Assembly: GCA_035772405.1 (NCBI GenBank)
Contig: JAYKKM010000157.1
Location: 124,001-188,000, forward strand
DNA from: Chrysogorgia sp. JL179-B06
Lineage: Eukaryota; Cnidaria; Anthozoa; Scleralcyonacea; Chrysogorgiidae
Reading direction: 5' to 3'
Length of the DNA: 64,000 nt
The position numbers were made by a program, and so were the translations under genes. The notes beneath the pieces were generated by a model, which did no database searches, was not told where the DNA came from, and saw only the letters and a list, made by a program, of their open reading frames with translations. Below, piece by piece: positions 1 through 64,000 of the stretch; positions within the stretch are counted from its first letter, which is position 1, and each line of letters opens with the position of its first letter.

Positions 1-43
1 TGCAAGGTACACGAGCTGTTGTAACTATGCCCGGTCAAACCTG

Positions 44-418
44 ATGCTAGTAATGATTCGGCCAACTGCCAACACGAGTGGAGCGGCATTAAATAATTCA
101 GAGGAAGACTCTGATGGATCGGTGGAATCCGATAGCAGTGCTACATCTCCAGAGGCAGGCTCGAAACCAAAGAATAGGGTACCTCAAAAGCCAGGCAGAA
201 AAGCTAAAAAAGGTCGAGTTATTGCAGCTACTGCCATGGTTGACTTGACCGGAAACTCATGGAAATGCAGGGCTCGCAGATGGAAATGATGGAAAGAGTG
301 CAGTCGCGAACAGAAGAGCTGCTAATATGGAGACGGAGCAAAGGAAACTTGATGAAGAGTCAAGGAGAAGGGATCAAGAATTCTTTTTGCGTATGGCTGA
401 GCTTTTGAAGAAATAAAA
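44..418 (+). pseudogene. C-terminal part of a Harbinger-type accessory (Myb/SANT-like) protein, frameshifted
   Basis: The first 81 codons read an acidic, serine-rich stretch followed by a lysine/arginine-rich segment (KPGRKAKKGR) resembling a nuclear localisation signal. Around 260-340 the frame breaks. A second frame then gives a short glutamate/arginine-rich helix ending in MAELLKK and a stop at about 415. That layout (basic linker, then a C-terminal coiled coil) is usual for the DNA-binding partner protein of PIF/Harbinger transposons, and a Harbinger transposase lies convergent on the other strand. The N-terminal DNA-binding domain would be off the left edge. The assignment rests mainly on this context. 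Confidence 0.4.
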
Positions 419-743
419 AACACTTAATGTATAAACACTTAATGTATATTATTCAGATGGAAATACATGTAGACTGTCTTTGATAATTATCTAATGTTTT
501 GTTATGGATAGCTAAAAGTAAAAATCTATTAAATATAAATCGGAATTTTACAACACGTCAACAATCTGAGTTACCTTAACATGCACTAAATTTACAAATT
601 TATTATAAAACTCATTGTTCGTCGGATATGGTGTATATGTAATGTTTTTATTGAATTCTTGCAGCGGGATTTTTAAGTATATGACGTTAAATTTCGAAGC
701 AAAATAGGGAACATGTTATGATTAAAATATATCAGTTTTAAGT

Positions 744-1778
744 TTACAACAAATGCTGCTCGATGGAGAGGCGAATATCTTGAGCAACAGGATTTTGAGC
801 AATGTTCTGTTGATCCCTAGTCTGTAAATATTCTCTCTCGATAGCGATGATCCTCTGTAGAACTTCGTCATCATTAAACTCTTCTCCTGCCTCTTGACAA
901 AAATTATGTAAAATGAATTTCTGAAACACTATAAAATCTGCTATCTAGCCTTTTGAGGAGAATTCTCCATCTACCTTTATTCTTTAAGAATTCCAAAAGC
1001 CCGTTCCACGGTGGATCGGGCAGTTCTCTCCAACTACAGCCTGCATAATAACGCTATAACGATGATGCCGGTCAAAATAATCGAACGGTTCCTCAGGTGC
1101 AATAATTCCGATGTGTGTGGCATCGATTGCTCCAACTGCTTGTGGAATTTTGCATTCATCTTGATACAGTACTATTGCCTTGGTAGTTTCAAGACGATCT
1201 GAAGGAAATTTTATATAATTCATTGTCAGCCGATTCAGCGCTTGGCAAAATTCTTTCGTTATTGTAACGCACGTTGACTTTCCGATATCGAAGTGGGTAG
1301 TGCAGATGTCCCGAAAACTTCCACCTCCTGCCAAACGCCAGAAATAAATTGCCGCTCGTTTAGGCGGAGAGATGGCTTCTCGAAAAACAGTGTCTCTCTT
1401 GGATATCACTGGGGCTACGAGATTCACTAGTCGCAAGAAGGTATCCTTGTCATGTGCATACGAAAATGCTCTTTCCAATAACGGGACTGACGATCGTCTT
1501 GAAGGATGAGCTCGAACCACCCAAGTCTTGGTCTGGGAAGTGCCCAGTACTCCCGCTCTAGTCTTTGGTGAACTATCCTGGCACTGGCAGCCGCAACAAG
1601 AAGTGTTAACTGTTAATCTTGCCGTTTGAATGCTTTGTAAAAATAGCAAGTTTTGTTTGATACGGTGTAGGATAAGGAACATTCTTCTCCTTCTGCGAGT
1701 GATTGCTCTGCGCCTGATAGAACAGCGCATACGTTGATACATGAAATAAAACAAGAGCAACGAAACGTTCTCCATCAT
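744..1778 (-). pseudogene. PIF/Harbinger (DDE_4-type) transposase, internally deleted
   Basis: The 1778-984 reading frame shows a helix-turn-helix region and then AVGAIDATHIGI, the segment with the first catalytic Asp of PIF/Harbinger nucleases, followed by HRHHRYSVIMQAVV. Right after that the frame runs into unrelated residues and stops. The 929-744 frame resumes with ILHNFCQEAGEEF, the typical Harbinger C-terminal block. The stretch that should carry the second Asp and the Glu is missing, so this copy cannot encode an active nuclease. It is convergent with the accessory-protein remnant at 44-418, the normal two-gene arrangement. Confidence 0.7.
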
Positions 1779-1779
1779 T

Positions 1780-2105
1780 ATGAACTGTTACGAAATATTA
1801 CAAAGTGTACATTTTGCGCCAAATATTAATCCTTATTAACAGGTTATCTGTCAACGATCTTAAACAAGCAAGAAGCATTTTTGTAGTGTGACCGCAATGT
1901 GTTCGTCTCAAACTCTAGCTAGCACTCGCTAGTGTGACCGCAGCCACGCAAATCTCGGTAGGCCTGATGGGAAATTTTGATGTTGTCATATGTTTTGGGA
2001 TATTTGAAAAGTGTTTTATAATTTATACTACCGCCGGATGTTAAGTTAGTGCGCTTTTTCTGTAATTTTCGCAATATATAATTGCGACATGATATAATTA
2101 CGTTA
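1780..2105. other. Flank of the Harbinger element, no gene
   Basis: AT-rich sequence upstream of the transposase. It contains a short tandem motif around CTCGCTAGTGTGACCGCA (about 1880-1945) that may belong to the element's subterminal region. The other transposon end is outside the window, so terminal repeats could not be paired. Confidence 0.3.
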
Positions 2106-2109
2106 ACCT

Positions 2110-3210
2110 AATCCTAATCCTGGCAGAACCTGTCGCTGTTATTCTAAACTCCTCCTGCCAGAAATTACCTCCAGACTGGAAATGCGCTAAAGTAACTCCA
2201 GTCCCAAAAGAATCACCAGTTCGTGATATAAACAAACATTTAAGACCTATATCTTTAACCCCAGTTATATCAAAGATCGCCGAGGATTTTGTCGTAAAGG
2301 CTTTTGTTGCTCCTGCAATTCTAAAGATAATAAATCCTGCTCAGTTCGGAGTAATTCCAGGATCTTCAGCTGCCCAGACGACCTTAATTAGCATGATTCA
2401 TATGAATGGTCAGAAGTTACTGACGGTACTGGTGCTCCAGTACGTGTTCTATTACTTGACTACAGGAAAGCATTTGACCTTATTGACCATCACCTTTTGG
2501 CAAGAAAGAGCTTTTGCCAGCTTCAATTGCCTCCACAAATTATAAATTGGGTGATTGATTTTAAAGAATAGATTCCAACGGGTTAAATTGCCGAATAACT
2601 GCTTCTCTGATTGGGCTCCCGTTCCTGGCTTTTTATCTTAATGCTTAATGACCTTCAGATTCCTAAATTCGCTAACTGGATATATGTTGATGACATCACT
2701 GTATCGGAAGTTGTTCAAAATAACAGTAACAGTTCTATACAATTAGCTGCAAATATTGTTCAAGACTGGTCGAACACTAACAAATTTCAACTGAATGTTA
2801 AAAAATGTAAGGAACTTGTTTTCCAGTTCAAAAAGACGATGACCATCCACCCCCCGATTATATTGGAGTCTGGTCAAGTATAACTTGTAAACCATGCAAG
2901 AATTTTAGTACTCACGATTAGCAGTGACCTCAAACGGAATGAACATATCAAAAATATTATTTAAACGGATATATTTCATAATTCAATTGAAACGCGCCCA
3001 CGTCCCTACCAATGTCATTGTTAGCTTCTACTTTGCGTGTATTCGATCCATTCTAGAATACAGTTGTGAAGTATTCCATTTTTCGTTACCAAAATACCTA
3101 AGTGACAACATTGAACGTCTACAATTAAAAGCGTGTATTATCAATTGTCCTACCACAAGCATAAATAGCCTTCATGACCGCCGATATCAACTTACCAAAA
3201 TAATATAATT
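2110..3210 (+). pseudogene. Degenerate non-LTR retrotransposon reverse transcriptase
   Basis: Translated fragments in different frames read in the order of a LINE reverse transcriptase. From about 2150 there is the finger region with LRPISLTPVISKIAE and QFGVIPGSS. At 2611-2883 comes the palm with YVDDITVSE, the YxDD catalytic box. At 2924-3208 comes the thumb/connection region with RSILEYSCEVFHF and LERLQLKA-like residues. Several frameshifts and stops separate the pieces, so it is dead. No endonuclease domain is seen and the copy is 5' truncated. The 3' side runs into an AT-rich tandem TTTTATATAA tract at 3205-3255. Confidence 0.8.
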
Positions 3211-3410
3211 TTAATATAATTTTATATAATTTTATATAATAATATAATTTTAAAAATATTGCAGCAAACCGAAATCATAAACTACATGATCTCCCTGACG
3301 TTAATATTTCTAGTTACTTTCTTAGGACTCAAAGAGATTTTAATATTCCTAAATGTAAAATTAATAGATTTAAGCAATCATTCTTACCTGCTTGTGCATC
3401 AAACTTTTAG

Positions 3411-4140
<730 letters not shown>

Positions 4141-4154
4141 GACCACTCTCAATG

Positions 4155-4310
4155 CCCTCGCTATCTTTGCTAACCGGCTGAGCTATATTCCATTACCGCC
4201 CTCGCTACCTTCGCTACGACCTCTCTATACTATTACTATCCTTGCTACCTTCGCTACCGTAGCGAAGGTAGTAAGTACCCTCGCTACCTTTGCCTCGGCG
4301 ATTGTTTTAT
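4155..4310. repeat. Diverged TCGCTACC minisatellite outlier
   Basis: Short units CCTCGCTACCTTCGCTACG and CTCTATACTATTACTAT, the same vocabulary as the long array at 6240-8375 but diverged and only partly tandem. Confidence 0.8.
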
Positions 4311-4329
4311 TTTTTAACTCATGCTGAGT

Positions 4330-4510
4330 TAATTATTGGTTTGAACAGGGGCGCAAATTTGTTGTGAGAGGTGTGGGGGGGGGGGGGGGATGATCTCGAG
4401 CGCCTTTCTAGGGGGGTCCAGGGGCATGCTCAACCTGAAAATTTTGAAATATAGAATTCCGCAAATGGCATTTCCTGCATTCTGAGCGGTGATTTTCAGT
4501 CAGTTCAGAA
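4330..4510. repeat. Dispersed C/G-tract repeat, also seen near 50.0 and 63.6 kb
   Basis: It contains a poly-G run (about 4374-4390), GGGGGGTCCAGGGGCATGC and GGCATTTCCTGCATTCTGAG. The same pieces recur in reverse order at about 49975-50090 and 63590-63700. The last copy is the 3' end of a hAT element, so this fragment is probably a remnant of that family. Confidence 0.6.
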
Positions 4511-6238
4511 GTTTATAAAATTGGTCATGTGGGCCTCAGCTGTCCGAATGTAGAACTTGACTTTGTACTACAATTCTGTACTCTGTAGTATTCATTTTAA
4601 AATCTAAACATACGCTAAAAAAACAATAGTTTTATAGTTTACACTTTACAATACAATTTACTTAACAATAAAACTTGATAACTTGTACATGGTTCTTTAC
4701 TTATTTTACGGACAATAATATTCAATAGACAGTAAAACTCTATTTGACTATTTTATAAAGAAAATTCTAATAAGAAAAGTTAAAGTCACTTTTCAAGTTA
4801 AAGTTAAATCACTGATCAAAATCATCAAACCATGCCGTGTTTGGCTGTTTCTAATAATTTTTAAACCTACACGCTTCGCAGATGATATGTGTTGACAGAC
4901 TAGCCCAAATTAAGATGTGCCTTTTCTTATGAATTGAGTTTTTTATTATAACTTTTCTTCTTTCATAACTCATGCATGGAGGAATGATAACATTGTCTTC
5001 CAAAATATGGGGGGTATATAACATTGTTTTCCAAAATTTGGGGAGTATATATACACCCCATCCCCCCCTATATTTACGCCCATGGGTTTGAACATAGTTT
5101 AAGTACACGCAATATTTTAATGTCACGTAGGCAAAGGACGTTGAGAGTCATAGTTTTGTCAGTTAACCAGAGAGACAGATTTTGACCAGGTCCGTTTAAT
5201 ATATCTTTAAAATATTGTTGTTATCCTAGCGCTACACAGCCAATCAAAATGGCACAGTGAATAGTATAATTAATAAATCGGGTTTAAATAAATGAAAGAA
5301 CATTCTATAACAAAAATCATCAGATGTTTTATTGTTATTTGTTGAGCCGACGGTCTCGTGAAGTGACATGTACGCGGCCTGTAGTTAAAAATACTGATTA
5401 TCAACTGTCTGAAACTTGGAAAACGTTAACATCCGACTGACTCTCTAACGAATATTTGAAGGACCTGGGGCTCCCAGCCTATACAAAAGGGGGTGCATGG
5501 TCGTAATGTTTTGTTAGTGTTCTTTTAAAATATATTAAAGACAATTCCCTCACAAACTTGTAGAAGTATAAGAAGTCATTAATCGAAGCTGTAATTGTCT
5601 TTAATACTATTAAAATTGAGAAAATATACACTATTTTTTAGGGGTCATTTTCAAAATTTCGGACCAGTAGGCAGTATCCCTGCACCCCTTTGCACGGGAG
5701 TCCCCTCTGGAATTGGCTTTGGGTCGAAACGTTAAACCTTCTGCACTATACATATTATTTGGGCAGTACACCAACCTTTTAGAGTATTCCATTTATAAAA
5801 ATACTAATTAGATTTTGCTATTTAGCCAAACGAGATCAAACGCAGCGTCTTCACAAGGTCAAGTCAGCACAAGGTCAAGTTCATATCAAACTCGAAAGAC
5901 AGTGGATAAGAGAAAAATTCTGACATTTCGAGTGATAACGTTTGAAATTGAATCTCGCACATTTTACTCTTGATGAAGGGTCCCCATAATTAAACTAGTC
6001 GTTAGTTTTCCTCAACTATGCTATTACGACAACAGCCAACTAGAATCAACTATTAACAAATAGTATATCTAAAAGATAATGATTGTTGCGAAGTTATAGT
6101 TGTGTTGAGGTGAAAGTATTTGTATATGTAATGTGGTTTGTATATGGCCATGTCTGCTTTGCAAATATTATCGAATTGAAACATGAAGAAAGAACGCTTT
6201 GTACAGGTAAAAGGTTATAATGGAGTAACTTGAACTGA
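4511..6238. other. Long AT-rich stretch without a supported gene
   Basis: Only short incidental frames. Around 5690-5785 there is an inverted copy of a dispersed motif (GGTCGAAACGTTAAACCTTC and GCAGTACACCAACC) that also occurs at 15625-15750 and 42510-42580, so part of the stretch is a repeat remnant. Confidence 0.4.
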
Positions 6239-6239
6239 T

Positions 6240-6775
6240 TAGTCGCTACCCTCGCTCGCACCCTCGCTACTATCTCTCTATACTATTACTACTCTCGCTA
6301 CCTTCGCTACCCTCGCTACCTTCGCTACGATCTCTCTATACTATTACTACTCTCGCTACCTTCGCTACCCTCGCTACCTTCGCTACCATCTCTCTATACT
6401 ATTACTACTCTCGCTACCTTCGCTACCCTCGCTACCTTCGCTACGATCTCTATATACTACTCTCGCAACCTTCGCTACCTTCGCTACGATCTCTCTATAC
6501 TATTACTATACTCTCGCTACCCTCGCTACCTTCGCTACCATCTCTCTATACTATTACTACTCTCGCTACCGTCGCTACCTTCGCTACCTTCGCTACGATC
6601 TCTCTATACTATTACTACTCTCGCTACCTCCGCTACCATCTCTCTATACTATTACTACTCTCGCTACCCTCGCTACCTTCGCTACCCTCGCTACGATCTC
6701 TCTATACTATTACTATACGTTCGCTATCCTCGCTACTCTCGCCACCTTCGCTACGATCTCTCTATACTATTACTA
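6240..6775. repeat. TCGCTACC / CTCTATACTATTACTAC higher-order minisatellite, left part
   Basis: Irregular tandem array of blocks CTCTCTATACTATTACTAC and CTCGCTACCTTCGCTAC. The combined unit is roughly 50-75 bp and varies in the number of CGCTACC subunits. The array stops at 6775, where a minus-strand LINE begins, and resumes at 8218. Confidence 0.95.
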
Positions 6776-8217
6776 GATAGATAGATAGAAACTTTATTTA
6801 AACACGCTAACCATTGTCAACCTAGGCTGATTTCCACAAGGGGCGTGCACAATTACAAGATTACAAAGATATAGTATATAGTAACATATAGTAAGAAAGT
6901 TATAGGTACTGTACAATATTATAAAATATAGAAAAAGTATACAGTGAAACATATCTATTTACAAATATTATCATAAAAACGTTATTCAAAAAATGTGAGT
7001 AGCGATTTTGTTTTCAAAAGACACGAGGGAGTTGCTCTCCCTAATTTCATTTGGTAATGAATTCCAAATTTGCGCCCCGTCAAACATGAAACTTTTTTTC
7101 ATGCTATTAGTTCGCGGTTGTGGCAAGCAAAGAGTACTTTTAACATTTCGCAGTTCATGATTTGTTATTTCACTTTTGAAAGTAAATAAATCAGTAAGTG
7201 ATTTAGGACCTATTTTATTCAACAATTTAAACATAAGTTTTGACTTAGCCTTAATTCTTTCCGTTTTTAAGTGGCTTCCAATCTAAAGCATCTAAAGCAA
7301 CCTGATGATCTACATCATTGCTCATATTCATTATGATTCGAGCAGCTCTGTTTTGGAGCTTTTGGAGGCGTTTTGATTGTGTTTCATTGAACACATCCCA
7401 TACTTCAGAGCAATAAGTAAAGTATGGGCGAACAAGTGAATTATATACAGAAACAAGCGTATCTTTCTCAACAAATTCTTTTATTCGACGAAGAGCTGAC
7501 AATCCTGATGCTATTTTTTTGCAAATATTTTCAGTATTATTCTTCCAAGATAAATGCTGATCAACAGTCACTCCAAGAGTTTTGCAATTATAGACTTGCT
7601 TAATTGGCTTGTTGTCTATGATAATGTTTGGCTGCTTATCTGAAATACTTTTTATCATTGGTTTTGATCCAATCAACATAAATTCCGTTTTTGCTACATT
7701 TAAACTTAGTTTATTGGCAATTAACCATTTCCTAAGGTTTTCTAAATCAGAGTTCATTGCTGTTTTCAACATCATTTATACATTCTCCAGCAGCTGTTAG
7801 GTTTGTGTCGTCCGCGAATAATCGAGGATCTGTTTTGTTTAAACAACGAGGCAAGTCATTGATATATAACAAAAAGAATAATGGCCCTAAAATAGAGCCT
7901 TGTGGCACACCACACTTTATCAACCGCTCCGCAGAAATAGTTCCATTTACTTGGCATTTCTGACAGCGATTCATTAAGTATGATTTTAGTAGAGATAAAG
8001 CATCTTCTTTTATGCCATAAAGTTCGAGTTTTTTTAGTAAAATCTGGTGGTCGACAGTATCAAATGCTTTTTTCAAGTCAATTAGTACGACTAGGTTAAA
8101 TAATTTTTGGTCAATATTCATATACCAACTATTAGTACAATCTAATAATGCGGTAGCAGTTGAGTGAAATTTGCGAAAGCCATATTGGCAATCACTAAGT
8201 AGATGAAATTTTGTCAA
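6776..8217 (-). mobile_element. 5'-truncated LINE inserted in the minisatellite; reverse-transcriptase pseudogene
   Basis: The minus strand encodes, in order, QYGFRKFHSTATALLD, IDLKKAFDTVDH, GVPQGSILGPLFFLLYINDL and FADDTNL (8217-7747). It then continues in a shifted frame with KTLGVTVDQHLSWKNN and RPYFTYCSEVWDVF (7775-7251), and in a third frame with SFMFDGAQIWNSLPNEIR (7234-6986). Two frameshifts make it non-functional. The 3' end is a (TAGA)n tail at 6775-6790. Both flanks are the same TCGCTACC array, so the insertion site is unambiguous. The endonuclease part is lost by 5' truncation. Confidence 0.9.
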
Positions 8218-8375
8218 TTCGCCACCCTCGCTACCTTCGCTACGATCTCTCTATACTATTACTACGTTCGCTACCTTTATTCGCTACCCTCGCCACCTTC
8301 GCTACGATCTCTATACTATTACTACGTTCGCCACCCTCGCTACCTTCGCTACGATCTCTCTATACTATTACTACT
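8218..8375. repeat. Minisatellite, right part after the LINE insertion
   Basis: Continuation of the 6240-6775 array with the same CTCTATACTATTACTACG and CGCTACCTTCGCTACGATC blocks. It fades into C/A-rich sequence (CACCACC runs) up to about 8500. Confidence 0.93.
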
Positions 8376-8734
8376 CACTCTTCTACTACCACACTGCTAA
8401 CACCAACCACCATCGATCTCCCCCACCATCATGTACTACCAGTAACACCACCCCATCAGCCCCACTATCCTATCACCATCGCTCCCATGAATACCACTAA
8501 TACAATCTAATACCTGCACTAATATAATATACAAAGTCTATAACCACTTATACAATCAATAGTTATTAATTTAAAAAAACTTGCAAATTTATTAGCCAAT
8601 CAGGTAGCTTGCTACCTTCGCTACTCAATTAGTGTCTAGACCAATAGGACAAGACCTTACGAGAGCTGCTACATGACCCCACACTAAAGATGACGAGCGA
8701 TTTTGGAACGGGTTGGTCCGTGATCTCAATGAAT

Positions 8735-9015
8735 TTATAATAAAACTAAGTAAGCTAGCAAAATAAACTTTACGTATGTTATAGACAGATAAATTATATT
8801 TCTTTCAAGGTAATATAGAGCTTGTACGCTTCATTATTTCTCAAGAAAACGTTCGAAGTAAACGGCTTAAAATACGACAGACTTTTTAGGAAAACTAAGT
8901 AAGCTACAACAATAAGCTATACGTATGCTTTAGACAGATAAATTATCTTTCATTTAAGGTATAATAGACCACCTTGTAAAGCTTACTTTTTCTCAACAAA
9001 ACGTTCGAAGAGCGC
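8735..9015. repeat. Imperfect tandem duplication of about 150 bp
   Basis: AAACTAAGTAAGCTA ... ACGTATG ... AGACAGATAAATTAT ... AAAACGTTCGAAG occurs twice in a row (about 8742-8860 and 8888-9012). A partial inverted piece lies at 9090-9165. No coding potential. Confidence 0.75.
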
Positions 9016-10403
9016 CTTATAATATATATGCAAAAATATAATTTGGCCACCATCTTCAAAAACAGCATCGCAATTTTAATAACCCTAATATGTCGAACGT
9101 TTTCTTGACAAATAATCAACCCTACAAGCTCTCTTATACCTTAAAACTAGAAGTTACTATCGCAAGGGGAAGTGCTGCCTCGAAAGTCATGGGAAGCCTA
9201 ATATTTTATAAAATTTCAAAAATGAATCCACTGTAGTTATGTACACATTTCTATCAATTATTTTAAATATTTTAAATACAGCAGACTTAAATTACAAATG
9301 ATTATCAATTATCTGAATATAATTTGCAAGGCTTTTGACTGGATAGACAGTACACATTATGACTACAGTATGTAGTTGGTGATTGGTAAACAAATTTCTG
9401 ATAAATCACTGCCACTATAAATCATGCTTCTTACTGTGGCAAAGCTGTCAGTGGAATCGCAAGTGTGTGATATGTTATGACAAAGCAAGCGCTAAACATA
9501 TAGGCGCCAACTAAATAAATACCAGAAATGGTATGTAACAGATGTTTACAATATTGTTGCACCATTATTTATATCGTCTAAATTTTATTGTTGAGAATGC
9601 GATACTTTCAAGATCTTTGTGATATATTAGTTCATTGCACATGTCCACGACTCCACATATTATACTGTAATTGTAGTTTGGGAATACACCACAGTCAACT
9701 GCAACCACTGTATTTTATTTTCCCAAAGAACTTGTAATATTGTATTTATTGCATACCAAATTATTATGGTTATCCATGGCACACAAATAATTTCCATTGT
9801 GCACTGAATTTTCACAAAATGGACAAATCCCACTGAATTTTCACAAAGTTGAGGTAAATAATTTCTTGAAGACAGTTCCATGTACAGTTTATTACATATA
9901 CAGTTGGGCAGATCAATATTATTTTGTGCCTCAACGGGCGATATATTTGTGTCGAAGTCACTGATCGACAGGACAAGTTGTCTTCTAACCAACGGCAACA
10001 AACAACGGTAAGTTGTTCAACAACATAAATCCCTGATGATCATGGCTAAAAGCATTCAAGTACATGTTGTCTCCTTGTACTAAGATATTTGTCGATGGTT
10101 GTCGAGTTCCACTTCGTAACTGGAAGCCCATTAGCCCAATAGCTTGTGCTGTTAACAGCGCTGATAAACTCATGAAAGAGCACTGCTTTTCTCGAGACTG
10201 GCCACTGAAACCTTCATGGCCTTGCTGAATACTTCCACGAGAAAGTAAAGACAAGATAAAGACATAAACAACGTGAATTTCCTGTGAAGGAATTGTCGAG
10301 AACTTCGAGAATCTATAAATGCAAGCTAAAAACAAACAGGCAGCGGAACATGCGCAGTTGAGTCACTTTCGAGCACATATGGGTGACGTAATGCCGACAC
10401 ACG
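9016..10403. other. Unique sequence left of the nested transposons, no supported gene
   Basis: The two overlapping minus-strand open frames (9660-10001 and 9985-10335, just over 110 codons each) lack any recognisable motif, and no splice-supported gene emerges. Treated as non-coding. Confidence 0.4.
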
Positions 10404-10504
10404 CCAAACTACGGTGGCCCACAAGGGTCACGGCAAAACCACGCTAACTTTAAAATTAGCGCGGTTTTGCCGTGACACTTGTGGACCACTGGTAGTGGCC
10501 CACA

Positions 10505-10905
10505 TACGGTGGCCCATAAGGGCCACGGCAGCATACAAAGCTCCACGGCAACATACAAAATCCCACGGCAACATACAAAATCCCACGGCAACATACAAAA
10601 TCCCACGGCAACATACAAAGTTTCACGGCAACATACAAAATCCCACGGCAACATACAAAGTTTCACGGCAACAAACAAAATCCCACGGCAACATACAAAG
10701 TTCCACGGCAACAAACAAAGTTTCACCGCACGGCAACATACAAAGTTTCACGGCAACATACAAAGTTCCACGGCAACAAACAAAGTCCCACGGCAACATA
10801 CAAAGTTTCACGGCAACATACAAAATTCCACGGCGGAAGTGTTGAGGGGACTGGATTCAAATGTCAGATCAGAGCGATGGCAAAATGGATATGGCCGACA
10901 TGGAA
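10505..10905. repeat. Left terminal inverted repeat of element A with 15 tandem 20-bp subunits
   Basis: After the terminal TACGGTGGCCCATAAGGGC comes a run of about fifteen 20-bp units of the form CACGGCAACATACAAAGTTC (alternates: AAAATCC, AAAGTTT). It ends in CACGGCGGAAGTGTTGAGG. The homology with the right repeat continues past the start codon of the transposase to about 10905. Such subterminal arrays are candidate transposase-binding sites. Confidence 0.9.
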
Positions 10906-12024
10906 AGTTTAATCCAATCTTATTTTAACCAAGGATATACACATGAAGAAATTCTATCAATTCTTTCACGATTTCACAATATAGAAATCAGCAAAAGGAC
11001 GCTAAAGAGAAGGTTAACATTATATGGTCTAACGAGAAGAAATATCGTCTATGACACGAATGCAGTGCAGGAGAATATTCGTGTTATTTTAGATGGGCCT
11101 GGATGTTTGGGTGGTTATCGAGCAGTCTGGCATGCTCTACGTCTTCAAGGCGTTCAAGTACCTAGAACCGTGGTTCGGACAATGCTTAAGGAACTGGATC
11201 CTGAAGGAAGTCGCCAACGACGAGCTCACCGTTTAAAGAGGAGAGAATACCATAATAGTGGGCCAAATTTTGCTTGGCATGCAGATGGCTACGACAAGCT
11301 GAAGCCATATGGCTTCCCCATTCACGGGTGCATAGACGGATGGAGCAGGAAAATTATTTGGCTTCATGTAACTAGATCGAACAATTTGCCTGACAACATT
11401 GCCACTTATTTTCTCGATGCTGTGGAAGAATTTGATGGCTGTCCTGTCAATCTAATTACTGATCTGGGTACAGAAAATGGAGTAATGGCTGGCATTCAGG
11501 CTTTTTTCAGAGAAGAATCAAGTAGCCACAGGTACGTCTCCTCTCAGCGCAATCAAAGAATTGAGGCATGGTGGTCTATCTTAAGGAAAGGTATGTCAAG
11601 CTGGTGGATGAACTTTTTTAAGGATTTATTGGAACAAGGAATTGTTGACACCACCAATAAGTTACATATGGAATGCCTGTGGTTTTGTTTTGCTGGTTTG
11701 CTGCAACGAAATTTGAATCAAACTAAAATGCATTGGAACACACACTATGTACGGAAGTCCCGACATGATACCGTTAGTGGCAAGCCAAATTTGTTGTACT
11801 ACATGCCAGAAGTACACAATGGTGAAACTGGCCTCATTAAGGAGGTACCAGAAAATGAAATTAACTACGTCAGAAATAATCTTGTTGAAACAGAAGTGCA
11901 GAATGATTATCAAGAATATTTCCAGTATGTCCTTGAGAACTGTAACATTTCTCAACCGACCCATTGGCGTGAAGCGTTACAGTTGTTCCATACCCTTCTT
12001 AATTATGCAGAAAATGGATCTTAA
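10861..12024 (+). CDS. IS3/IS3EU-like DDE integrase-type transposase (387 aa)
   Basis: Intact single-exon gene. Residues 12-60 form a helix-turn-helix-like region (GYTHEEILSIL, ISKRTLKRRL). At 80-115 comes GPGCLGGYRAVWHALRLQGV, which mirrors the GYR block ahead of the catalytic core in IS3 OrfB. The core shows FAWHADGYDKL (Asp142), NLITDLGTENG (Asp201) and QRNQRIEAWWS (Glu235). The Asp-Glu spacing is 33 residues, close to the DD35E arrangement of rve-type transposases. The start at 10861 is favoured because the terminal repeat ends just upstream. The right terminal repeat holds a decayed copy of the same first codons. The gene is convergent with the HECT gene. All three acidic residues are present, so it may be active. 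Confidence 0.88.
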   Translation: MSDQSDGKMDMADMESLIQSYFNQGYTHEEILSILSRFHNIEISKRTLKRRLTLYGLTRRNIVYDTNAVQENIRVILDGPGCLGGYRAVWHALRLQGVQVPRTVVRTMLKELDPEGSRQRRAHRLKRREYHNSGPNFAWHADGYDKLKPYGFPIHGCIDGWSRKIIWLHVTRSNNLPDNIATYFLDAVEEFDGCPVNLITDLGTENGVMAGIQAFFREESSSHRYVSSQRNQRIEAWWSILRKGMSSWWMNFFKDLLEQGIVDTTNKLHMECLWFCFAGLLQRNLNQTKMHWNTHYVRKSRHDTVSGKPNLLYYMPEVHNGETGLIKEVPENEINYVRNNLVETEVQNDYQEYFQYVLENCNISQPTHWREALQLFHTLLNYAENGS

Positions 12025-12179
12025 GACCAAAATATTTAGCAACTACTAAATTAGTCTTTATAAAAAATGAGAAGAAAATCCAAGACATTTTTTTGAGCTG
12101 TTCATATGTTCTTTAAATAAAATGAAATGGTACCAGTAAATGATTGTTATAAAATAATTTGTGTGATTGGTCAATACCT

Positions 12180-12318
12180 GTGTTTGGATCAGGCTATCCA
12201 AACATGGAAATTTCCCACCTTGGAAAATTTTTTAAATGTCCAACGACAAATTAGTTTGTAATTTTATAAAAGAGCCACCTAATGGTTTCCATGTTTGGGT
12301 GACCTGATCCAAACACTT
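12180..12318. repeat. Hairpin MITE between transposase and HECT genes
   Basis: GTGTTTGGATCAGG ... CCAAACATGGAAA in the left arm pairs with TTTCCATGTTTGG ... CCTGATCCAAACAC in the right arm. It lies in the roughly 850-bp gap between the two convergent genes. A (GTAT)n/(TA)n tract follows at 12416-12450. No coding segment was found in 12025-12873. Confidence 0.75.
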
Positions 12319-12873
12319 GGCATTTTGAGGTAAGACCACTTTCACTTATATTCGCTCTACCTTTATGGTATTGAGCACTTTCAACGTTCCGTGAACAACA
12401 TCACATTCGTTTTAGTGTATGTATGTATGTATGTATATATATATATATACAAACCTCTCTGACATACATGTACAGTACATGTAATGTGTATTGCCAATTA
12501 GAAAGTGGATATTGACCCTGTGAAAAGTGCACTACATAACTAAACATAACAGTTTAAGGAAGATATTTTTCCTTCATCTGTCATTCTCATGAATCCCTCT
12601 CTAACAACATTTGCAGCCATATTTAATTTTTGTGACTGTTTCCTTGAAATACAGTACAAGAGTAGTGATATCAAGTAATTAGATTTGTTAATGATATCAT
12701 CATACTTTATATACTCAGTATGAAAATAAAATGCATATACTGTATATAATTTAAACATGAGATAATACATAATTTAAAAACTTAACATGATTTAACCAGT
12801 ATGCAAATAAAATGCATATATTATAATATTAATACATGAGATAATAGTTAAGAATTCAACATGTCATAGACAA

Positions 12874-15229
12874 TCAACATTTTCCAAATCCTTGACAATC
12901 TAATAGTGCTTGGGACATAATGCTGCTAAATTCTTCAGTCTCTACAATACCTCTGGGTAGAAAAAGGGCTAAAGAGCATGTTGATGACCAAGGGAACCTT
13001 TTCATGTTTTCATCCTGATTATAAAATGCAATAGAGATCTTCTGGTCAAAGCCAAGGGGTGGAACTGCATCAGCACCAGTGATGAAAACCAACATATTTT
13101 CCAGGCACAGGTTCTCAACCTGACCTTCATCTAGATCTTGAAGGAAAACTTCTAAGCAATATATTGTTTTTTCTTCTGAGTTTCTGTGGTTAGAACCCTC
13201 AGGTGAAAAATCAACTTGGTACAAGCTTCTGAAAGCAGCAAGATCAAGCTTTGTTTGGGTATCACACAATAATGTTTCAAATAAAGTGGAAGAACTCTTA
13301 ACCAGGTCACCCAACTTCCCAATTGTGTTCATACCATCCCAGAATTGTTCCATTTCAGCATGCACTGAAAATATTTCATTTTTCTTGGTGACACTGGATG
13401 TATATATCCTTGAGTAACCATATCTGGCAATAACATCAGATTTATTCTGAATGAGATTGTTAAAATCCTTTGGGGTTGAGCAAGAATCCACATCTTTAAG
13501 AATTCCTTTTAGTTCCTCATCTCCAACTGTCTCTCTAGCTGCATTGAAGCAGACAGAATGACCTTTTGTGATACAAAATGCTTCTTTGGCTAAACATCTG
13601 CATCCTGGTCCTCCTTGAAGGATGCTCCATGCTATTAATTTGCCAGCAAGCTCATATTTTTTATTGATGAGAAGCTCTAAATCATGAGAAAACCATTTCC
13701 CCTGAAATACACCCATACTTTGAAGTGCTCTCATCAGCAATCGTAAATACTCCCTTTTTGGACCTCCATTATCAACAGCATCTTCACCACTGAAGGTTAC
13801 TTTAACAGGCTTAAGGAAGGAGAATCTCTTTCTCTGAATAGCTCTCAGGGTGGTGGTGAGAATTTCCTTTCGATTGATTAAGATGTTGATGGAATCTTCA
13901 CTATTTGCTGCTTGTAGGTTGCTTGCTATAAAATTACCAATAACATCAGCATTTGGTACTTGTTCATAGGTTAAGCCACAAGATGTTTCATCATGACTGC
14001 TCTGGTCTTTAATGCTAGCTGCAATGGCTGCAACAAGTTCATTATCATCATCCTCACATGATTCATCATCAAGTAAGTCCACATAATTGCCATAACACTG
14101 TGATACAGGCTGATCTCCACTGACTGATTCTTGCAATGTCTGACCAGGCGAAACAGATGTAGAAGCTGAGACAGAGGAATCACAACTTTCAGAGTATCTC
14201 TTTTTGGATATTACACTGATGGAAGGAGACACAGATACTTCACCGTCAGGAGTACTCGTCATTTCTTGATCTACAAAGTTAAAAGGGTTTAGAATTTACA
14301 AAATTTTCACATACAGTATGAACAGAATACGATATCTGAAACCCTCCAAATTTGATGCAGCTAATGATTTCAATTACACTTCTTTTAATTATAAATACCT
14401 ACCTTTTGTATACCTCTGTTCATCTGTAAATGAATCTTCATATGTTGTCAAGTCATCAGTTTCACAAAGGTAAAGAACTATTCTCTTATAATCTTTTCCA
14501 TAGTCATTTCGATACTTTTCCAGATCAAAGAAATGTTGTGTCTGGCCAGGCAAAAATTGGGCATTGGTTCCATCTTCATAGACCAGAGAATAAGACTTGG
14601 AAATATCAAAACATCGGTCAAATTTCTTCCACTTATCCACACCTTCACCCAAGACTTGTTTACAAGTGGATGACTTTGGGATACGGATGGGTAGACGTTT
14701 ACCTCTCACAGTTTTAAGTAATCCATTTTCAAGCTTTTTTATCCCAATGTTGATGTTCACCTCTTCACTTTGTTGACTTTTTTTCTTTTTCGATCTAAAC
14801 TCTTGGCTGCCACGCTGTTTACTGGTTTTCGCTTTAATATAATCGTTGAGCGGCACGACTCGACGTTTCGTACACTCCTCGATGGTCGATTGATTCGATT
14901 GTGGTCGCCCAAACGTAAAGGAAGAATTAGCTGCTGGGCTAGAGCTTGTAGTTGTGGATGGTGACCACTCGGGAGGTCCAGTTGTGGCCTGGTTGCACCG
15001 ACAATTCCAACAAAAGCGAGCGCCAAGCCTCACTTTTACCGAACACCCACTGCAAAACCTAGTAAAAACATAACAGGTTAAAAAAAGCCTCAGCATATCA
15101 CAAAAAATGCTAATAAATCAATTCCCATACTTACACAGTATCTCCTGATTTCAGAGATTTGCCTCCTTGCTCTGAACTTTCACGAGCCGGTAAATACAGT
15201 ACAGCTCCGGGCTCTTTCCGGTCCGCCAT
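12874..15229 (-). CDS. Zinc-ribbon / UIM / HECT-domain E3 ubiquitin ligase carried by element A (715 aa, 3 exons)
   Basis: Exons 15229-15135, 15058-14403 and 14270-12874 join in frame across two short GT-AG introns (76 and 132 bp) to give 715 codons. Residues 34-51 form a CxxC-x10-CxxC zinc ribbon. A Ser/Lys-rich linker follows. About residue 326-341 there is an acidic LVAAIAASIKD helix, a good ubiquitin-interacting motif. About 400-715 is a HECT domain, opening with VKVTFSGEDAVDNGGPKREY and ending with FPWSSTCSLALFLPRG. The catalytic thioester Cys is about residue 682. HECT enzymes take ubiquitin from an E2 onto this Cys and pass it to a substrate. The C-lobe resembles G2E3-like proteins. 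No break was seen. The gene lies wholly inside element A, which is unusual. Confidence 0.85.
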
Positions 15230-15998
15230 CTTGTTCAGAAGAGGCTGGGTACGAGTGTGCCCACGATACAACTGCGAAAACTGGTTACGATAATAAACTT
15301 AGTCACAAATTTACAACAGTGTTATTACTGTGAACCAATACAACATTTCTTACCCCACAAGATTTGTTCAAAAAATCAGATGCTCAGAAATGCCCACTAA
15401 CCAAGGATAATTAAATACTGTCTCCAGAGTCTCGAAAGACTCGAGTCCGACATTCGGAACAGATTCAACAAGAACACAATATAGCTTGTAGCCTTGTAAG
15501 ATGATGATCTCCCTATATTTCGGCAAAATATTTCATATTGGCCAGTACCCTCGACAACATACTTAAAGGTTATAAAACGTGTTGTGCTACGTAGGCAGTG
15601 TAGAAATACAAATCAAATATCTAAAAAGGTTGGTGTACTGCCGCAATAGTACGTAAGTTGTCTTACGTTTTAAGCGGCGAAGCCCTTCGTCAGAGAGTGA
15701 AAGGGCCTTCGCTTGAAACGTTAGACTACTTACACGCTATTTCGGCGGGTTAGTTTGATGCTTTGCTCAAAACTAACTAGTATACAAACGCCTTAACATT
15801 CAAACATTGCCCACCATTGGGGGTAAGAAATGTTGTATTGGTTCACAGTAATAACACTGTTGTAAATTTGTGACTAAGTTTATTATCGTAACCAGTTTTC
15901 GCAGTTCGAACGCAGCAAGTATCGTGGGCGCACTCGTACCCAGCCTCTTCTGAACAAGATGGCGGACCGGAAAGAGCCCGGAGCTGTACTGTATTTAC
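15190..15998. repeat. Inverted duplication of the HECT gene's 5' end
   Basis: About 175 bp covering the first 13 codons and upstream region of the HECT gene (15190-15365) recur inverted at 15825-15998. They include a second ATGGCGGACCGG start at 15959 facing the other way. A roughly 460-bp spacer lies between. The duplicate is cut at codon 13 by the hAT element, continues for about 10 bp beyond it (17577-17586), and then runs into the right terminal repeat. The spacer holds a smaller hairpin (15635-15755) seen elsewhere in the window. Confidence 0.85.
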
Positions 15999-17568
15999 CA
16001 GGGCGCTTATATATAGGGCGGTGAAACGGCAATGGGCGAGCTGATCGATGTGTGATGCGGGGACTGGTTATGAGTTTGAACCAGTGGTTTGAACCTCTGG
16101 GAAAAACCAAAACAAACATGGCGGGTAATGCAATTGTAGAATACATGAATACATGTAGAAGACACTGAATTGTGTTTGGAGGAGGATATTATGGATAGCG
16201 AGGTTAACCTTGCTGATCAATATTACTTTTCTGTTAATTCCGCTACTATATTTTCTGATATAACTAACAAGAATTCGGAGTTATTCCTGCAAACGCTCGC
16301 TAAAATTTACGACCCACTGTCAAACGAGAAGAAAGTAAACAATGGCCTTGAACGCATTGTTAGACGTTACAAAAAATTGTATTATAAAAGAGTTTCTGAA
16401 AAGTATATTAGCGATATTTAAACTTTGTTTTTCCGAAACAGAATTGGATAGGACTTGGCTCTGTTTTTATAAAACCATTTTCAAAATCAGCGACAGGTTG
16501 CTGTCTATCGTTGCCATTTTGGTTGATAAGGGTCTTGAACCATTTTATTTCGCTTACAAGGAAAATAATTTGGGCGGCGTATAACCTCTGGGACCAGGCT
16601 AGCCTTTTGCCGTATTAGTATCACATATTTTTCTTTTTAAAAGTAAAGTTTAATCACTCTCAAATTAAAAAATGAAAAGAAAAACAACTTGCTTACGCCA
16701 TTTTATCTTTGTATGCACACGTTATCACTCGGCCATGTTCGATAGAATACATATCTTGCATTGAATTTGTGGTTTGTCATTTTTGAAGTTGAATATTATG
16801 AAACTATCAACTCAAATTTTCCTTTTTTGAATAAAACGTAACAAGGAGTCATGTCATCTATCTGATAACAAATTTATAAGGCGCGGACAACATTTTATAA
16901 CTGCATGCGCTGGGTATACATCCAACATGTTGTATTTTGATAAAATGATCAAGGAGTGACATTTGTTTAGATTTTACGATTATTAATATGCAATGCTTAA
17001 ATAAACACCATAAAGTCATTGATATTATTACCAAGAATAATGACATAACGAAATTAACACTTGTGTTTACTCATCTTCCAACAACTAAGGGCATAAATAC
17101 GAAAGGGTTAAGCCATAATAATGCACCAATCCCGATCGTTTTATCTGCAAACCATCAACTCCGATTTTTATGAAAATTTAAGAATATAACCGTACTAATG
17201 TTATCTTCAACATACCTGAATATCTTGCCGCGGTCAAACAGGAAACATGCTTTGATTTCATGGTGAAATTTCCCTCCATAGAAGTCATCGAAAGAAGCAG
17301 TCGTTATCCATAATCAGATCTCTATAGTACAACTTGTTAAGCAACATAAGCCCCCATACGTGAAAAGAATCAGTACTTAACATGTACATGATAAAATATC
17401 CGTCCAAAATTACATAGTGAGGGAAACACCAGCCATAATTTAACAGTACTCGAAATATGACTTTTGCACGCGTTTTCCTCAAACAGACGCTCGTGCCAGT
17501 CCACTTCCGCATCACACATCGATCAGCGGATATGAGCGCGTTGCACCGCCCTATATATAAGCGCCCTG
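15999..17568. mobile_element. Non-autonomous hAT-type element inside element A
   Basis: The termini are CAGGGCGCTTATATATAGG and its reverse complement, with about 70 bp of terminal similarity that also includes TGATCGATGTGTGATGCGG. The flanks are a perfect 8-bp duplication GTATTTAC (15991-15998 and 17569-17576). CAGGG ends with an 8-bp duplication are the hAT signature. The interior is AT-rich with two short frames (16170-16421 and 16342-16584) lacking any transposase motif, so mobility would depend on another element. Confidence 0.9.
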
Positions 17569-17576
17569 GTATTTAC

Positions 17577-18021
17577 CGGCTCGTGAACTTTCGCTGTCGG
17601 CCATATTGCATCTGATATTTAGAACCAGTCCCCTCAACACTTCCGCCGTGGAAATTTGAATTTGTTGCCGTGAGATATTGTATAGTAAGTTGCCGTGGAA
17701 CTTTGTATTTTGCCGTGGAACTTTGTATATTGCCGTGGAACTTTGTATGTTGCCGTGGGATTGTGTATGTTGCCGTGGAACTTTGTATGTTGCCGTGGGA
17801 TTTTGTATGTTGCCGTGCGGTGAAACTTTGTTTGTTGCCGTGGAACTTTGTATGTTGCCGTGGGATTGTGTATGTTGCCGTGGAACTTTGTATGTTGCCG
17901 TGGGATTTTGTATGTTGCCGTGGAACTTTGAATGTTGCCGTGGGATTTTGTATGTTGTCGTGGAACTTTGTATGTTGCCGTGGAGCTTTGTATGCTGCCG
18001 TGGCCCTTATGGGCCACCGTA
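17577..18021. repeat. Right terminal inverted repeat of element A
   Basis: Mirror of 10505-10905: a run of 20-bp units (read here as GTTGCCGTGGAACTTTGTAT) from about 17640 to 18000, then GGGCCACCGTA at the tip. The inner edge contains a decayed, inverted copy of the transposase start region (GTCGGCCATATTG, CCCCTCAACACTTCCGCCG). Frames crossing the array on either strand are repeat artefacts. Confidence 0.9.
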
Positions 18022-18260
18022 CCCACAAGTGTCACGGCAAAACCGCCCTAAATTCTCACGGCAAAACCACGCTAATTCTTACGGCAAATTTGCTATTATC
18101 ACGGCAAAACCACGCTAATTCTTACGGCAAATTTGCTATTCTCACGGCAAAACCACGCTAATTCTTACGGCAAATTTGCTATTCTCACGGCAAAACCACG
18201 CTAATTCTTACGGCAAAACCACGCTAAAAACCACGGCGGAAGTGGAACCCACGGCGGAAG

Positions 18261-18957
18261 TGCAGGTAACAACCTACTGATGGCCCTGATCAGCTTGTGA
18301 TCAGCTTGTGCAGAGAGCCTTCTTCGCCAGCGCCTCCAGCTCCAGGTCGGCGGCTGCGTGCTTCTTCGCCCTCTTCTTCGGCTGGCTCGGTGACTCTGCT
18401 AGGGTGTCGTCATGCATCAGGGCGCGCATCATCTGCTTGCAGTGCTGCAAGGAGCACCAGCAGCCTCAGTCTTCTAAGTCTTCTCTGGTTGTCTTTCATC
18501 TTGATGTGGACAGCTTGAACATCAGGTAGCGAATGAGATCCGCCCAGGTTGTACGGCAGTAGCACCGCACTCGCATAGGGACGCATCGCACTTGCATGGC
18601 AGTCGCACCGGGCTCGCATATACGCTCGCATGAGATTCGCACAGGTTGCACGGCAATCCGATGGATGTCGCACGGAAGTCGCACGGGTCTGCTGGGAGTC
18701 CCTTCAGACTCCCGTGCGACCTGACTGCCGTGCGACCCCCATGCGACCAATGCAAACTGTGCGACAGCCGTATGGAAATTTTCAACATTTGAAAAAACTC
18801 GCACGGGCATGCGACCCGTCCGAATTACACATGACACCCCTACAACCTGTGCGAATCATCAACAGACTGCCGTGCGACTCCCGTACTTACTCCCGTACCG
18901 ATTTGTACGGTGGCCCACCGTAGAAACTGGTCAGCGGGTAAACGACATTGATTATGC
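18261..18957. other. GC-rich cargo of element B, with a CCGTGCGAC-type repeat cluster
   Basis: The segment is clearly richer in G+C than its surroundings. On the minus strand 18510-18297 reads a lysine/alanine-rich frame (SQPKKRAKKHAAADLELEAL) with a nuclear-localisation-like cluster, possibly a captured exon fragment. From 18540 to 18905 the sequence is a mesh of CCGTGCGACTCCCGTAC and inverted GTCGCACGG motifs, ending in TTGTACGGTGGCCCACCGTAG, which resembles the tip of the A/B family. It may be the relic of a further nested element. No gene is claimed. Confidence 0.5.
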
Positions 18958-19113
18958 TGCACTTCCGCCGTGGGTTCCACTTCCGCCGTGGTTTTTAGCG
19001 TGGTTTTGCCGTAAGAATTAGCGTGGTTTTGCCGTGAGAATAGCAAATTTGCCGTAAGAATTAGCGTGGTTTTGCCGTGAGAATAGCAAATTTGCCGTAA
19101 GAATTAGCGTGGT

Positions 19114-19777
19114 TTTGCCGTGATAATAGCAAATTTGCCGTAAGAATTAGCGTGGTTTTGCCGTGATAATAGCAAATTTGCCGTAAGAATTAGCGTGGTT
19201 TTGCCGTGAGAATTTAGGGCGGTTTTGCCGTGACACTTGTGGGCCACTACCAGTGGTCCACAAGTGTCACGGCAAAACCGCGCTAATTAAGTTAGCGTGG
19301 TTTTGCCGTGACCCTTGTGGGCCACCGTACCAAACAAACAAACTCAAAATTTAACAAATCGAGATCTGGTCAGCTATACATAGTTCGGTAAAAGGACTGG
19401 GCACGAGTAAACGCAAGAGGAAATAATGTCAAGAAGTAGTGCTGCTTGCCGTGAGAATAGCAAATTTGCCGTAAGAATTAGCGTGGTTTTGCCGTGATAA
19501 TAGCAAATTTGCCGTAAGAATTAGCGTGGTTTTGCCGTGAGAATTTAGGGCGGTTTTGCCGTGACACTTGTGGGCCACTACCAGTGGTCCACAAGTGTCA
19601 CGGCAAAACCGCGCTAATTAAGTTAGCGTGGTTTTGCCGTGACCCTTGTGGGCCACCGTACCAAACAAACAAACTCAAAATTTAACAAATCGAGATCTGG
19701 TCAGCTATACATAGTTCGGTAAAAGGACTGGGCACGAGTAAACGCAAGAGGAAATAATGTCAAGAAGTAGTGCTGCC
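19114..19777. repeat. 332-bp direct tandem duplication across the right end of element B
   Basis: 19114-19445 and 19446-19777 are almost identical. Each contains the last about 216 bp of element B, the CCAAAC duplication and about 116 bp of outside flank ending AAGAAGTAGTGCTGC. The copy therefore arose after B inserted, by a segmental event, or it is an assembly duplication. Confidence 0.93.
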
Positions 19778-20427
19778 TTCGGCAGCAAAAATTCTGATTG
19801 AGCTCAAAAATTGTGTCATTATATTACTCAATATTAAAGGCATAAGCTAACGTGTTCCTCGCGTACATTTTGTCGTTTCGACGTATTTTAAGTAGTTTAA
19901 ATCACAAAAGCAATTCAAAGCACACATGGATACAAGGCTAATCAAGGTACTAACACAACAGAATGTTTTAACTGCAACGTTGAGTACATTTTCATCGCTA
20001 AAATCGCTACAAAGTCTTCCTAGCAACGCACATAACAACGCATATTAATATAAACAGTTAAATCTGCATTTTCCATGGCTTTATTGTTAATTTAATGGTG
20101 TTATTTTATAAAAGAAATAAAAAACCTTGTCTTGTGTGATTATCGAGTTATAATGGCACTCGAGAAGCTGGCAAAACACTCGGCTATCGCCTAGTAATAA
20201 TTGTTGATCAGGACTGTTAAAAACAGAGTTTTGCAAGCAAAAGCATAACGACAGAGAAAGCATAAGCATAACAATGGCAGAGAAAGCTTGTGTATATACT
20301 ACCAATTAAAATATCCAGACCTATAGGCTATTATTTAACTCACTTACCTAGCAGCTTATCTGTAGTCACATTTAATATTGTAAGCATCACCAAACTTGTC
20401 GCCATTGTTCACGGTCTTTTGACCTAA
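19778..20427. other. Intergenic, no supported gene
   Basis: AT-rich sequence with two minus-strand frames under 75 codons and no motifs or splice support. Confidence 0.4.
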
Positions 20428-20431
20428 TGCA

Positions 20432-21192
20432 CTAGTCAGTGGAATCCCCCGCACCCCCAGACCCGGGGACAGGCCGGGATTAGCGCGGCTTTAGCGGGGG
20501 AATTGACCAACAATAATGCCACGCACTCCGGGGATTTCTATCACATTAGCATGCAGCTATAAAATATAGCCGGGAAATCATCGCGGTTTTTGTTAGCTTA
20601 CAATATATTGTGATTTACGCGTATATAGAAGAGCCTGGGGAGAAGTACGGAAGATGACATTTACGTTCTGAATATGGCCGAAATGGAAGAACCTACAGCA
20701 GCAGAGACTAAGAAATGCCTTACAAATGTTTCTATTAAATACTATCATAGTTAACGACACACTGCCTCAAATATAGTACGCTTATAAGAAAACAAATGTA
20801 TAATTTACTACCAACAATCAGCGAGAGCACAAGTGTGCAAACAAAAGTGTGGCCGGCCGAACAGAGGAATGAAAATAATCCTATTAAATATAAGATCTAA
20901 CCCTATCAATACCGATCATAACCTTTGCAGTTATCAGATGCATAGCCACTTTATTTAACAACTCTTCACCGAAGTGGAAGTGAATAGTAACAGTTATTCA
21001 TCGAAGTGGAGGTGAATACTTGTGGATATTTACCGAGCCGCGAAACGGCGGAGTGCCCTGGGGTCGGGGATGAGGGGTTTAGACACAAAAACATGCCACG
21101 ATATGCGGGGATTTAGCTTGATTTAGTTGTCAGTCTGGTCTAAATCCCCGGTCTTCCCCGGGTCTGGGGGTGCGGGGGATTCCACTGACTGG
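20432..21192. mobile_element. MITE with GTCAGTGGAATCCCCCGC termini and TGCA duplication
   Basis: The left end CTAGTCAGTGGAATCCCCC and right end GGGGGATTCCACTGACTGG are inverted copies continuing through GCACCCCCAGACCCGGGG. They are flanked by TGCA at 20428-20431 and 21193-21196. The length is 761 bp with no coding capacity. Internal GAAGTGGAAGTGAATA motifs repeat near 20970-21020. The superfamily is not certain from a 4-bp duplication. Confidence 0.75.
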
Positions 21193-21340
21193 TGCATAAT
21201 AGTATCGCTGTGTTTGTTTTTTCTTAGCAAGCCGTATTTCGCGTTGATTGCTGGTGTTTTCTCTATGTTTTTGACCTTACTTTCTGCCCCGTAAACAGGC
21301 CAAGTTGGTTCGTGGATATATATTCCGCTCGCCCGGTGAC

Positions 21341-22091
21341 TAGTGGTGGGCGATACCACTACTAAAGTATCGATACTTTCGATATTCACAATTCAAAAGA
21401 TGGTATCGATACTTTTTTTAAATATCGATGTTTTCGATACTTGTCATGTGACCGGATTATGGTTAATATTTAATGTTACATGAAGTTCTTCGTTTAGTTC
21501 TTTGCCATTTCACAGTTTTTTTTCCAGGTTTTTCTTTTTCGTGCTGGAAAATGGCAGAAATGGCGTCAACACTTAATGTCGGCGCCAATGTCAATCACAA
21601 TTAAACATGTTAATGTTGTTTAATGTTAAATTAAATATAAAGTACGAACATATTTAACTAGTGTATGAAGTACTTTGTCTACTGACCAGTATCAGTATCG
21701 AAAAAAAGTATCGAAACAGTGGTATCGATAAAAAAGTACTCGGTATCGTATCGAAATCGATATTCGCAGTATCGCCCACCACTATCGAACATGCTTTCGA
21801 TTACTTGAGCCTGCGTTCCTTTTGGACTGTTTCTGATTTTCTCGTCTTTCACATTGTCAGTCTCTCAAATGTTTTCATCAACTGCAACGCGTAGTCTTGT
21901 GTGGAACTATTTTGAAAAGTTTCCAGACGAAACAAAGTCCAACAACATATATAAGCAATAGCATAACTGATACAGGTGTGATGTCACAATGACGTCACAG
22001 TAATCGTTTGAGTAATCGATACCATCGATACCTAACATCAAAAGTAATCGGTATCGTATCGAAACGATTTTTCGGGTATCGCCCACCACTA
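21341..22091. mobile_element. hAT-like MITE with TAGTGGTGGGCGATAC termini
   Basis: It starts TAGTGGTGGGCGATACC and ends GGGTATCGCCCACCACTA. The flanking 8-mers CCGGTGAC (21333-21340) and CCGTTGAC (22092-22099) differ by one base. A second copy of the right terminus (GTATCGCCCACCACTA) lies inside at 21768-21784, suggesting a nested or rearranged copy. GTATCGATAC motifs are clustered near each terminus. Confidence 0.75.
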
Positions 22092-22098
22092 CCGTTGA

Positions 22099-22099
<1 letters not shown>

Positions 22100-22134
<35 letters not shown>
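22100..22134. repeat. (AT)n microsatellite
   Basis: About 17 AT dinucleotides directly after the MITE. Confidence 0.97.
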
Positions 22135-22139
<5 letters not shown>

Positions 22140-22905
22140 TCTAAACTAAATGTCACTCTGCAAACACTTGGAACCCCGTGTGAGGGACTAAACGGGATAA
22201 TTTTAAATTTCGGTTGCCATGACGCCATGCCAAAGTGAAATGTTCCGACCACAATATCTTTTGAAGTACTAACTCTAAGAACTCATTCTACATATCTAAT
22301 GAAAGCTTGATTAACAGCCTCTGACATACCTACAAAAATATTTTTGTAACTGATACCTAACAGCTTGAAAAAAGCGACGACGCTTGGATTGGATTGACAA
22401 ACTCCGTATAAATATTTTAGGTATTCAGACGACGATATCTTTTGAACTACTAACGCAAGAAAATCATGCTATATATCAAATAAAAGCCTGAATAACATAC
22501 TCGGACATGTTTGCAAAACTATCTTTGTAACTGACTAACAGGTTTAAAAAACCGAAAACGGGTTTACCTTTAGTTTTGACGCCACGTATAAAACTTGATT
22601 TACGAACTTGATTTACGAACTTGACATCTTCGGACGACGATATATTGCATTTTCACTGCCTTTTCACGATCTTTTTGAACTCAAATCTTCATTCACCGTA
22701 TAACCCGACAAATTTACCATATCTAGTTACCAGGGCCAAATTTTCCGATGCCGCGCATGGGCCGTTGATCTTCAATATATATATAAAATTAAACTACTTT
22801 CAAGATAGGGACCGCTTGGATCTCGCGTGATAAGGGACTAAACGCCGGTCGATATTATCACCCTCGCCCTCAAGGGGATAAGAAAGTTATTGAACCGGAC
22901 CTCGG
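22140..22905. other. Diverged repeats, no gene
   Basis: The phrase GACGATATCTTTTGAACTACTAACGC occurs in two or three diverged forms (about 22250, 22430 and 22635). No protein frame with motifs. Confidence 0.5.
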
Positions 22906-22909
22906 TCAA

Positions 22910-23094
22910 TAGACCTCTTTCATAATGGCACCCAAATTAATTATTCTTTTATATTCATTTAAATTAGCCTTTCTGACCTCGTTCGTATGTCTGTAATTCC
23001 AAAGAATCTTTGCTTTGTAACGAGGCCAGAAAGGCTACATGTATATGAAAGAATATTTAGACTGGCCGCCATTATGAAAGAGGTCAATTAGTTG
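22910..23094. repeat. Hairpin MITE (GACCTCTTTCATAATGG family)
   Basis: AGACCTCTTTCATAATGGC pairs with GCCATTATGAAAGAGGTC. The arms also share ATATTCTTT...AGCCTTTCTGRCCTCGTT. A relative with GACCACTTTCATAATGG arms lies at 46440-46624. Confidence 0.85.
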
Positions 23095-23095
23095 T

Positions 23096-23162
23096 CGGTC
23101 AATTAGTTGTTTATAAACCTCGGGCTACGCCCTCGGTTTATAAACAACTAATTGACCTCGGT
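23096..23162. repeat. Near-perfect palindrome
   Basis: GTCAATTAGTTGTTTATAAACC and its reverse complement flank CTCGGGCTACGCCCTCG. This would fold into a roughly 30-bp stem with a tiny loop. Confidence 0.85.
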
Positions 23163-23176
23163 AGGTTCAATAACCT

Positions 23177-23284
23177 ATACATAAATGTCCCCCAACTCCA
23201 GTCTTCAAAAAATATCAACATTATAAATTGATACATAAATGTCCCCCAACTCCAGTCTTCAAAAAATATCAACATTATAAATTG
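23177..23284. repeat. Two copies of a 54-bp direct repeat
   Basis: ATACATAAATGTCCCCCAAC...ATTATAAATTG at 23177-23230 is repeated without visible change at 23231-23284. Confidence 0.95.
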
Positions 23285-23401
23285 ATATGATTATTAATTG
23301 ATGATTATAAATTGATATTACTTATCCCATCTATCATTACATGATCCTACATTATCCCACATATCCAACAAACATCCATATGGCCAGTCTCCGCCCGACT
23401 C

Positions 23402-23929
23402 TCAAACTTCTTCGTCTTTCGCTTTCTCTGGATAGCACTGTAATGACTCGAGCAATGTGTCATTCACAATGCAACTGGCGTTTGTAATTGAAAATCTTTT
23501 ATCTCTGTATTCCTCAGCAAGAAGAGAGTTTGATGTAGAGAGGAACTCCTCCATATCTTCTGCTGTACAAAGAACTGGCCTCCATTTTTCTGAAGCAGTT
23601 TTCCAGAATCCCTTTTTGCTGGCGATCGTTTGCTTGGTACGAACAGTAACTTGAATGGAATATGTAATTCCATGGGCGTTGAGGATGATATCGACATCTT
23701 CCATTTGCTTGCAAATATAACAATAATTGGCATCTGGGATAAAGTCGCCAATCTTGGAAAGGCTGCCCCCCGTCTTGATCAACTTGAGATCCACTGTTTC
23801 CACATCGGAATTAAACTTTTTTACTTCTAAGGGATTAAGGCCCGTATACAACGCCTCGAAGACGGCATCTTCAAATATCCATCCTCTAATTTGACCGGAT
23901 GGCAAGCCCATGCTTTCGAGAGTGCTTAC
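23402..23929 (-). CDS. Last exon of a Crinkler-like gene: restriction-endonuclease-like C-terminus
   Basis: The exon begins after a good acceptor (TTTTTCTTCAG) at 23930 in phase 0 and runs 175 codons to a stop. It contains RGWIFEDAVFEAL, an N-terminal W/F-E helix, and then MEDVDIILNAHG followed by YSIQVTVRTKQTI. An Asp before a strand and a Q-x-T strand a few residues on is the pattern of PD-(D/E)XK-type nuclease folds in CRN-type proteins. The upstream exon fits at 35961-35536 in the same phase. The introns are long because retroelements fill them. Function in animals is unknown and the family call is by motif only. Confidence 0.55.
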   Translation of the reverse strand, partial: VSTLESMGLPSGQIRGWIFEDAVFEALYTGLNPLEVKKFNSDVETVDLKLIKTGGSLSKIGDFIPDANYCYICKQMEDVDIILNAHGITYSIQVTVRTKQTIASKKGFWKTASEKWRPVLCTAEDMEEFLSTSNSLLAEEYRDKRFSITNASCIVNDTLLESLQCYPEKAKDEEV

Positions 23930-24049
23930 CTGAAGAAAAAGAAAAGAAACGACTGAAAAACGACCAATGCATCCTCAACTCTACAAGTCGCACTGGTGTT
24001 AATAAAATGTGGATCAGCGGCCCGCAGACGGCGGGACCCGAAAAATACA

Positions 24050-24125
24050 AATATTTGTAGCACAGTGATTAGAGAGTCTCTCTATAAATCAGAAGGTTGC
24101 GGGTTCGAGTCCCGTCGAGGACTCA
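24050..24125 (+). repeat. tRNA-derived SINE-like sequence (A and B boxes, no acceptor stem)
   Basis: TAGCACAGTGATTAG resembles a pol III A box. GGTTGCGGGTTCGAGTCCC contains a perfect B box (GGTTCGAGTCC). A T-arm stem forms but no acceptor stem closes it. The sequence just upstream (GTGGATCAGCGGCCCGCAGACGGCGG) has a second copy at 24252-24285, as expected for a dispersed SINE. Confidence 0.55.
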
Positions 24126-25320
24126 GATACATTTTCTGAGCATTTGAGCTTGATGAACGTCACTTCTCATCTGTTTACCATCCAAGCTCGCAGTCCCACA
24201 TTCACATGAAAATCAATGCATTCTCGTATAAACACGGGTGTTTATGGGGAAAATGTGGATCGGCAGCCTGCAGACGACGGAACCCACAAAATAATCGTTT
24301 TTTTTATTAATAACACACCACTTTTAAGAGAGCGTGGTCGTAGGAGCCTGATAGGACAGTTAGGCGAGGGGTTATTGCGTATATGTATTTCTAGTTATTA
24401 TTATTATTATTATTAGTTATTATTAGTTATTTCTAGTTATTATTATAATCTTATGTTCTTATCGGCGGTATTGGTTAACCACAATGGAACACAATTATTA
24501 TTATTATTCCCGAATTATTAGCTTTTGGAAATATTTGTATATAAATTTGCATGTTTTATTATATAGTCATTCGTTAGTCTTAAAAAGGGCTCTGTTTTCC
24601 GTGTTATTTATGTCGAGAATCTGCAATACGTCTCCCGATAGGCTTTGCGAAACATGCAAGAAATGCAGTCATCCCGCGATAGGCCGGCATTGCAAAACGT
24701 CAATGAATCGCAGTCGGAAAAGCATTTACGAGACCTATAAACCCGCAAACTATAAATGCAAAGATTCTCTCCAGGATAGCTGGACGAGAGAAACATGCAG
24801 ATGAGAGATTAAAGAAAGAACTCGCAGAACCGTGGACGAAATGTAGTCGTTGCAAGGCAATGCGAGCGAAGATCTGAAGCGAGTTCCAACTTTCGTTTTA
24901 TTGGCAATGAATCGCAGTTGGAAAAGTTTACCGAGACCTGTAAACCCGCAAACGCTTAACCATTGCAAAGATTCTCTCCAAGACGAGAGAAACACAATGA
25001 TGAGAGATCAATCATGAAGACGGAATGGACAGCCGAAGGACAGGGAAATAATATTATATCATGTTGACATTTATCGCGTGAAACTTTGTAATATTAATCA
25101 GAATGAAACGTAACGTTTGTTTTTGTCCGATTTAAATCAATTTTATATCGACCTTGGTAATATAAGACAAGTGAGCGAGTTTTCTAATTCCAACTGTCTA
25201 ACATGACACCAATGCATACCCATCTCCGCAGGCAATATGCGCGCCATGTCCCTAAAATTAGTAGCCCAAGTTAACGCCTAGCGGGCGTCTTGTTATATAT
25301 TATTAGTTGTGATTCAAGTA
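24126..25320. other. Repeat-rich stretch with a 200-bp spaced duplication
   Basis: GAATCGCAGT(C/T)GGAAAAG...GAGACCT(A/G)TAAACCCGCAAAC...TGCAAAGATTCTCTCCA occurs at about 24705-24800 and again at 24908-25000. (ATT)n runs lie at 24395-24430. The short open frames are parts of these repeats. Confidence 0.55.
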
Positions 25321-25395
25321 GCCAATTGTAAATTACCTATAAGCGAGATTTATAATTGTATATTATGTAGAAAAGAAAAACATTTAATAAAGTTT
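25310..25395 (+). mobile_element. 3' tail of a plus-strand LINE
   Basis: AAGTAGCCAATTGTAAATTACC ... TTAATAAAGTTTCTATTATTA matches the 3' end of the LINE at 28468-29880. It ends in the (ATT)n tract that it shares, tail to tail, with the next element. Confidence 0.7.
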
Positions 25396-26196
25396 CTATT
25401 ATTAGTATTATTATTATTATTACTATTATTTAATTATTATTACTATTATTCAATTATTATTATTATTATTATTACTATTACTTAATTATTATTGTGGCAG
25501 TGTACAACTTCTGAATGCTCAGTAAAATTAAAAGCCATAGTCAGGCGCGAACGTAGCTAACTATTGCGTAAAAATCTATCTTACAATCTCTAAAAGTAAA
25601 GACAAACAAGAAACTAAAAAACAAAAATGCTCTAGGCAACTATAACAATTTAAAATAAGTCAGTAAAGTCAAATATACTGTTCGGAAATAAAAACGATCT
25701 AACTAATTGGCTCAGCCACTTTTGTATTGTTAGTCAACTAAAATCTTAAATGAGCGTGCAATGTTCACGCTACTGCTGATCACAGACTTCTGCATCCGTC
25801 TTAATGTTTCTTCGCTTCTATCTCCGACTAGCTTTTTTACTGTTTGGTTAACCTCCTTCGAAAAACCTCCGAGAACATCCATAATGATGTTGTGCTGGGT
25901 TACTTGGTAGCTTGGGAATTGCTTCTTCAGTTCCCATCTTAGGGGGCCATATTTCTGGGTCTTCTCAGCATCTTTAGACTGGCGATTATCTAGCCATGGG
26001 CAGCTCATTTATATCACCATCACCTTGTTTTCCTCATTGTCAACAATCCTAGCATCTATTCTATTAGCTCTTACTTCTGTATTTTCGGCATAGAGAGGTA
26101 TGTCCCAAAGGGCTTTCGCTCTACCATTCTCATACAGTGGTTTAGGCATCACAGGTGAACACCAGGGCGGGACTGTTGTAACCAGATCCCGATCTC
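25396..26196 (-). pseudogene. REL-endonuclease-type LINE, C-terminal fragment with in-frame stop
   Basis: The minus strand reads WDIPLYAENTEVRANRIDARIVDNEE and then KVMVI, a TAA stop (26009-26011), [28 protein letters not shown] and ITR-like residues to [14 protein letters not shown]. This is the C-terminal restriction-like endonuclease region of an R2-group element. Asp residues sit in NRIDARIVD and a Pro-Trp strand follows. The stop falls exactly where the core strand lies, so it is dead. The 5' side is cut by the TTAA element at 26197. The 3' tail is (AAT)n on its own strand. Confidence 0.75.
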
Positions 26197-26200
26197 TTAA

Positions 26201-26530
26201 AGGGACACTCCAGTCCCAAAGCAAGTGTCATTCAAATGAAAGAACTATGTAAACTTGCTTCAGAATGAGTATTAGTTTCCTTCAAATCATTTTAGTTTTG
26301 GAGAAATTTGATTTTGTTTGTCGTAATTTTCCCACATTGGGGGCCGCCATTGTTGCTTTGCTTGCGGGCGAAAGCGGTCGTTCCATTAGCGTTTTGACGT
26401 CATTGAGTGATAGAAACAAATGTTCTTCGACAGGGTTTATCGTTCAATACTTTCTATAATGCCTCATTGCATGGTGCCAGACTGCACAAATAATTCACGC
26501 AAGACTGTGGGAATAAGTTACCATTAGTAC
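26201..26530 (+). mobile_element. 5' end of a Kolobok-like element with a THAP-domain gene start
   Basis: TTAA (26197-26200) is followed by AGGGACACTCCAGTCCCAAA, matching the terminus of the complete MITE at 34995-35406. From 26459 a frame reads MPHCMVPDCTNNSRKTVGIS and then stops (26525-26527). The Cys-x4-Cys and GIS blocks are the start of a THAP zinc finger. Kolobok elements combine TTAA duplications with THAP-domain transposases. The rest of the gene is decayed and the 3' end was not found, so this is a truncated relic. Confidence 0.65.
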
Positions 26531-27590
26531 CATAAGTATTTTGCCAGACGACAGGTCGTGTTCATCCTAACGGTTCGCTTTTCCTGCCGATGAATGGACG
26601 CTTTGCCTATTTGCAACCGGTTGGCGGCGTCATTGAAACCGACCACAATTAAAGTCTAAATCGGTCGCTTCACATTGAACGAGGTTATGCTGATCCTTTT
26701 AGTTAAAAGACTCTCTCCATCTGTAACGCGTAGTTAGAGGGATCAAGCGGCACAAAGATTAAAGGTCTTTGTTATTACAATTTTGGTTCATGTGATAACA
26801 GCTTTTCTCGGTTACTCCTAATGCACGGACGGGTAGGTGCCTCTGCCAGGTAGCGCAGTGTGTGGTCAGTTTTGGGGATTGATTCCATGGCAATCTGCCA
26901 CGGCATCTCCTTCTTCGAGCATGTGATGGTACTCATTAATCACTAGTGCTCGAAGGACTGACCAGTTGTTGGGAGGTCTGCCTTGGCAGAGTTGGTGATC
27001 TCTTACTGCTTCCAATCTTATCCAGAACCCAGGATTGGCTGGATTGCTCAATTGCTTACTCATTGCTTAGCTCGATGGCTATGGCTAGCTTGTTTACTAG
27101 CCTTTGCTCCAGAACCCAGGATTGCTCAATTGCTTGCTCATTGCTTAGCTCGATGGCTATGGCAGGCTTGCGTACAAGCGTTTGCTACCTACGGCACCTA
27201 CCTCCAATCTCAACGAATATCTAGCAGTTAAATGTGGTTAAATTTATTTAGGCAAAGTTAGCTGCAGATGTAGTTGGCCAGCGGTCCTCTCCTTCATAGT
27301 TCTTGGGGAGTCCCAAGTTCTTAAGAAGTCAAAGGGTGCGCACGAGTGTCACTCATGACGCTTGCGAGCACGTCGCTATACAGCATTGGCACATTGCTGC
27401 TCGTTGGTCGCTCTTGCTTGCTAGTTGCTGGCATTACCAAACGTTTAATTGCTATACAGCTCCCAGCTGTGTATTGCTTGTTTGCTTCACCCGTACCCAA
27501 CCCTCCCATTTTTTTCAGGTGAGTCCTATATACTTACTATTCCACTGAATTTCAGTGTGTCAGGAGGTCTGCCTTGGCAGAGTTGTCATG
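26531..27590. other. Repeat-containing stretch, no gene
   Basis: The block GGAGGTCTGCCTTGGCAGAGTTG ... CTTCCAATCTTATCCAGAACCC ... TAGCTCGATGGCTATGG is present around 26970-27230. Parts recur at 27562-27585 and 28248-28390, on either side of the MITE at 27594. The open frames here are shared with the repeat copies. Confidence 0.5.
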
Positions 27591-27593
27591 GTA

Positions 27594-28247
27594 GTCCAGT
27601 CAATCTACCTGAAATATAGGTACAACTTCAAACAAATTGCAACAGAAATGGTTTTAGCTTTCTCAGTACCTTGATACATTCAGAAATCACATACCTAAAG
27701 TCCCGAGAAATCAACCTAGTGGAAAGTTCAGAAAATCCGATTTTTCTTACAATTTAACTACAAAAGCACCATCCTTTAAAAAAAGTGAAATTTCAAGTTC
27801 ACTTTTACCAAATATCACCTATGTCATTATAGAGTTCTCAAAAAACCATATGAAGGACATTTATGCGGATAGTACAATTTTCCATTCCGATTTTGAGTTA
27901 CGTAAGGTTAAACCTGCTAAAAAACAGAATTTTGTTGCATTTTCCACTTTTCTTGAGCGAATAACTCAAAATGGGCTTAGAAAATTGTACTATCCGCTTA
28001 AATATCCTTCATATAGCTTTTTGAGTACTTTCTGAAGACATGGGTAATATTTGCTAAACGTGAACTTGAAATTTCACTTTTTTTAAAGAATAGTACTTTT
28101 GTAGGTAAATTGTAAGAAAAACTTGATTCCACTAGGTTGATTTCTAGGGACTTTTGGTATGTTATTTCCGAATGTATCAAGGTAATGAAAAAGCTAAAAT
28201 AATTTCTGTTGCAATTTGTTTGATGTTAAACCGTAGATTGACTGGAC
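27594..28247. mobile_element. Long-armed TA-flanked foldback MITE (mariner-like)
   Basis: GTCCAGTCAATCTAC and GTAGATTGACTGGAC form the tips, flanked by TA on both sides. The arms of about 270 bp are inverted copies (CAAACAAATTGCAACAGAAA ... CATATGAAGGAYATTTA) around a short loop near 27890-27970. The interruption falls between two halves of a repeat whose uninterrupted form is at 26975-27020. Long terminal inverted repeats plus TA suggest Tc1/mariner mobilisation. Confidence 0.85.
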
Positions 28248-28383
28248 TACTGCTTCCAATCTTATCCAGAACCCAAGATTGGCTGGATTGCTCAATTGCT
28301 TACTCATTAGCTCGATCGCTATGGCAGGCTTGCGTACAAGCGTTTGCTACATACGGTACCTACCTCCAATCTCAACGAATATC

Positions 28384-28403
28384 TAGCAGTTAATTATTAT
28401 TTA

Positions 28404-28467
<64 letters not shown>
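28384..28467. repeat. (ATT)n microsatellite
   Basis: TTA/ATT runs directly ahead of the LINE fragment. LINEs in this window end in ATT runs, so this tract may mark a target or an older tail. Confidence 0.95.
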
Positions 28468-28469
<2 letters not shown>

Positions 28470-29880
28470 AATCGTACATAAATCGAAATTAGTCTCCCTA
28501 CTGACTGACCTCATGAAAGAAATAGATCTGAAGCCGTTACATCCGAAAAACAAGATTCTCCTATACAGTCGTTACGTTCTTTCAAAACTCTCATGGCATC
28601 TCACTATAGCAACAATTCAAAAGACCTGGATTTCTGAAAACCTGGATTCAGTTTTCAAACAATATATTCGAAAATGGCTTGAGGTACCTATTTCTGGATC
28701 ACTTAGTAACATTTACCTAACCAGTAACAAATTTGGTCTTAATATCATCCCCCCATCAACTAAATTCATACAGTGTCAAACAATCATCCGCAGTGTTTTG
28801 AAATCATCTCCAAATGAATCAATAACCCACCTATGGAAATCGTCGTCTAATCATACTAACATTCAATATGATCAATATACATCGACAAAAGAAGTAATAA
28901 AGTCATTCCGTGAAACTCAAGAAGAAAAATTGGAAAATCAGTTAAAATGTCAAGGTTCATTCTTCACCAGCATTTCAAAATTCTCTCTACCCCAAGTAAA
29001 TTCGATTTGGCCAACCTGTCAATCCAAACTACCAAAAAATATTTTCAACTTCACCATTCGTTACATAAACAATTCGCTACCAACCCGTAAAAATCTTCAA
29101 AAATGGGGACTCTCGTCGTCTTCTGAATGCTCATTCTGCCTTAAACCTGAATCTTTGTTACACGTTGTTGCTGGCTGCAGTTCCTATCTCGATCGTTTTA
29201 CTTGGAGACACGACTCAATCCTAAATTTTATTGCTAATAACCTCCCATCAGAATATATTCAAACTATTTATGCTGACTTGCCATCATTCTCTAATCCCTC
29301 TATTATTACTGGTGATGACTATCGTCCTGATCTAATAATTTTGACCAAAGACAATTTTCTGTATGTACTCGAACTAACCGTCGGATATGAGACTAACCTA
29401 AGAAAAAATATACAGCGCTCAAAATATAAAGAGATGATCATAGAACAAAAGAAAAAATTCCAGTCGGTAAAGTTCGTAAATCTCTCAATCAGTGCACTCG
29501 GTGTTTTTGAAAAAGAATCTTCGGTTTTTATAGAAATGTTGGAACGTTTGAACTTAGACAAGGCTCATGTTAAATATATCATTAGGAAAATCATTAATAT
29601 TGCAATAAGGACGACATACTACGTTTTCTGTTCTAGAAACAAGGATTGGACGAATCCAGATTTAATGAACTTCTAATATCTTACTTTTTATATCATATAT
29701 TTATGTAAATGTGTAGTGTAATATATAACCATTGTAGTATATCAAGTAGCCAATTGTAAATTACCTTTAACAGTGAGATTTGCAGTTGTAAGTATATAAA
29801 AAAATTCAATAAAGTTTTCATTATTATTATTATTATTTATTATTGTTATTATTTATTATTATTATTATTATTTATTATTA
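28468..29880 (+). mobile_element. 5'-truncated R2-group (REL-endonuclease) LINE
   Basis: The element starts inside the coding region. It contains the long frame 28513-29676 and a 3' UTR with AAGTAGCCAATTGTAAATTACC and AATAAAG, and ends in (ATT)n at 29820-29880. The same 3' end appears at 25310-25395. Confidence 0.8.
28513..29676 (+). CDS. C-terminal half of an R2-like retrotransposon polyprotein
   Basis: The 387 codons have no interruption. Residues 206-222 form a C-x2-C-x7-H-x4-C zinc knuckle (CSFCLKPESLLHVVAGC). Residues about 268-295 read YRPDLIILTKDNFLYVLELTVG, a PD...ExT restriction-like endonuclease core. The reverse-transcriptase palm is missing because the copy is 5' truncated, so the first Met is not the true start. 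Lack of stops over almost 1.2 kb implies a recent insertion. The gene is unrelated in detail to the complete element that follows, although both end in ATT runs. Confidence 0.75.
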   Translation: MKEIDLKPLHPKNKILLYSRYVLSKLSWHLTIATIQKTWISENLDSVFKQYIRKWLEVPISGSLSNIYLTSNKFGLNIIPPSTKFIQCQTIIRSVLKSSPNESITHLWKSSSNHTNIQYDQYTSTKEVIKSFRETQEEKLENQLKCQGSFFTSISKFSLPQVNSIWPTCQSKLPKNIFNFTIRYINNSLPTRKNLQKWGLSSSSECSFCLKPESLLHVVAGCSSYLDRFTWRHDSILNFIANNLPSEYIQTIYADLPSFSNPSIITGDDYRPDLIILTKDNFLYVLELTVGYETNLRKNIQRSKYKEMIIEQKKKFQSVKFVNLSISALGVFEKESSVFIEMLERLNLDKAHVKYIIRKIINIAIRTTYYVFCSRNKDWTNPDLMNF

Positions 29881-29905
29881 TTATTTATTATTATAATTAT
29901 TAATC

Positions 29906-32900
29906 ATGGCGAGTGGTTCAAATACGGCGAGCGCGATAGCTAACGCAATAAGAAGGCCAGGAAGGTTAAAATGGACCGAGCAAATGAACCAAGATTGTTT
30001 GGATTGCAAAAGAAATGCCCTTATCATGGTTTCATCGGTGAATCCGCCTCTAAACGAGAATGGGAGAAAAAAAGGCTATATCAAAGTCATGAAAGAGCTT
30101 TGGGAGAGACGAGGTTATGCAAACCTAAGATTGACAAGTCAAAACCTAAGAGATCAAGCAGCAAGACTAGAGAAAACATTAGCAAACTTGTCAGAGAATA
30201 CTGGTGGTAATGGAGAAATTAGATTAGAGAGGGAACTAGCGAACTCAGCGAGAGAAAGTCGAGATGAAATTGAAGCTGAAAATCGTAATGTCGAAGCGTT
30301 GATAACACCAAATGCAAATTCGGGAACTTTGAGCCTAAATTTGCATGAAACGGTTGACAGGCGACAAACAAGAAATTCCCATGCGTCTGATAACCAACTC
30401 GAAGACGACACACAAGAAAAAGCAACTGAAGAAAGAGCCCCAACGCGTTTTCCAGAATATAACCCAATGAACAAGCCTACTATGGTTGAATGGGGTAAAG
30501 ATAGCGACGGTGGCCCGATAATAATCCAAACATCATGTATTATACAGGCATATAATGAAATCATATCATGGAGAAAAAATGCTTTCCTTGTCCCATATGG
30601 GAAAATAGGAAGAGAGTTCATTGATCAATTAACGGCGCATATTGACGACTGGAATATTGAATCTAACAAGCAGCATATAGCTCTAAAAGCGTTCTTTGTT
30701 CTCCTAGCGGTCGGACTCCAAAAGCCTGGTCAGAAGTCCAAAGCTAAAGACCACAAAGTTTGTTTGGAGAAACGACTGGCTCTATGGAAAGAAGGTCAAA
30801 TTGACAAGCTAATAAGGGAAGGACGAATGATTCAAAAGCGTCTTGGAAAAGGAAAGAAATATGACCTTCCAAACAGAGCAAAGATTTTTGCTAAACTCGT
30901 AATGGAGGGCCAAATAAATTCAGCCATGCGTTTTCTAAATGATGGGGATTGTGAAAGTGTACTGCCCTTAACAGACGATGTTATGTTGCAGCTCAAACAG
31001 AAACATCCTGAAGCACAAGAAGCAAAGCCTGAAGTAATACTTCATGGTCCTGTAGAAGAAATACCGGAAAGCATATACATCGGAATAAATGCAGAAATGA
31101 TACGAGAAACTGCCCTGAGAACGAAAGGGTCTGGTGGTCCGTCAGGTATTGATGCAAATGGTTTTAAAAGAATACTTGCCTGTAAATCGTTCAAGCAATC
31201 CTCTACAAGGCTCTGTGAGGCACTAGCCACCCTTGCAAGGGCTTTGTGTACAAAACATGTTGATCCAACTTCTATTGAATCAATATTAGCAAGTCGTTTA
31301 ATTCCGCTAGACAAAGGAGCAGGTGCAGTTAGACCGATTGGTGTGGGAGAGGTTATCAGAAGAGTAATAAGCAAGTGTGTCATGAAAGTGGTTAAGCAAG
31401 ATGTGATCGAAGCCAGTGGTTCACTCCAGGTTTGCGCCGGTCAAGCATCGGGTAGCGAGGCAGCAATCCACGCAATGCGTAATATATTCGAGGCAGATGA
31501 CACAGATGCAGTCTTGCTTATCGATGCTTCCAACGCCTTTAATACCCTGAATAGAGCTGCTGCTTTGCATAATACAAGAGTGCTCTGCCCCACTGTTGCA
31601 ACATACGCGACGAATACATACCGACTGCCATCGCGATTGTTTATCGTTGGTGGCAAAGAGCTAAAATCGTCAGAAGGCATGACGCAAGGAGATCCATTAT
31701 CCATGGCCTTATACGCTATCAGTCTTCAACCACTAATTTCATATTTGCAAGGTACAAGTCACACAAAGCAATGCTGGTACGCCGATGACGCGAGTGGAGC
31801 AGGAACTATAACAGAAATAAAGCAGTGGTGGAATACCTTATCGGATTTTGGTCCTGACTATGGTTATCACCCAAATGACAAGAAATGCTGGCTGATTGTC
31901 AAACCAGAGAAAGAAGAATTAGCAAAAGAAGCTTTTCGAGATACAGCCATTAACATCACCACACAAGGGCAAAATCACTTGGGAGCGGTAGTAGGATCAA
32001 GATCATATCTATCTGAATATGTTGACGGTAAAGTAGAAGAATGGGTAAAGGAGATAACAAAATTAGCGGAATTTGCAGTATCACAACCTCAAGCATGTTA
32101 CGCCGTTTTTACCTATGGTTTGAAACATCGTTGGACGTACTTTCTCCGTACTTTGCCAGATATCCAAGATCTGTTAGAACCATTGGAGACTGCACTTGTC
32201 AAGGTTCTTATACCAGCCATAACAGAGCACAACACCACCGAGCTTGACCGTGAAGTCTTAGCATTACCGGTACGAATGGGCGGTCTAGGACTCATAAATC
32301 CTTGCGAAGAAGCAGCCACAGAGTACGCAGCATCGATACAGATTACAGCACCTCTGGTGGAAAGAATTACATCACAGACACAAGAATTGCCGGATGACTC
32401 ACGTATACAAGAATTGAAGAAAATCGCGAGAAAGGGGAAAAACTGTGCTTTAAATGAAAAAGTTAAAATCTTGAAGAATGCAGTATCTGAAAAGACAAAA
32501 AGATCATTGGAATTTGCAGCCGAAAAAGGAGCTTCCACTTGGCTAACAGTGATTCCAATTTCAGAGATGAATTTCAACCTAAATAAGAGGGAATTCCGTG
32601 ATGCCTTAAACCTAAGATATGATTGGAGTATCAGCGACAGCCCTTCGATGTGTGTATGTGGGGAGACGTTTACTATAGATCACGCAATGATATGTAAACG
32701 CGGAGGCTTCATAATTCAACGCCACAATGAACTAAGAGATCTGGAAGCTGAACTCTTGAACATGGTATGCAACGACGTTGAGATTGAACCCACTCTACAA
32801 AATGTCAATGGAGAGACCCTAAACCCGGGAGCAAATATATCTGCTGGAGCGCGGCTAGATGTTCATGCAAGGGACTTTTGGGAAAGACAAAGATCTGCCT

Positions 32901-33295
32901 TTTTTGATGTCCGGGTTTGTCACCCAAACGCAGAATCTTATCAAGATCTAAGTCCCAAACAAATTTACAGAAAGCACGAAAACGAGAAGAAACGTATGTA
33001 TGGCAAAAGAGTGACAGAAATCGAGCAAGGAACGTTCACACCACTCGTTTTCACTACAACAGGAGGAATGGGAGATGAATGCTTACGATACCACAGCAGA
33101 CTTGCTGAATTGATAGCAGACAAGAAGGGAGAGCTATACTCACACACAATTTCGTGGATAAGAGCAAAGATATCATTCTCCATCGTTAGATCTGCCTTGT
33201 TATGTTTAAGAGGCTCGAGAACAATTAGAAGAGTACAATCCAACATTAAAGACATAGACTTAGATATAGAGACCGTGATGGCAAGAATTCATTAG
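29906..33295 (+). CDS. Complete R2-like non-LTR retrotransposon polyprotein (1129 aa): Myb, reverse transcriptase, REL endonuclease
   Basis: One uninterrupted frame. Residues 18-75 ([11 protein letters not shown] ... [22 protein letters not shown]) form a Myb/SANT-like DNA-binding domain. The reverse transcriptase spans about 400-720 with [44 protein letters not shown] (first Asp about 539), [14 protein letters not shown] and [10 protein letters not shown] (catalytic Asp627-Asp628). Residues 916-930 hold a zinc-binding [15 protein letters not shown]. About 980-1010 reads [10 protein letters not shown] ... FFDVRVCHP, a restriction-like endonuclease core. All key residues are present. This may be a potentially active element. 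The Met at 29906 directly follows an (ATT)n tract, so the true 5' end is short or absent. Confidence 0.85.
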
Positions 33296-33543
33296 TTTTG
33301 TAAATTTTTATTATTATTAGTTAGTTAGATAATCTTATATATATTGGACTTTTAAATTATTATTATTTTTATATTAATTTATTGTAAATAATTATCATAA
33401 TATAGTTTGAATATATGGACAGCAAATTTTAAGAAATAATAACTATTCTACATTGAACAAATCTTATCATCAGTACCTTGAATGTAAAATATTTTGATAT
33501 TATTGTTATAAAGGAAATTAAATATTATTATTATTATTATTTA

Positions 33544-33574
<31 letters not shown>

Positions 33575-33580
33575 ACAAAC
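33296..33580 (+). mobile_element. 3' UTR and (ATT)n tail of the complete retrotransposon
   Basis: AT-rich UTR after the stop, ending in an ATT run at about 33522-33575. A clear target-site duplication could not be identified because both flanks are ATT repeats. Confidence 0.6.
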
Positions 33581-33659
33581 TATTTAAATTACAAAACATT
33601 GACGATGACGAATAAAGTATAGACCGTATAGAGATAATCCATGACAGTGACAGAAACGG

Positions 33660-34840
33660 TAACAAACAAATTTCATTTAGTACGAGGAATAAAAAAAAGT
33701 TTTTAGTTTTGCTGTAAATAATTCTAATGTATTACAGTTGACAATTTCAGCAGCAAAATAATTGAAGAGCTTCGGACCTTGGTATCTTATGGAAAACTGG
33801 CATATATTTGTTCGACATAGAGGAGGTTGGAATGTTTCAGCATTTCTTGTATTATAGCTGTGAATTTGTTTATTTGTTGTGAACAAATTGTCAAAACAAT
33901 TAGGCAACAACCATCTTATAAGAAAACATAACTTGTCCTATTTGTAATGAAAAATATCATGGAATTTTAATATTTTATTCTCTCTAAATAAATAAAGGAA
34001 GGCTATGCGCATCAAATTTACTTTTGTTGATAATTCTAATTATACGTTCATATTCATGATTTTAACAAACTCATTCTATCACAAATTTATTATTATAACA
34101 AACTTTCTTTAAAGTGTCTATGAAGTGAGAAAATCGCTAGCACTTTTTTGCTCTAACGAACAAAGTAGCACGACAGCATCGTTCACTGAAAATTTCAAGT
34201 GAATCTGCTGCATAGTCTTCGAGCTATCAACTCTCAAAGTTTGTCCATTGGCATAGTTTAACGTTACAAAATAAGGAAAGACTGGGATTGAATATATGTG
34301 TTATATGACGTATGCAGGTGGATCATTAATGTTCAAATCCCTTGTTCTTATGCATAGTACACCTGCATATGTCACAAGACAATGAACCGCGCGTTTCAGA
34401 TTTCACCAAAAACATTTAGCCATGCCAAACTTTGAGAGTTGATAGCTCGAAGACTGTGCAGCAGATTCACTTGAAATTTTCAGTTTACGCTCCTGCCGTG
34501 CTACTTTGTCCGTTAAAGTAAAAAAAAATGCTAGCGAATTTTTCACTTCATAGACACTTTAAGATTTAAAGAAAGTTTGTCAGCCCTAAACCATTCTGAC
34601 AACTTGTTGATCTCAATTTTCAGAACATTAGACAAACAAACAGGATCTTTATGTGAATAAAATACATTTGTGTCATCTGCAAACAAAATTAACCCTAATA
34701 CTTTTGAAACATTTACAATGTCATTAATATATAACAAGAAAAATAAAGGGCCTAGAATCGATCCTTGAGGTACACTACAGTTTATGATCTCAGCCTCTGG
34801 ATTGGTGTGGTTTTGATTTTTTCGGAACTAGATTTAGTAG
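33660..34840 (-). pseudogene. LINE fragment split by a TTAA MITE
   Basis: Upstream on the minus strand (34840-34563) reads a segment with YINDIVNVSK and LFADDTNVF, a reverse-transcriptase palm with FADD box, ending in WFRADKLSLNL. The downstream part (33910-33677) reads IHSYNTRNAETFQPP and FSIRYQGPKLFNYF, the usual LINE C-terminus. Between them lies the MITE 34113-34558. Part of the connection domain is missing, so the copy was already damaged. Confidence 0.75.
34113..34558. mobile_element. TTAA-flanked MITE (AGTGTCTATGAAGTGA termini)
   Basis: AGTGTCTATGAAGTGA and TCACTTCATAGACACT tips, flanked by TTAA at 34109-34112 and 34559-34562. The arms continue through GCTAGC and CAAGTGAATCTGC...GAGCTATCAACTCTCAAAG. 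Length 446 bp, no coding capacity. TTAA duplications fit Kolobok or piggyBac mobilisation. Confidence 0.88.
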
Positions 34841-34994
34841 AGCGTGCGGACTCCATCATCATAATCATATGGTGTGATTACATGTATCAACTTATGATAT
34901 GCTATCAACTTATGTAGACAACTTTACAGCGGTATGTATCACCACAGCTGTGACGTCAAAATCCAAGATGTTCACAATTGGCAGGCACTTTTAA

Positions 34995-35406
34995 AGGGAT
35001 ACTCCACCCCCAAAACAAGTGTTGCTCAGATGAAAGATCAAAGTCACCTCACTTCGGACTGGTGTTAGTTTTCTTCGAATCTTTTTAGTTTGAGAGAAAT
35101 TTGGCTTTGTTTCTCCTATTTTTCGAAATTGAAGGTCGCCATTTTGTTGTGATTGCGGGCGAATGCAGTCGCCCCCCATCAATTTTTTGACGTCATTGGG
35201 TGATAGAATCAATATTCAATGATTTCAAAAATGAATGGGAGCGACCGCAATCACAACAAGATGGCGGCCTACAATTTCGAAAAAGAGGAGAAACAACCAG
35301 ATTTCTGTCAATCTAAAACGATTCGAAGAAAACTAATACCCATTCCAAAGTGATGTAAATTAAATCTTCCATTTGCGCAACACTTCTTTTGGGGTCGAGT
35401 GTCCCT
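34995..35406. mobile_element. Kolobok-like MITE, complete (TTAA duplication)
   Basis: AGGGATACTCCACCCCCAAAA and TTTTGGGGTCGAGTGTCCCT tips, flanked by TTAA at 34991-34994 and 35407-35410. The interior is a long imperfect palindrome (ATTTTGTTGTGATTGCGG / CCGCAATCACAACAAGATGG). It matches the 5' end of the THAP-bearing relic at 26201, which may be its autonomous relative. Confidence 0.9.
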
Positions 35407-35535
35407 TTAACCGAACCAGAAATGAGACTGTGGCTGGGGGATATAATAAAAACATTCTAGATTTTGACATAAAATATAAATACCCGCCAAAGCCACATGT
35501 ATCAAAATTAAAAGAACAAACAAGGATGAACTTAC

Positions 35536-35961
35536 CACAGATTCAAGTTCAGTTGGACTTTTAGACGATTTAATGATAATCACCTCCTTGGCAAGTGGTG
35601 ACACTGCTGCGAATGTTCGATGACGCAAAGAAAAGTCAAATATATTGTCGTATTGCCCGTTCAGCATGAGAAAGGTCCAAGGCAGCATGTTAATTGACAT
35701 CTCGAATGTTTCCTGAACGTAGTCTACTGTACTATCACCATGAATACAAATTGCCAAGAATTTTATATGCTCATCCTTCGCGTTGGATTTAAGCTCCTTA
35801 AGGTCGGTGCTCAATATATACATTATTTCTTTTTTTCGCCTGTTAAGGTACTCACCAAGAATTACCTCTTTTGCACAAGGCATGAGCAGTATATGACGAA
35901 TCAGGCGGCGCACTTCTCCCGGAACACACCCAACGTAGTCCAAGATCTTGTCTACCTGTTC
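35536..35961 (-). CDS. Internal exon of the Crinkler-like gene
   Basis: 142 codons in phase 0 between a strong acceptor (ATTTTATTGCAG) and donor GTAAGT. It reads QVDKILDYVGCVPGEVRRLIRH (start) and MLPWTFLMLNGQYDN (middle), ending KSPTELESV. The G-x-x-P-x-E-V-R/L-x-x-L pattern looks like the helical lid region after a STAND/P-loop core, where CRN and related NTPases read local fold rather than catalysis. The exon fits its neighbours at 42305 and 23929 without changing phase. Confidence 0.55.
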
Positions 35962-35969
35962 CTGCAATA

Positions 35970-36700
35970 AAATATATAAAAACTTACGTGTGGCGAAAAC
36001 ATATGCATTGATATTTGTCCGCGGATGTTATCTGTTCCAAAAAGCGAACACTTTCCCGAGAGCAAAGCTTTATGAGATTTTGTACACTACTGACTGATGG
36101 CACACTTCCGGCGAACGCATGTCAATTCTAAACTCCGTTTGCGAGAATTTCTCTAAACTCCGTCTGCGAGAATTGACGCATGAGTTTTCTCCGTTACAGC
36201 ACCAGTAACTAGTACAAGCTTGCTTCATCACTTTTCCATTTCGGATTCATATTCTAGGATTCATATTCTCAAAATACTTTTCAATATATAGAATTATATT
36301 CTAGGATTTATATTCTCAAAATACTTTCCAGATTAAGAAATCTATATGAAGATTTCCGCGGCATAATGGAACAATTATATTAGTCGCTGGCTCCGTCCCC
36401 GCGCGTAGCTTGCCTGGGGCTTGGGCCTGGAGCGAATGCGACAGATGGCAGTCAATTGTGAGCGAATGCGAGCAAGAGGGATCTTCCCTAATGGCCCACC
36501 CCTGTTTGCCACAAGATGTTTGCCACAAGATGTCTCCCACAAGATGTCTCCCACTAACGGGAAAGTTATTGTAGTCTCCCACGCGGAGAGTCGCCACACC
36601 AGCTCTTCGATAGCTATCTTGACTGATTCGATGTTTGGTTGGAGAGGGGTATGAATATCCAGATGAACGGTGTGTGGCGAATAGGTTCACGAAGGGGTTA
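35970..36700. other. Intronic sequence, no gene
   Basis: A short tandem CCACAAGATGT(T/C)T(G/C)C occurs four times at about 36508-36560. Direct repeats of CTAAACTCCGT(T/C)TGCGAGAAT lie near 36130-36175 and TTCATATTCTAGGAT near 36245-36310. The 124-codon minus frame at 36690-36316 shows no recognisable motif. Confidence 0.45.
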
Positions 36701-36960
36701 CCAATCAGATAGATTAGCGTTGAAATTGGAGTCTGGACTTAAGAAATTATTCACCCTCACGTGCGAATTATAGACTTGCCAGTGGATGGAGATCAGATGG
36801 ATTTTACTTGTGTCAATCGAGTTCGGGATTGTACATAACTTCTCCCCACGTGGGTCGACCCCACCGAATGCTAGCTTATCATCAGTGCCAGTCTTGTAGG
36901 CGATGTACGTGTCCCAGCCACCGTGGTAGCTTGGAGACACAGCAAGAACCCAAAGGTTCA
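36698..36960 (-). CDS. Unrecognised coding segment, inverted relative of 40228-40530
   Basis: Reads GGWDTYIAYKTGTDDKLAF ... NSIDTSKIHLISIHWQVY ... VRVNNFLSPDSNF, ending at a stop. The copy at 40228-40530 has the same protein with changes mostly at third codon positions and a few conservative replacements, which argues that both were translated under selection. I cannot assign a family. It begins abruptly at the left edge of the plus-strand frame below. Confidence 0.5.
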
Positions 36961-37153
36961 TCAATATGGTAGGCATCATTTAGAGCCGTTAGATAGTAAG
37001 CCGAAGACAGTCGACAAAGATAAACCCGTCGTAGACTCAGGGAACACCAATGGTAAAGACCTGAAAAAGTCTGATAGCCACACAACAGAACTAGGCCTAA
37101 CATTCGCCTTAACATCCATCGGAGGGTTCTTAGTCAGCAGATGTTTACTATAA
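36923..37153 (+). CDS. Short unrecognised protein with C-terminal membrane segment
   Basis: The coding part (about codon 20 onward) is Lys/Asp-rich and ends in TTELGLTFALTSIGGFLVSRC, a plausible transmembrane helix followed by a stop. Eleven bases later a new ATG (37165) opens a frame that continues up to the mariner-type insertion at 37240. Such close packing without introns recalls virus-like or Polinton-like gene clusters. That is speculation; no family was recognised. Confidence 0.35.
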   Translation: MVAWRHSKNPKVHQYGRHHLEPLDSKPKTVDKDKPVVDSGNTNGKDLKKSDSHTTELGLTFALTSIGGFLVSRCLL

Positions 37154-37239
37154 TAATATATAGATGAGCTTATTCTACGGGTATGAAGATAAGGATGACC
37201 CGATCACTAAAAAAGTGTTGAAAGACACATACCTTTCTA

Positions 37240-40042
37240 CAATCCTGGACAAAATTGTTGGGCCACTTTGCCGATTTTCGCAAAGTGTCCCAAGCACTTT
37301 TGTCCAGGATTGTCTGAAAATGACGAATTAAACAAAATCGAAGAAAAAAACAATTTGGGGGCGGCGATTCTGCGCAGTTTGCTCGAAAATGACATAAATA
37401 CGCTCCCACATGCATGAACAACAAATTGTTTGTGGGGTATAGAAGGTTTGGTGAATATGTAAATTAAATAGAGCTCTCGTGCGGGTGGGAACTCTGCAGA
37501 GACTCTGCTCCAGTGATCCCTTCTCCATTGAGGAGGTAAGGGGGAGCAGAGATGGGGGCTCTTTTATTAAACTTTACTTTAATACTTTAATCGATTTTTC
37601 AATACATTACATTCATAATATAATCTAATGTATTAGAAGTAGACCTAAAACAGAATACAAGATTCCCTACTATAGATCACCCAGGATACAGTTACAGTGC
37701 AACATACAATCATGTAAACTTAAAAATATAAATACATTACAATGAATAATTGACATTAAATTTCTTATAATAATATGAAAATAAATTTTTACGAAAAATA
37801 GATAAAGAACTAGACTCCTGATATTCAGAGATAATTTATTCCATAAATAACAAATACGAACAAAATAGGAATTTTTATAAGCCTCTGTCCTGCTAAAGGG
37901 AACATTGAGTGTAAGGTAATCAACGTTACGAAGAGGTTTGACACATGAGCGGAATGAGACATAATTTAAAATGTTTACAGAACACAAGTTCTTAAGACAC
38001 TTAAAGAAAAAAAGTAAATCAGTTATTTCTCTACGATATTGTAACGGTAATAAATTCAGCTTATATAAGCGCTCATGTTCTGAAAAATCTTTACCAAGAA
38101 TTAATCTAGTAGCTCTGCGCTGAATTTGTTCTAATTTAACAATATTTCTCTTAGTATATGTATATGGAGACCATACTACACTAGCATAATCCAAACGGGA
38201 TCTAACCCAAGTTAAATAAAGCAATTTCTTAGTTTTGACGTCAGGTATTTCTTTACATGTTCGATAAAGTAAATTGAGCATCTTTTGAGCTTTAGAAGTT
38301 ATGTGGTCTACATGACTATTCCAATTTAGGTTGTGAGTAATTAAAACACCAAGATCTTTCTCTACATCTACACGCTGCAACTTAGTTTCTCCAAGAAAAT
38401 AATCCCTATCAAATACAGATTTAATACGAGCAACCCTCAAGACCTTACACTTCGAGACATTGAACTCCATTCCCCATGTACAAGACCACTTTAATAACTC
38501 GTTCAAATCGTTCTGTAGCTCATCCCCATCCTCCTGACCAAGGACTAATCGAAAACACTTAGAGTCATCAGCGAATAGGGGTAACGATGTTTCTTTAGAA
38601 ATTACGTTAGGCATGTCATTGATGAAAATTAAAAAAGAATCGGCCCCAAGATTGACCCCTGAGGCACCCCAGATGTTACTGGGAGAAAGTCAGACTCTAC
38701 GTTGTTTATCACAACCCTGTGTCTTCTGCCAGTTAGGTAAGATCTAAACCAAGACAACAATGAACCTCTAATACCAAAACATTCAAGCTTATACAACAAC
38801 TTTTCGTGTGAAACCCAATGAACCTCTAATACCAAAACATTCAAGCTTATACAACAACTTTTCGTGTGAAACCCGATCAAAGGCCTTGGAAAAATCAAGA
38901 TAAATAATATCAACCTGTTGTCTCATCTCAAGAGCCTTAGCAAACTGGTGAACTACTTGAGATAATTGAGACACAGTTGATTTACCTGGCAGAAAACCGT
39001 GTTGCCATTGCGTAAGATAAGGAAATATAAAATTAAAAAACTCATTATAAACTAATCTCTCTATAGTATTTTAGATAATACATCTAAGAGCGATATGCCT
39101 CTATAGTTAGGAACTTCTGTCTTAGAATCACTCTTATGAATGGGAACTAGGTTTACATCTTTACATTTTTCAGAAAAATCCCGAGCTCCAAAGACATGTT
39201 AAATAACCGAGTCAAAGATGGTGCAATTTCCTCCGCACATGCTTGTAGAAGCTTGGCAGAGAAACCCAGTGATGCCTTATTAACATCAAGCGATTTAAGT
39301 TGTTTAGACACTTTATCAACACTTAAATGAAACACGCTTGTTTCACTAACAATGTTGTAGTCAAGCATAGGTAAGCAATCAGCTGCACTACCTTGATCAG
39401 GCGGACCAAAAACTGAATGAAAGAATGCGTTAAATACATTTGCCTGATTAATAGGTTTACAAGCTTGTACTGACCCATACTTAACTATTCCCGGGATCCT
39501 ACTAGTTTTAGTAATTGCTTTGTAATAAGTCCAAAATTTACGTGGATTATCCTTAAGAGAATCACTAAGGTCAGATAAATTAATACGTTTTTTGAACTTA
39601 ACCATTCTTTTGACTTGCTGTCTTAGCTTACGAAATCTTTCCCTCTGGTGTGCTGAGTCATTTAACTTGGCACGGCGTCTGACTCTATTTTTCTTTCTGA
39701 TCAGCTGCAGAACATCTTTGTCAATCCATGGGGGTCTATTTGCATCTTTAATCACAATCTTTAGGACAAACTCATCGATGCATGCAGAAAACAAATCATA
39801 CCAGCAAACAATGCTGGAATCAATGTCATTGTCCACAGATGCTATATCCCAAGAGAGATGACTCAATGTAAATTTCAAGCCAACTAGATCAGCCTTTTTT
39901 AGATTGTAAACTGTATATATTTTGCAATGTTACAAAGTTAAAAAGCTGTGTTTTATTGAAAAATCATAACTCGTCATTTTCAGAAAATTGTTGGGCGATT
40001 TTTCCGATTTTCGCAGTGTCCCAAGCACTTTTGTCCAGGATT
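37240..40042. mobile_element. Mariner-type element with TA duplication, filled by a LINE
   Basis: Left tip TA-CAATCCTGGACAAAATTG at 37238 and right tip CAAGCACTTTTGTCCAGGATTG-TA at 40043. A full short hairpin of the same family occupies 37240-37311. The right stub repeats its second half (39978-40042). Sequence TCGTCATTTTCAG next to the right stub is the inverse of CTGAAAATGACGA after the left hairpin. A minus-strand LINE (about 37600-39950) lies between. Confidence 0.65.
37600..39950 (-). pseudogene. Jockey/CR1-like LINE, reverse-transcriptase region with frameshifts
   Basis: In minus-strand order: the linker before the reverse transcriptase with RPPWIDKDVLQLIRKKNRV and NPRKFWTYYKAI (39878-39153); IIYLDFSKAFDRVSHEKLL (38974-38789); GVPQGSILGPILF (38913-38629); LPLFADDSKCFRLV (the FADD box) and VVWSPYTYTKRNIVKLEQI (38614-37670). 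Several frameshifts and a 59-bp direct duplication at about 38775-38880 disrupt it. The endonuclease domain is absent. It sits in an intron of the Crinkler-like gene and inside the mariner-type element. Confidence 0.85.
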
Positions 40043-40079
40043 GTAGGTACCACAAGATGGGCATAACATAATATTCAGT

Positions 40080-40560
40080 ATGAACGTGACGAGGGCTAGA
40101 ATACCTCAACGGGACCCCACCAAAAGCCTGTCTCTAGGCCTGAACGCTGGTAAGAACTATCTTTACCCACTTACCGAATCCTCCATGCACTTTATCTTTC
40201 CCCGTATGCAATACTCTAATGTGTCTGCGTTCATTGTATGTAGGAGGACATCCAAACAGACATCCGGGAGACCATCCTATCCAATGACGATGGTAGTTGG
40301 GATAAATATATTGCGTATGAGACTGGCACTGACGACAAACTATCATTTGGTGGCGCTAGCACATCAGGGGAGAAGATTTGCATAACCCCGAACTCGATCG
40401 ACACAAGTAAAATCCATCTAATCTCCATCCACTGGCAAGTTTATGATTTACATGTGAGGGTCAACAATTTCAGGAGCCCGGACAGCGACTTCAACGCTGA
40501 TCTGACCGAGATTGATTCCCCCTTTGTTACTCTTCTCGCAACACTCCCTCTCACGACCAG
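40080..40560 (+). CDS. Unrecognised coding cluster after the mariner-type insertion
   Basis: A frame opens at ATG 40080 (about 55 codons of unfamiliar, Tyr- and Pro-containing sequence). At about 40228 another frame reads EDIQTDIRETILSNDDGSW, then KYIAYETGTDDKLSFG and SIDTSKIHLISIHWQVY, the counterpart of 36960-36698. A frameshift or an acceptor (TTGTATGTAG at 40226) could join them. The arrangement is continuous with 37165-37234 once the insertion is ignored. No function assigned. Confidence 0.4.
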
Positions 40561-40797
40561 AAGATTTTGACGGATATTGACGGATATTGACAGATACATC
40601 GACGATATTACCATTTATAAAATAAGGTGTCCTCTACGCACGCTGGGCTCCGTGCATTTATAAGAGAACAGAGATCATGAATGACGTAAATGGCGTCAGC
40701 TGGCCGGAAAAGCCTGCCAAATTCCTAAACTACCTCACTTTTAGTTCGAATTTTCCTCTTCTTATTTGATAAAACAAATAAAACATACCGCACCTGT

Positions 40798-40912
40798 GCA
40801 TATGTACTCTTATAAAGGTACGTTTGACGTCATTTGAACACGAAATAAGTGTAAAGGCACTTTTCGTGTTCAAATGACGTCAAACGTGCCTTTATAAGAG
40901 TACATATGCACG
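40798..40912. repeat. Perfect-arm hairpin
   Basis: CATATGTACTCTTATAAAGG ... GACGTCATTTGAACACGAAA and its reverse complement flank a 15-base loop. It contains two CRE-like TGACGTCA-type sites by symmetry, which are part of the stem. Confidence 0.9.
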
Positions 40913-42058
40913 GAGCTTACGTTGTTTGAGCATGTGCTGTGAGGAATGCTGCCAGATTTTGGCAGCTTACATTTGGAGTTTCCCAGAGTCTTTCGTTTTC
41001 GTTTAGCATGTGCAGTAAGAATCCGTCCGCTAGTTGAAGCATTAACTCACAGTCCCACATGCTTTCATGTCATCGGTAAATCGCAAAATTCATTTATATT
41101 ATTGGTCAATGTATTAACATTGACATAATGCAAAATAATAATATAATGCATTAGCATTATACACATAATGCATTAGCATTATACACACATATATAAAACG
41201 AGAAAACATGGAACATAAGACTTCGTCCACAATCAGATTGCAATCTGTGGCAACATTTTTTTACCTTGTTGTCTTTATAGAAGGTAGAAATTTCCTAAAA
41301 TCAAGTTCGAACAAAGTATTATTAATGTATACAGTAGTAGGAGCAGCAGGATTAGTAGCATACTTTCAGAATGCCATTTCCTTCATTTTCAGGAGCAACT
41401 TAGCAAGACCTATTTTACCGAATTTTCGGAGAACATTTTGCCAGCATTAATGATGGTAGTAGTAGTTTATTAACACATCCCAAAAGGGCTTTTCAGTTAT
41501 AATTTACAAGTGTGGTCAAATAAGCGAGTGATAACACAAATAATTACAATAAAATCAGAAGAAATAACATGTAAAAATCTCTGATAAGCACGCGCCACTC
41601 CGCATCAGAAGAATACGTGCCAACTCGCTTCCATTACGCCCCAAATACGATCATTGATTGTCGACAGAAATTTTCATCACAAAAAAGCTTTAAAGTCAGG
41701 GTCTATTTATGATTGGTCTTGCTATTGAACTCTTAGAAACAGAGTAACATCGTCTATCAGAGAGGCCAGGAAACTTTACTATTCCAACTTGATCGAAGAA
41801 AACAAGTCTGCATGACTCTTCTAAGCTGTGGAAAGCTTTAAAATCGGGCATTTCTGCCGATGTTCATGCCACACACATCCAATCTCTTGAAATCGATGAC
41901 ACAGGTGGTGGTGGGTGGGTGATGGAAGGTAGCAGCAGTAGCAAGAGTAGCATATTTTTGGACATATCTTCGCTCCCGTACAGTTGGTCTATTGACCAAG
42001 TGTACAGGTGAAGATGTCACAAAATAAATAGAGGTGTTTGGCAGTAGCAGTGGATCAT
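40913..42058. other. Intronic sequence, no gene
   Basis: TAATGCATTAGCATTATACACA is repeated at about 41140-41190. No frame with motifs. A poly-G/GGGGA tract follows at 42059-42091. Confidence 0.4.
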
Positions 42059-42105
42059 GGGGGGGGGGGGGGGGGGAGGGGGGGGGGGGGTTGGGCGGGG
42101 GGACA
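42059..42105. repeat. Poly-G tract
   Basis: Two G runs of about 18 and 12 separated by A, then TTGGGCGGGG. It may form quadruplexes and is error-prone in sequencing. Confidence 0.9.
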
Positions 42106-42304
42106 GGACAAATTTCAATTATTTTGAAAGAAAACCGTTGACCCATGAATGCACGGGTCAAGTATTTATTTTCAAATAACTTCAAATTTGTCCGATTGCA
42201 CATGATCCACCGCTGTTACCGAACTCGTCTATTATATACCGTCAATGTGTTTATGAGATTTTATGTGACACAATAAATTAATAGCAGATGTATCCACAAC
42301 CTAC

Positions 42305-42458
42305 CTTTGATATCATTTCGTTTGCAATTTTAGGGTCTGGACTTATCACAAGCGCGAAAACATCACCAGCGTTTAAGTTGAACTTAGGATGTAAATGCAA
42401 TTTCCGCAATCCATCTGTTGAAGACGCAGCGACTATACGCACCCGTGGATAATGTTCC
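42305..42458 (-). CDS. Internal exon of the Crinkler-like gene, with an apparent +1 frameshift
   Basis: Acceptor AAATAG and donor GGTAGG bound 154 bases. The first part reads EHYPRVRIVAASS in phase 0. After TCTTCC at about 42420 the frame must shift by one base to continue as DGLRKLHLHPKFNLNAGDV and DPKIANEMISK, which then joins exon 35961 in phase. The extra C could be a real mutation or a sequencing error. Confidence 0.5.
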
Positions 42459-42509
42459 TATTTAAATAAAAGTATTAAAATAGGCGATAAAAGTTACCAA
42501 TCGGATGCT

Positions 42510-42800
42510 ATAAAAGGTTTACTGCCGAAATAGTACGAGGTCTAACGTTTCGAGCAAAGGCCCTCCTTCGTCAGAGACACGTACAGTGAAATAAAACCAT
42601 GTGTTGAACTTTTATATGCACAATAATCATGTGACAAAACTAAGCCAATTAAACAAATAATTAATGAGATGTGACAAAACATCTTGAGGTGTAAGCCGGT
42701 CGCAGCGATGAAAGATCTAAATGATGCAAAATAATCATGTGACAAAAAGTATACAAAACAATCATGTGACAAAAAAGTATGCAAAATAATCATGTGACAA
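42510..42800. repeat. Dispersed CGTTTCGAG/GTCAGAG motif and tandem AATCATGTGACAAAA units
   Basis: ACTGCCGAAATAGTACG ... CGTTTCGAGCAAAGGCCC ... CTTCGTCAGAG matches 15640-15715. From 42625 the unit AAAATAATCATGTGACAAAA recurs five times at irregular spacing. Confidence 0.75.
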
Positions 42801-43117
42801 ATTGAACAGACCAATCACTCACCAATGCCACCATTACATCTTCTGTATAATACAATTAACAATTAGACAACAAGTCCGAGTTGACTATTGTTTTAGTTTA
42901 AACCAACTAGTCAGACATAATAGTATTTTGAAGAAACGAACTGAAACCTCTACAAAACTCGAGTTTTCTGCCATTGTTTTGCATTTGAAAATTGACTAAT
43001 TTCGCAACAAGTGGTCTATCACCAATATAGACAATGAGTACAGGCAATTAGAATGCAGGATTTGTAATATTTTAGTAATCACAGTTACCACACAAGGAAG
43101 ATAAACTGTCAAATTAC

Positions 43118-43385
43118 CTTTTGCTTCACATATACTTTTACAAGTGCAAGTCCCTCACGCGAAATATTCACTGCTTCCTGAAGGTTATCAAGAAAGAACC
43201 ATGTAAAAGGGCGTGAAGCTGAAGAATAAATTTTTTTGCAAAATAAGACTTTAGTTACAAACTTCTTCACTTGAGTAACTGAACATTCAGATTTCATGTT
43301 TTCACGAAACAGGCAATTTACATTTGTTAGCTGTTTCAGCTTCTTCAATCTCTAACTTGAACTTCCCGTCAGGCCGCTGAAGGTC
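43118..43385 (-). CDS. Internal exon of the Crinkler-like gene, with an apparent frameshift
   Basis: Bounded by acceptor CTTTTTAG and donor GGTAATTT. Entering in phase 0 it reads DLQRPDGKFKLEIEEAETAN. The good downstream frame (VKKFVTKVLFCKKIYSS, FTWFFLDNLQEAVNISREGL, LVKVYVKQK) is offset by one base, so a frameshift lies near 43330-43350. Exit phase matches exon 42458. It follows the P-loop exon and would lie in the NTPase core. Confidence 0.5.
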
Positions 43386-43489
43386 CTAAAAAGCCATTGC
43401 AGCAACTTTGTTAATGTGTAACACTCTAGAAAAGCTTTATTCAACACCTTGTCCCTTTTGATACAACAAGGAAGTGTACTACACACATG

Positions 43490-43680
43490 TACCTATACTT
43501 TGAGTCTAGTGAAATATTAATTCATGCTTTCATAACCACTAAACTGGATTACTGCAACTCTCTTCTGTATGGTTTACCCGATTACTTGATCCAAAAACTT
43601 CAACATGTACAGAATTCGGCGGCAAGGCTATTTACAGGTTCCTGTAAACTTGAGCACATCACTCCTATTCTTAAAGTGCC
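43490..43680 (+). pseudogene. LINE reverse-transcriptase C-terminal scrap
   Basis: [20 protein letters not shown] and [17 protein letters not shown] are typical of the connection domain of CR1/Jockey-type LINEs. The match ends at about 43675. The sequence after it up to 43860 is unrelated. Confidence 0.75.
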
Positions 43681-43689
43681 CCTAACCCC

Positions 43690-44980
43690 AAATATTTTTA
43701 AAAAAAAATCAAATTACTGTGGTTTGTTGAGTACCTCAGTCCAAACATTTCTTGATTTGGATGAATTCTCGATTTTCTATGCCCTGTTGAAATGTCGAAA
43801 ATCGACGAGTTGCAAGCAAAGTTTCAAAAGGCATGGAACTAGCACATTTATGACGTAGATTCCGGAACGCCTAAATTGCTCGTTCGCTTTACTGACTTGT
43901 ATTTTGTTGGGATGTCTACTTTTCTCTATCATGAGAACAGGTACGTGCGTTTGATTTTTCTGATCATATGAACTAAACTAGAAATACATAAATGCAATAA
44001 CCCCTCGCCCGCTTTTACAGCAACCCCCCTTGCGCTCTTTTTTATTGGAAGCCTGAAAATAGCTACTCCTGTCGGAATGAAAATATAGTTTTAATTCTGG
44101 TAGAATATTTGAAATAAAAAAACAAAAACTCAAAACAAAAAAAGTATTTTTTTGAAGAAAAATACAACAAAGAACAAAGAAAAATTTAAGGATGATATTT
44201 CGTAAAATATATTGAGATGAAGAAAATTGAACGTCGCATCCCAGGTTTTGAACTCGATCTCGTTTGCGTGCAAACCGACGATGTATACCACACATGCTTA
44301 TGAGCTGGGAGACGCGGGTTCAAATCATGCGTCGGACCACTAACTCAGAGTCTTAAAATAATTGAGAAAGTGCTGGCTTTGCAATAATACCAGCAAATGA
44401 TAGGACTTTTCACCAAACTAAACTAAACTAAACTAAACTACACTAAATGCAACAATTTTATTACATAAAATGTATAGTTTCAACAAACATGATGAATAAG
44501 TGAATAAAAAATGTTGTTGGCAAAAATGCGTCGATTACTAAAACGCGATTTCTTAACGCGATTTGTTTTGTTTATTTATTTATTTATTTATTTATGGTAT
44601 TTTTAGCTTGTCGAATGCTAAGCCGACTAAATTTTTACTGCCAAAAACGTACTATATAAAAACAGGCTAATTACAATATATAAAACAAGCCGAGTACATA
44701 TCTATTTTGCAGGAGAAAGCTAAATACTCAAGTTAAATACTATTTTCTGGGTATTACCGTTGTAATAATATACATGAAAAAATTTCTCAATTCTGATTGG
44801 CTGAGAGCAGTGCAGTTTTGAGGAAATACAGTGCAGAAAAAAGGAAATACAGTGCAAATTTTTAAATTTTTTAAATTTGCACAAAAATCATTTTTTACTA
44901 GAAAAAAAGCTCTTCCTGTTCATTTCTTTTTCATGTATGTTATTTGAACAAAGCATTCTGATTAGAAAGATTCTCTTTTC
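43690..44980. other. Intronic, simple repeats and a SINE-like B box
   Basis: (AACTA)n lies at about 44414-44444 and (TTTA)n at 44569-44595. GACGCGGGTTCAAATC (44310-44325) resembles a pol III B box after GCTTATGAGCTGG, so a tRNA-derived SINE remnant is possible. No protein-coding segment. Confidence 0.45.
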
Positions 44981-44984
44981 GTTA

Positions 44985-45180
44985 AATTTTTTCATGTATA
45001 TTATTAATAAGTAATAGCATGATTTCTCGTGCAATTTGAAAAAAACACGCACTCGTGAGTTTTTCAAAGACCTCAAATAGCACTCGTCCTTCGGACTCGT
45101 GCAATTTTGATAGTCTTTGAAAAACTCACTTGTGCATGTTTTTTCCAAATTGCACTCGAAACCATGCTATTGCCTATACA
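44985..45180. repeat. Foldback repeat with GTCTTTGAAAAACTCAC stem
   Basis: AATAGCATG...TCGTGCAATTTG...ACACGCACTCGTGAGTTTTTCAAAGAC is mirrored by GTCTTTGAAAAACTCAC...CAAATTGCACTCG...CATGCTATTG. The loop contains GTCCTTCGGACT. Relatives of the flanking TATACATGAAAAAATTTCTC...GATTGGCTGA appear at 57445-57490. Confidence 0.85.
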
Positions 45181-45332
45181 ACATGTTTAGAAAGTCATGG
45201 GGAAATGGTATTTTTGGTTTTTCGAATGATAAGCAAAAATATGCGCTTCGTCTGTAAATGCAAATGAAACAATTTCAATACATAAGCAGTCAATTGACAA
45301 TGCCATAGCAGATCTACAGCATATCTACTTAC

Positions 45333-45418
45333 AAAATATCTACATTTTTCTTTCTTTTCTTTCTTCTTCTCCATATATAGCATTGTTAGAAGGGTTGTCT
45401 TTCCCACTCCCTTTGCTC
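45333..45418 (-). CDS. P-loop exon of the Crinkler-like gene
   Basis: This 86-base exon joins exon 46730 across a split Gly codon to form a textbook Walker A segment (VLCLV then GAKGVGKTT, LLTMLYME). A Lys/Glu run follows and the exon leaves in phase 0 at donor GTAAGT. Walker A binds the ATP/GTP phosphates. The split codon and matching phases are strong evidence that these exons belong together. Confidence 0.7.
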
Positions 45419-46435
45419 CTTTTATTATAAAAGTCATAAAAACAGACGACAGTAAAATATTAAAAGGATGGGGGGGGAGGGAGGTCACTCCAAATTGAAT
45501 CCAGAATGTCTGAGCATCTTCAGACAAAGTGAAAGCTTTTTGTAGGCGTGGTCCTTCAAAATGTATAGAAACTGACGGGGAAAATGTTATATCTGGTACT
45601 GCTCTGTGTCAATGCTGTTCTGAACTTTACCAAAATTAACAGATGGTATGAAATGCCCAAAGGACTTAGTGAAAAAATGTTGCATGTGAACAAATTCTAT
45701 GGAACATCCTTTGTAATTGGCAGCTAATTTGTTTATAAAAATAGATGACTTAGGAGAAGATCTTCTAAGGGCCTGTTTACATTAGCCGGGCTAGCCCGGT
45801 TAACCGGGCTCGCGCAATTGATTAGGAACTTACTGTGGTTTTGAAACTTTTTTTAAATGTACTATGCTAGCATTATTTTGCTTGTGAACTACAACAGATT
45901 TCGTATATTATTGCATGACAAATGGTTTACTTGTATAATTTAATTTCCTTACAACAGGCTCATCTTTCCTTTCAGGGGTGTATGGTGTATGATATTACAT
46001 GTACATGCAGGGGATTATAGGTGCATTCGAGGGGATTTGATACAAAACTACGCCCAAGGGGGTAGGGCATTGGAGATAATTTGGTATTACGTGGGTTAGG
46101 TGGGGATTTGTACGACGACTGCTGTCACTGAGTTCAGTATAATATGACCCATCTGCTTTTTAAAAGCCAATTAATACGCAAAATGAATATTCATCTACAT
46201 CCTATACTCGTTTATTAAATACATGTACAGCACATCTGGTTGATTTATATTATTCTTCTATTCTATTATTAAAAAAATTGGAAGACTTCAAGACGACTCT
46301 TTAATATCAAACACGACTTCCCAATGTTAGTTACCGTTAGTCGCCAAATTTGTAAAGGTAGCCCACCACAGGGGTGGGGGCATTTGTAAGCTTTTCCTTG
46401 CCAAGGGGGCAAAATAAATTGTAACCTGTGAACAC
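45419..46435. other. Intron, no gene
   Basis: GGGCCTGTTTACATTAGCCGG at 45774 resembles one tip of a common MITE, but the partner end was not found. An imperfect GGGGAT/GGGGGT-rich patch lies at 46010-46100. Confidence 0.35.
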
Positions 46436-46439
46436 ACAT

Positions 46440-46624
46440 GGACCACTTTCATAATGGCGACAATTTAAATATTCTTTTATGTGCATCTAAATAACGCTTT
46501 CTGGCATCGCTTGTGCGTTTGTAATACAAAACAATCTCTGCTTCCTAACGAGACCAGAGGGCTAATTAAGATGCACATAAAAGAATATAGTGGGAAATTG
46601 CTCTAAATTATGAAAGTGGTCTAT
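46440..46624. repeat. Hairpin MITE, second copy of the TTTCATAATGG family
   Basis: GACCACTTTCATAATGGCG pairs with ATTATGAAAGTGGTC. The arms share ATATTCTTTTATGTGCATCT with their inverse. Compare 22910-23094. Confidence 0.85.
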
Positions 46625-46729
46625 GGGTAACACGCTTTCCCTGGAAAGCCCCCCCTCCCGATCAAAAGACCTATTCAGAGCACACACATCATTCCATATG
46701 GGAGCTTTTCTGTGAACTTTTAAACTTAC

Positions 46730-46823
46730 CAACCAAACACAGGACATCCCGTTTATCATAGTCGTTCAAGTATTCATAAGCTTGGTCAAAGAGTCTATGT
46801 GGCATGTAGTCTTCACATCGACG
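46730..46823 (-). CDS. Exon preceding the P-loop of the Crinkler-like gene
   Basis: Acceptor ATCTTTTTCAG, 94 bases reading RRCEDYMPHRLFDQAYEYLN and KRDVLCLV, then donor GGTAAGTTT in phase 1. A helix leading into a hydrophobic strand (VLCLV) just before Walker A is the expected fold order. Confidence 0.65.
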
Positions 46824-47289
46824 CTGAAAAAGATAAAAATTTAAAAAAAATTTAGTTTAACTGGTTATCATCCGACAAATAAAGGTATGGGCTTTTTGTA
46901 TTCAAGTAGCATAATATAGCAATAGGGTAACGGTAATAACGTATTAGTTATATGGTCGACTGTTTTCTTCCATTTAAGCAAACTTTCTGGTCTCGTTAGG
47001 TTTAGTATTACTAAACGACAAAAATCATAAGTATGGACTCGACTGCGTCTCGTGGGCCACTGTTTTGTTCTTACCATTGACGTCATTTGTGCATCTATAA
47101 CTGAACAGACAATGGCAAAATGGAATCTATTTGTTAAATATCAAGGGCGGGTTGACTACAAATATTTTGTAATTCGCTACAATTAAAGCTACTTTTAAAA
47201 AATGTAGTTAGCTACAATTACTGCTACTTGTCAAAAAATAGGTACGCAATGCGTACATGTGACTGTTAAGCACAGAAAGAGATATAGAC

Positions 47290-48271
47290 TGAAGAAGCAA
47301 TATTATTATTATTATTATTATTATTATTTACAAATATTTGAAAACGGGCTCTTAGGCACCTGTTTTTCAAGAGGCCGTTTGTTACATTCTTAACTTACAT
47401 TACAATTACATATGTATACAAATAACTATTACAACAAACACGAAATACATATATAAAATTACAAATACAAATTACAAATATAATATATTGAATCACATGC
47501 TATAGAAAATATGAATAAAAATATTGTTTCAAAAGGTGGTAAAAATCAGGCGTGGTCAAAAAATAGATTTAATTTTTTTAAGCTTATGCCTTTTTCTTTA
47601 GCATTATTTGGTAAGTTATTCCATAGTGAGGCAGCTGAATAACTGATACTCTTTTTCATGAAATTTGTTTCTGGCTTGTCAAGTACATAATTTTGGTTGT
47701 TACTTCGCAAGTTATATCTATCATTAGTTTTAATGTCGAACATGTTTGTTAAAGATGGTGGCAGTACATCTTTTCTAACTTTATGCATGAAGATGGTCTT
47801 GTTGATCTTAAAGCGTTGCATCAAGAGCTGCCATTTTAATTCCTTTAAGACATCTTCAGAACTTATATCATATATGTGTCTGGCAGTGATGACTCGTGCG
47901 GCTCTGTTTTGTAGTTTTTGTAATTTGTCAATCAGATAATTACAACAGTTGTCCCAAACCAAACTACAATAATCGAAATGTGTTAACACAATGGCATTGT
48001 ATATTCTAAGTAATGTTGATTTGGGAACAAACTGTTTTATCCGCCGCATCATTCCAATGCCTTGTGATGCTTTTGTTACAATATTTTCAATTTGGTTTTT
48101 CCATGAAAGACGTTCGTCGATAATGACGCCTAACGTTTTTGATGTATGAACTCGCTTGATTGTTGCCTCACGAAGCTCAATTTTTGGATCAGTTAAAATA
48201 TTTGATATTCGCTGCCGGGAGCCAACAATCATATATTCGGTCTTTTGTTTATTCAGTGTAAGTTTATTTGC
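47290..48271 (-). mobile_element. 5'-truncated LINE, C-terminal coding region
   Basis: The 228-codon frame (48232-47546) reads KTLGVIIDERLSWKNQI, LTHFDYCSLVWDN, KLQNRAARVITARH and SYSAASLWNNLPNNAK without interruption. This is the thumb and tail of a CR1/Jockey-type reverse transcriptase. The 3' UTR ends in an ATT run at 47302-47328. It is related to the LINE at 6776-8217. Confidence 0.85.
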
Positions 48272-48745
48272 TAGTATTATTATTATTAATATTGATTTAT
48301 AAAGCGCAAATTATCATACAAAAATGTTCAGATGCGCTATGTTTACAAATTAATTTAGTTACAAAACATATATATAAAATAGTATCCAACATTTATATTT
48401 AAAACCGTAAAATTATCTATTAAAATAGTGTTATACTAAGAACTAAGATTATATCCTGCACGAAATAAAAAAGTCTTTAATTGTTTTTTGAAACTAAAAA
48501 GAGATTGCACTTGTCTAATTTCCTTTGGTAAACTGTTCCACAAACTGGGAGCTGCAAATTGGAATGCTCTGTCACCAAGTGTGGGTAATGACTTGGAAGA
48601 AGGCACAGCTAAAAGTAGTTCATCATTTGATCGAAGATGATGACATGAATGATATTTGATACGAATGAGCTCACATAAATATTGCGGAGCCAAACCGCAA
48701 ATTGCTTGGAAGGTTAAAACAAGAATTTTAAATTTAATTCTAAAT
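48272..48745 (-). mobile_element. Second 5'-truncated LINE, abutting the SAP exon
   Basis: Reads LVLTFQAICGLAPQYLCELI and LGDRAFQFAAPSLWNSLPKE, ending with FLFRAGYNLSS; this is a LINE C-terminus. The 3' end is an ATT run at 48272-48287. The 5' truncation point lies within a few bases of the stop of the SAP-domain frame, so this insertion may have cut that gene. Confidence 0.8.
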
Positions 48746-49201
48746 TTAATCTATCATTTTCCTTCTAAAATCTTCTTGGGAGACAGCGATTAACATGTCG
48801 ATATCAGAGCCATTTTGAGAATCATAGTCTTCGTAAGAGCTTCTCTGTTCATTCATGTTGTCGTTTTCCCGTAGGTCAGCATTGAGTTTATCATTACTAA
48901 TATTATCATTCGCTTCATCACTGTTACTGCATGTACTGGTTATCGGACCCTCCAATTCTTTCCCAAACAAATCTTGACTTTGTATCAAAAGAGAAGCAGA
49001 GTTATCAGATGAAATGTCTGATTCTTGCAGTCTTTTGACCAAATCGGCTTTCAATCCTTGTACGGAGATATTTCGCTTCTTCAACGTTGTCTTTAAATCT
49101 TTAAAAGTGTATGCAGAATAATTCAGTTCACTCAAATTAAATCCAATACCAAAAGTATCTGTTAATTCTATCTGCTCTTCGCGAGCATCGCTATCCGCCA
49201 T
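48746..49201 (-). CDS. SAP-domain protein or first exon of the Crinkler-like gene
   Basis: The ATG at 49201 starts a 151-codon frame. Residues 31-60 (YTFKDLKTTLKKRNISVQGL, then KADLVKRLQ) are a clear SAP motif, a helix-extended-helix that binds AT-rich DNA. The rest is acidic and Ser/Asn-rich. The frame ends at a stop right where a LINE begins, and no consensus donor precedes it. Either the gene was truncated by the LINE, or a weak donor links it to exon 46823. Same strand and position upstream of the P-loop exons favour it being the 5' exon. Confidence 0.55.
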   Translation of the reverse strand: MADSDAREEQIELTDTFGIGFNLSELNYSAYTFKDLKTTLKKRNISVQGLKADLVKRLQESDISSDNSASLLIQSQDLFGKELEGPITSTCSNSDEANDNISNDKLNADLRENDNMNEQRSSYEDYDSQNGSDIDMLIAVSQEDFRRKMID

Positions 49202-49534
49202 GTTGCTTGAATTTCCTAAAAATCGGTCGTTGCCACCGTTTACCCTAGCCTGATTTATTAGACCGTATAGACCTTATTCCAAAATGGCCGCCATACATGA
49301 AAATGTGTGAAAAGCAGACACACAAAAAAAATATGATAGTTCAGTATTTTAAATCATTTTATACATGTATGTATTGCTAATTTGAACATGGCACATACTA
49401 TAAATACATCTTTACTGGCTGTTTCCAAAACATAGCATATATTAGATGCCCCCACGTTTTACATGAAGTGAACTTGTAAAATTCAGATTTTTGTACGAAA
49501 CCTGGAAAGCTCATCTGGTGGATAAATCCTAGCT

Positions 49535-49690
49535 AGAGAACCACTCTAGTGGTGCTTTGAACAACCCAATTTAACTTTTATCCACTGAACAGCACTATCA
49601 GGTACATAACTATTCAGTGGATAAAATTTTACATTAGGTTGTTCAAAGCATGATTAGTGCTGTTCTTTAGCTAGAACTTATAAACTAGAC
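49535..49690. repeat. Hairpin MITE
   Basis: TAGCTAGAGAACCACTC...TTTGAACAACC...TTTTATCCACTGAA is mirrored by TTCAGTGGATAAAATT...GGTTGTTCAAA...GAACAGCAC/TTAGCTAGAA. Confidence 0.8.
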
Positions 49691-50430
49691 AGATAATATA
49701 ATTTGGGCGGGATTATCCCGATTTTGCTTGAAAATCCCGAATCATGCACGGTCGGGATAGGAAAAATACCGAATTTAAAGATTTGCTTACCTTGTGTGTT
49801 AATTCCTCTATGGTTTTAATGTACTATTATCAAACAACACATTGTTGAATGATGTAAACAACAGGTTTTCCTTTCGTAAGTAAGTAATATCCGATTTCTT
49901 GAGCTTTTTTTTGAAAATAAGCGTAAACTGATGATACATTTTAACGAGCATTTTGACAGAAATATTCGTCTAGAATGCTGGAAATGGCATTTCCGGGACT
50001 TGAGATTTCAAAATGTTCGGGGGGGGCATGCCCCAGACCTCCCTAGAAGCTCGCGCCTTCGGCGCTCGAAAAGTTTCCCTCTACAACAAAAATCCCGATT
50101 TTAGAATCCCTAGGTTGGACACTCTGATTTTACATATAAGTAGCTGACTACTTCGCCACTGAAAAAATGTAGTTCGCTACAGCTACAGCTCCTGATTTCA
50201 AAAAGTAGTTAGGCCAAAAAATAATAATACCTGGGTTTCCGGTTTCAGGCTGAAAAAATTAGGTAGGGTAGATGGGTTTTTTTTTTGTTTGTTTGGGTTT
50301 TTTTTGTTTGTTTTTTTCCCCAAAACATTGCCTGGACGAACAATAGGTTTTACCAAATCACAAAACCCATGTTGATTCAATGTAGTTTCAACTTTATAAT
50401 TTTGAATATATATTTAATTATACTGCACAT
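49691..50430. other. Upstream region, repeat fragments only
   Basis: The fragment GGAAATGGCATTTCCGGGAC ... CGCGCCTTCGGCGCTCG (49975-50070) belongs to the hAT-3'-end family at 63590-63720. The rest is AT-rich with a T-rich tract at 50278-50320. Confidence 0.5.
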
Positions 50431-50750
50431 AAGCCTGGTTTCCATATGTTCGCCACGATCGCACAAGAATGAACTCGGCGATAGCAGCGAGCATATGGAA
50501 AATCACTGACGCAACGATCGCTGTGATCACGATCGCCACGATCGCTGAGATAGAAAATGTTCTATCTCGACGATCGTGGCGATCGTTGCGTTTTATATGG
50601 AAACGGTGATATTGCAATCTCAGCGATCTTGGCGATCTCGGTATGCATCCCTACGGTCCATTAAAACAATGGCCGCGATCAGCAATCACATGCAAACGCG
50701 AAACGATTGTTGATCGCTACGATCGTCGTTGTGATGGAAACCAGGCTTTA
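50431..50750. mobile_element. MITE with AAGCCTGGTTTCCAT termini and dense GATCG motifs
   Basis: AAGCCTGGTTTCCATATG and GTGATGGAAACCAGGCTT form the tips. The interior repeats CGATCGTGGCGATCGTTGCG and similar on both arms, making a long imperfect stem. A reliable duplication was not resolved. Confidence 0.8.
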
Positions 50751-50997
50751 TTAATTTACAGACAATTTATAACACATTTTTTATGCTCCCAGGATGCAAT
50801 TCAAGCTGCAACTCGGGCCCAGGCTTCTCAAAATTTCAATAAAAAGATTAGGGTCGGAATTTTACTGGCCAAAAACTACCTACCGGGGAAACCGGAAACC
50901 CAAGGTATTTTTTTTGGCCTTAGAAACTATTCGCTTCTTGAAATTTAGTTCGCTACAGTAGCGATCTAGTTCGCTACGACCCGTCCTTGTTAAATAT

Positions 50998-51106
<109 letters not shown>

Positions 51107-51164
51107 TTCTAGTTATGAATAATGAGTAGAGACAAATGAAAACAGGTATGAAAAGTACTTCTGC

Positions 51165-51305
51165 CAAATTGCGGTCGCTGGGCGTGTCCAAAGCGCTGTC
51201 GCTGGGCGTGTCCAAAGCGCTGTCGCTGGGCGTGTCCAAAGCGCTGCCGCTGGGCGTGTCCAAAGCGCTGCCGCTGGGCGTGTCCAAAGCGCTGCCGCTG
51301 GGCGA
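51165..51305. repeat. 24-bp tandem repeat, about 5.5 copies
   Basis: The unit is CGCTGGGCGTGTCCAAAGCGCTGT with GTC/GCC variants. Being a multiple of three, it stays open on both strands (8-residue repeats SLGVSKAL on plus, SGSALDTP on minus). The minus frame has an acceptor-like AG at about 51347, so a coding exon is possible but unproven. Confidence 0.9.
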
Positions 51306-51309
51306 GTCC

Positions 51310-52830
51310 ATATTCTCAGGCAAATCCAACTTTATCCTTTTCTGCACTAGATTAAAAATTAAAATAAAAAAATAACGATTAAGAAGGGCACTACTACATT
51401 TCTGTTTACTTGATTTACTTGTTCTGTTTACTTGATAAAAAGGAATTATTTTTATATATACTGAATATACACGACAATTCTGTCACGAAAATAATATTAC
51501 GTTAGGCTTTGCCTTCTTTCTTCAACCTCATCTGGTCGCTTTTGCTCCAGTTGTTCCAAGTGTTCTTTGTCACCGAAATATACTTAATTGTTGATCGATA
51601 ATGGCTGGCAAGTATGTTGGCCATGTTGGTCATAAATAATCTTATACAAAAGTTACAAACTCGGCATGTTCGATTTTCCGCTTTTTTTCATAAAAATAAG
51701 TTCGATAGCATGCACATTAAGCTGTATGTATATTGTATAGTCTGGTATATTATCTTTCTTTTAAGGTATATTACAGCTTCCAAGGTTTATTATTTATCAA
51801 GATAACGTTTGAAGAATAGTGCCTTGTTATAAATTTACAAATACACTGTTATTTTCAGGGAGTTATTTTTTCTCCAAAAATCGGGTCTAAAAAAAGGTTC
51901 AAAATAATCCGTTTTGGGGAGTTAAATTTACTCCCCTTTTTGGAGTCAGTGATATTCACCGCAGCCAGTTGGCGTGTTAATAAAAAACATCAATCGTTCT
52001 CTCCGTTAGTTTCTTTATCGCTTTATTATGAAAACTCTGTCAGATTTTGGACACAAAATACATCGCAAACGTTTCTCACCGCCCTATAGAACTCCAAACT
52101 AAATTTATAATTTCTCCCTATATCCCGTAATTACGTCACTTACCAATAGCGGAACTCAATTAGACCATTAATTTAATTAATTACTCTTTTTTATTAAAGT
52201 GCCTATCTCAGGGTTGGGGATTTTACATATTTAGGATATTTGGAACATTCTAAGAAGATTTGTAATATATCTTCTTTTCCTAAAATGTCATCTTCATGGA
52301 CTTTTTTGCTGTTAAAGTTGGCGATTTTGACGATGGCCGTGAAATTTTTTTACTGGGTTCTAGTCGCCGGAAGTGACGTAGATAGTGGCTATGAATGAAC
52401 CCAGTTGATACGCTAGAATAGCGCTGTATGCTATTTCTTTTTTGCGACAATAACGATGTACTATCCCGACTCACGGGAGGCGAAAAAGAGGATAGCTTAG
52501 TGTGAAAGGAACGCGAATTTCGTCAAAGATAAAGGTGTGAAATGAATGCCGACCGACATCCATTTCTGTGATCTGTTCGTTGTTCCAAGTAAGTTTCAAC
52601 GGGAATATTTGGTTACTATAAGACGATTCACAGCAGTTTATCACGAGGAAACCCGTCGGTGTGGCGATTACAAAACAACAACAATAGAGCGTGTTTTTTC
52701 CGGAAAGTGACAAGAACTATTCTTTTTATCGAAGTATTTTGTTTGCGATCGATCTTCGATCAATAATATATCGAAATATACTAGACTTGATGACCTCTGG
52801 TTCTAATGCTGATAGCCAAAATTACTAGAC
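51310..52830. other. No supported gene
   Basis: AT-rich sequence. GGGAGTTA(A/T)TTT...CTCC motifs near 51858-51940 form small inverted repeats. The frames at 52280-52713 show no motif. Confidence 0.4.
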
Positions 52831-52833
52831 TAG

Positions 52834-53048
52834 GATGTAAACATTATTCCGGGATACGCAATCGAGATCGAAGACGAAGTAAAACTGTCTGGGCCATTAC
52901 CTGAAGACGAATCATCAGAATGCATTGTCAAGCCGTATGAAGACGAGTCGATTGCAGATGAATTTAGGATCGCAAATTTAATGAGCAAATGCGACTTGAA
53001 AAATATCTTCTACGATGGCTATAAATTCGCTTTGCGGGCCACAATCAG
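52834..53048 (+). CDS. Possible exon of unknown gene
   Basis: After an acceptor-like CTAGACTAG, 215 bases stay open and read an acidic segment (DVNIIPGYAIEIEDEVKLSG, EDESSECIVKPYEDESIADE, LMSKCDLKNIFYDGYKFAL), followed by CAG|GTGAAC, a fair donor. Amino-acid content looks coding. No neighbouring exon on the plus strand was found because a large palindrome follows at once. Confidence 0.4.
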
Positions 53049-53050
53049 GT

Positions 53051-53830
53051 GAACGATTTATCAGTGAATTTATGTTTACGTTTTATCGAATGTTGTATAC
53101 TGGCATGCCATATTTGCAATTGGCCATATTTACTAAAACAAAATTGTATGCTGTCAAAGCCAAATGATTCGCATGTTTATATTTGTTATATAACTGGTCA
53201 CTGCGTCTAGCGGGCTGCAAATATCGAAGAATTGACGAGGCAAAGTATAAAATAGAAGATACAGAAAGCAGGTAGATACTGTCAGTATTGATTAATAGAA
53301 TACCCGTTCGCTTTCCGATTTCCACTTGCGAATAAGCCAGCTGCGCACAATTCACCTAGGCTAATAGAATTGCTTCATTCTTCAAAATTGCCACAATTCA
53401 GTGCTCGTCGAATTCGATAAACAACAACGAATGTGCGATTTCATCTTCAAACTTGAAGAAATTGACTCTGTATATGTATACTGTCGCCTGCAAGTTCAGA
53501 TTTCAAAAGTGGATGCAAGTATTCCATTAATCTATAATCAACAGACAGTTCCTACCTGTTTTCTGTACCGATCTTTTATTTGATACTTCATCTTGTCAAT
53601 TTTTTTATGTAAGTATCCCGCTAGACGCAGTGACCATGGTCATTGGTATTAACCGTTTCAATGCAAGCTTTGATTTAGTGACATTCCTTCGCATTCGCAA
53701 GCAGTTCAGTGTCAGAGAAATATCGAATAGAATTAAACATGCGAATCACAGCATACAATTTTGTTTTAGCAAATGCGTGTATACAACATTGCAGATAAAA
53801 CGTAAACATAAATTCACTGATAAAATCAAC
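53051..53830. repeat. Large imperfect palindrome, arms about 350 bp
   Basis: The left arm (53051-53395) and right arm (53400-53830) are inverted copies. They share TGTTTACGTTTTATC, GAATGTTGTATAC, CAAAATTGTATGCTGT, GATTCGCATGTTTA, GGTCACTGCGTCTAGCGGG and ATTTCCACTTGCG-like blocks, with small indels. The centre is near 53397. It may be a foldback transposon or an inverted duplication. Confidence 0.85.
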
Positions 53831-54059
53831 TTTCAATTAAACTTACCAATCATTTACCTTATCGTGCCCCTCAAAAGCGAATCTGTAGCCGTCGTACTAA
53901 AGACCTTTTTCAACTTTCAAGTCGCATTTTCTCATAAACCGCGTTGCCCACACAACGCAAAATTCCCATTGGCTGAAATCGTTGATTGACAGGTCAAGAA
54001 TAATCCATCGTCTGGACGAATGTACTTTAAAGATCCACGATCTATATCGCATTATCGCT

Positions 54060-54268
54060 TAGCCTGCGAGCAGACGGTTGTTTGGGGGGAGGGGGGTTAT
54101 ATTCGGGACGCGGAATACGAGGCGGAAAAACCGCGAGGCGGAAAACCCGCGAGGCGGAAAACCAGCGAGGCGGAAAACGAGGCGCGCCTCGCGGGTTTTC
54201 CGCCTCGTTGTATTCCGCGTCCCGAATATAACCCCCCTCCCCCAAACAACCGTCTGCTACGCAGGCTA
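54060..54268. mobile_element. MULE-type hairpin MITE with 9-bp duplication
   Basis: Tips TAGCCTGCGAGCAGACGG and CCGTCTGCTACGCAGGCTA. A perfect 9-bp duplication ATTATCGCT flanks it (54051-54059 and 54269-54277). The arms contain GTTGTTTGGGGGGAGG and a 16-bp tandem GAGGCGGAAAACCCGC (about four copies). The 9-bp duplication is typical of Mutator-like elements. Confidence 0.9.
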
Positions 54269-54629
54269 ATTATCGCTCTGATACTTGTTTTACACGAATT
54301 AATATATAGCTTGGCTTTAGCCATAATCAAATAACAAGTTGAAGAAACCTATACAATTAATAATTATATATTAAGACTAAACAGTCATTTCCAATAGGCA
54401 GTTGCAAAATTTTCAACGTTTCAGCAATCGTGTTGTTCAAAATGGTTTAGACTTTTTAAACTTTCCGACTTGTTTGCCCTATACACGCACTATGTTTGAG
54501 GTGTCAAATGTAAATTGCGTAACAAAAGAGCACTCCTCGCAGGTAAGGTGTAGTTTTTCAGTGCGTAAGTTTTTCCGTGTATTACAGCCTGCAAACCGTA
54601 GTACAAGCAAAAATAGGGAGAATATTTAC

Positions 54630-54945
54630 ACCAGACTAGTGTATATGATGGAGACAGAGCATTCTCGGTTGCAGCGCCAAAACTGTGGAATTCATTACCA
54701 CAGGAAATTAGAAGCTTTGAAATGTTACGTAATTTTAAGTCTGCAGTTAAGACTTTTCTTTTTTAAAATTAATAGTTATTGTTCATAGTGTTAATATATG
54801 TAGTAGGCTTTATCTTATAATGAAACTGTAATTAGTTTTAAAAGTAACTTTAAGAATATATATATTGTTGTAAGAGCATTGAGACTATTGTATAATGCTC
54901 CTAATACGTCTTTATTATTATTATTATTATTATATAAATGAATAT
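54630..54945 (+). mobile_element. 5'-truncated LINE, last coding codons and 3' UTR
   Basis: From about 54645, in the right frame: GDRAFSVAAPKLWNSLPQEI and KTFLFKINSYCS, the LINE C-terminus, then stop, UTR and an ATT tail at 54912-54940. Confidence 0.8.
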
Positions 54946-55590
54946 ACCTTAATATAGTTCTTTTGGCCTATTTCCCTGTTTAAACACCTTACATGCATGG
55001 TTTTACCAGTATGAGCCGTGGATAAACACACTTTATTTTAACAAAATGTTTACATTACCAGCGTCGGCGTTGCAATCAAAAAGGCAAAATCTTAACACCA
55101 CGTCGATCTCAGGACACCAACCTGCCAGTACCAGTCACATGCGGCCAAGACGTCCGCGTCATCGTGTCGCGTCGTCGAATCTTAAAGTCTAAAATCTATT
55201 TTCGTACGCGATTATGTGTCCATTAGCCGCGGACCAGAACCGCAAATCGAACCGCAACAGAACCTCAACCAAACCGCAAAGTGCATTAGGTTATCTCTGA
55301 GCAGTACTGTACCTACACCACTACATGCCTGGGATATTGAAACTACAACAACGTTACAAGGCAATCCTCCTTATTACCGGTAATAAGAAAGTAATTACAA
55401 AAGTTCTATAGTTCTATCCTTATTTTAGGCATGGTATATTTCCACACACTCTTGAAAGTAACCCGGCATAATGTAATTGAAAGAGATTATCCTGCACTAT
55501 TCACCTCTTTACAAAGGTGCACAAAATAGTTATTTTTATTTGACTCTAATGAAAAATAAGTCACCTCAAAATGCTTCGGAGGAGGAGGTT
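54946..55590. other. No supported gene
   Basis: Nothing with coding or RNA features was seen. AACCGCAAATCGAACCGCAA-type short repeats occur near 55240-55280. Confidence 0.4.
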
Positions 55591-55594
55591 TTCT

Positions 55595-56978
55595 TGTGAA
55601 TAACTGGCATTTTTGTTACAAGAAGGTAACCATGATAAATCATATCGGATAGTGTATACTTTGAAGGTAAAGGGGGGTTACCGGTCGTAATTATTGATCT
55701 ATATTCTAAAATTTGGAGATTTTTAAAAGCACAATGTGATGAATGGGATATCTGCATGTAAAGTGCTGCCTAATACATTTGTGTTTTATTTGGATTGGCT
55801 AAATTCAGAATGCTATCCAATCAGCGTGGCCGAGGTTCTAATTATCCTAATTCGCATAACTCACAATCATAAACAAACAAGAAACATTGCGCAAATTTCC
55901 TCCAATATAACACTTCGAAGAACAGCCACAACAAGCAGCCAACTTTTTGTTACAAACAGGTAACCACCATAGAAATGTAGCTTAGACATTAATCAAGATG
56001 ACTAAGCCGGTTACCATCCATGTATCACAAGATGGCATTGTTGAGCCGGTGAGTTAAAGTGCTGAAGATATCATGAGTAACACTGTACTGCATATAGTAC
56101 AAAAGCTTCAACATTACGTACATGGCGGTATATGCAATTACCAAAATAAAACGAAGTAAATTGCGAATATGAGACTTTTCTGTATCTACCAGATCAAATA
56201 AATTTCTGATTCTTAGCAAGCTTACGTTGTTGTGGCTTTTCTTCGAAGTGTTATATTTAGGTGTATTCTCGCCATATTTCTTGTTTTTAGGTTAACCAGA
56301 ACTGGAGGCACGATGATTGGATGACGCTCTGAAGCGAGCCATTCAAAATAAAACACCTATTGTACATATACATGCAAAAATCTCGCAAGTTGTTACAGCA
56401 TTGTTGCCTTAACAATGGAACAATGCTGTAACAACTTGTTGACATATGTGAACAACATTGATAAATGAACAACATTGTTCTGCATTGTTTCAACAAGTTG
56501 TTACAGCTTGATGAAACAACAACCGTTGTTCACACATGTTGTAACAACCGAAGAACGTGTTACAACATGCGTGAACAACGGTTTGATACATCAACCATGT
56601 TCACCATTGTTGTAACATTGTTTTTCATCGTTTTTATTTCGTCATGCTGTTACATGTTGTATCATGTGCGAACAACGTTGTTGGCTATAAAAATGTGCTG
56701 TTGGAACAACTTGTTCATGACTGTTCATTTATCCGTGAACAAGTTGTTCAAACCATAAGTGAACAACTTGGAAAAATATTCGCCTGTTGACAACCGTGAA
56801 CAAGTTGTGCGTTTTTACGCATGTAGTTTGCATTCATCCCAGTGTGCCTTTAAAAAAACCCAAATTTTAGTATAAAAATTTCAAATTAGGACGCATGGTA
56901 ACCCCCTCACCTTCAAAATATAAGCCATCCGATACTATCTGGCATTGGTTACCGGCTCGTAACAAAAAATGCCATCAA
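55595..56978. mobile_element. Element with about 165-bp terminal inverted repeats and an AACAA/TTGTT core
   Basis: 55595-55760 and 56815-56978 are inverted copies (GGCATTTTTGTTAC, GGTAACC, ATCGGATAG, ACTTTGAAGGTAAAGGGGG / CCCCCTCACCTTCAAAATAT). The inside lacks a transposase. From about 56385 to 56815 it holds a dense irregular array of AACAACTTGTTCAC-like mini-palindromes. Confidence 0.7.
56385..56815. repeat. Irregular minisatellite of AACAAGTTGTT mini-palindromes
   Basis: TGTAACAACTTGTTGACA, GTGAACAACATTG, CAACAAGTTGTTACAG, AACAACCGTTGTTCAC, GAACAAGTTGTTCA and similar recur every 20-40 bp on both strands. Each is near-palindromic, so the array could extrude many short hairpins. Peptides across it are artefacts. 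Confidence 0.8.
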
Positions 56979-58058
56979 CAGTTTTGCCAGAGACACTTTT
57001 ATCGAGGTTGGGCGGCCATCTATATCAAGATTGTGGAAGGAGTCAAAATTGGCAACTTATCCCTTAGAAGTTTCAAATTGGAGAGTAAAGTATTATAGAC
57101 ATTTCACCACATTTTTCAGTAGTTGTAAAATATACGTACTTGTTCATCCATCTTCCTCCTTTTATGTGTCCTTGTGTAAAACAAAAAGAGAACAATGATT
57201 AAACGACAAGTTCTGGTAAAAGAGCGTGGCCAGGCCAATGACAGCTTCAGTTGTCAGTCAACAATCATAATATGGTGTTCTGCACTGCTGGCATGTGTAT
57301 CGCTTCTCCAAGCTTTTTTAAAACACAAGTAAATAACAATATATTCTATACGGTAATTCTAATTATCGCGCAAAATTCAAATCAAACACTTGAATATCAA
57401 ATGTCAGAGTTTGGACTAGATACAGTAGTTTGTAATCAGTTATAATAATATACATGAAAATGTTTCTCGACTGTGATTGGCTGATCGTAGCGCAGTTAAT
57501 CCCAAATAGCAATGTAAAAAAGTGTAACAACAGTGCAAAAATGTGTAACAAGCTTTTCCGATTGGCTAATAAACAACCGGAAACTGCCGGAAAGCCAACA
57601 AAATGGCTATATGCGGATTTTGAAGGATGTTTTTTCCTTCACGAGATAATCCAATATGGCGACCAAAACATAGAGTTGTCGAAGAACATTTCGATGAAAT
57701 ACAGAAGGAATTTTGCTTTAATATTGTCATTAAAGCTCCTGCAAGAAGACTAGAAGAGGTTTATAGATGCTATGAGTTGAAACGTTTGACGTTTTACTGA
57801 ACGAAACCTAAAATCGCAGTTCTAGTTGCCCAATGGGCAACTAGAAAATGTTCTTAATTTCGACCCCTGTGCATATTATGTTACAAGGGAGCTGATATTT
57901 GCTAAGAAAACCGAATCAGAAGTAAGAGTATCGATTTAATACTTTTAGGCCGCCGGCGAGAGAGAGTTGTGGGCATAAAACTTAATTAAAATCGCCGAAC
58001 TTAATTGACTCAAACATCGAACTCATCATGTGCCTAACACATCTCTACTTTGCAGGAT
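56979..58058. other. No supported gene
   Basis: 57440-57545 is a diverged copy of the repeat flanking 44750-44850 (TATACATGAAAATGTTTCTC, GATTGGCTGA). Other frames lack motifs. Confidence 0.4.
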
Positions 58059-58059
58059 A

Positions 58060-59090
58060 TCAGCTGGCACGTCCACAGGCTTCCCGTGTACAAGCATTGT
58101 CCTTATATAGTAAAGTATATTGTATATGTCATCAAAGCAATTAAAATAACCAAAACACAATTAAATATAATATACCTTGTGTAGTTTTGTTCCTTCTTGT
58201 ATTGCAGCCTCATACTTTGTAAGTTTTTAGCACATTGCTGGCTTAGCGGTATGCTTGCTCCACTCATACAGATGAAATATAAAGGCTGGAAACACAATAT
58301 CCAAACTGCCAACATTCGATGCAAGATTAGAAACCAGTAAATCCATAAATATCCTCCAAATTCACAACATTGACAAAGATTAGTAATCCTTTCATCCATA
58401 TATCGGACTGGAATCCAAAATTCGCAAATCTAAATGCAAAATTGCGGCGATTTTAACACAGTCAAAGCTTCGATTTTGCCACAAAAGTAACTGCTTGTTT
58501 GAGACAGCGCCGTCCTATGATTGGCTAATTTTTCCCATTGCGTGATTCAAAGTCCTACCTAACCCCAGAGCTCGACACGTGATTCTATATACGTCCTCTG
58601 ATTGGCCAACTGTTGCCATTGTGTGATTCAAGACATCCTCCGATTGGCCAATTGTTGCCATTAATTCAAAGGGCAAAATCGAAGCTTTGACTGCGTTAAA
58701 ATCGCCGCAATTTTGCATTTAGATTTGCGAATTTTGGATTCCAGTCCGATATATGGATGGAAGGATTACTAATCTTCGTCAATGTTGTGAATTTGGAGCA
58801 ATTGGAGGATATTTATGGATGTACTGGTTTTTATCTTGCATCAAATGTTGGCAGTTTGGATATCATGTTTCCAGCCTTTATATTTCATCATACCGCTAAG
58901 CCAGCAATGTGCTAAAAACTTACAAAGTATGAGGCTGCAATAGAAGAGAAGAACAAAACTACACCAGGTATATTATATTTAATTGTGTTTTGGTTATTTT
59001 AATTGCTTCGATGACATATACAATATACTTTACTATATAAGGACAATGCTTGTACACGGGAAGCATGTGGCACGTCAGACACATTCGTGG
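58060..59090. repeat. Giant near-perfect palindrome, arms about 400 bp
   Basis: The left arm (about 58062-58480) and right arm (about 58672-59085) are inverted copies at high identity, from GCTTCCCGTGTACAAGC to AAATCGAAGCTTTG. The difference is a few substitutions and short indels. The roughly 190-bp spacer contains two direct copies of CTCTGATTGGCCAACTGTTG / CTCCGATTGGCCAATTGTTG. The minus frame of 98 codons (58399-58103) lies wholly in one arm and has no motif. Confidence 0.92.
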
Positions 59091-59595
59091 CATAAACAAC
59101 CTCTGAAACAAATACTTATAAGAAAATTGGGAAGAATCTTTTGACTCCAGTACAAATAGCAAATGGAAGTCCCCGTACTGCTCCAGTACGAATAGCCACT
59201 TCGTTTTTAAAACACAAGTATACTGTCTCTGTCTGTAAAATATCTTTACACTCCATATCATAAGTTTAAAGTAGGTTAAACGAATCGGTTAGTAAACTAT
59301 TGCTTACACTTACTGTTTAATACTGTACTTACGGTTCGTAATCGCTCATTTGTAATGTTAGATTGAATCCGAAGTCCGAACGACGCGCCAATAATATTTC
59401 ATTACGCATGCGCACACGTTTTTCCGCGGTGTTACTTGAAGTACTTGCCGTTATTTCTGTGCCGTTATTGCCCAGGTGAGAGCCACAATTACGTCATGCT
59501 GGCTAACAGGCCCCTCCTGTCAATAGCCCATGCCCCCTATAGGAACAACACGCTACACCGTCCGTATTAATATTATTTATTGCATAAATCCAATT

Positions 59596-59722
59596 ATCAT
59601 TATTATTATCATTATTATTATTATTATTATTATCATCGTTATTATCATCATCATTATCATCATTATCGTGATTATCATCATGATCTTCTTCTTTATCATC
59701 GTCATCATTGTCATGATTATCT
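59596..59722. repeat. (ATT/ATC)n microsatellite
   Basis: Imperfect trinucleotide run; poly-Ile frames here are artefacts. Confidence 0.97.
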
Positions 59723-59889
59723 GACCACTAAAAACTTGGCACTCTTCATTCTCATTTTTCTTTTAGACCAATAGGCAAGCATTCATTCAGTTGCCGTATT
59801 TTCAAACGAATCTCAAGACGTGGTTAACAACCAGTCCAATCAGACAAGGTGAACAGCTTGCGTGTACATTTTCAACTCTTTCAATTTCA

Positions 59890-60003
59890 GTCGCTCTCTC
59901 TCTCCCTCTCTCTCTACCTCTCTCTCTCTCTCTCCACCTCTCTCTCTCTCTCCTCTCCCTCTCTACCTCTCTCTACCGCTCTCTCTACCTCTCTACCTAC
60001 CTC
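59890..60003. repeat. (CT)n with CTACCTCT interruptions
   Basis: Pyrimidine-rich low-complexity tract. Confidence 0.95.
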
Positions 60004-60141
60004 TCTACTACGATGCTTAAACTCCTCGCAAACGAAATGTCGACAAATTTATTTGTTTGACCATTAATGGCACTTATTGTTATACCGAAGGTTTTAAGTA
60101 AGACCCATCACCTGTAAACTTAACTTGTAATAAAAACAATA

Positions 60142-60222
60142 TTGTATTGTATTGTATTGAATTGCATTGCATTGCATTGTATTGTATTGTATTGTATTGT
60201 ATTGTATTGTATTGTATCGTAT
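60142..60222. repeat. (ATTGT)n pentanucleotide microsatellite
   Basis: About sixteen units of ATTGT, some reading ATTGC. Confidence 0.96.
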
Positions 60223-60533
60223 TCATGGTATTAATTGTACGGATTTGAATTTGATTGCTACCTTAGGGTTACGAATCAAAAACTAATCAAATACAAAGCA
60301 GGTAGTTGTTCGAGAAACTTCATCAAACCACGTGATCAAACCGATTTGTCAATGTAAACTGTAAAGAAATGAATTTATTCACTTTTTAACGAACTCTTCT
60401 ATTGATAGTAAAGTGCTCAGCAAAATGCACCAAAAGATTGGCCAAATTTCTTTGTAATTCTAGATCGTGGTTTGATTACATTTGAACACAGGAGTTCTGT
60501 GCAGAAATATATTTTATTTTTTCCTGTTTTTAG

Positions 60534-60683
60534 TCGAAACGTGGAGTAATTCGTGATGTTGTCGAGTGTCTGTGTTGTTTACACCAGGCTAGTGTCACGC
60601 ATGGTGATGTAGTCATGGAGAATATCTTTGTGGACTTAAGCACGCGGGGAGTTCTGGGGGAATATTGTTTCGTCAATGATATG
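60534..60683 (+). CDS. Protein-kinase-like gene, catalytic-loop exon
   Basis: Acceptor CCTGTTTTTAG and donor ATGGTAAGT bound 50 codons in phase 0. They read VVECLCCLHQASVTHGDVVM and ENIFVDLS, then GEYCFVNDM. LH-x3-V-x-H-G-D-x4-E-N-I-x-V-D is the kinase catalytic loop (HGD in place of HRD) with the catalytic Asp and the metal-binding Asn present. VND stands where DFG is expected, so it may be an atypical or inactive kinase. Earlier exons (glycine loop, lysine) would lie upstream but were not identified in 57-60.5 kb. The next exon is 61354-61464. Confidence 0.65.
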
Positions 60684-60699
60684 GTAAGTGTGGGAGTGT

Positions 60700-61135
60700 A
60701 ACGAGAAAAGAGATGAAGTTGTTGTACTGGAGAAACGGGAGATGAAGTGAGATGAGGTGAGGTGAGTTAAGGTCAAGTGAGGTGAGATCAGGTCAGATGA
60801 AGTTGTTGCACTGGAGAAATGTGAGGTGACGTGCGTGAGGTGAGGTTAGGTGAGATGAGGTGAGGTCAAGTGAGGTGAGATGGTCAGATGAAGTTGTACA
60901 GGAGAAACATAAGGTGAGGTCAAGTGAGGTCAGGTCAGGTGACGTCAGGTGACGTCAGGTCTCATGAGGTCAAGTGATGTGAGGTGAGATGAGGTCAAGT
61001 GAGGTCAGGTTAGGTGAGATGAGGTCAAGTAAGGTGAGGTCAGGTGAGGTTGGGTCAAGTTAGGTGAGGTCAGGTGAGATGAGGTCAAGTGAGGTGAGAT
61101 CAAGTCAGATGAAGTTGTACAGGAGAAACGTGAGG
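60700..61135. repeat. Purine-rich minisatellite in the kinase-gene intron
   Basis: Irregular tandem of AGGTGAGGTCA / AGATGAGGTCAAGTG units, with the longer phrase AGATGAAGTTGTACAGGAGAAAC recurring four times at roughly 90-190 bp spacing. Strong purine strand bias. Confidence 0.92.
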
Positions 61136-61353
61136 TCAGGTCTGAACTCTGTGGCCTAATCCCGATTTACCGCAGTTCATACTTGAATTCGACCCTTTGA
61201 AGTTTCGAATGCAGTGCAAGCAGGATCTCGCAGCTTTTCCAAAACCTACAGAGCCTGTCAGCTTCCCACTGACACTGACTGAAGCAAGCCAATGACAGAG
61301 CATCCCAACTGACGCTGACTGAATCAAGCCAATGACGTTTTCTTTACATTTAG

Positions 61354-61464
61354 CAAAAGCGAGTATCCTCAACTGCTGAAATGCTTTTGAAAAATGCCGT
61401 TCCGATAGCTTGCGAGGTGTCACCTGTGTTCGACATGTACTGTCTCGGCGAAATCGTTTACCAG
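61354..61464 (+). CDS. Protein-kinase-like gene, following exon
   Basis: Acceptor TTACATTTAG and donor CAGGTTAGT bound 37 codons in phase 0. They read AEMLLKNAVPIACEVSPVFD and MYCLGEIVYQ. P-x-F-D-M-Y-C-L-G-E-I-V-Y matches kinase subdomain IX (the D-x-W/Y-S-x-G-x-x-x-Y/F block), directly following the activation segment. Its order and phase after 60534-60683 support one gene. Further exons would lie past the right edge, beyond the minisatellite and hAT insertion. Confidence 0.65.
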
Positions 61465-61539
61465 GTTAGTTTCTCACTTCACGAATTCTCTTCAATGTAA
61501 CTAAGTACAACATTAAAATACCTGTGTTAATATAATACA

Positions 61540-61746
61540 CTGCTGTAGTGAATGTGGGAGAGCTTGGAGTAGACAGATGATACATGGATGATCGTAATGC
61601 TTGGTGTGTTAATATATACATTGCTGTAGTGAATGTGGGAGAGCTTGGAGTAGACAGATGATACATGGATGATCGTAATGCTTGGTGTGTTAATATATAC
61701 ATTGCTGTAGTGAATGTGAGAGAGCTTGGAGTAGACAGATGATACA
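61540..61746. repeat. 81-bp minisatellite, left part
   Basis: The unit begins GATGATACATGGATGATCGT and ends GAGCTTGGAGTAGACA, about 2.5 copies with period 81. It is interrupted by the hAT element and resumes at 63773. Confidence 0.96.
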
Positions 61747-63772
61747 CAGTGGCGCCGGCAAGGGGGGGCGAGGGGGGGCAGCCGCCCCCCCAACATTCTC
61801 CAGAGTGGGTTTTTGGATTCGTCCAAATCCGGTATCGTAGGGGGGGGGGGGGGGGGGGCGGTGTGTAAATATTTGGTTGTCAAGTGTACAGTTGTGTGTA
61901 AATGTAATGCGTAACTTGCGGTTAATGGTTGCGTGTAATGGCTAATGCGTAACTTTCTCGATTTTTGGCTTCTTTTATTGTGCTTTGGCTCCAAATAATT
62001 CTATTTGGCCCATTCCAATGCACCGCACCATGAATGAGAAGCTTCGCCGTTGGTCGGATCACTATAAACCAATCAGAAAATGAAAATCATCCGCGAAACT
62101 GAGACGAAGGCGAAGATTGCAGCTGAAGCAAAGGGTCTTTTGAGTAATATTGATTTTGAATTTGTTTTATCATTGAAAGTGAGTATACTTACAGTATATA
62201 AATGATTTCATTTTCTAAGTACATCAGCACTATGTCTATATCGTATGGTTCGCATTGGGAAAACCGAAAACGACCCTGAAAAGTTTTGTTTTCGGTTTTG
62301 AGTTGAAAATTTTCTGTATATATTTTGAGATATATTTCTATTATTTATTTATTTGATACTTTTTCAGGTTCTCGACAAAGTTCTTAACCTCAGCAAAGGT
62401 GTGTCAGACAAACTACAATCAGAGGATCTCGACGTAGTGTCAGGTTGTGATCGGGTTGAAGATCTGCTTGTTGCCATAAAATAACTTCGTACCGAGGACA
62501 AGTTCGAGACGTTCTGGACTGCCACTGTTGAAACATGTGAAGAGCTCAACATTGAAACTCCGATGGAGAAGCGTCAAAGGAAGATACCGGCACGACTGGA
62601 CGACCATCCTGAGACAGCTGTGCGGCTTGAACCCAAAGATACATTTAGAGTTGGGTTCTACTTTTCAGTAAGTATTTGTGCGAATCGTTTAATTTTATCT
62701 CTCCCACACTGTTCGAAACTTTCTATCAGATCAGTATTAAATTGCAGATATCTTTAACTATCCTACTGTTTTCACAGGTTCTTGATCTCATGATCAATTC
62801 AATCGAGACGAGGTACGATGCAGAAAACCGATCCATCTTACGGGGACTTGGATATCTTCATCCCAAACGCATCACGACGCCTGATTCTTTCGAGCATGTC
62901 AAACACGCCGCTGATTGGTTCGAAGATGACATCAACGCTGATGCTCTTGAACTGGAGATGAATTTCATTCGTTCCTCGAAGATGATCAAAGATATCCTGG
63001 CCAAGGAAACGAAAGAACGAAAGTCGTCGTTGGTTGATTTATACCGCGAACTTCTTCAAGAACGCGAATGCTTCCCCAATTTGTCAAAAATTGTTAAGAT
63101 TGCCCTTACTCTCCCTTTGACATCAGCATTTGCTGAGAGATCATTTTCCAAGCTGAAGATAATAAAAAATCGCCTGAGGTCGACGATGAGGCAAGATCGA
63201 CTCGACTCGCTGATGCTCATGTAGTCATGTCCGTGGAATCTGACATTTGTCGGGACCTCGACATCGAAGGACTCGTTGAACGATTTACCGACTCAGTTCC
63301 CCGAAGATGGAACTTGTACTAATTATTTATTATAACATTAAATTCTTCATTTCATTCTTCAGATTATATTGAAAAATACATTTGATTCATATATTGTATG
63401 CCGAAATAATTTATGTTCCGCTTTCCCAAAATAGTGATTTATTAAAACCTTTATGTTTCTCTCAAAGTGCCTCCAAAACGCAGGAAATGCGGTTTTAGAC
63501 ACCCAAAATTCAAAAAATTTCCGGGGGAAATTCCAAATTTAGGCATTACCTTGACGTTTTATGACCTTCAGAATTGCGCAAAATCTTCCCTCAAATGCAG
63601 GAAATGGCATTTCCGAGACTCTAGAGACTCTAGTTTTCAAAAAATTTCAGGGGGGGCCTGCCCCCGGACCCCCCTAGGAAGCGTACGACTCGCGCCTTCG
63701 GCGCTCGATACGCGCCTCCGGCGCGGTATACCAATTTTGCCCCCCCAAAAATAAATCCTGCCGGCGCCACTG
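61747..63772 (+). mobile_element. hAT element, internally reduced, with recognisable transposase
   Basis: Tips CAGTGGCGCCGGCA and TGCCGGCGCCACTG, flanked by a perfect 8-bp duplication ATGATACA (61739-61746 and 63773-63780) inside the 81-bp array. C-rich and G-rich tracts lie just inside each end. The 3' region (63590-63760) is the source of the dispersed GGCATTTCC/GCGCCTTCGGCGC repeats seen near 4.4 and 50.0 kb. Confidence 0.93.
62080..63320 (+). pseudogene. hAT transposase, C-terminal half, one stop and one frameshift
   Basis: Exons 62080-62178, 62368-62667 and 62778-63224 splice in phase 0 with canonical sites. The product reads VLDKVLNLSKGVSDKLQ, FETFWTATVETCEEL, VLDLMINSIETRYD and the hAT dimerisation block LTLPLTSAFAERSFSKLKII and KNRLRSTMRQDRLDSLMLM. 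An in-frame TAA sits at 62482-62484. A stop at 63222 hides a shifted continuation (DIEGLVERFTDS) to about 63320. The BED finger and most of the catalytic part are missing, so it is inactive. It resembles ZMYM1/hAT-type proteins. Confidence 0.85.
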
Positions 63773-64000
63773 ATGATACATGGATGATCATAATGCTTGG
63801 TGTGTTAATATATACACTACTGTAGTGAATGTGGGAGAGCTTGGAGTAGACAGATGATATATGGATGATCATAATGCTTGATGTGTTAATATATACACTA
63901 CTGTAGTGAATGTGGGAGAGCTTGGAGTAGACAGATGATACATGGATGATCGTAATGCTTGGTGTATTAATATATACACTGCTGTAGTGAATGTGGGAGA
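63773..64000. repeat. 81-bp minisatellite, right part, running off the window
   Basis: Same unit and period as 61540-61746, with a few substitutions (CTACTGTAG for TTGCTGTAG). Confidence 0.96.

Follow-up and report, generated by a model that had tools for sequence, protein, structure and literature searches.

Whether a DNA transposon can hold a ubiquitin ligase gene as a working part of its own, or only by accident, is the question raised by a 7,517-bp element of Chrysogorgia sp. JL179-B06. The element, called element A here, occupies positions 10505–18021 of the window, a 64,000-nucleotide stretch of contig JAYKKM010000157.1. End comparison showed that element A is bounded at 10505 and 18021 by inverted TACGGTGGCCC ends, identical over 55 bp (10505–10559, plus strand; 17967–18021, minus strand), and sequence comparison gave the target-site duplication CCCACA as 6-bp direct repeats at 10499–10504 and 18022–18027. 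With 12 further complete elements built alike, this structure is beyond chance, and the boundaries proposed in the initial annotation (inverted ends and a CCCACA duplication) are borne out. Inside the ends lie subterminal arrays of a 20-bp unit, CCACGGCAACATACAAAGTT, with about 15 copies on the left (10523–10834, plus strand; repeat analysis) and about 16 inverted copies on the right (17685–18003, minus strand). A larger element (10410–19329), with 41-bp perfect ends of the same kind and the duplication CCAAAC, encloses element A; in its sequence beyond element A, neither the window transposase nor the HECT query set found a match. The right part of element A is disturbed by a non-autonomous insert of 1,570 bp (15999–17568; 8-bp duplication GTATTTAC, ends identical over 20 bp), which we take from its ends to be hAT-like, and by an inverted duplication. 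One arm of the latter (15189–15360, minus strand) covers the 5' region and the start of HECT exon 1, and the other (15817–15999, plus strand) is 92% identical to it.

The transposase frame (10861–12024, plus strand, 387 aa) is open and contains D142, D201 and E235, as first described. The three residues are invariant across a 27-row alignment that includes the window row, and the protein matches the Pfam integrase core PF24764 (E 2e-31). Only one cysteine precedes D142, so there is no CxxC and no HHCC motif ahead of the core. The ends of element A and of all 12 relatives in which both ends were found read TACGG..CCGTA, which fits the IS3EU pattern TAYGG..CCRTA; the search pattern TA[CT]G[GA]..[TC]C[AG]TA was preset, and what counts as independent evidence is the agreement over the next 15 bases and in the duplications. 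The duplication has the 6 bp of IS3EU, and in 12 of 12 relatives all six bases agree, at a search threshold of at least four. Judged by its ends, its duplication and an integrase core without HHCC, element A is an IS3EU-type transposon. The transposase alignment matched no PDB sequence at E 0.01, and, among the matches listed, the window family is without a further close copy, the next best standing at 60%. Nothing was confirmed in viral contigs, whether the query was the transposase, its alignment or the ligase alignment. A genome-contig collection yielded one transposase locus, an intron-split remnant on a 3.8-kb contig of a sponge-symbiont MAG with no HECT match.

Convergent to the transposase, a three-exon gene on the minus strand (15229–15135, 15058–14403 and 14270–12874, with splice sites set by eye from the sequence) encodes 715 residues without an internal stop. 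Exon 2 had no Pfam match; it contains zinc-ribbon-like cysteines identified by eye (CxxC...CxxC, residues 34–51) and a modelled ubiquitin-like beta-grasp domain (weak match). Zinc-ribbon models matched the relative P0123 below their cut-offs. Exon 3 alone scores 44.2 bits against the Pfam HECT model (cut-off 23.9) and includes Cys682 within the motif FPWSSTC..LP, invariant in 17 alignment rows. Its UIM-like motif was found with our own motif pattern, occurs in 9 of the 17 rows and has no Pfam hit. The best solved sequence match of the ligase alignment is AREL1 (6jx5, E 8e-16), a likeness that covers the HECT part only, with the N-terminal module (zinc-ribbon-like, ubiquitin-like and UIM-like) outside the comparison. 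More divergent relatives (P0133, P0139 and P0141–P0143) had no Pfam HECT match over the cut-off, and the open reading frame at locus L024 scored 13.1 bits, also under it. The model of P0143, of the divergent ligase type, matched HECT ligases in all 50 listed PDB matches (best E 6e-9, TM-scores up to 0.46). The ligase protein search scored the 8,000 candidates with the most shared words.

Between I550 and F551, 10 residues are absent from the window ligase, in a region kept by all 16 aligned relatives (10 residues in 11 of them, 9 in 5); in the P0143 model the matching residues, 436–444, lie within a helix (429–461). The N-lobe of the window copy is therefore incomplete for a HECT E3 ligase and, because these conserved helix residues are absent, the window ligase is probably impaired. 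The initial annotation had called this gene intact: the open frame, the three exons and Cys682 stand, and the 10 missing residues take that description away from the HECT domain. Read from its sequence, the window ligase is a HECT member by descent with doubtful activity, and the window copy of the element as a whole is probably impaired by the deletion, the insert and the inverted duplication, its transposase frame remaining open.

The same pair recurs elsewhere in the host genome. In the 781 Mb searched, we read 25 further transposase loci as DNA, the 20 next-best and five lower-ranked ones; direct matches revealed a convergent HECT gene at 24, and homology to one of those genes revealed it at the remaining locus. 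All 20 next-best loci (10 kb each) had HECT-family matches, every one on the opposite strand and none on the same strand. Among the five lower-ranked loci, tblastn found HECT in three, and Pfam found it at L031 (30.4 bits against a cut-off of 23.9). L034 scored 16.3 in Pfam, below the cut-off, and its HECT gene was recognized solely from its likeness to the L031 open reading frame (43% identity over 331 aa). In 12 of the 20 next-best loci both ends could be located, with 20-bp identical inverted repeats and perfect 6-bp duplications, and HECT lay between the ends in all 12. Across 21 elements compared, all 11 transposase families had a convergent HECT gene. The possibility that other transposase copies lack the ligase, raised at the outset as a check, thus did not hold at the loci read, and there is strong support for the proposal that the ligase moves together with the transposon. 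Because the related transposons examined carry the pair too, the ligase appears to be a regular part of them and not a chance passenger.

A genome-wide tally from coordinates alone agrees. Transposase/HECT pairs within 10 kb numbered 61 in convergent and one in other orientation, against 0.63 expected in any orientation, with a median gap of 1,066 bp; a 15-kb tally with the 103-locus HECT list gave eight convergent pairs against 0.42 expected. The 107 transposase places, the best of 1,818 first-look candidates, derive from 112 rows, five being second pieces of listed loci, and the HECT rows of three listings (130, 95 and 82) reduce to 103, 80 and 51 loci. In the 130-row list, 27 rows were left out by hand as further gene pieces, some up to about 17 kb apart, and each of the 27 lies more than 10 kb from any listed transposase. 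A listed convergent HECT gene occurs within 10 kb of 57 of the 107 places. Since only the best candidates were scored, absence from a list is not evidence; five of the other 50 places (L023, L030, L031, L032 and L034) were read as DNA, and each proved to have the ligase gene, recognized at L034 through homology only. At least 61 of 210 listed HECT loci adjoin one of the listed transposases, and 149 have none listed within 10 kb, some of these presumably being ordinary host genes. Read from the HECT side, five of six loci had a convergent transposase, two of the five (L039 and L040) looking like copies of one family, and the sixth (L037) had none within 4.5 kb. The earlier suggestion that such transposons may explain large HECT families in some invertebrates, labelled G2E3-like there, is thus supported in part, for this genome and as a lower bound. 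In other assemblies, two HECT-family and two transposase proteins were on contigs of identical size (240212 and 192101), an agreement in length of which about 0.0001 cases would be expected for long contigs.

Repeated pairing between matching ends therefore points to a standing arrangement and not a one-off: a transposase and a convergent HECT ligase very probably form the regular two-gene layout of these IS3EU-type elements, with the ligase as an accessory factor. In this layout, reading runs into the element from the left end for the transposase and from the right end for the ligase. The N-terminal module and the UIM-like motif most likely bind ubiquitin or ubiquitin-like partners, and the ligase would ubiquitinate a protein that limits transposition. 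The initial annotation's idea that it may tune the stability of the transposase or of a host repressor, or modify chromatin, is speculative. We give an even chance to a host factor in silencing, chromatin or repair as this target. A tentative alternative, distinctly possible, is that the ligase acts on its own transposase and controls its level or turnover, keeping it low enough to spare the host. The joint presence of both genes in the loci read is consistent with such control, and other transposons are known to limit themselves through factors that they encode; the convergent layout, however, is compatible with either target. A target that is neither a host factor nor the transposase appears rather unlikely.

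Among the readings in which the ligase has no role for the element, passive cargo fares best and is still very unlikely. It would have element A acquire a HECT gene of the host fortuitously and move it unused. The 10-residue deletion of the window ligase would suit such a passenger, as would the ligases of differing types that accompany related transposases. Further, HECT and transposase distances between families are uncorrelated (Mantel r -0.10, p 0.70, 11 families). Strict co-descent is not claimed because this family-level co-phylogeny gave no signal, which may be due to saturation or module exchange. However, the convergent gene at all the loci read and in every family already largely refutes a passenger, and both chance capture of the window ligase and an account confined to a single element were dropped. 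Recent copies also bear the mark of constraint: four independent pairs from three other families differ at 22 synonymous and 12 non-synonymous sites in HECT (omega 0.15, p 5e-8 against neutrality), and the transposase gave an omega of 0.31 (p 0.008). These values come from the longest open ligase pieces, with windows below 60% identity dropped and multi-change codons counted roughly, and describe families of the divergent ligase type only, the window family having no close copy.

That some pairs have become host genes with fossil ends is most improbable. The window transposase family, with no second close copy among the matches listed, would fit domestication, but the perfect 6-bp duplications of 12 relatives and near-identical copies (HECT identity within families 98–100%) indicate recent movement of those relatives. 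Numerous as HECT genes are (210 loci listed), the idea that they are common repeats or targets near IS3EU insertions and lie outside the element has next to no probability and is refuted for the 12 elements, in which HECT lies inside matching ends and perfect duplications, whereas the HECT query set had no match in the 36.9 kb read outside those ends or in the rest of the window around element A, and 61 convergent pairs stand against one other.

The preferred reading, a ligase that serves the element as an accessory factor, would have consequences beyond this locus. Regulatory enzymes of their own are known from few eukaryotic DNA transposons. If the ligase is a conserved partner, this would suggest a direct use of the ubiquitin system by transposons, would make their dealings with host silencing open to testing and would help to explain the large HECT counts in annotated genomes. 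Gene-family studies should be cautious, as certain HECT genes belong to mobile elements and not to the host.

Several known systems resemble element A in part. RAG1/RAG2-like transposons have two convergent genes, one of them the transposase, and RAG1 has a RING ubiquitin-ligase domain. In RAG1 the ligase is thus a RING domain of the transposase, whereas element A has a separate HECT gene and a transposase of a different family. Burro (MATH/TRAF) and Helentrons with an OTU-like protease are giant transposons with ubiquitin-related accessory domains (PMC6431247); they share this feature with element A but are retroelements or rolling-circle elements, and the available text of that source has no occurrence of 'hect' and mentions no HECT ligase. 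A literature search, with Repbase outside it, found no paper naming both IS3EU and HECT. The elements described in the main text of PMC10045372 have TA..TA ends, 6-bp target duplications and an integrase-type DDE transposase without HHCC, and in these respects resemble element A; unlike element A, they are described there with no HECT gene, and 'hect' is absent from that text. Similar in plan are the TET+ families of IS3EU in rust fungi and Tuber, which have 6-bp duplications, TAYGG..CCRTA ends in the rust families, and an alpha-kinase gene oriented opposite to the transposase with a TET/JBP gene between them (PMC12730594). As far as the available text of that source goes, element A shares with them the superfamily name, the ends, the duplication and an extra opposite-strand gene, which in the fungi is an alpha-kinase and in element A a HECT ligase; 'hect' and 'ubiquitin' each occur 0 times in that text, and no ubiquitin ligase is described. 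The odds seem to us balanced that a whole branch of animal IS3EU elements is a two-enzyme system in which transposition depends on the ligase to be efficient or tolerated by the host, that much of the HECT expansion in genomes of this kind is transposon-borne, and that the superfamily has a slot for a protein-modifying enzyme, filled by a HECT ligase here and by an alpha-kinase in the fungi.

Element A, at 10505–18021 of the window, pairs a transposase with a convergent HECT ligase gene, and this two-gene layout recurs in the same genome. Over 55 bp its two ends match perfectly, each bearing an inverted array of about 15 copies of a 20-bp unit, and the target duplication is CCCACA. In Pfam, the transposase ORF (10861–12024, 387 aa) hits the integrase core PF24764 (E 2e-31), and all 27 aligned rows, including that of the window, share its D142, D201 and E235; the inverted ends, duplication and DDE transposase described in the initial annotation are borne out. 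Among the rows listed, the family of the window transposase has no second close copy, the next best match being 60%.

The initial annotation had named as its test whether other transposase copies lack a HECT gene. In this genome (781 Mb, 522 contigs, at least 112 transposase rows), the 20 next-best transposase loci were each read over 10 kb, and HECT-family matches were present at all 20, always on the strand opposite the transposase. Both ends were found at 12 of these loci, identical over 20 bp and with perfect 6-bp duplications, and the HECT match lay between them in all 12, with none in the 36.9 kb outside the ends of these complete elements. At the remaining eight loci, the left end was seen in seven and the right end in one within the 10 kb. 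A convergent ligase was likewise present at five lower-ranked transposase loci (43–52% identity); in three of them it matched directly. The ligase at one locus, L031, exceeds the Pfam cut-off (23.9 bits), and that at another, L034, scores below it (16.3 bits) and is 43% identical to the L031 ORF.

Coordinates across the genome agree with this picture. HECT places were listed by Pfam (at least 130 rows), by window exon 3 (at least 95) and by the divergent relative P0143 (at least 82). With 107 transposase places listed, at least 61 convergent pairs lie within 10 kb, against one pair in any other arrangement and 0.63 expected; the single lists give at least 8, 23 and 36 convergent pairs, respectively. 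A listed convergent HECT lies within 10 kb of at least 57 of the 107 transposases (median gap 1,066 bp), and five of the 50 uncovered ones, read as DNA (L023, L030, L031, L032 and L034), all have the gene, L034 by homology. In the reverse direction, a convergent integrase-type transposase was found at five of six HECT loci within 4–4.5 kb on the 3′ side, and none in that interval at the sixth, L037. Four of the six had been picked because their HECT match exists in multiple copies; L039 and L040 rank among the top matches of window exon 3 and seem to be copies of a single family. The transposases of L035, L039 and L040 are of a more distant integrase type, about 29–38% identical to the query set and split over at least two ORFs, and the ligase partnership may therefore span more than one transposase clade.

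The window ligase gene (exons 15229–15135, 15058–14403 and 14270–12874, on the strand opposite the transposase) encodes 715 residues. Its proposed zinc-ribbon/UIM/HECT make-up stands as to the three exons, the absence of internal stops and the HECT domain with Cys682, while the zinc ribbon is an N-terminal CxxC...CxxC recognized by eye and the UIM-like motif follows our own pattern, present in 9 of 17 aligned rows. The exon-2 part was modelled with a mean pLDDT of 69.5 and one well-predicted stretch; ubiquitin-like beta-grasp folds (ubiquitin, Atg8/GABARAP, RBD) are frequent among its Foldseek matches, all weak (best ubiquitin E 3e-3), and the only E-value below 0.001 belongs to a mitoribosomal protein whose TM-score is poor. 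The gene had also been called intact. Its frame is open, but it has lost 10 residues at a site where all 16 aligned relatives keep 9 or 10, a stretch corresponding to 436–444 in the P0143 model, within a predicted helix (429–461).

The right part of element A is disturbed as well: the HECT 5′ region is duplicated there in inverted orientation, and a hAT-like insert is present (15999–17568, 1,570 bp, 8-bp duplication GTATTTAC). The window copy probably belongs, as a damaged member, to a group with recent activity. The insert has a 90-aa ORF with no convincing Pfam match. Element A is itself enclosed by an outer element (10410–19329) with 41-bp perfect ends (TACGGTGGCCCACAAGGGTC..) in the same style, a CCAAAC duplication and 43-bp subterminal repeats. 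Beyond element A, neither the window transposase nor the HECT query set matches it, and it is likely a non-autonomous relative that element A jumped into. A 331-bp tandem duplication (99%) at 19115–19776 covers its right end and flank. Elsewhere, the window contains a reverse-transcriptase ORF (29897–33295, 1,132 aa, RVT_1), an adjoining ORF with a zf-RVT match (28471–29676) and a fragment with a hAT C-terminal dimerization domain (62649–63224).

Two main types of ligase occur: the canonical HECT (STC) of the window, and a divergent type, common in relatives, that lacks a Pfam HECT match (13.1 bits for the ORF of locus L024) and retains both the N-terminal module and a Cys in the catalytic position. 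The P0143 model (mean pLDDT 73.8, pTM 0.44) returned only HECT ligases among its 50 listed PDB matches (best E 6e-9, TM-scores at most 0.46). In L031 (3499–4650, +) and L034 (2370–3431, −), the gene convergent to the transposase is of a third HECT type, shorter and ending HTCG..LEVPSTYQ. Window-type HECT relics occur at G000 C307:1177556, C263:5725196–5726173 and C281:299406, with best pieces 62–83% identical, most with stops, and with no transposase within 10 kb among those listed. Over 11 transposase families, including that of the window, ligase and transposase distances are uncorrelated (r −0.10, p 0.70), for which drift, saturation or ligase exchange are offered as explanations; with close copies included they correlate (r 0.79).

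HECT was compared in four independent close-copy pairs, which represent three families other than that of the window and all have the divergent ligase; they differ by 22 synonymous and 12 non-synonymous changes (omega 0.15, p 5e-8 against neutrality). Five transposase pairs gave 10 and 12 (omega 0.31, p 0.008). Single-pair values are noisy, ranging from 0.09 to 0.69 for HECT and from 0 to 0.96 for the transposase, with several undefined. Because of this constraint and the co-retention of the two genes, we infer that the ligase helps the element. Our first guess is that it would modify a host silencing or repair factor, and our second that it might modify the transposase itself.

Relatives extend beyond this genome. 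Protein searches returned 2,079 transposase relatives (best 87%, among the best 120 of 2,079 listed), one in the coral Oculina patagonica, and at least 20 ligase relatives (best 75%), one in the octocoral Dendronephthya gigantea; three fish entries (Triplophysa, Sinocyclocheilus) are more distant HECT proteins. The coral and octocoral hits suggest a cnidarian source for the window. Two of the ligase proteins (P0142, P0143) lie on contigs whose lengths exactly equal those of the contigs bearing two of the transposase proteins (P0027, P0118), a coincidence that chance does not explain.

No publication naming both IS3EU and HECT was found in the literature searched; a database-only or unpublished note, for example in Repbase, may exist. 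Titles and the opening lines of abstracts likewise revealed no recognizable transposon with a HECT gene. The ends, 6-bp duplication and transposase of element A fit published descriptions of IS3EU (PMC10045372, PMC12730594). According to the latter, TET+ fungal IS3EU elements carry an alpha-kinase gene opposite in orientation to the transposase, the two flanking a TET/JBP gene (PMC12730594). On that account, the opposite-strand gene is an alpha-kinase in the fungal elements, whereas in element A it is a HECT ligase.
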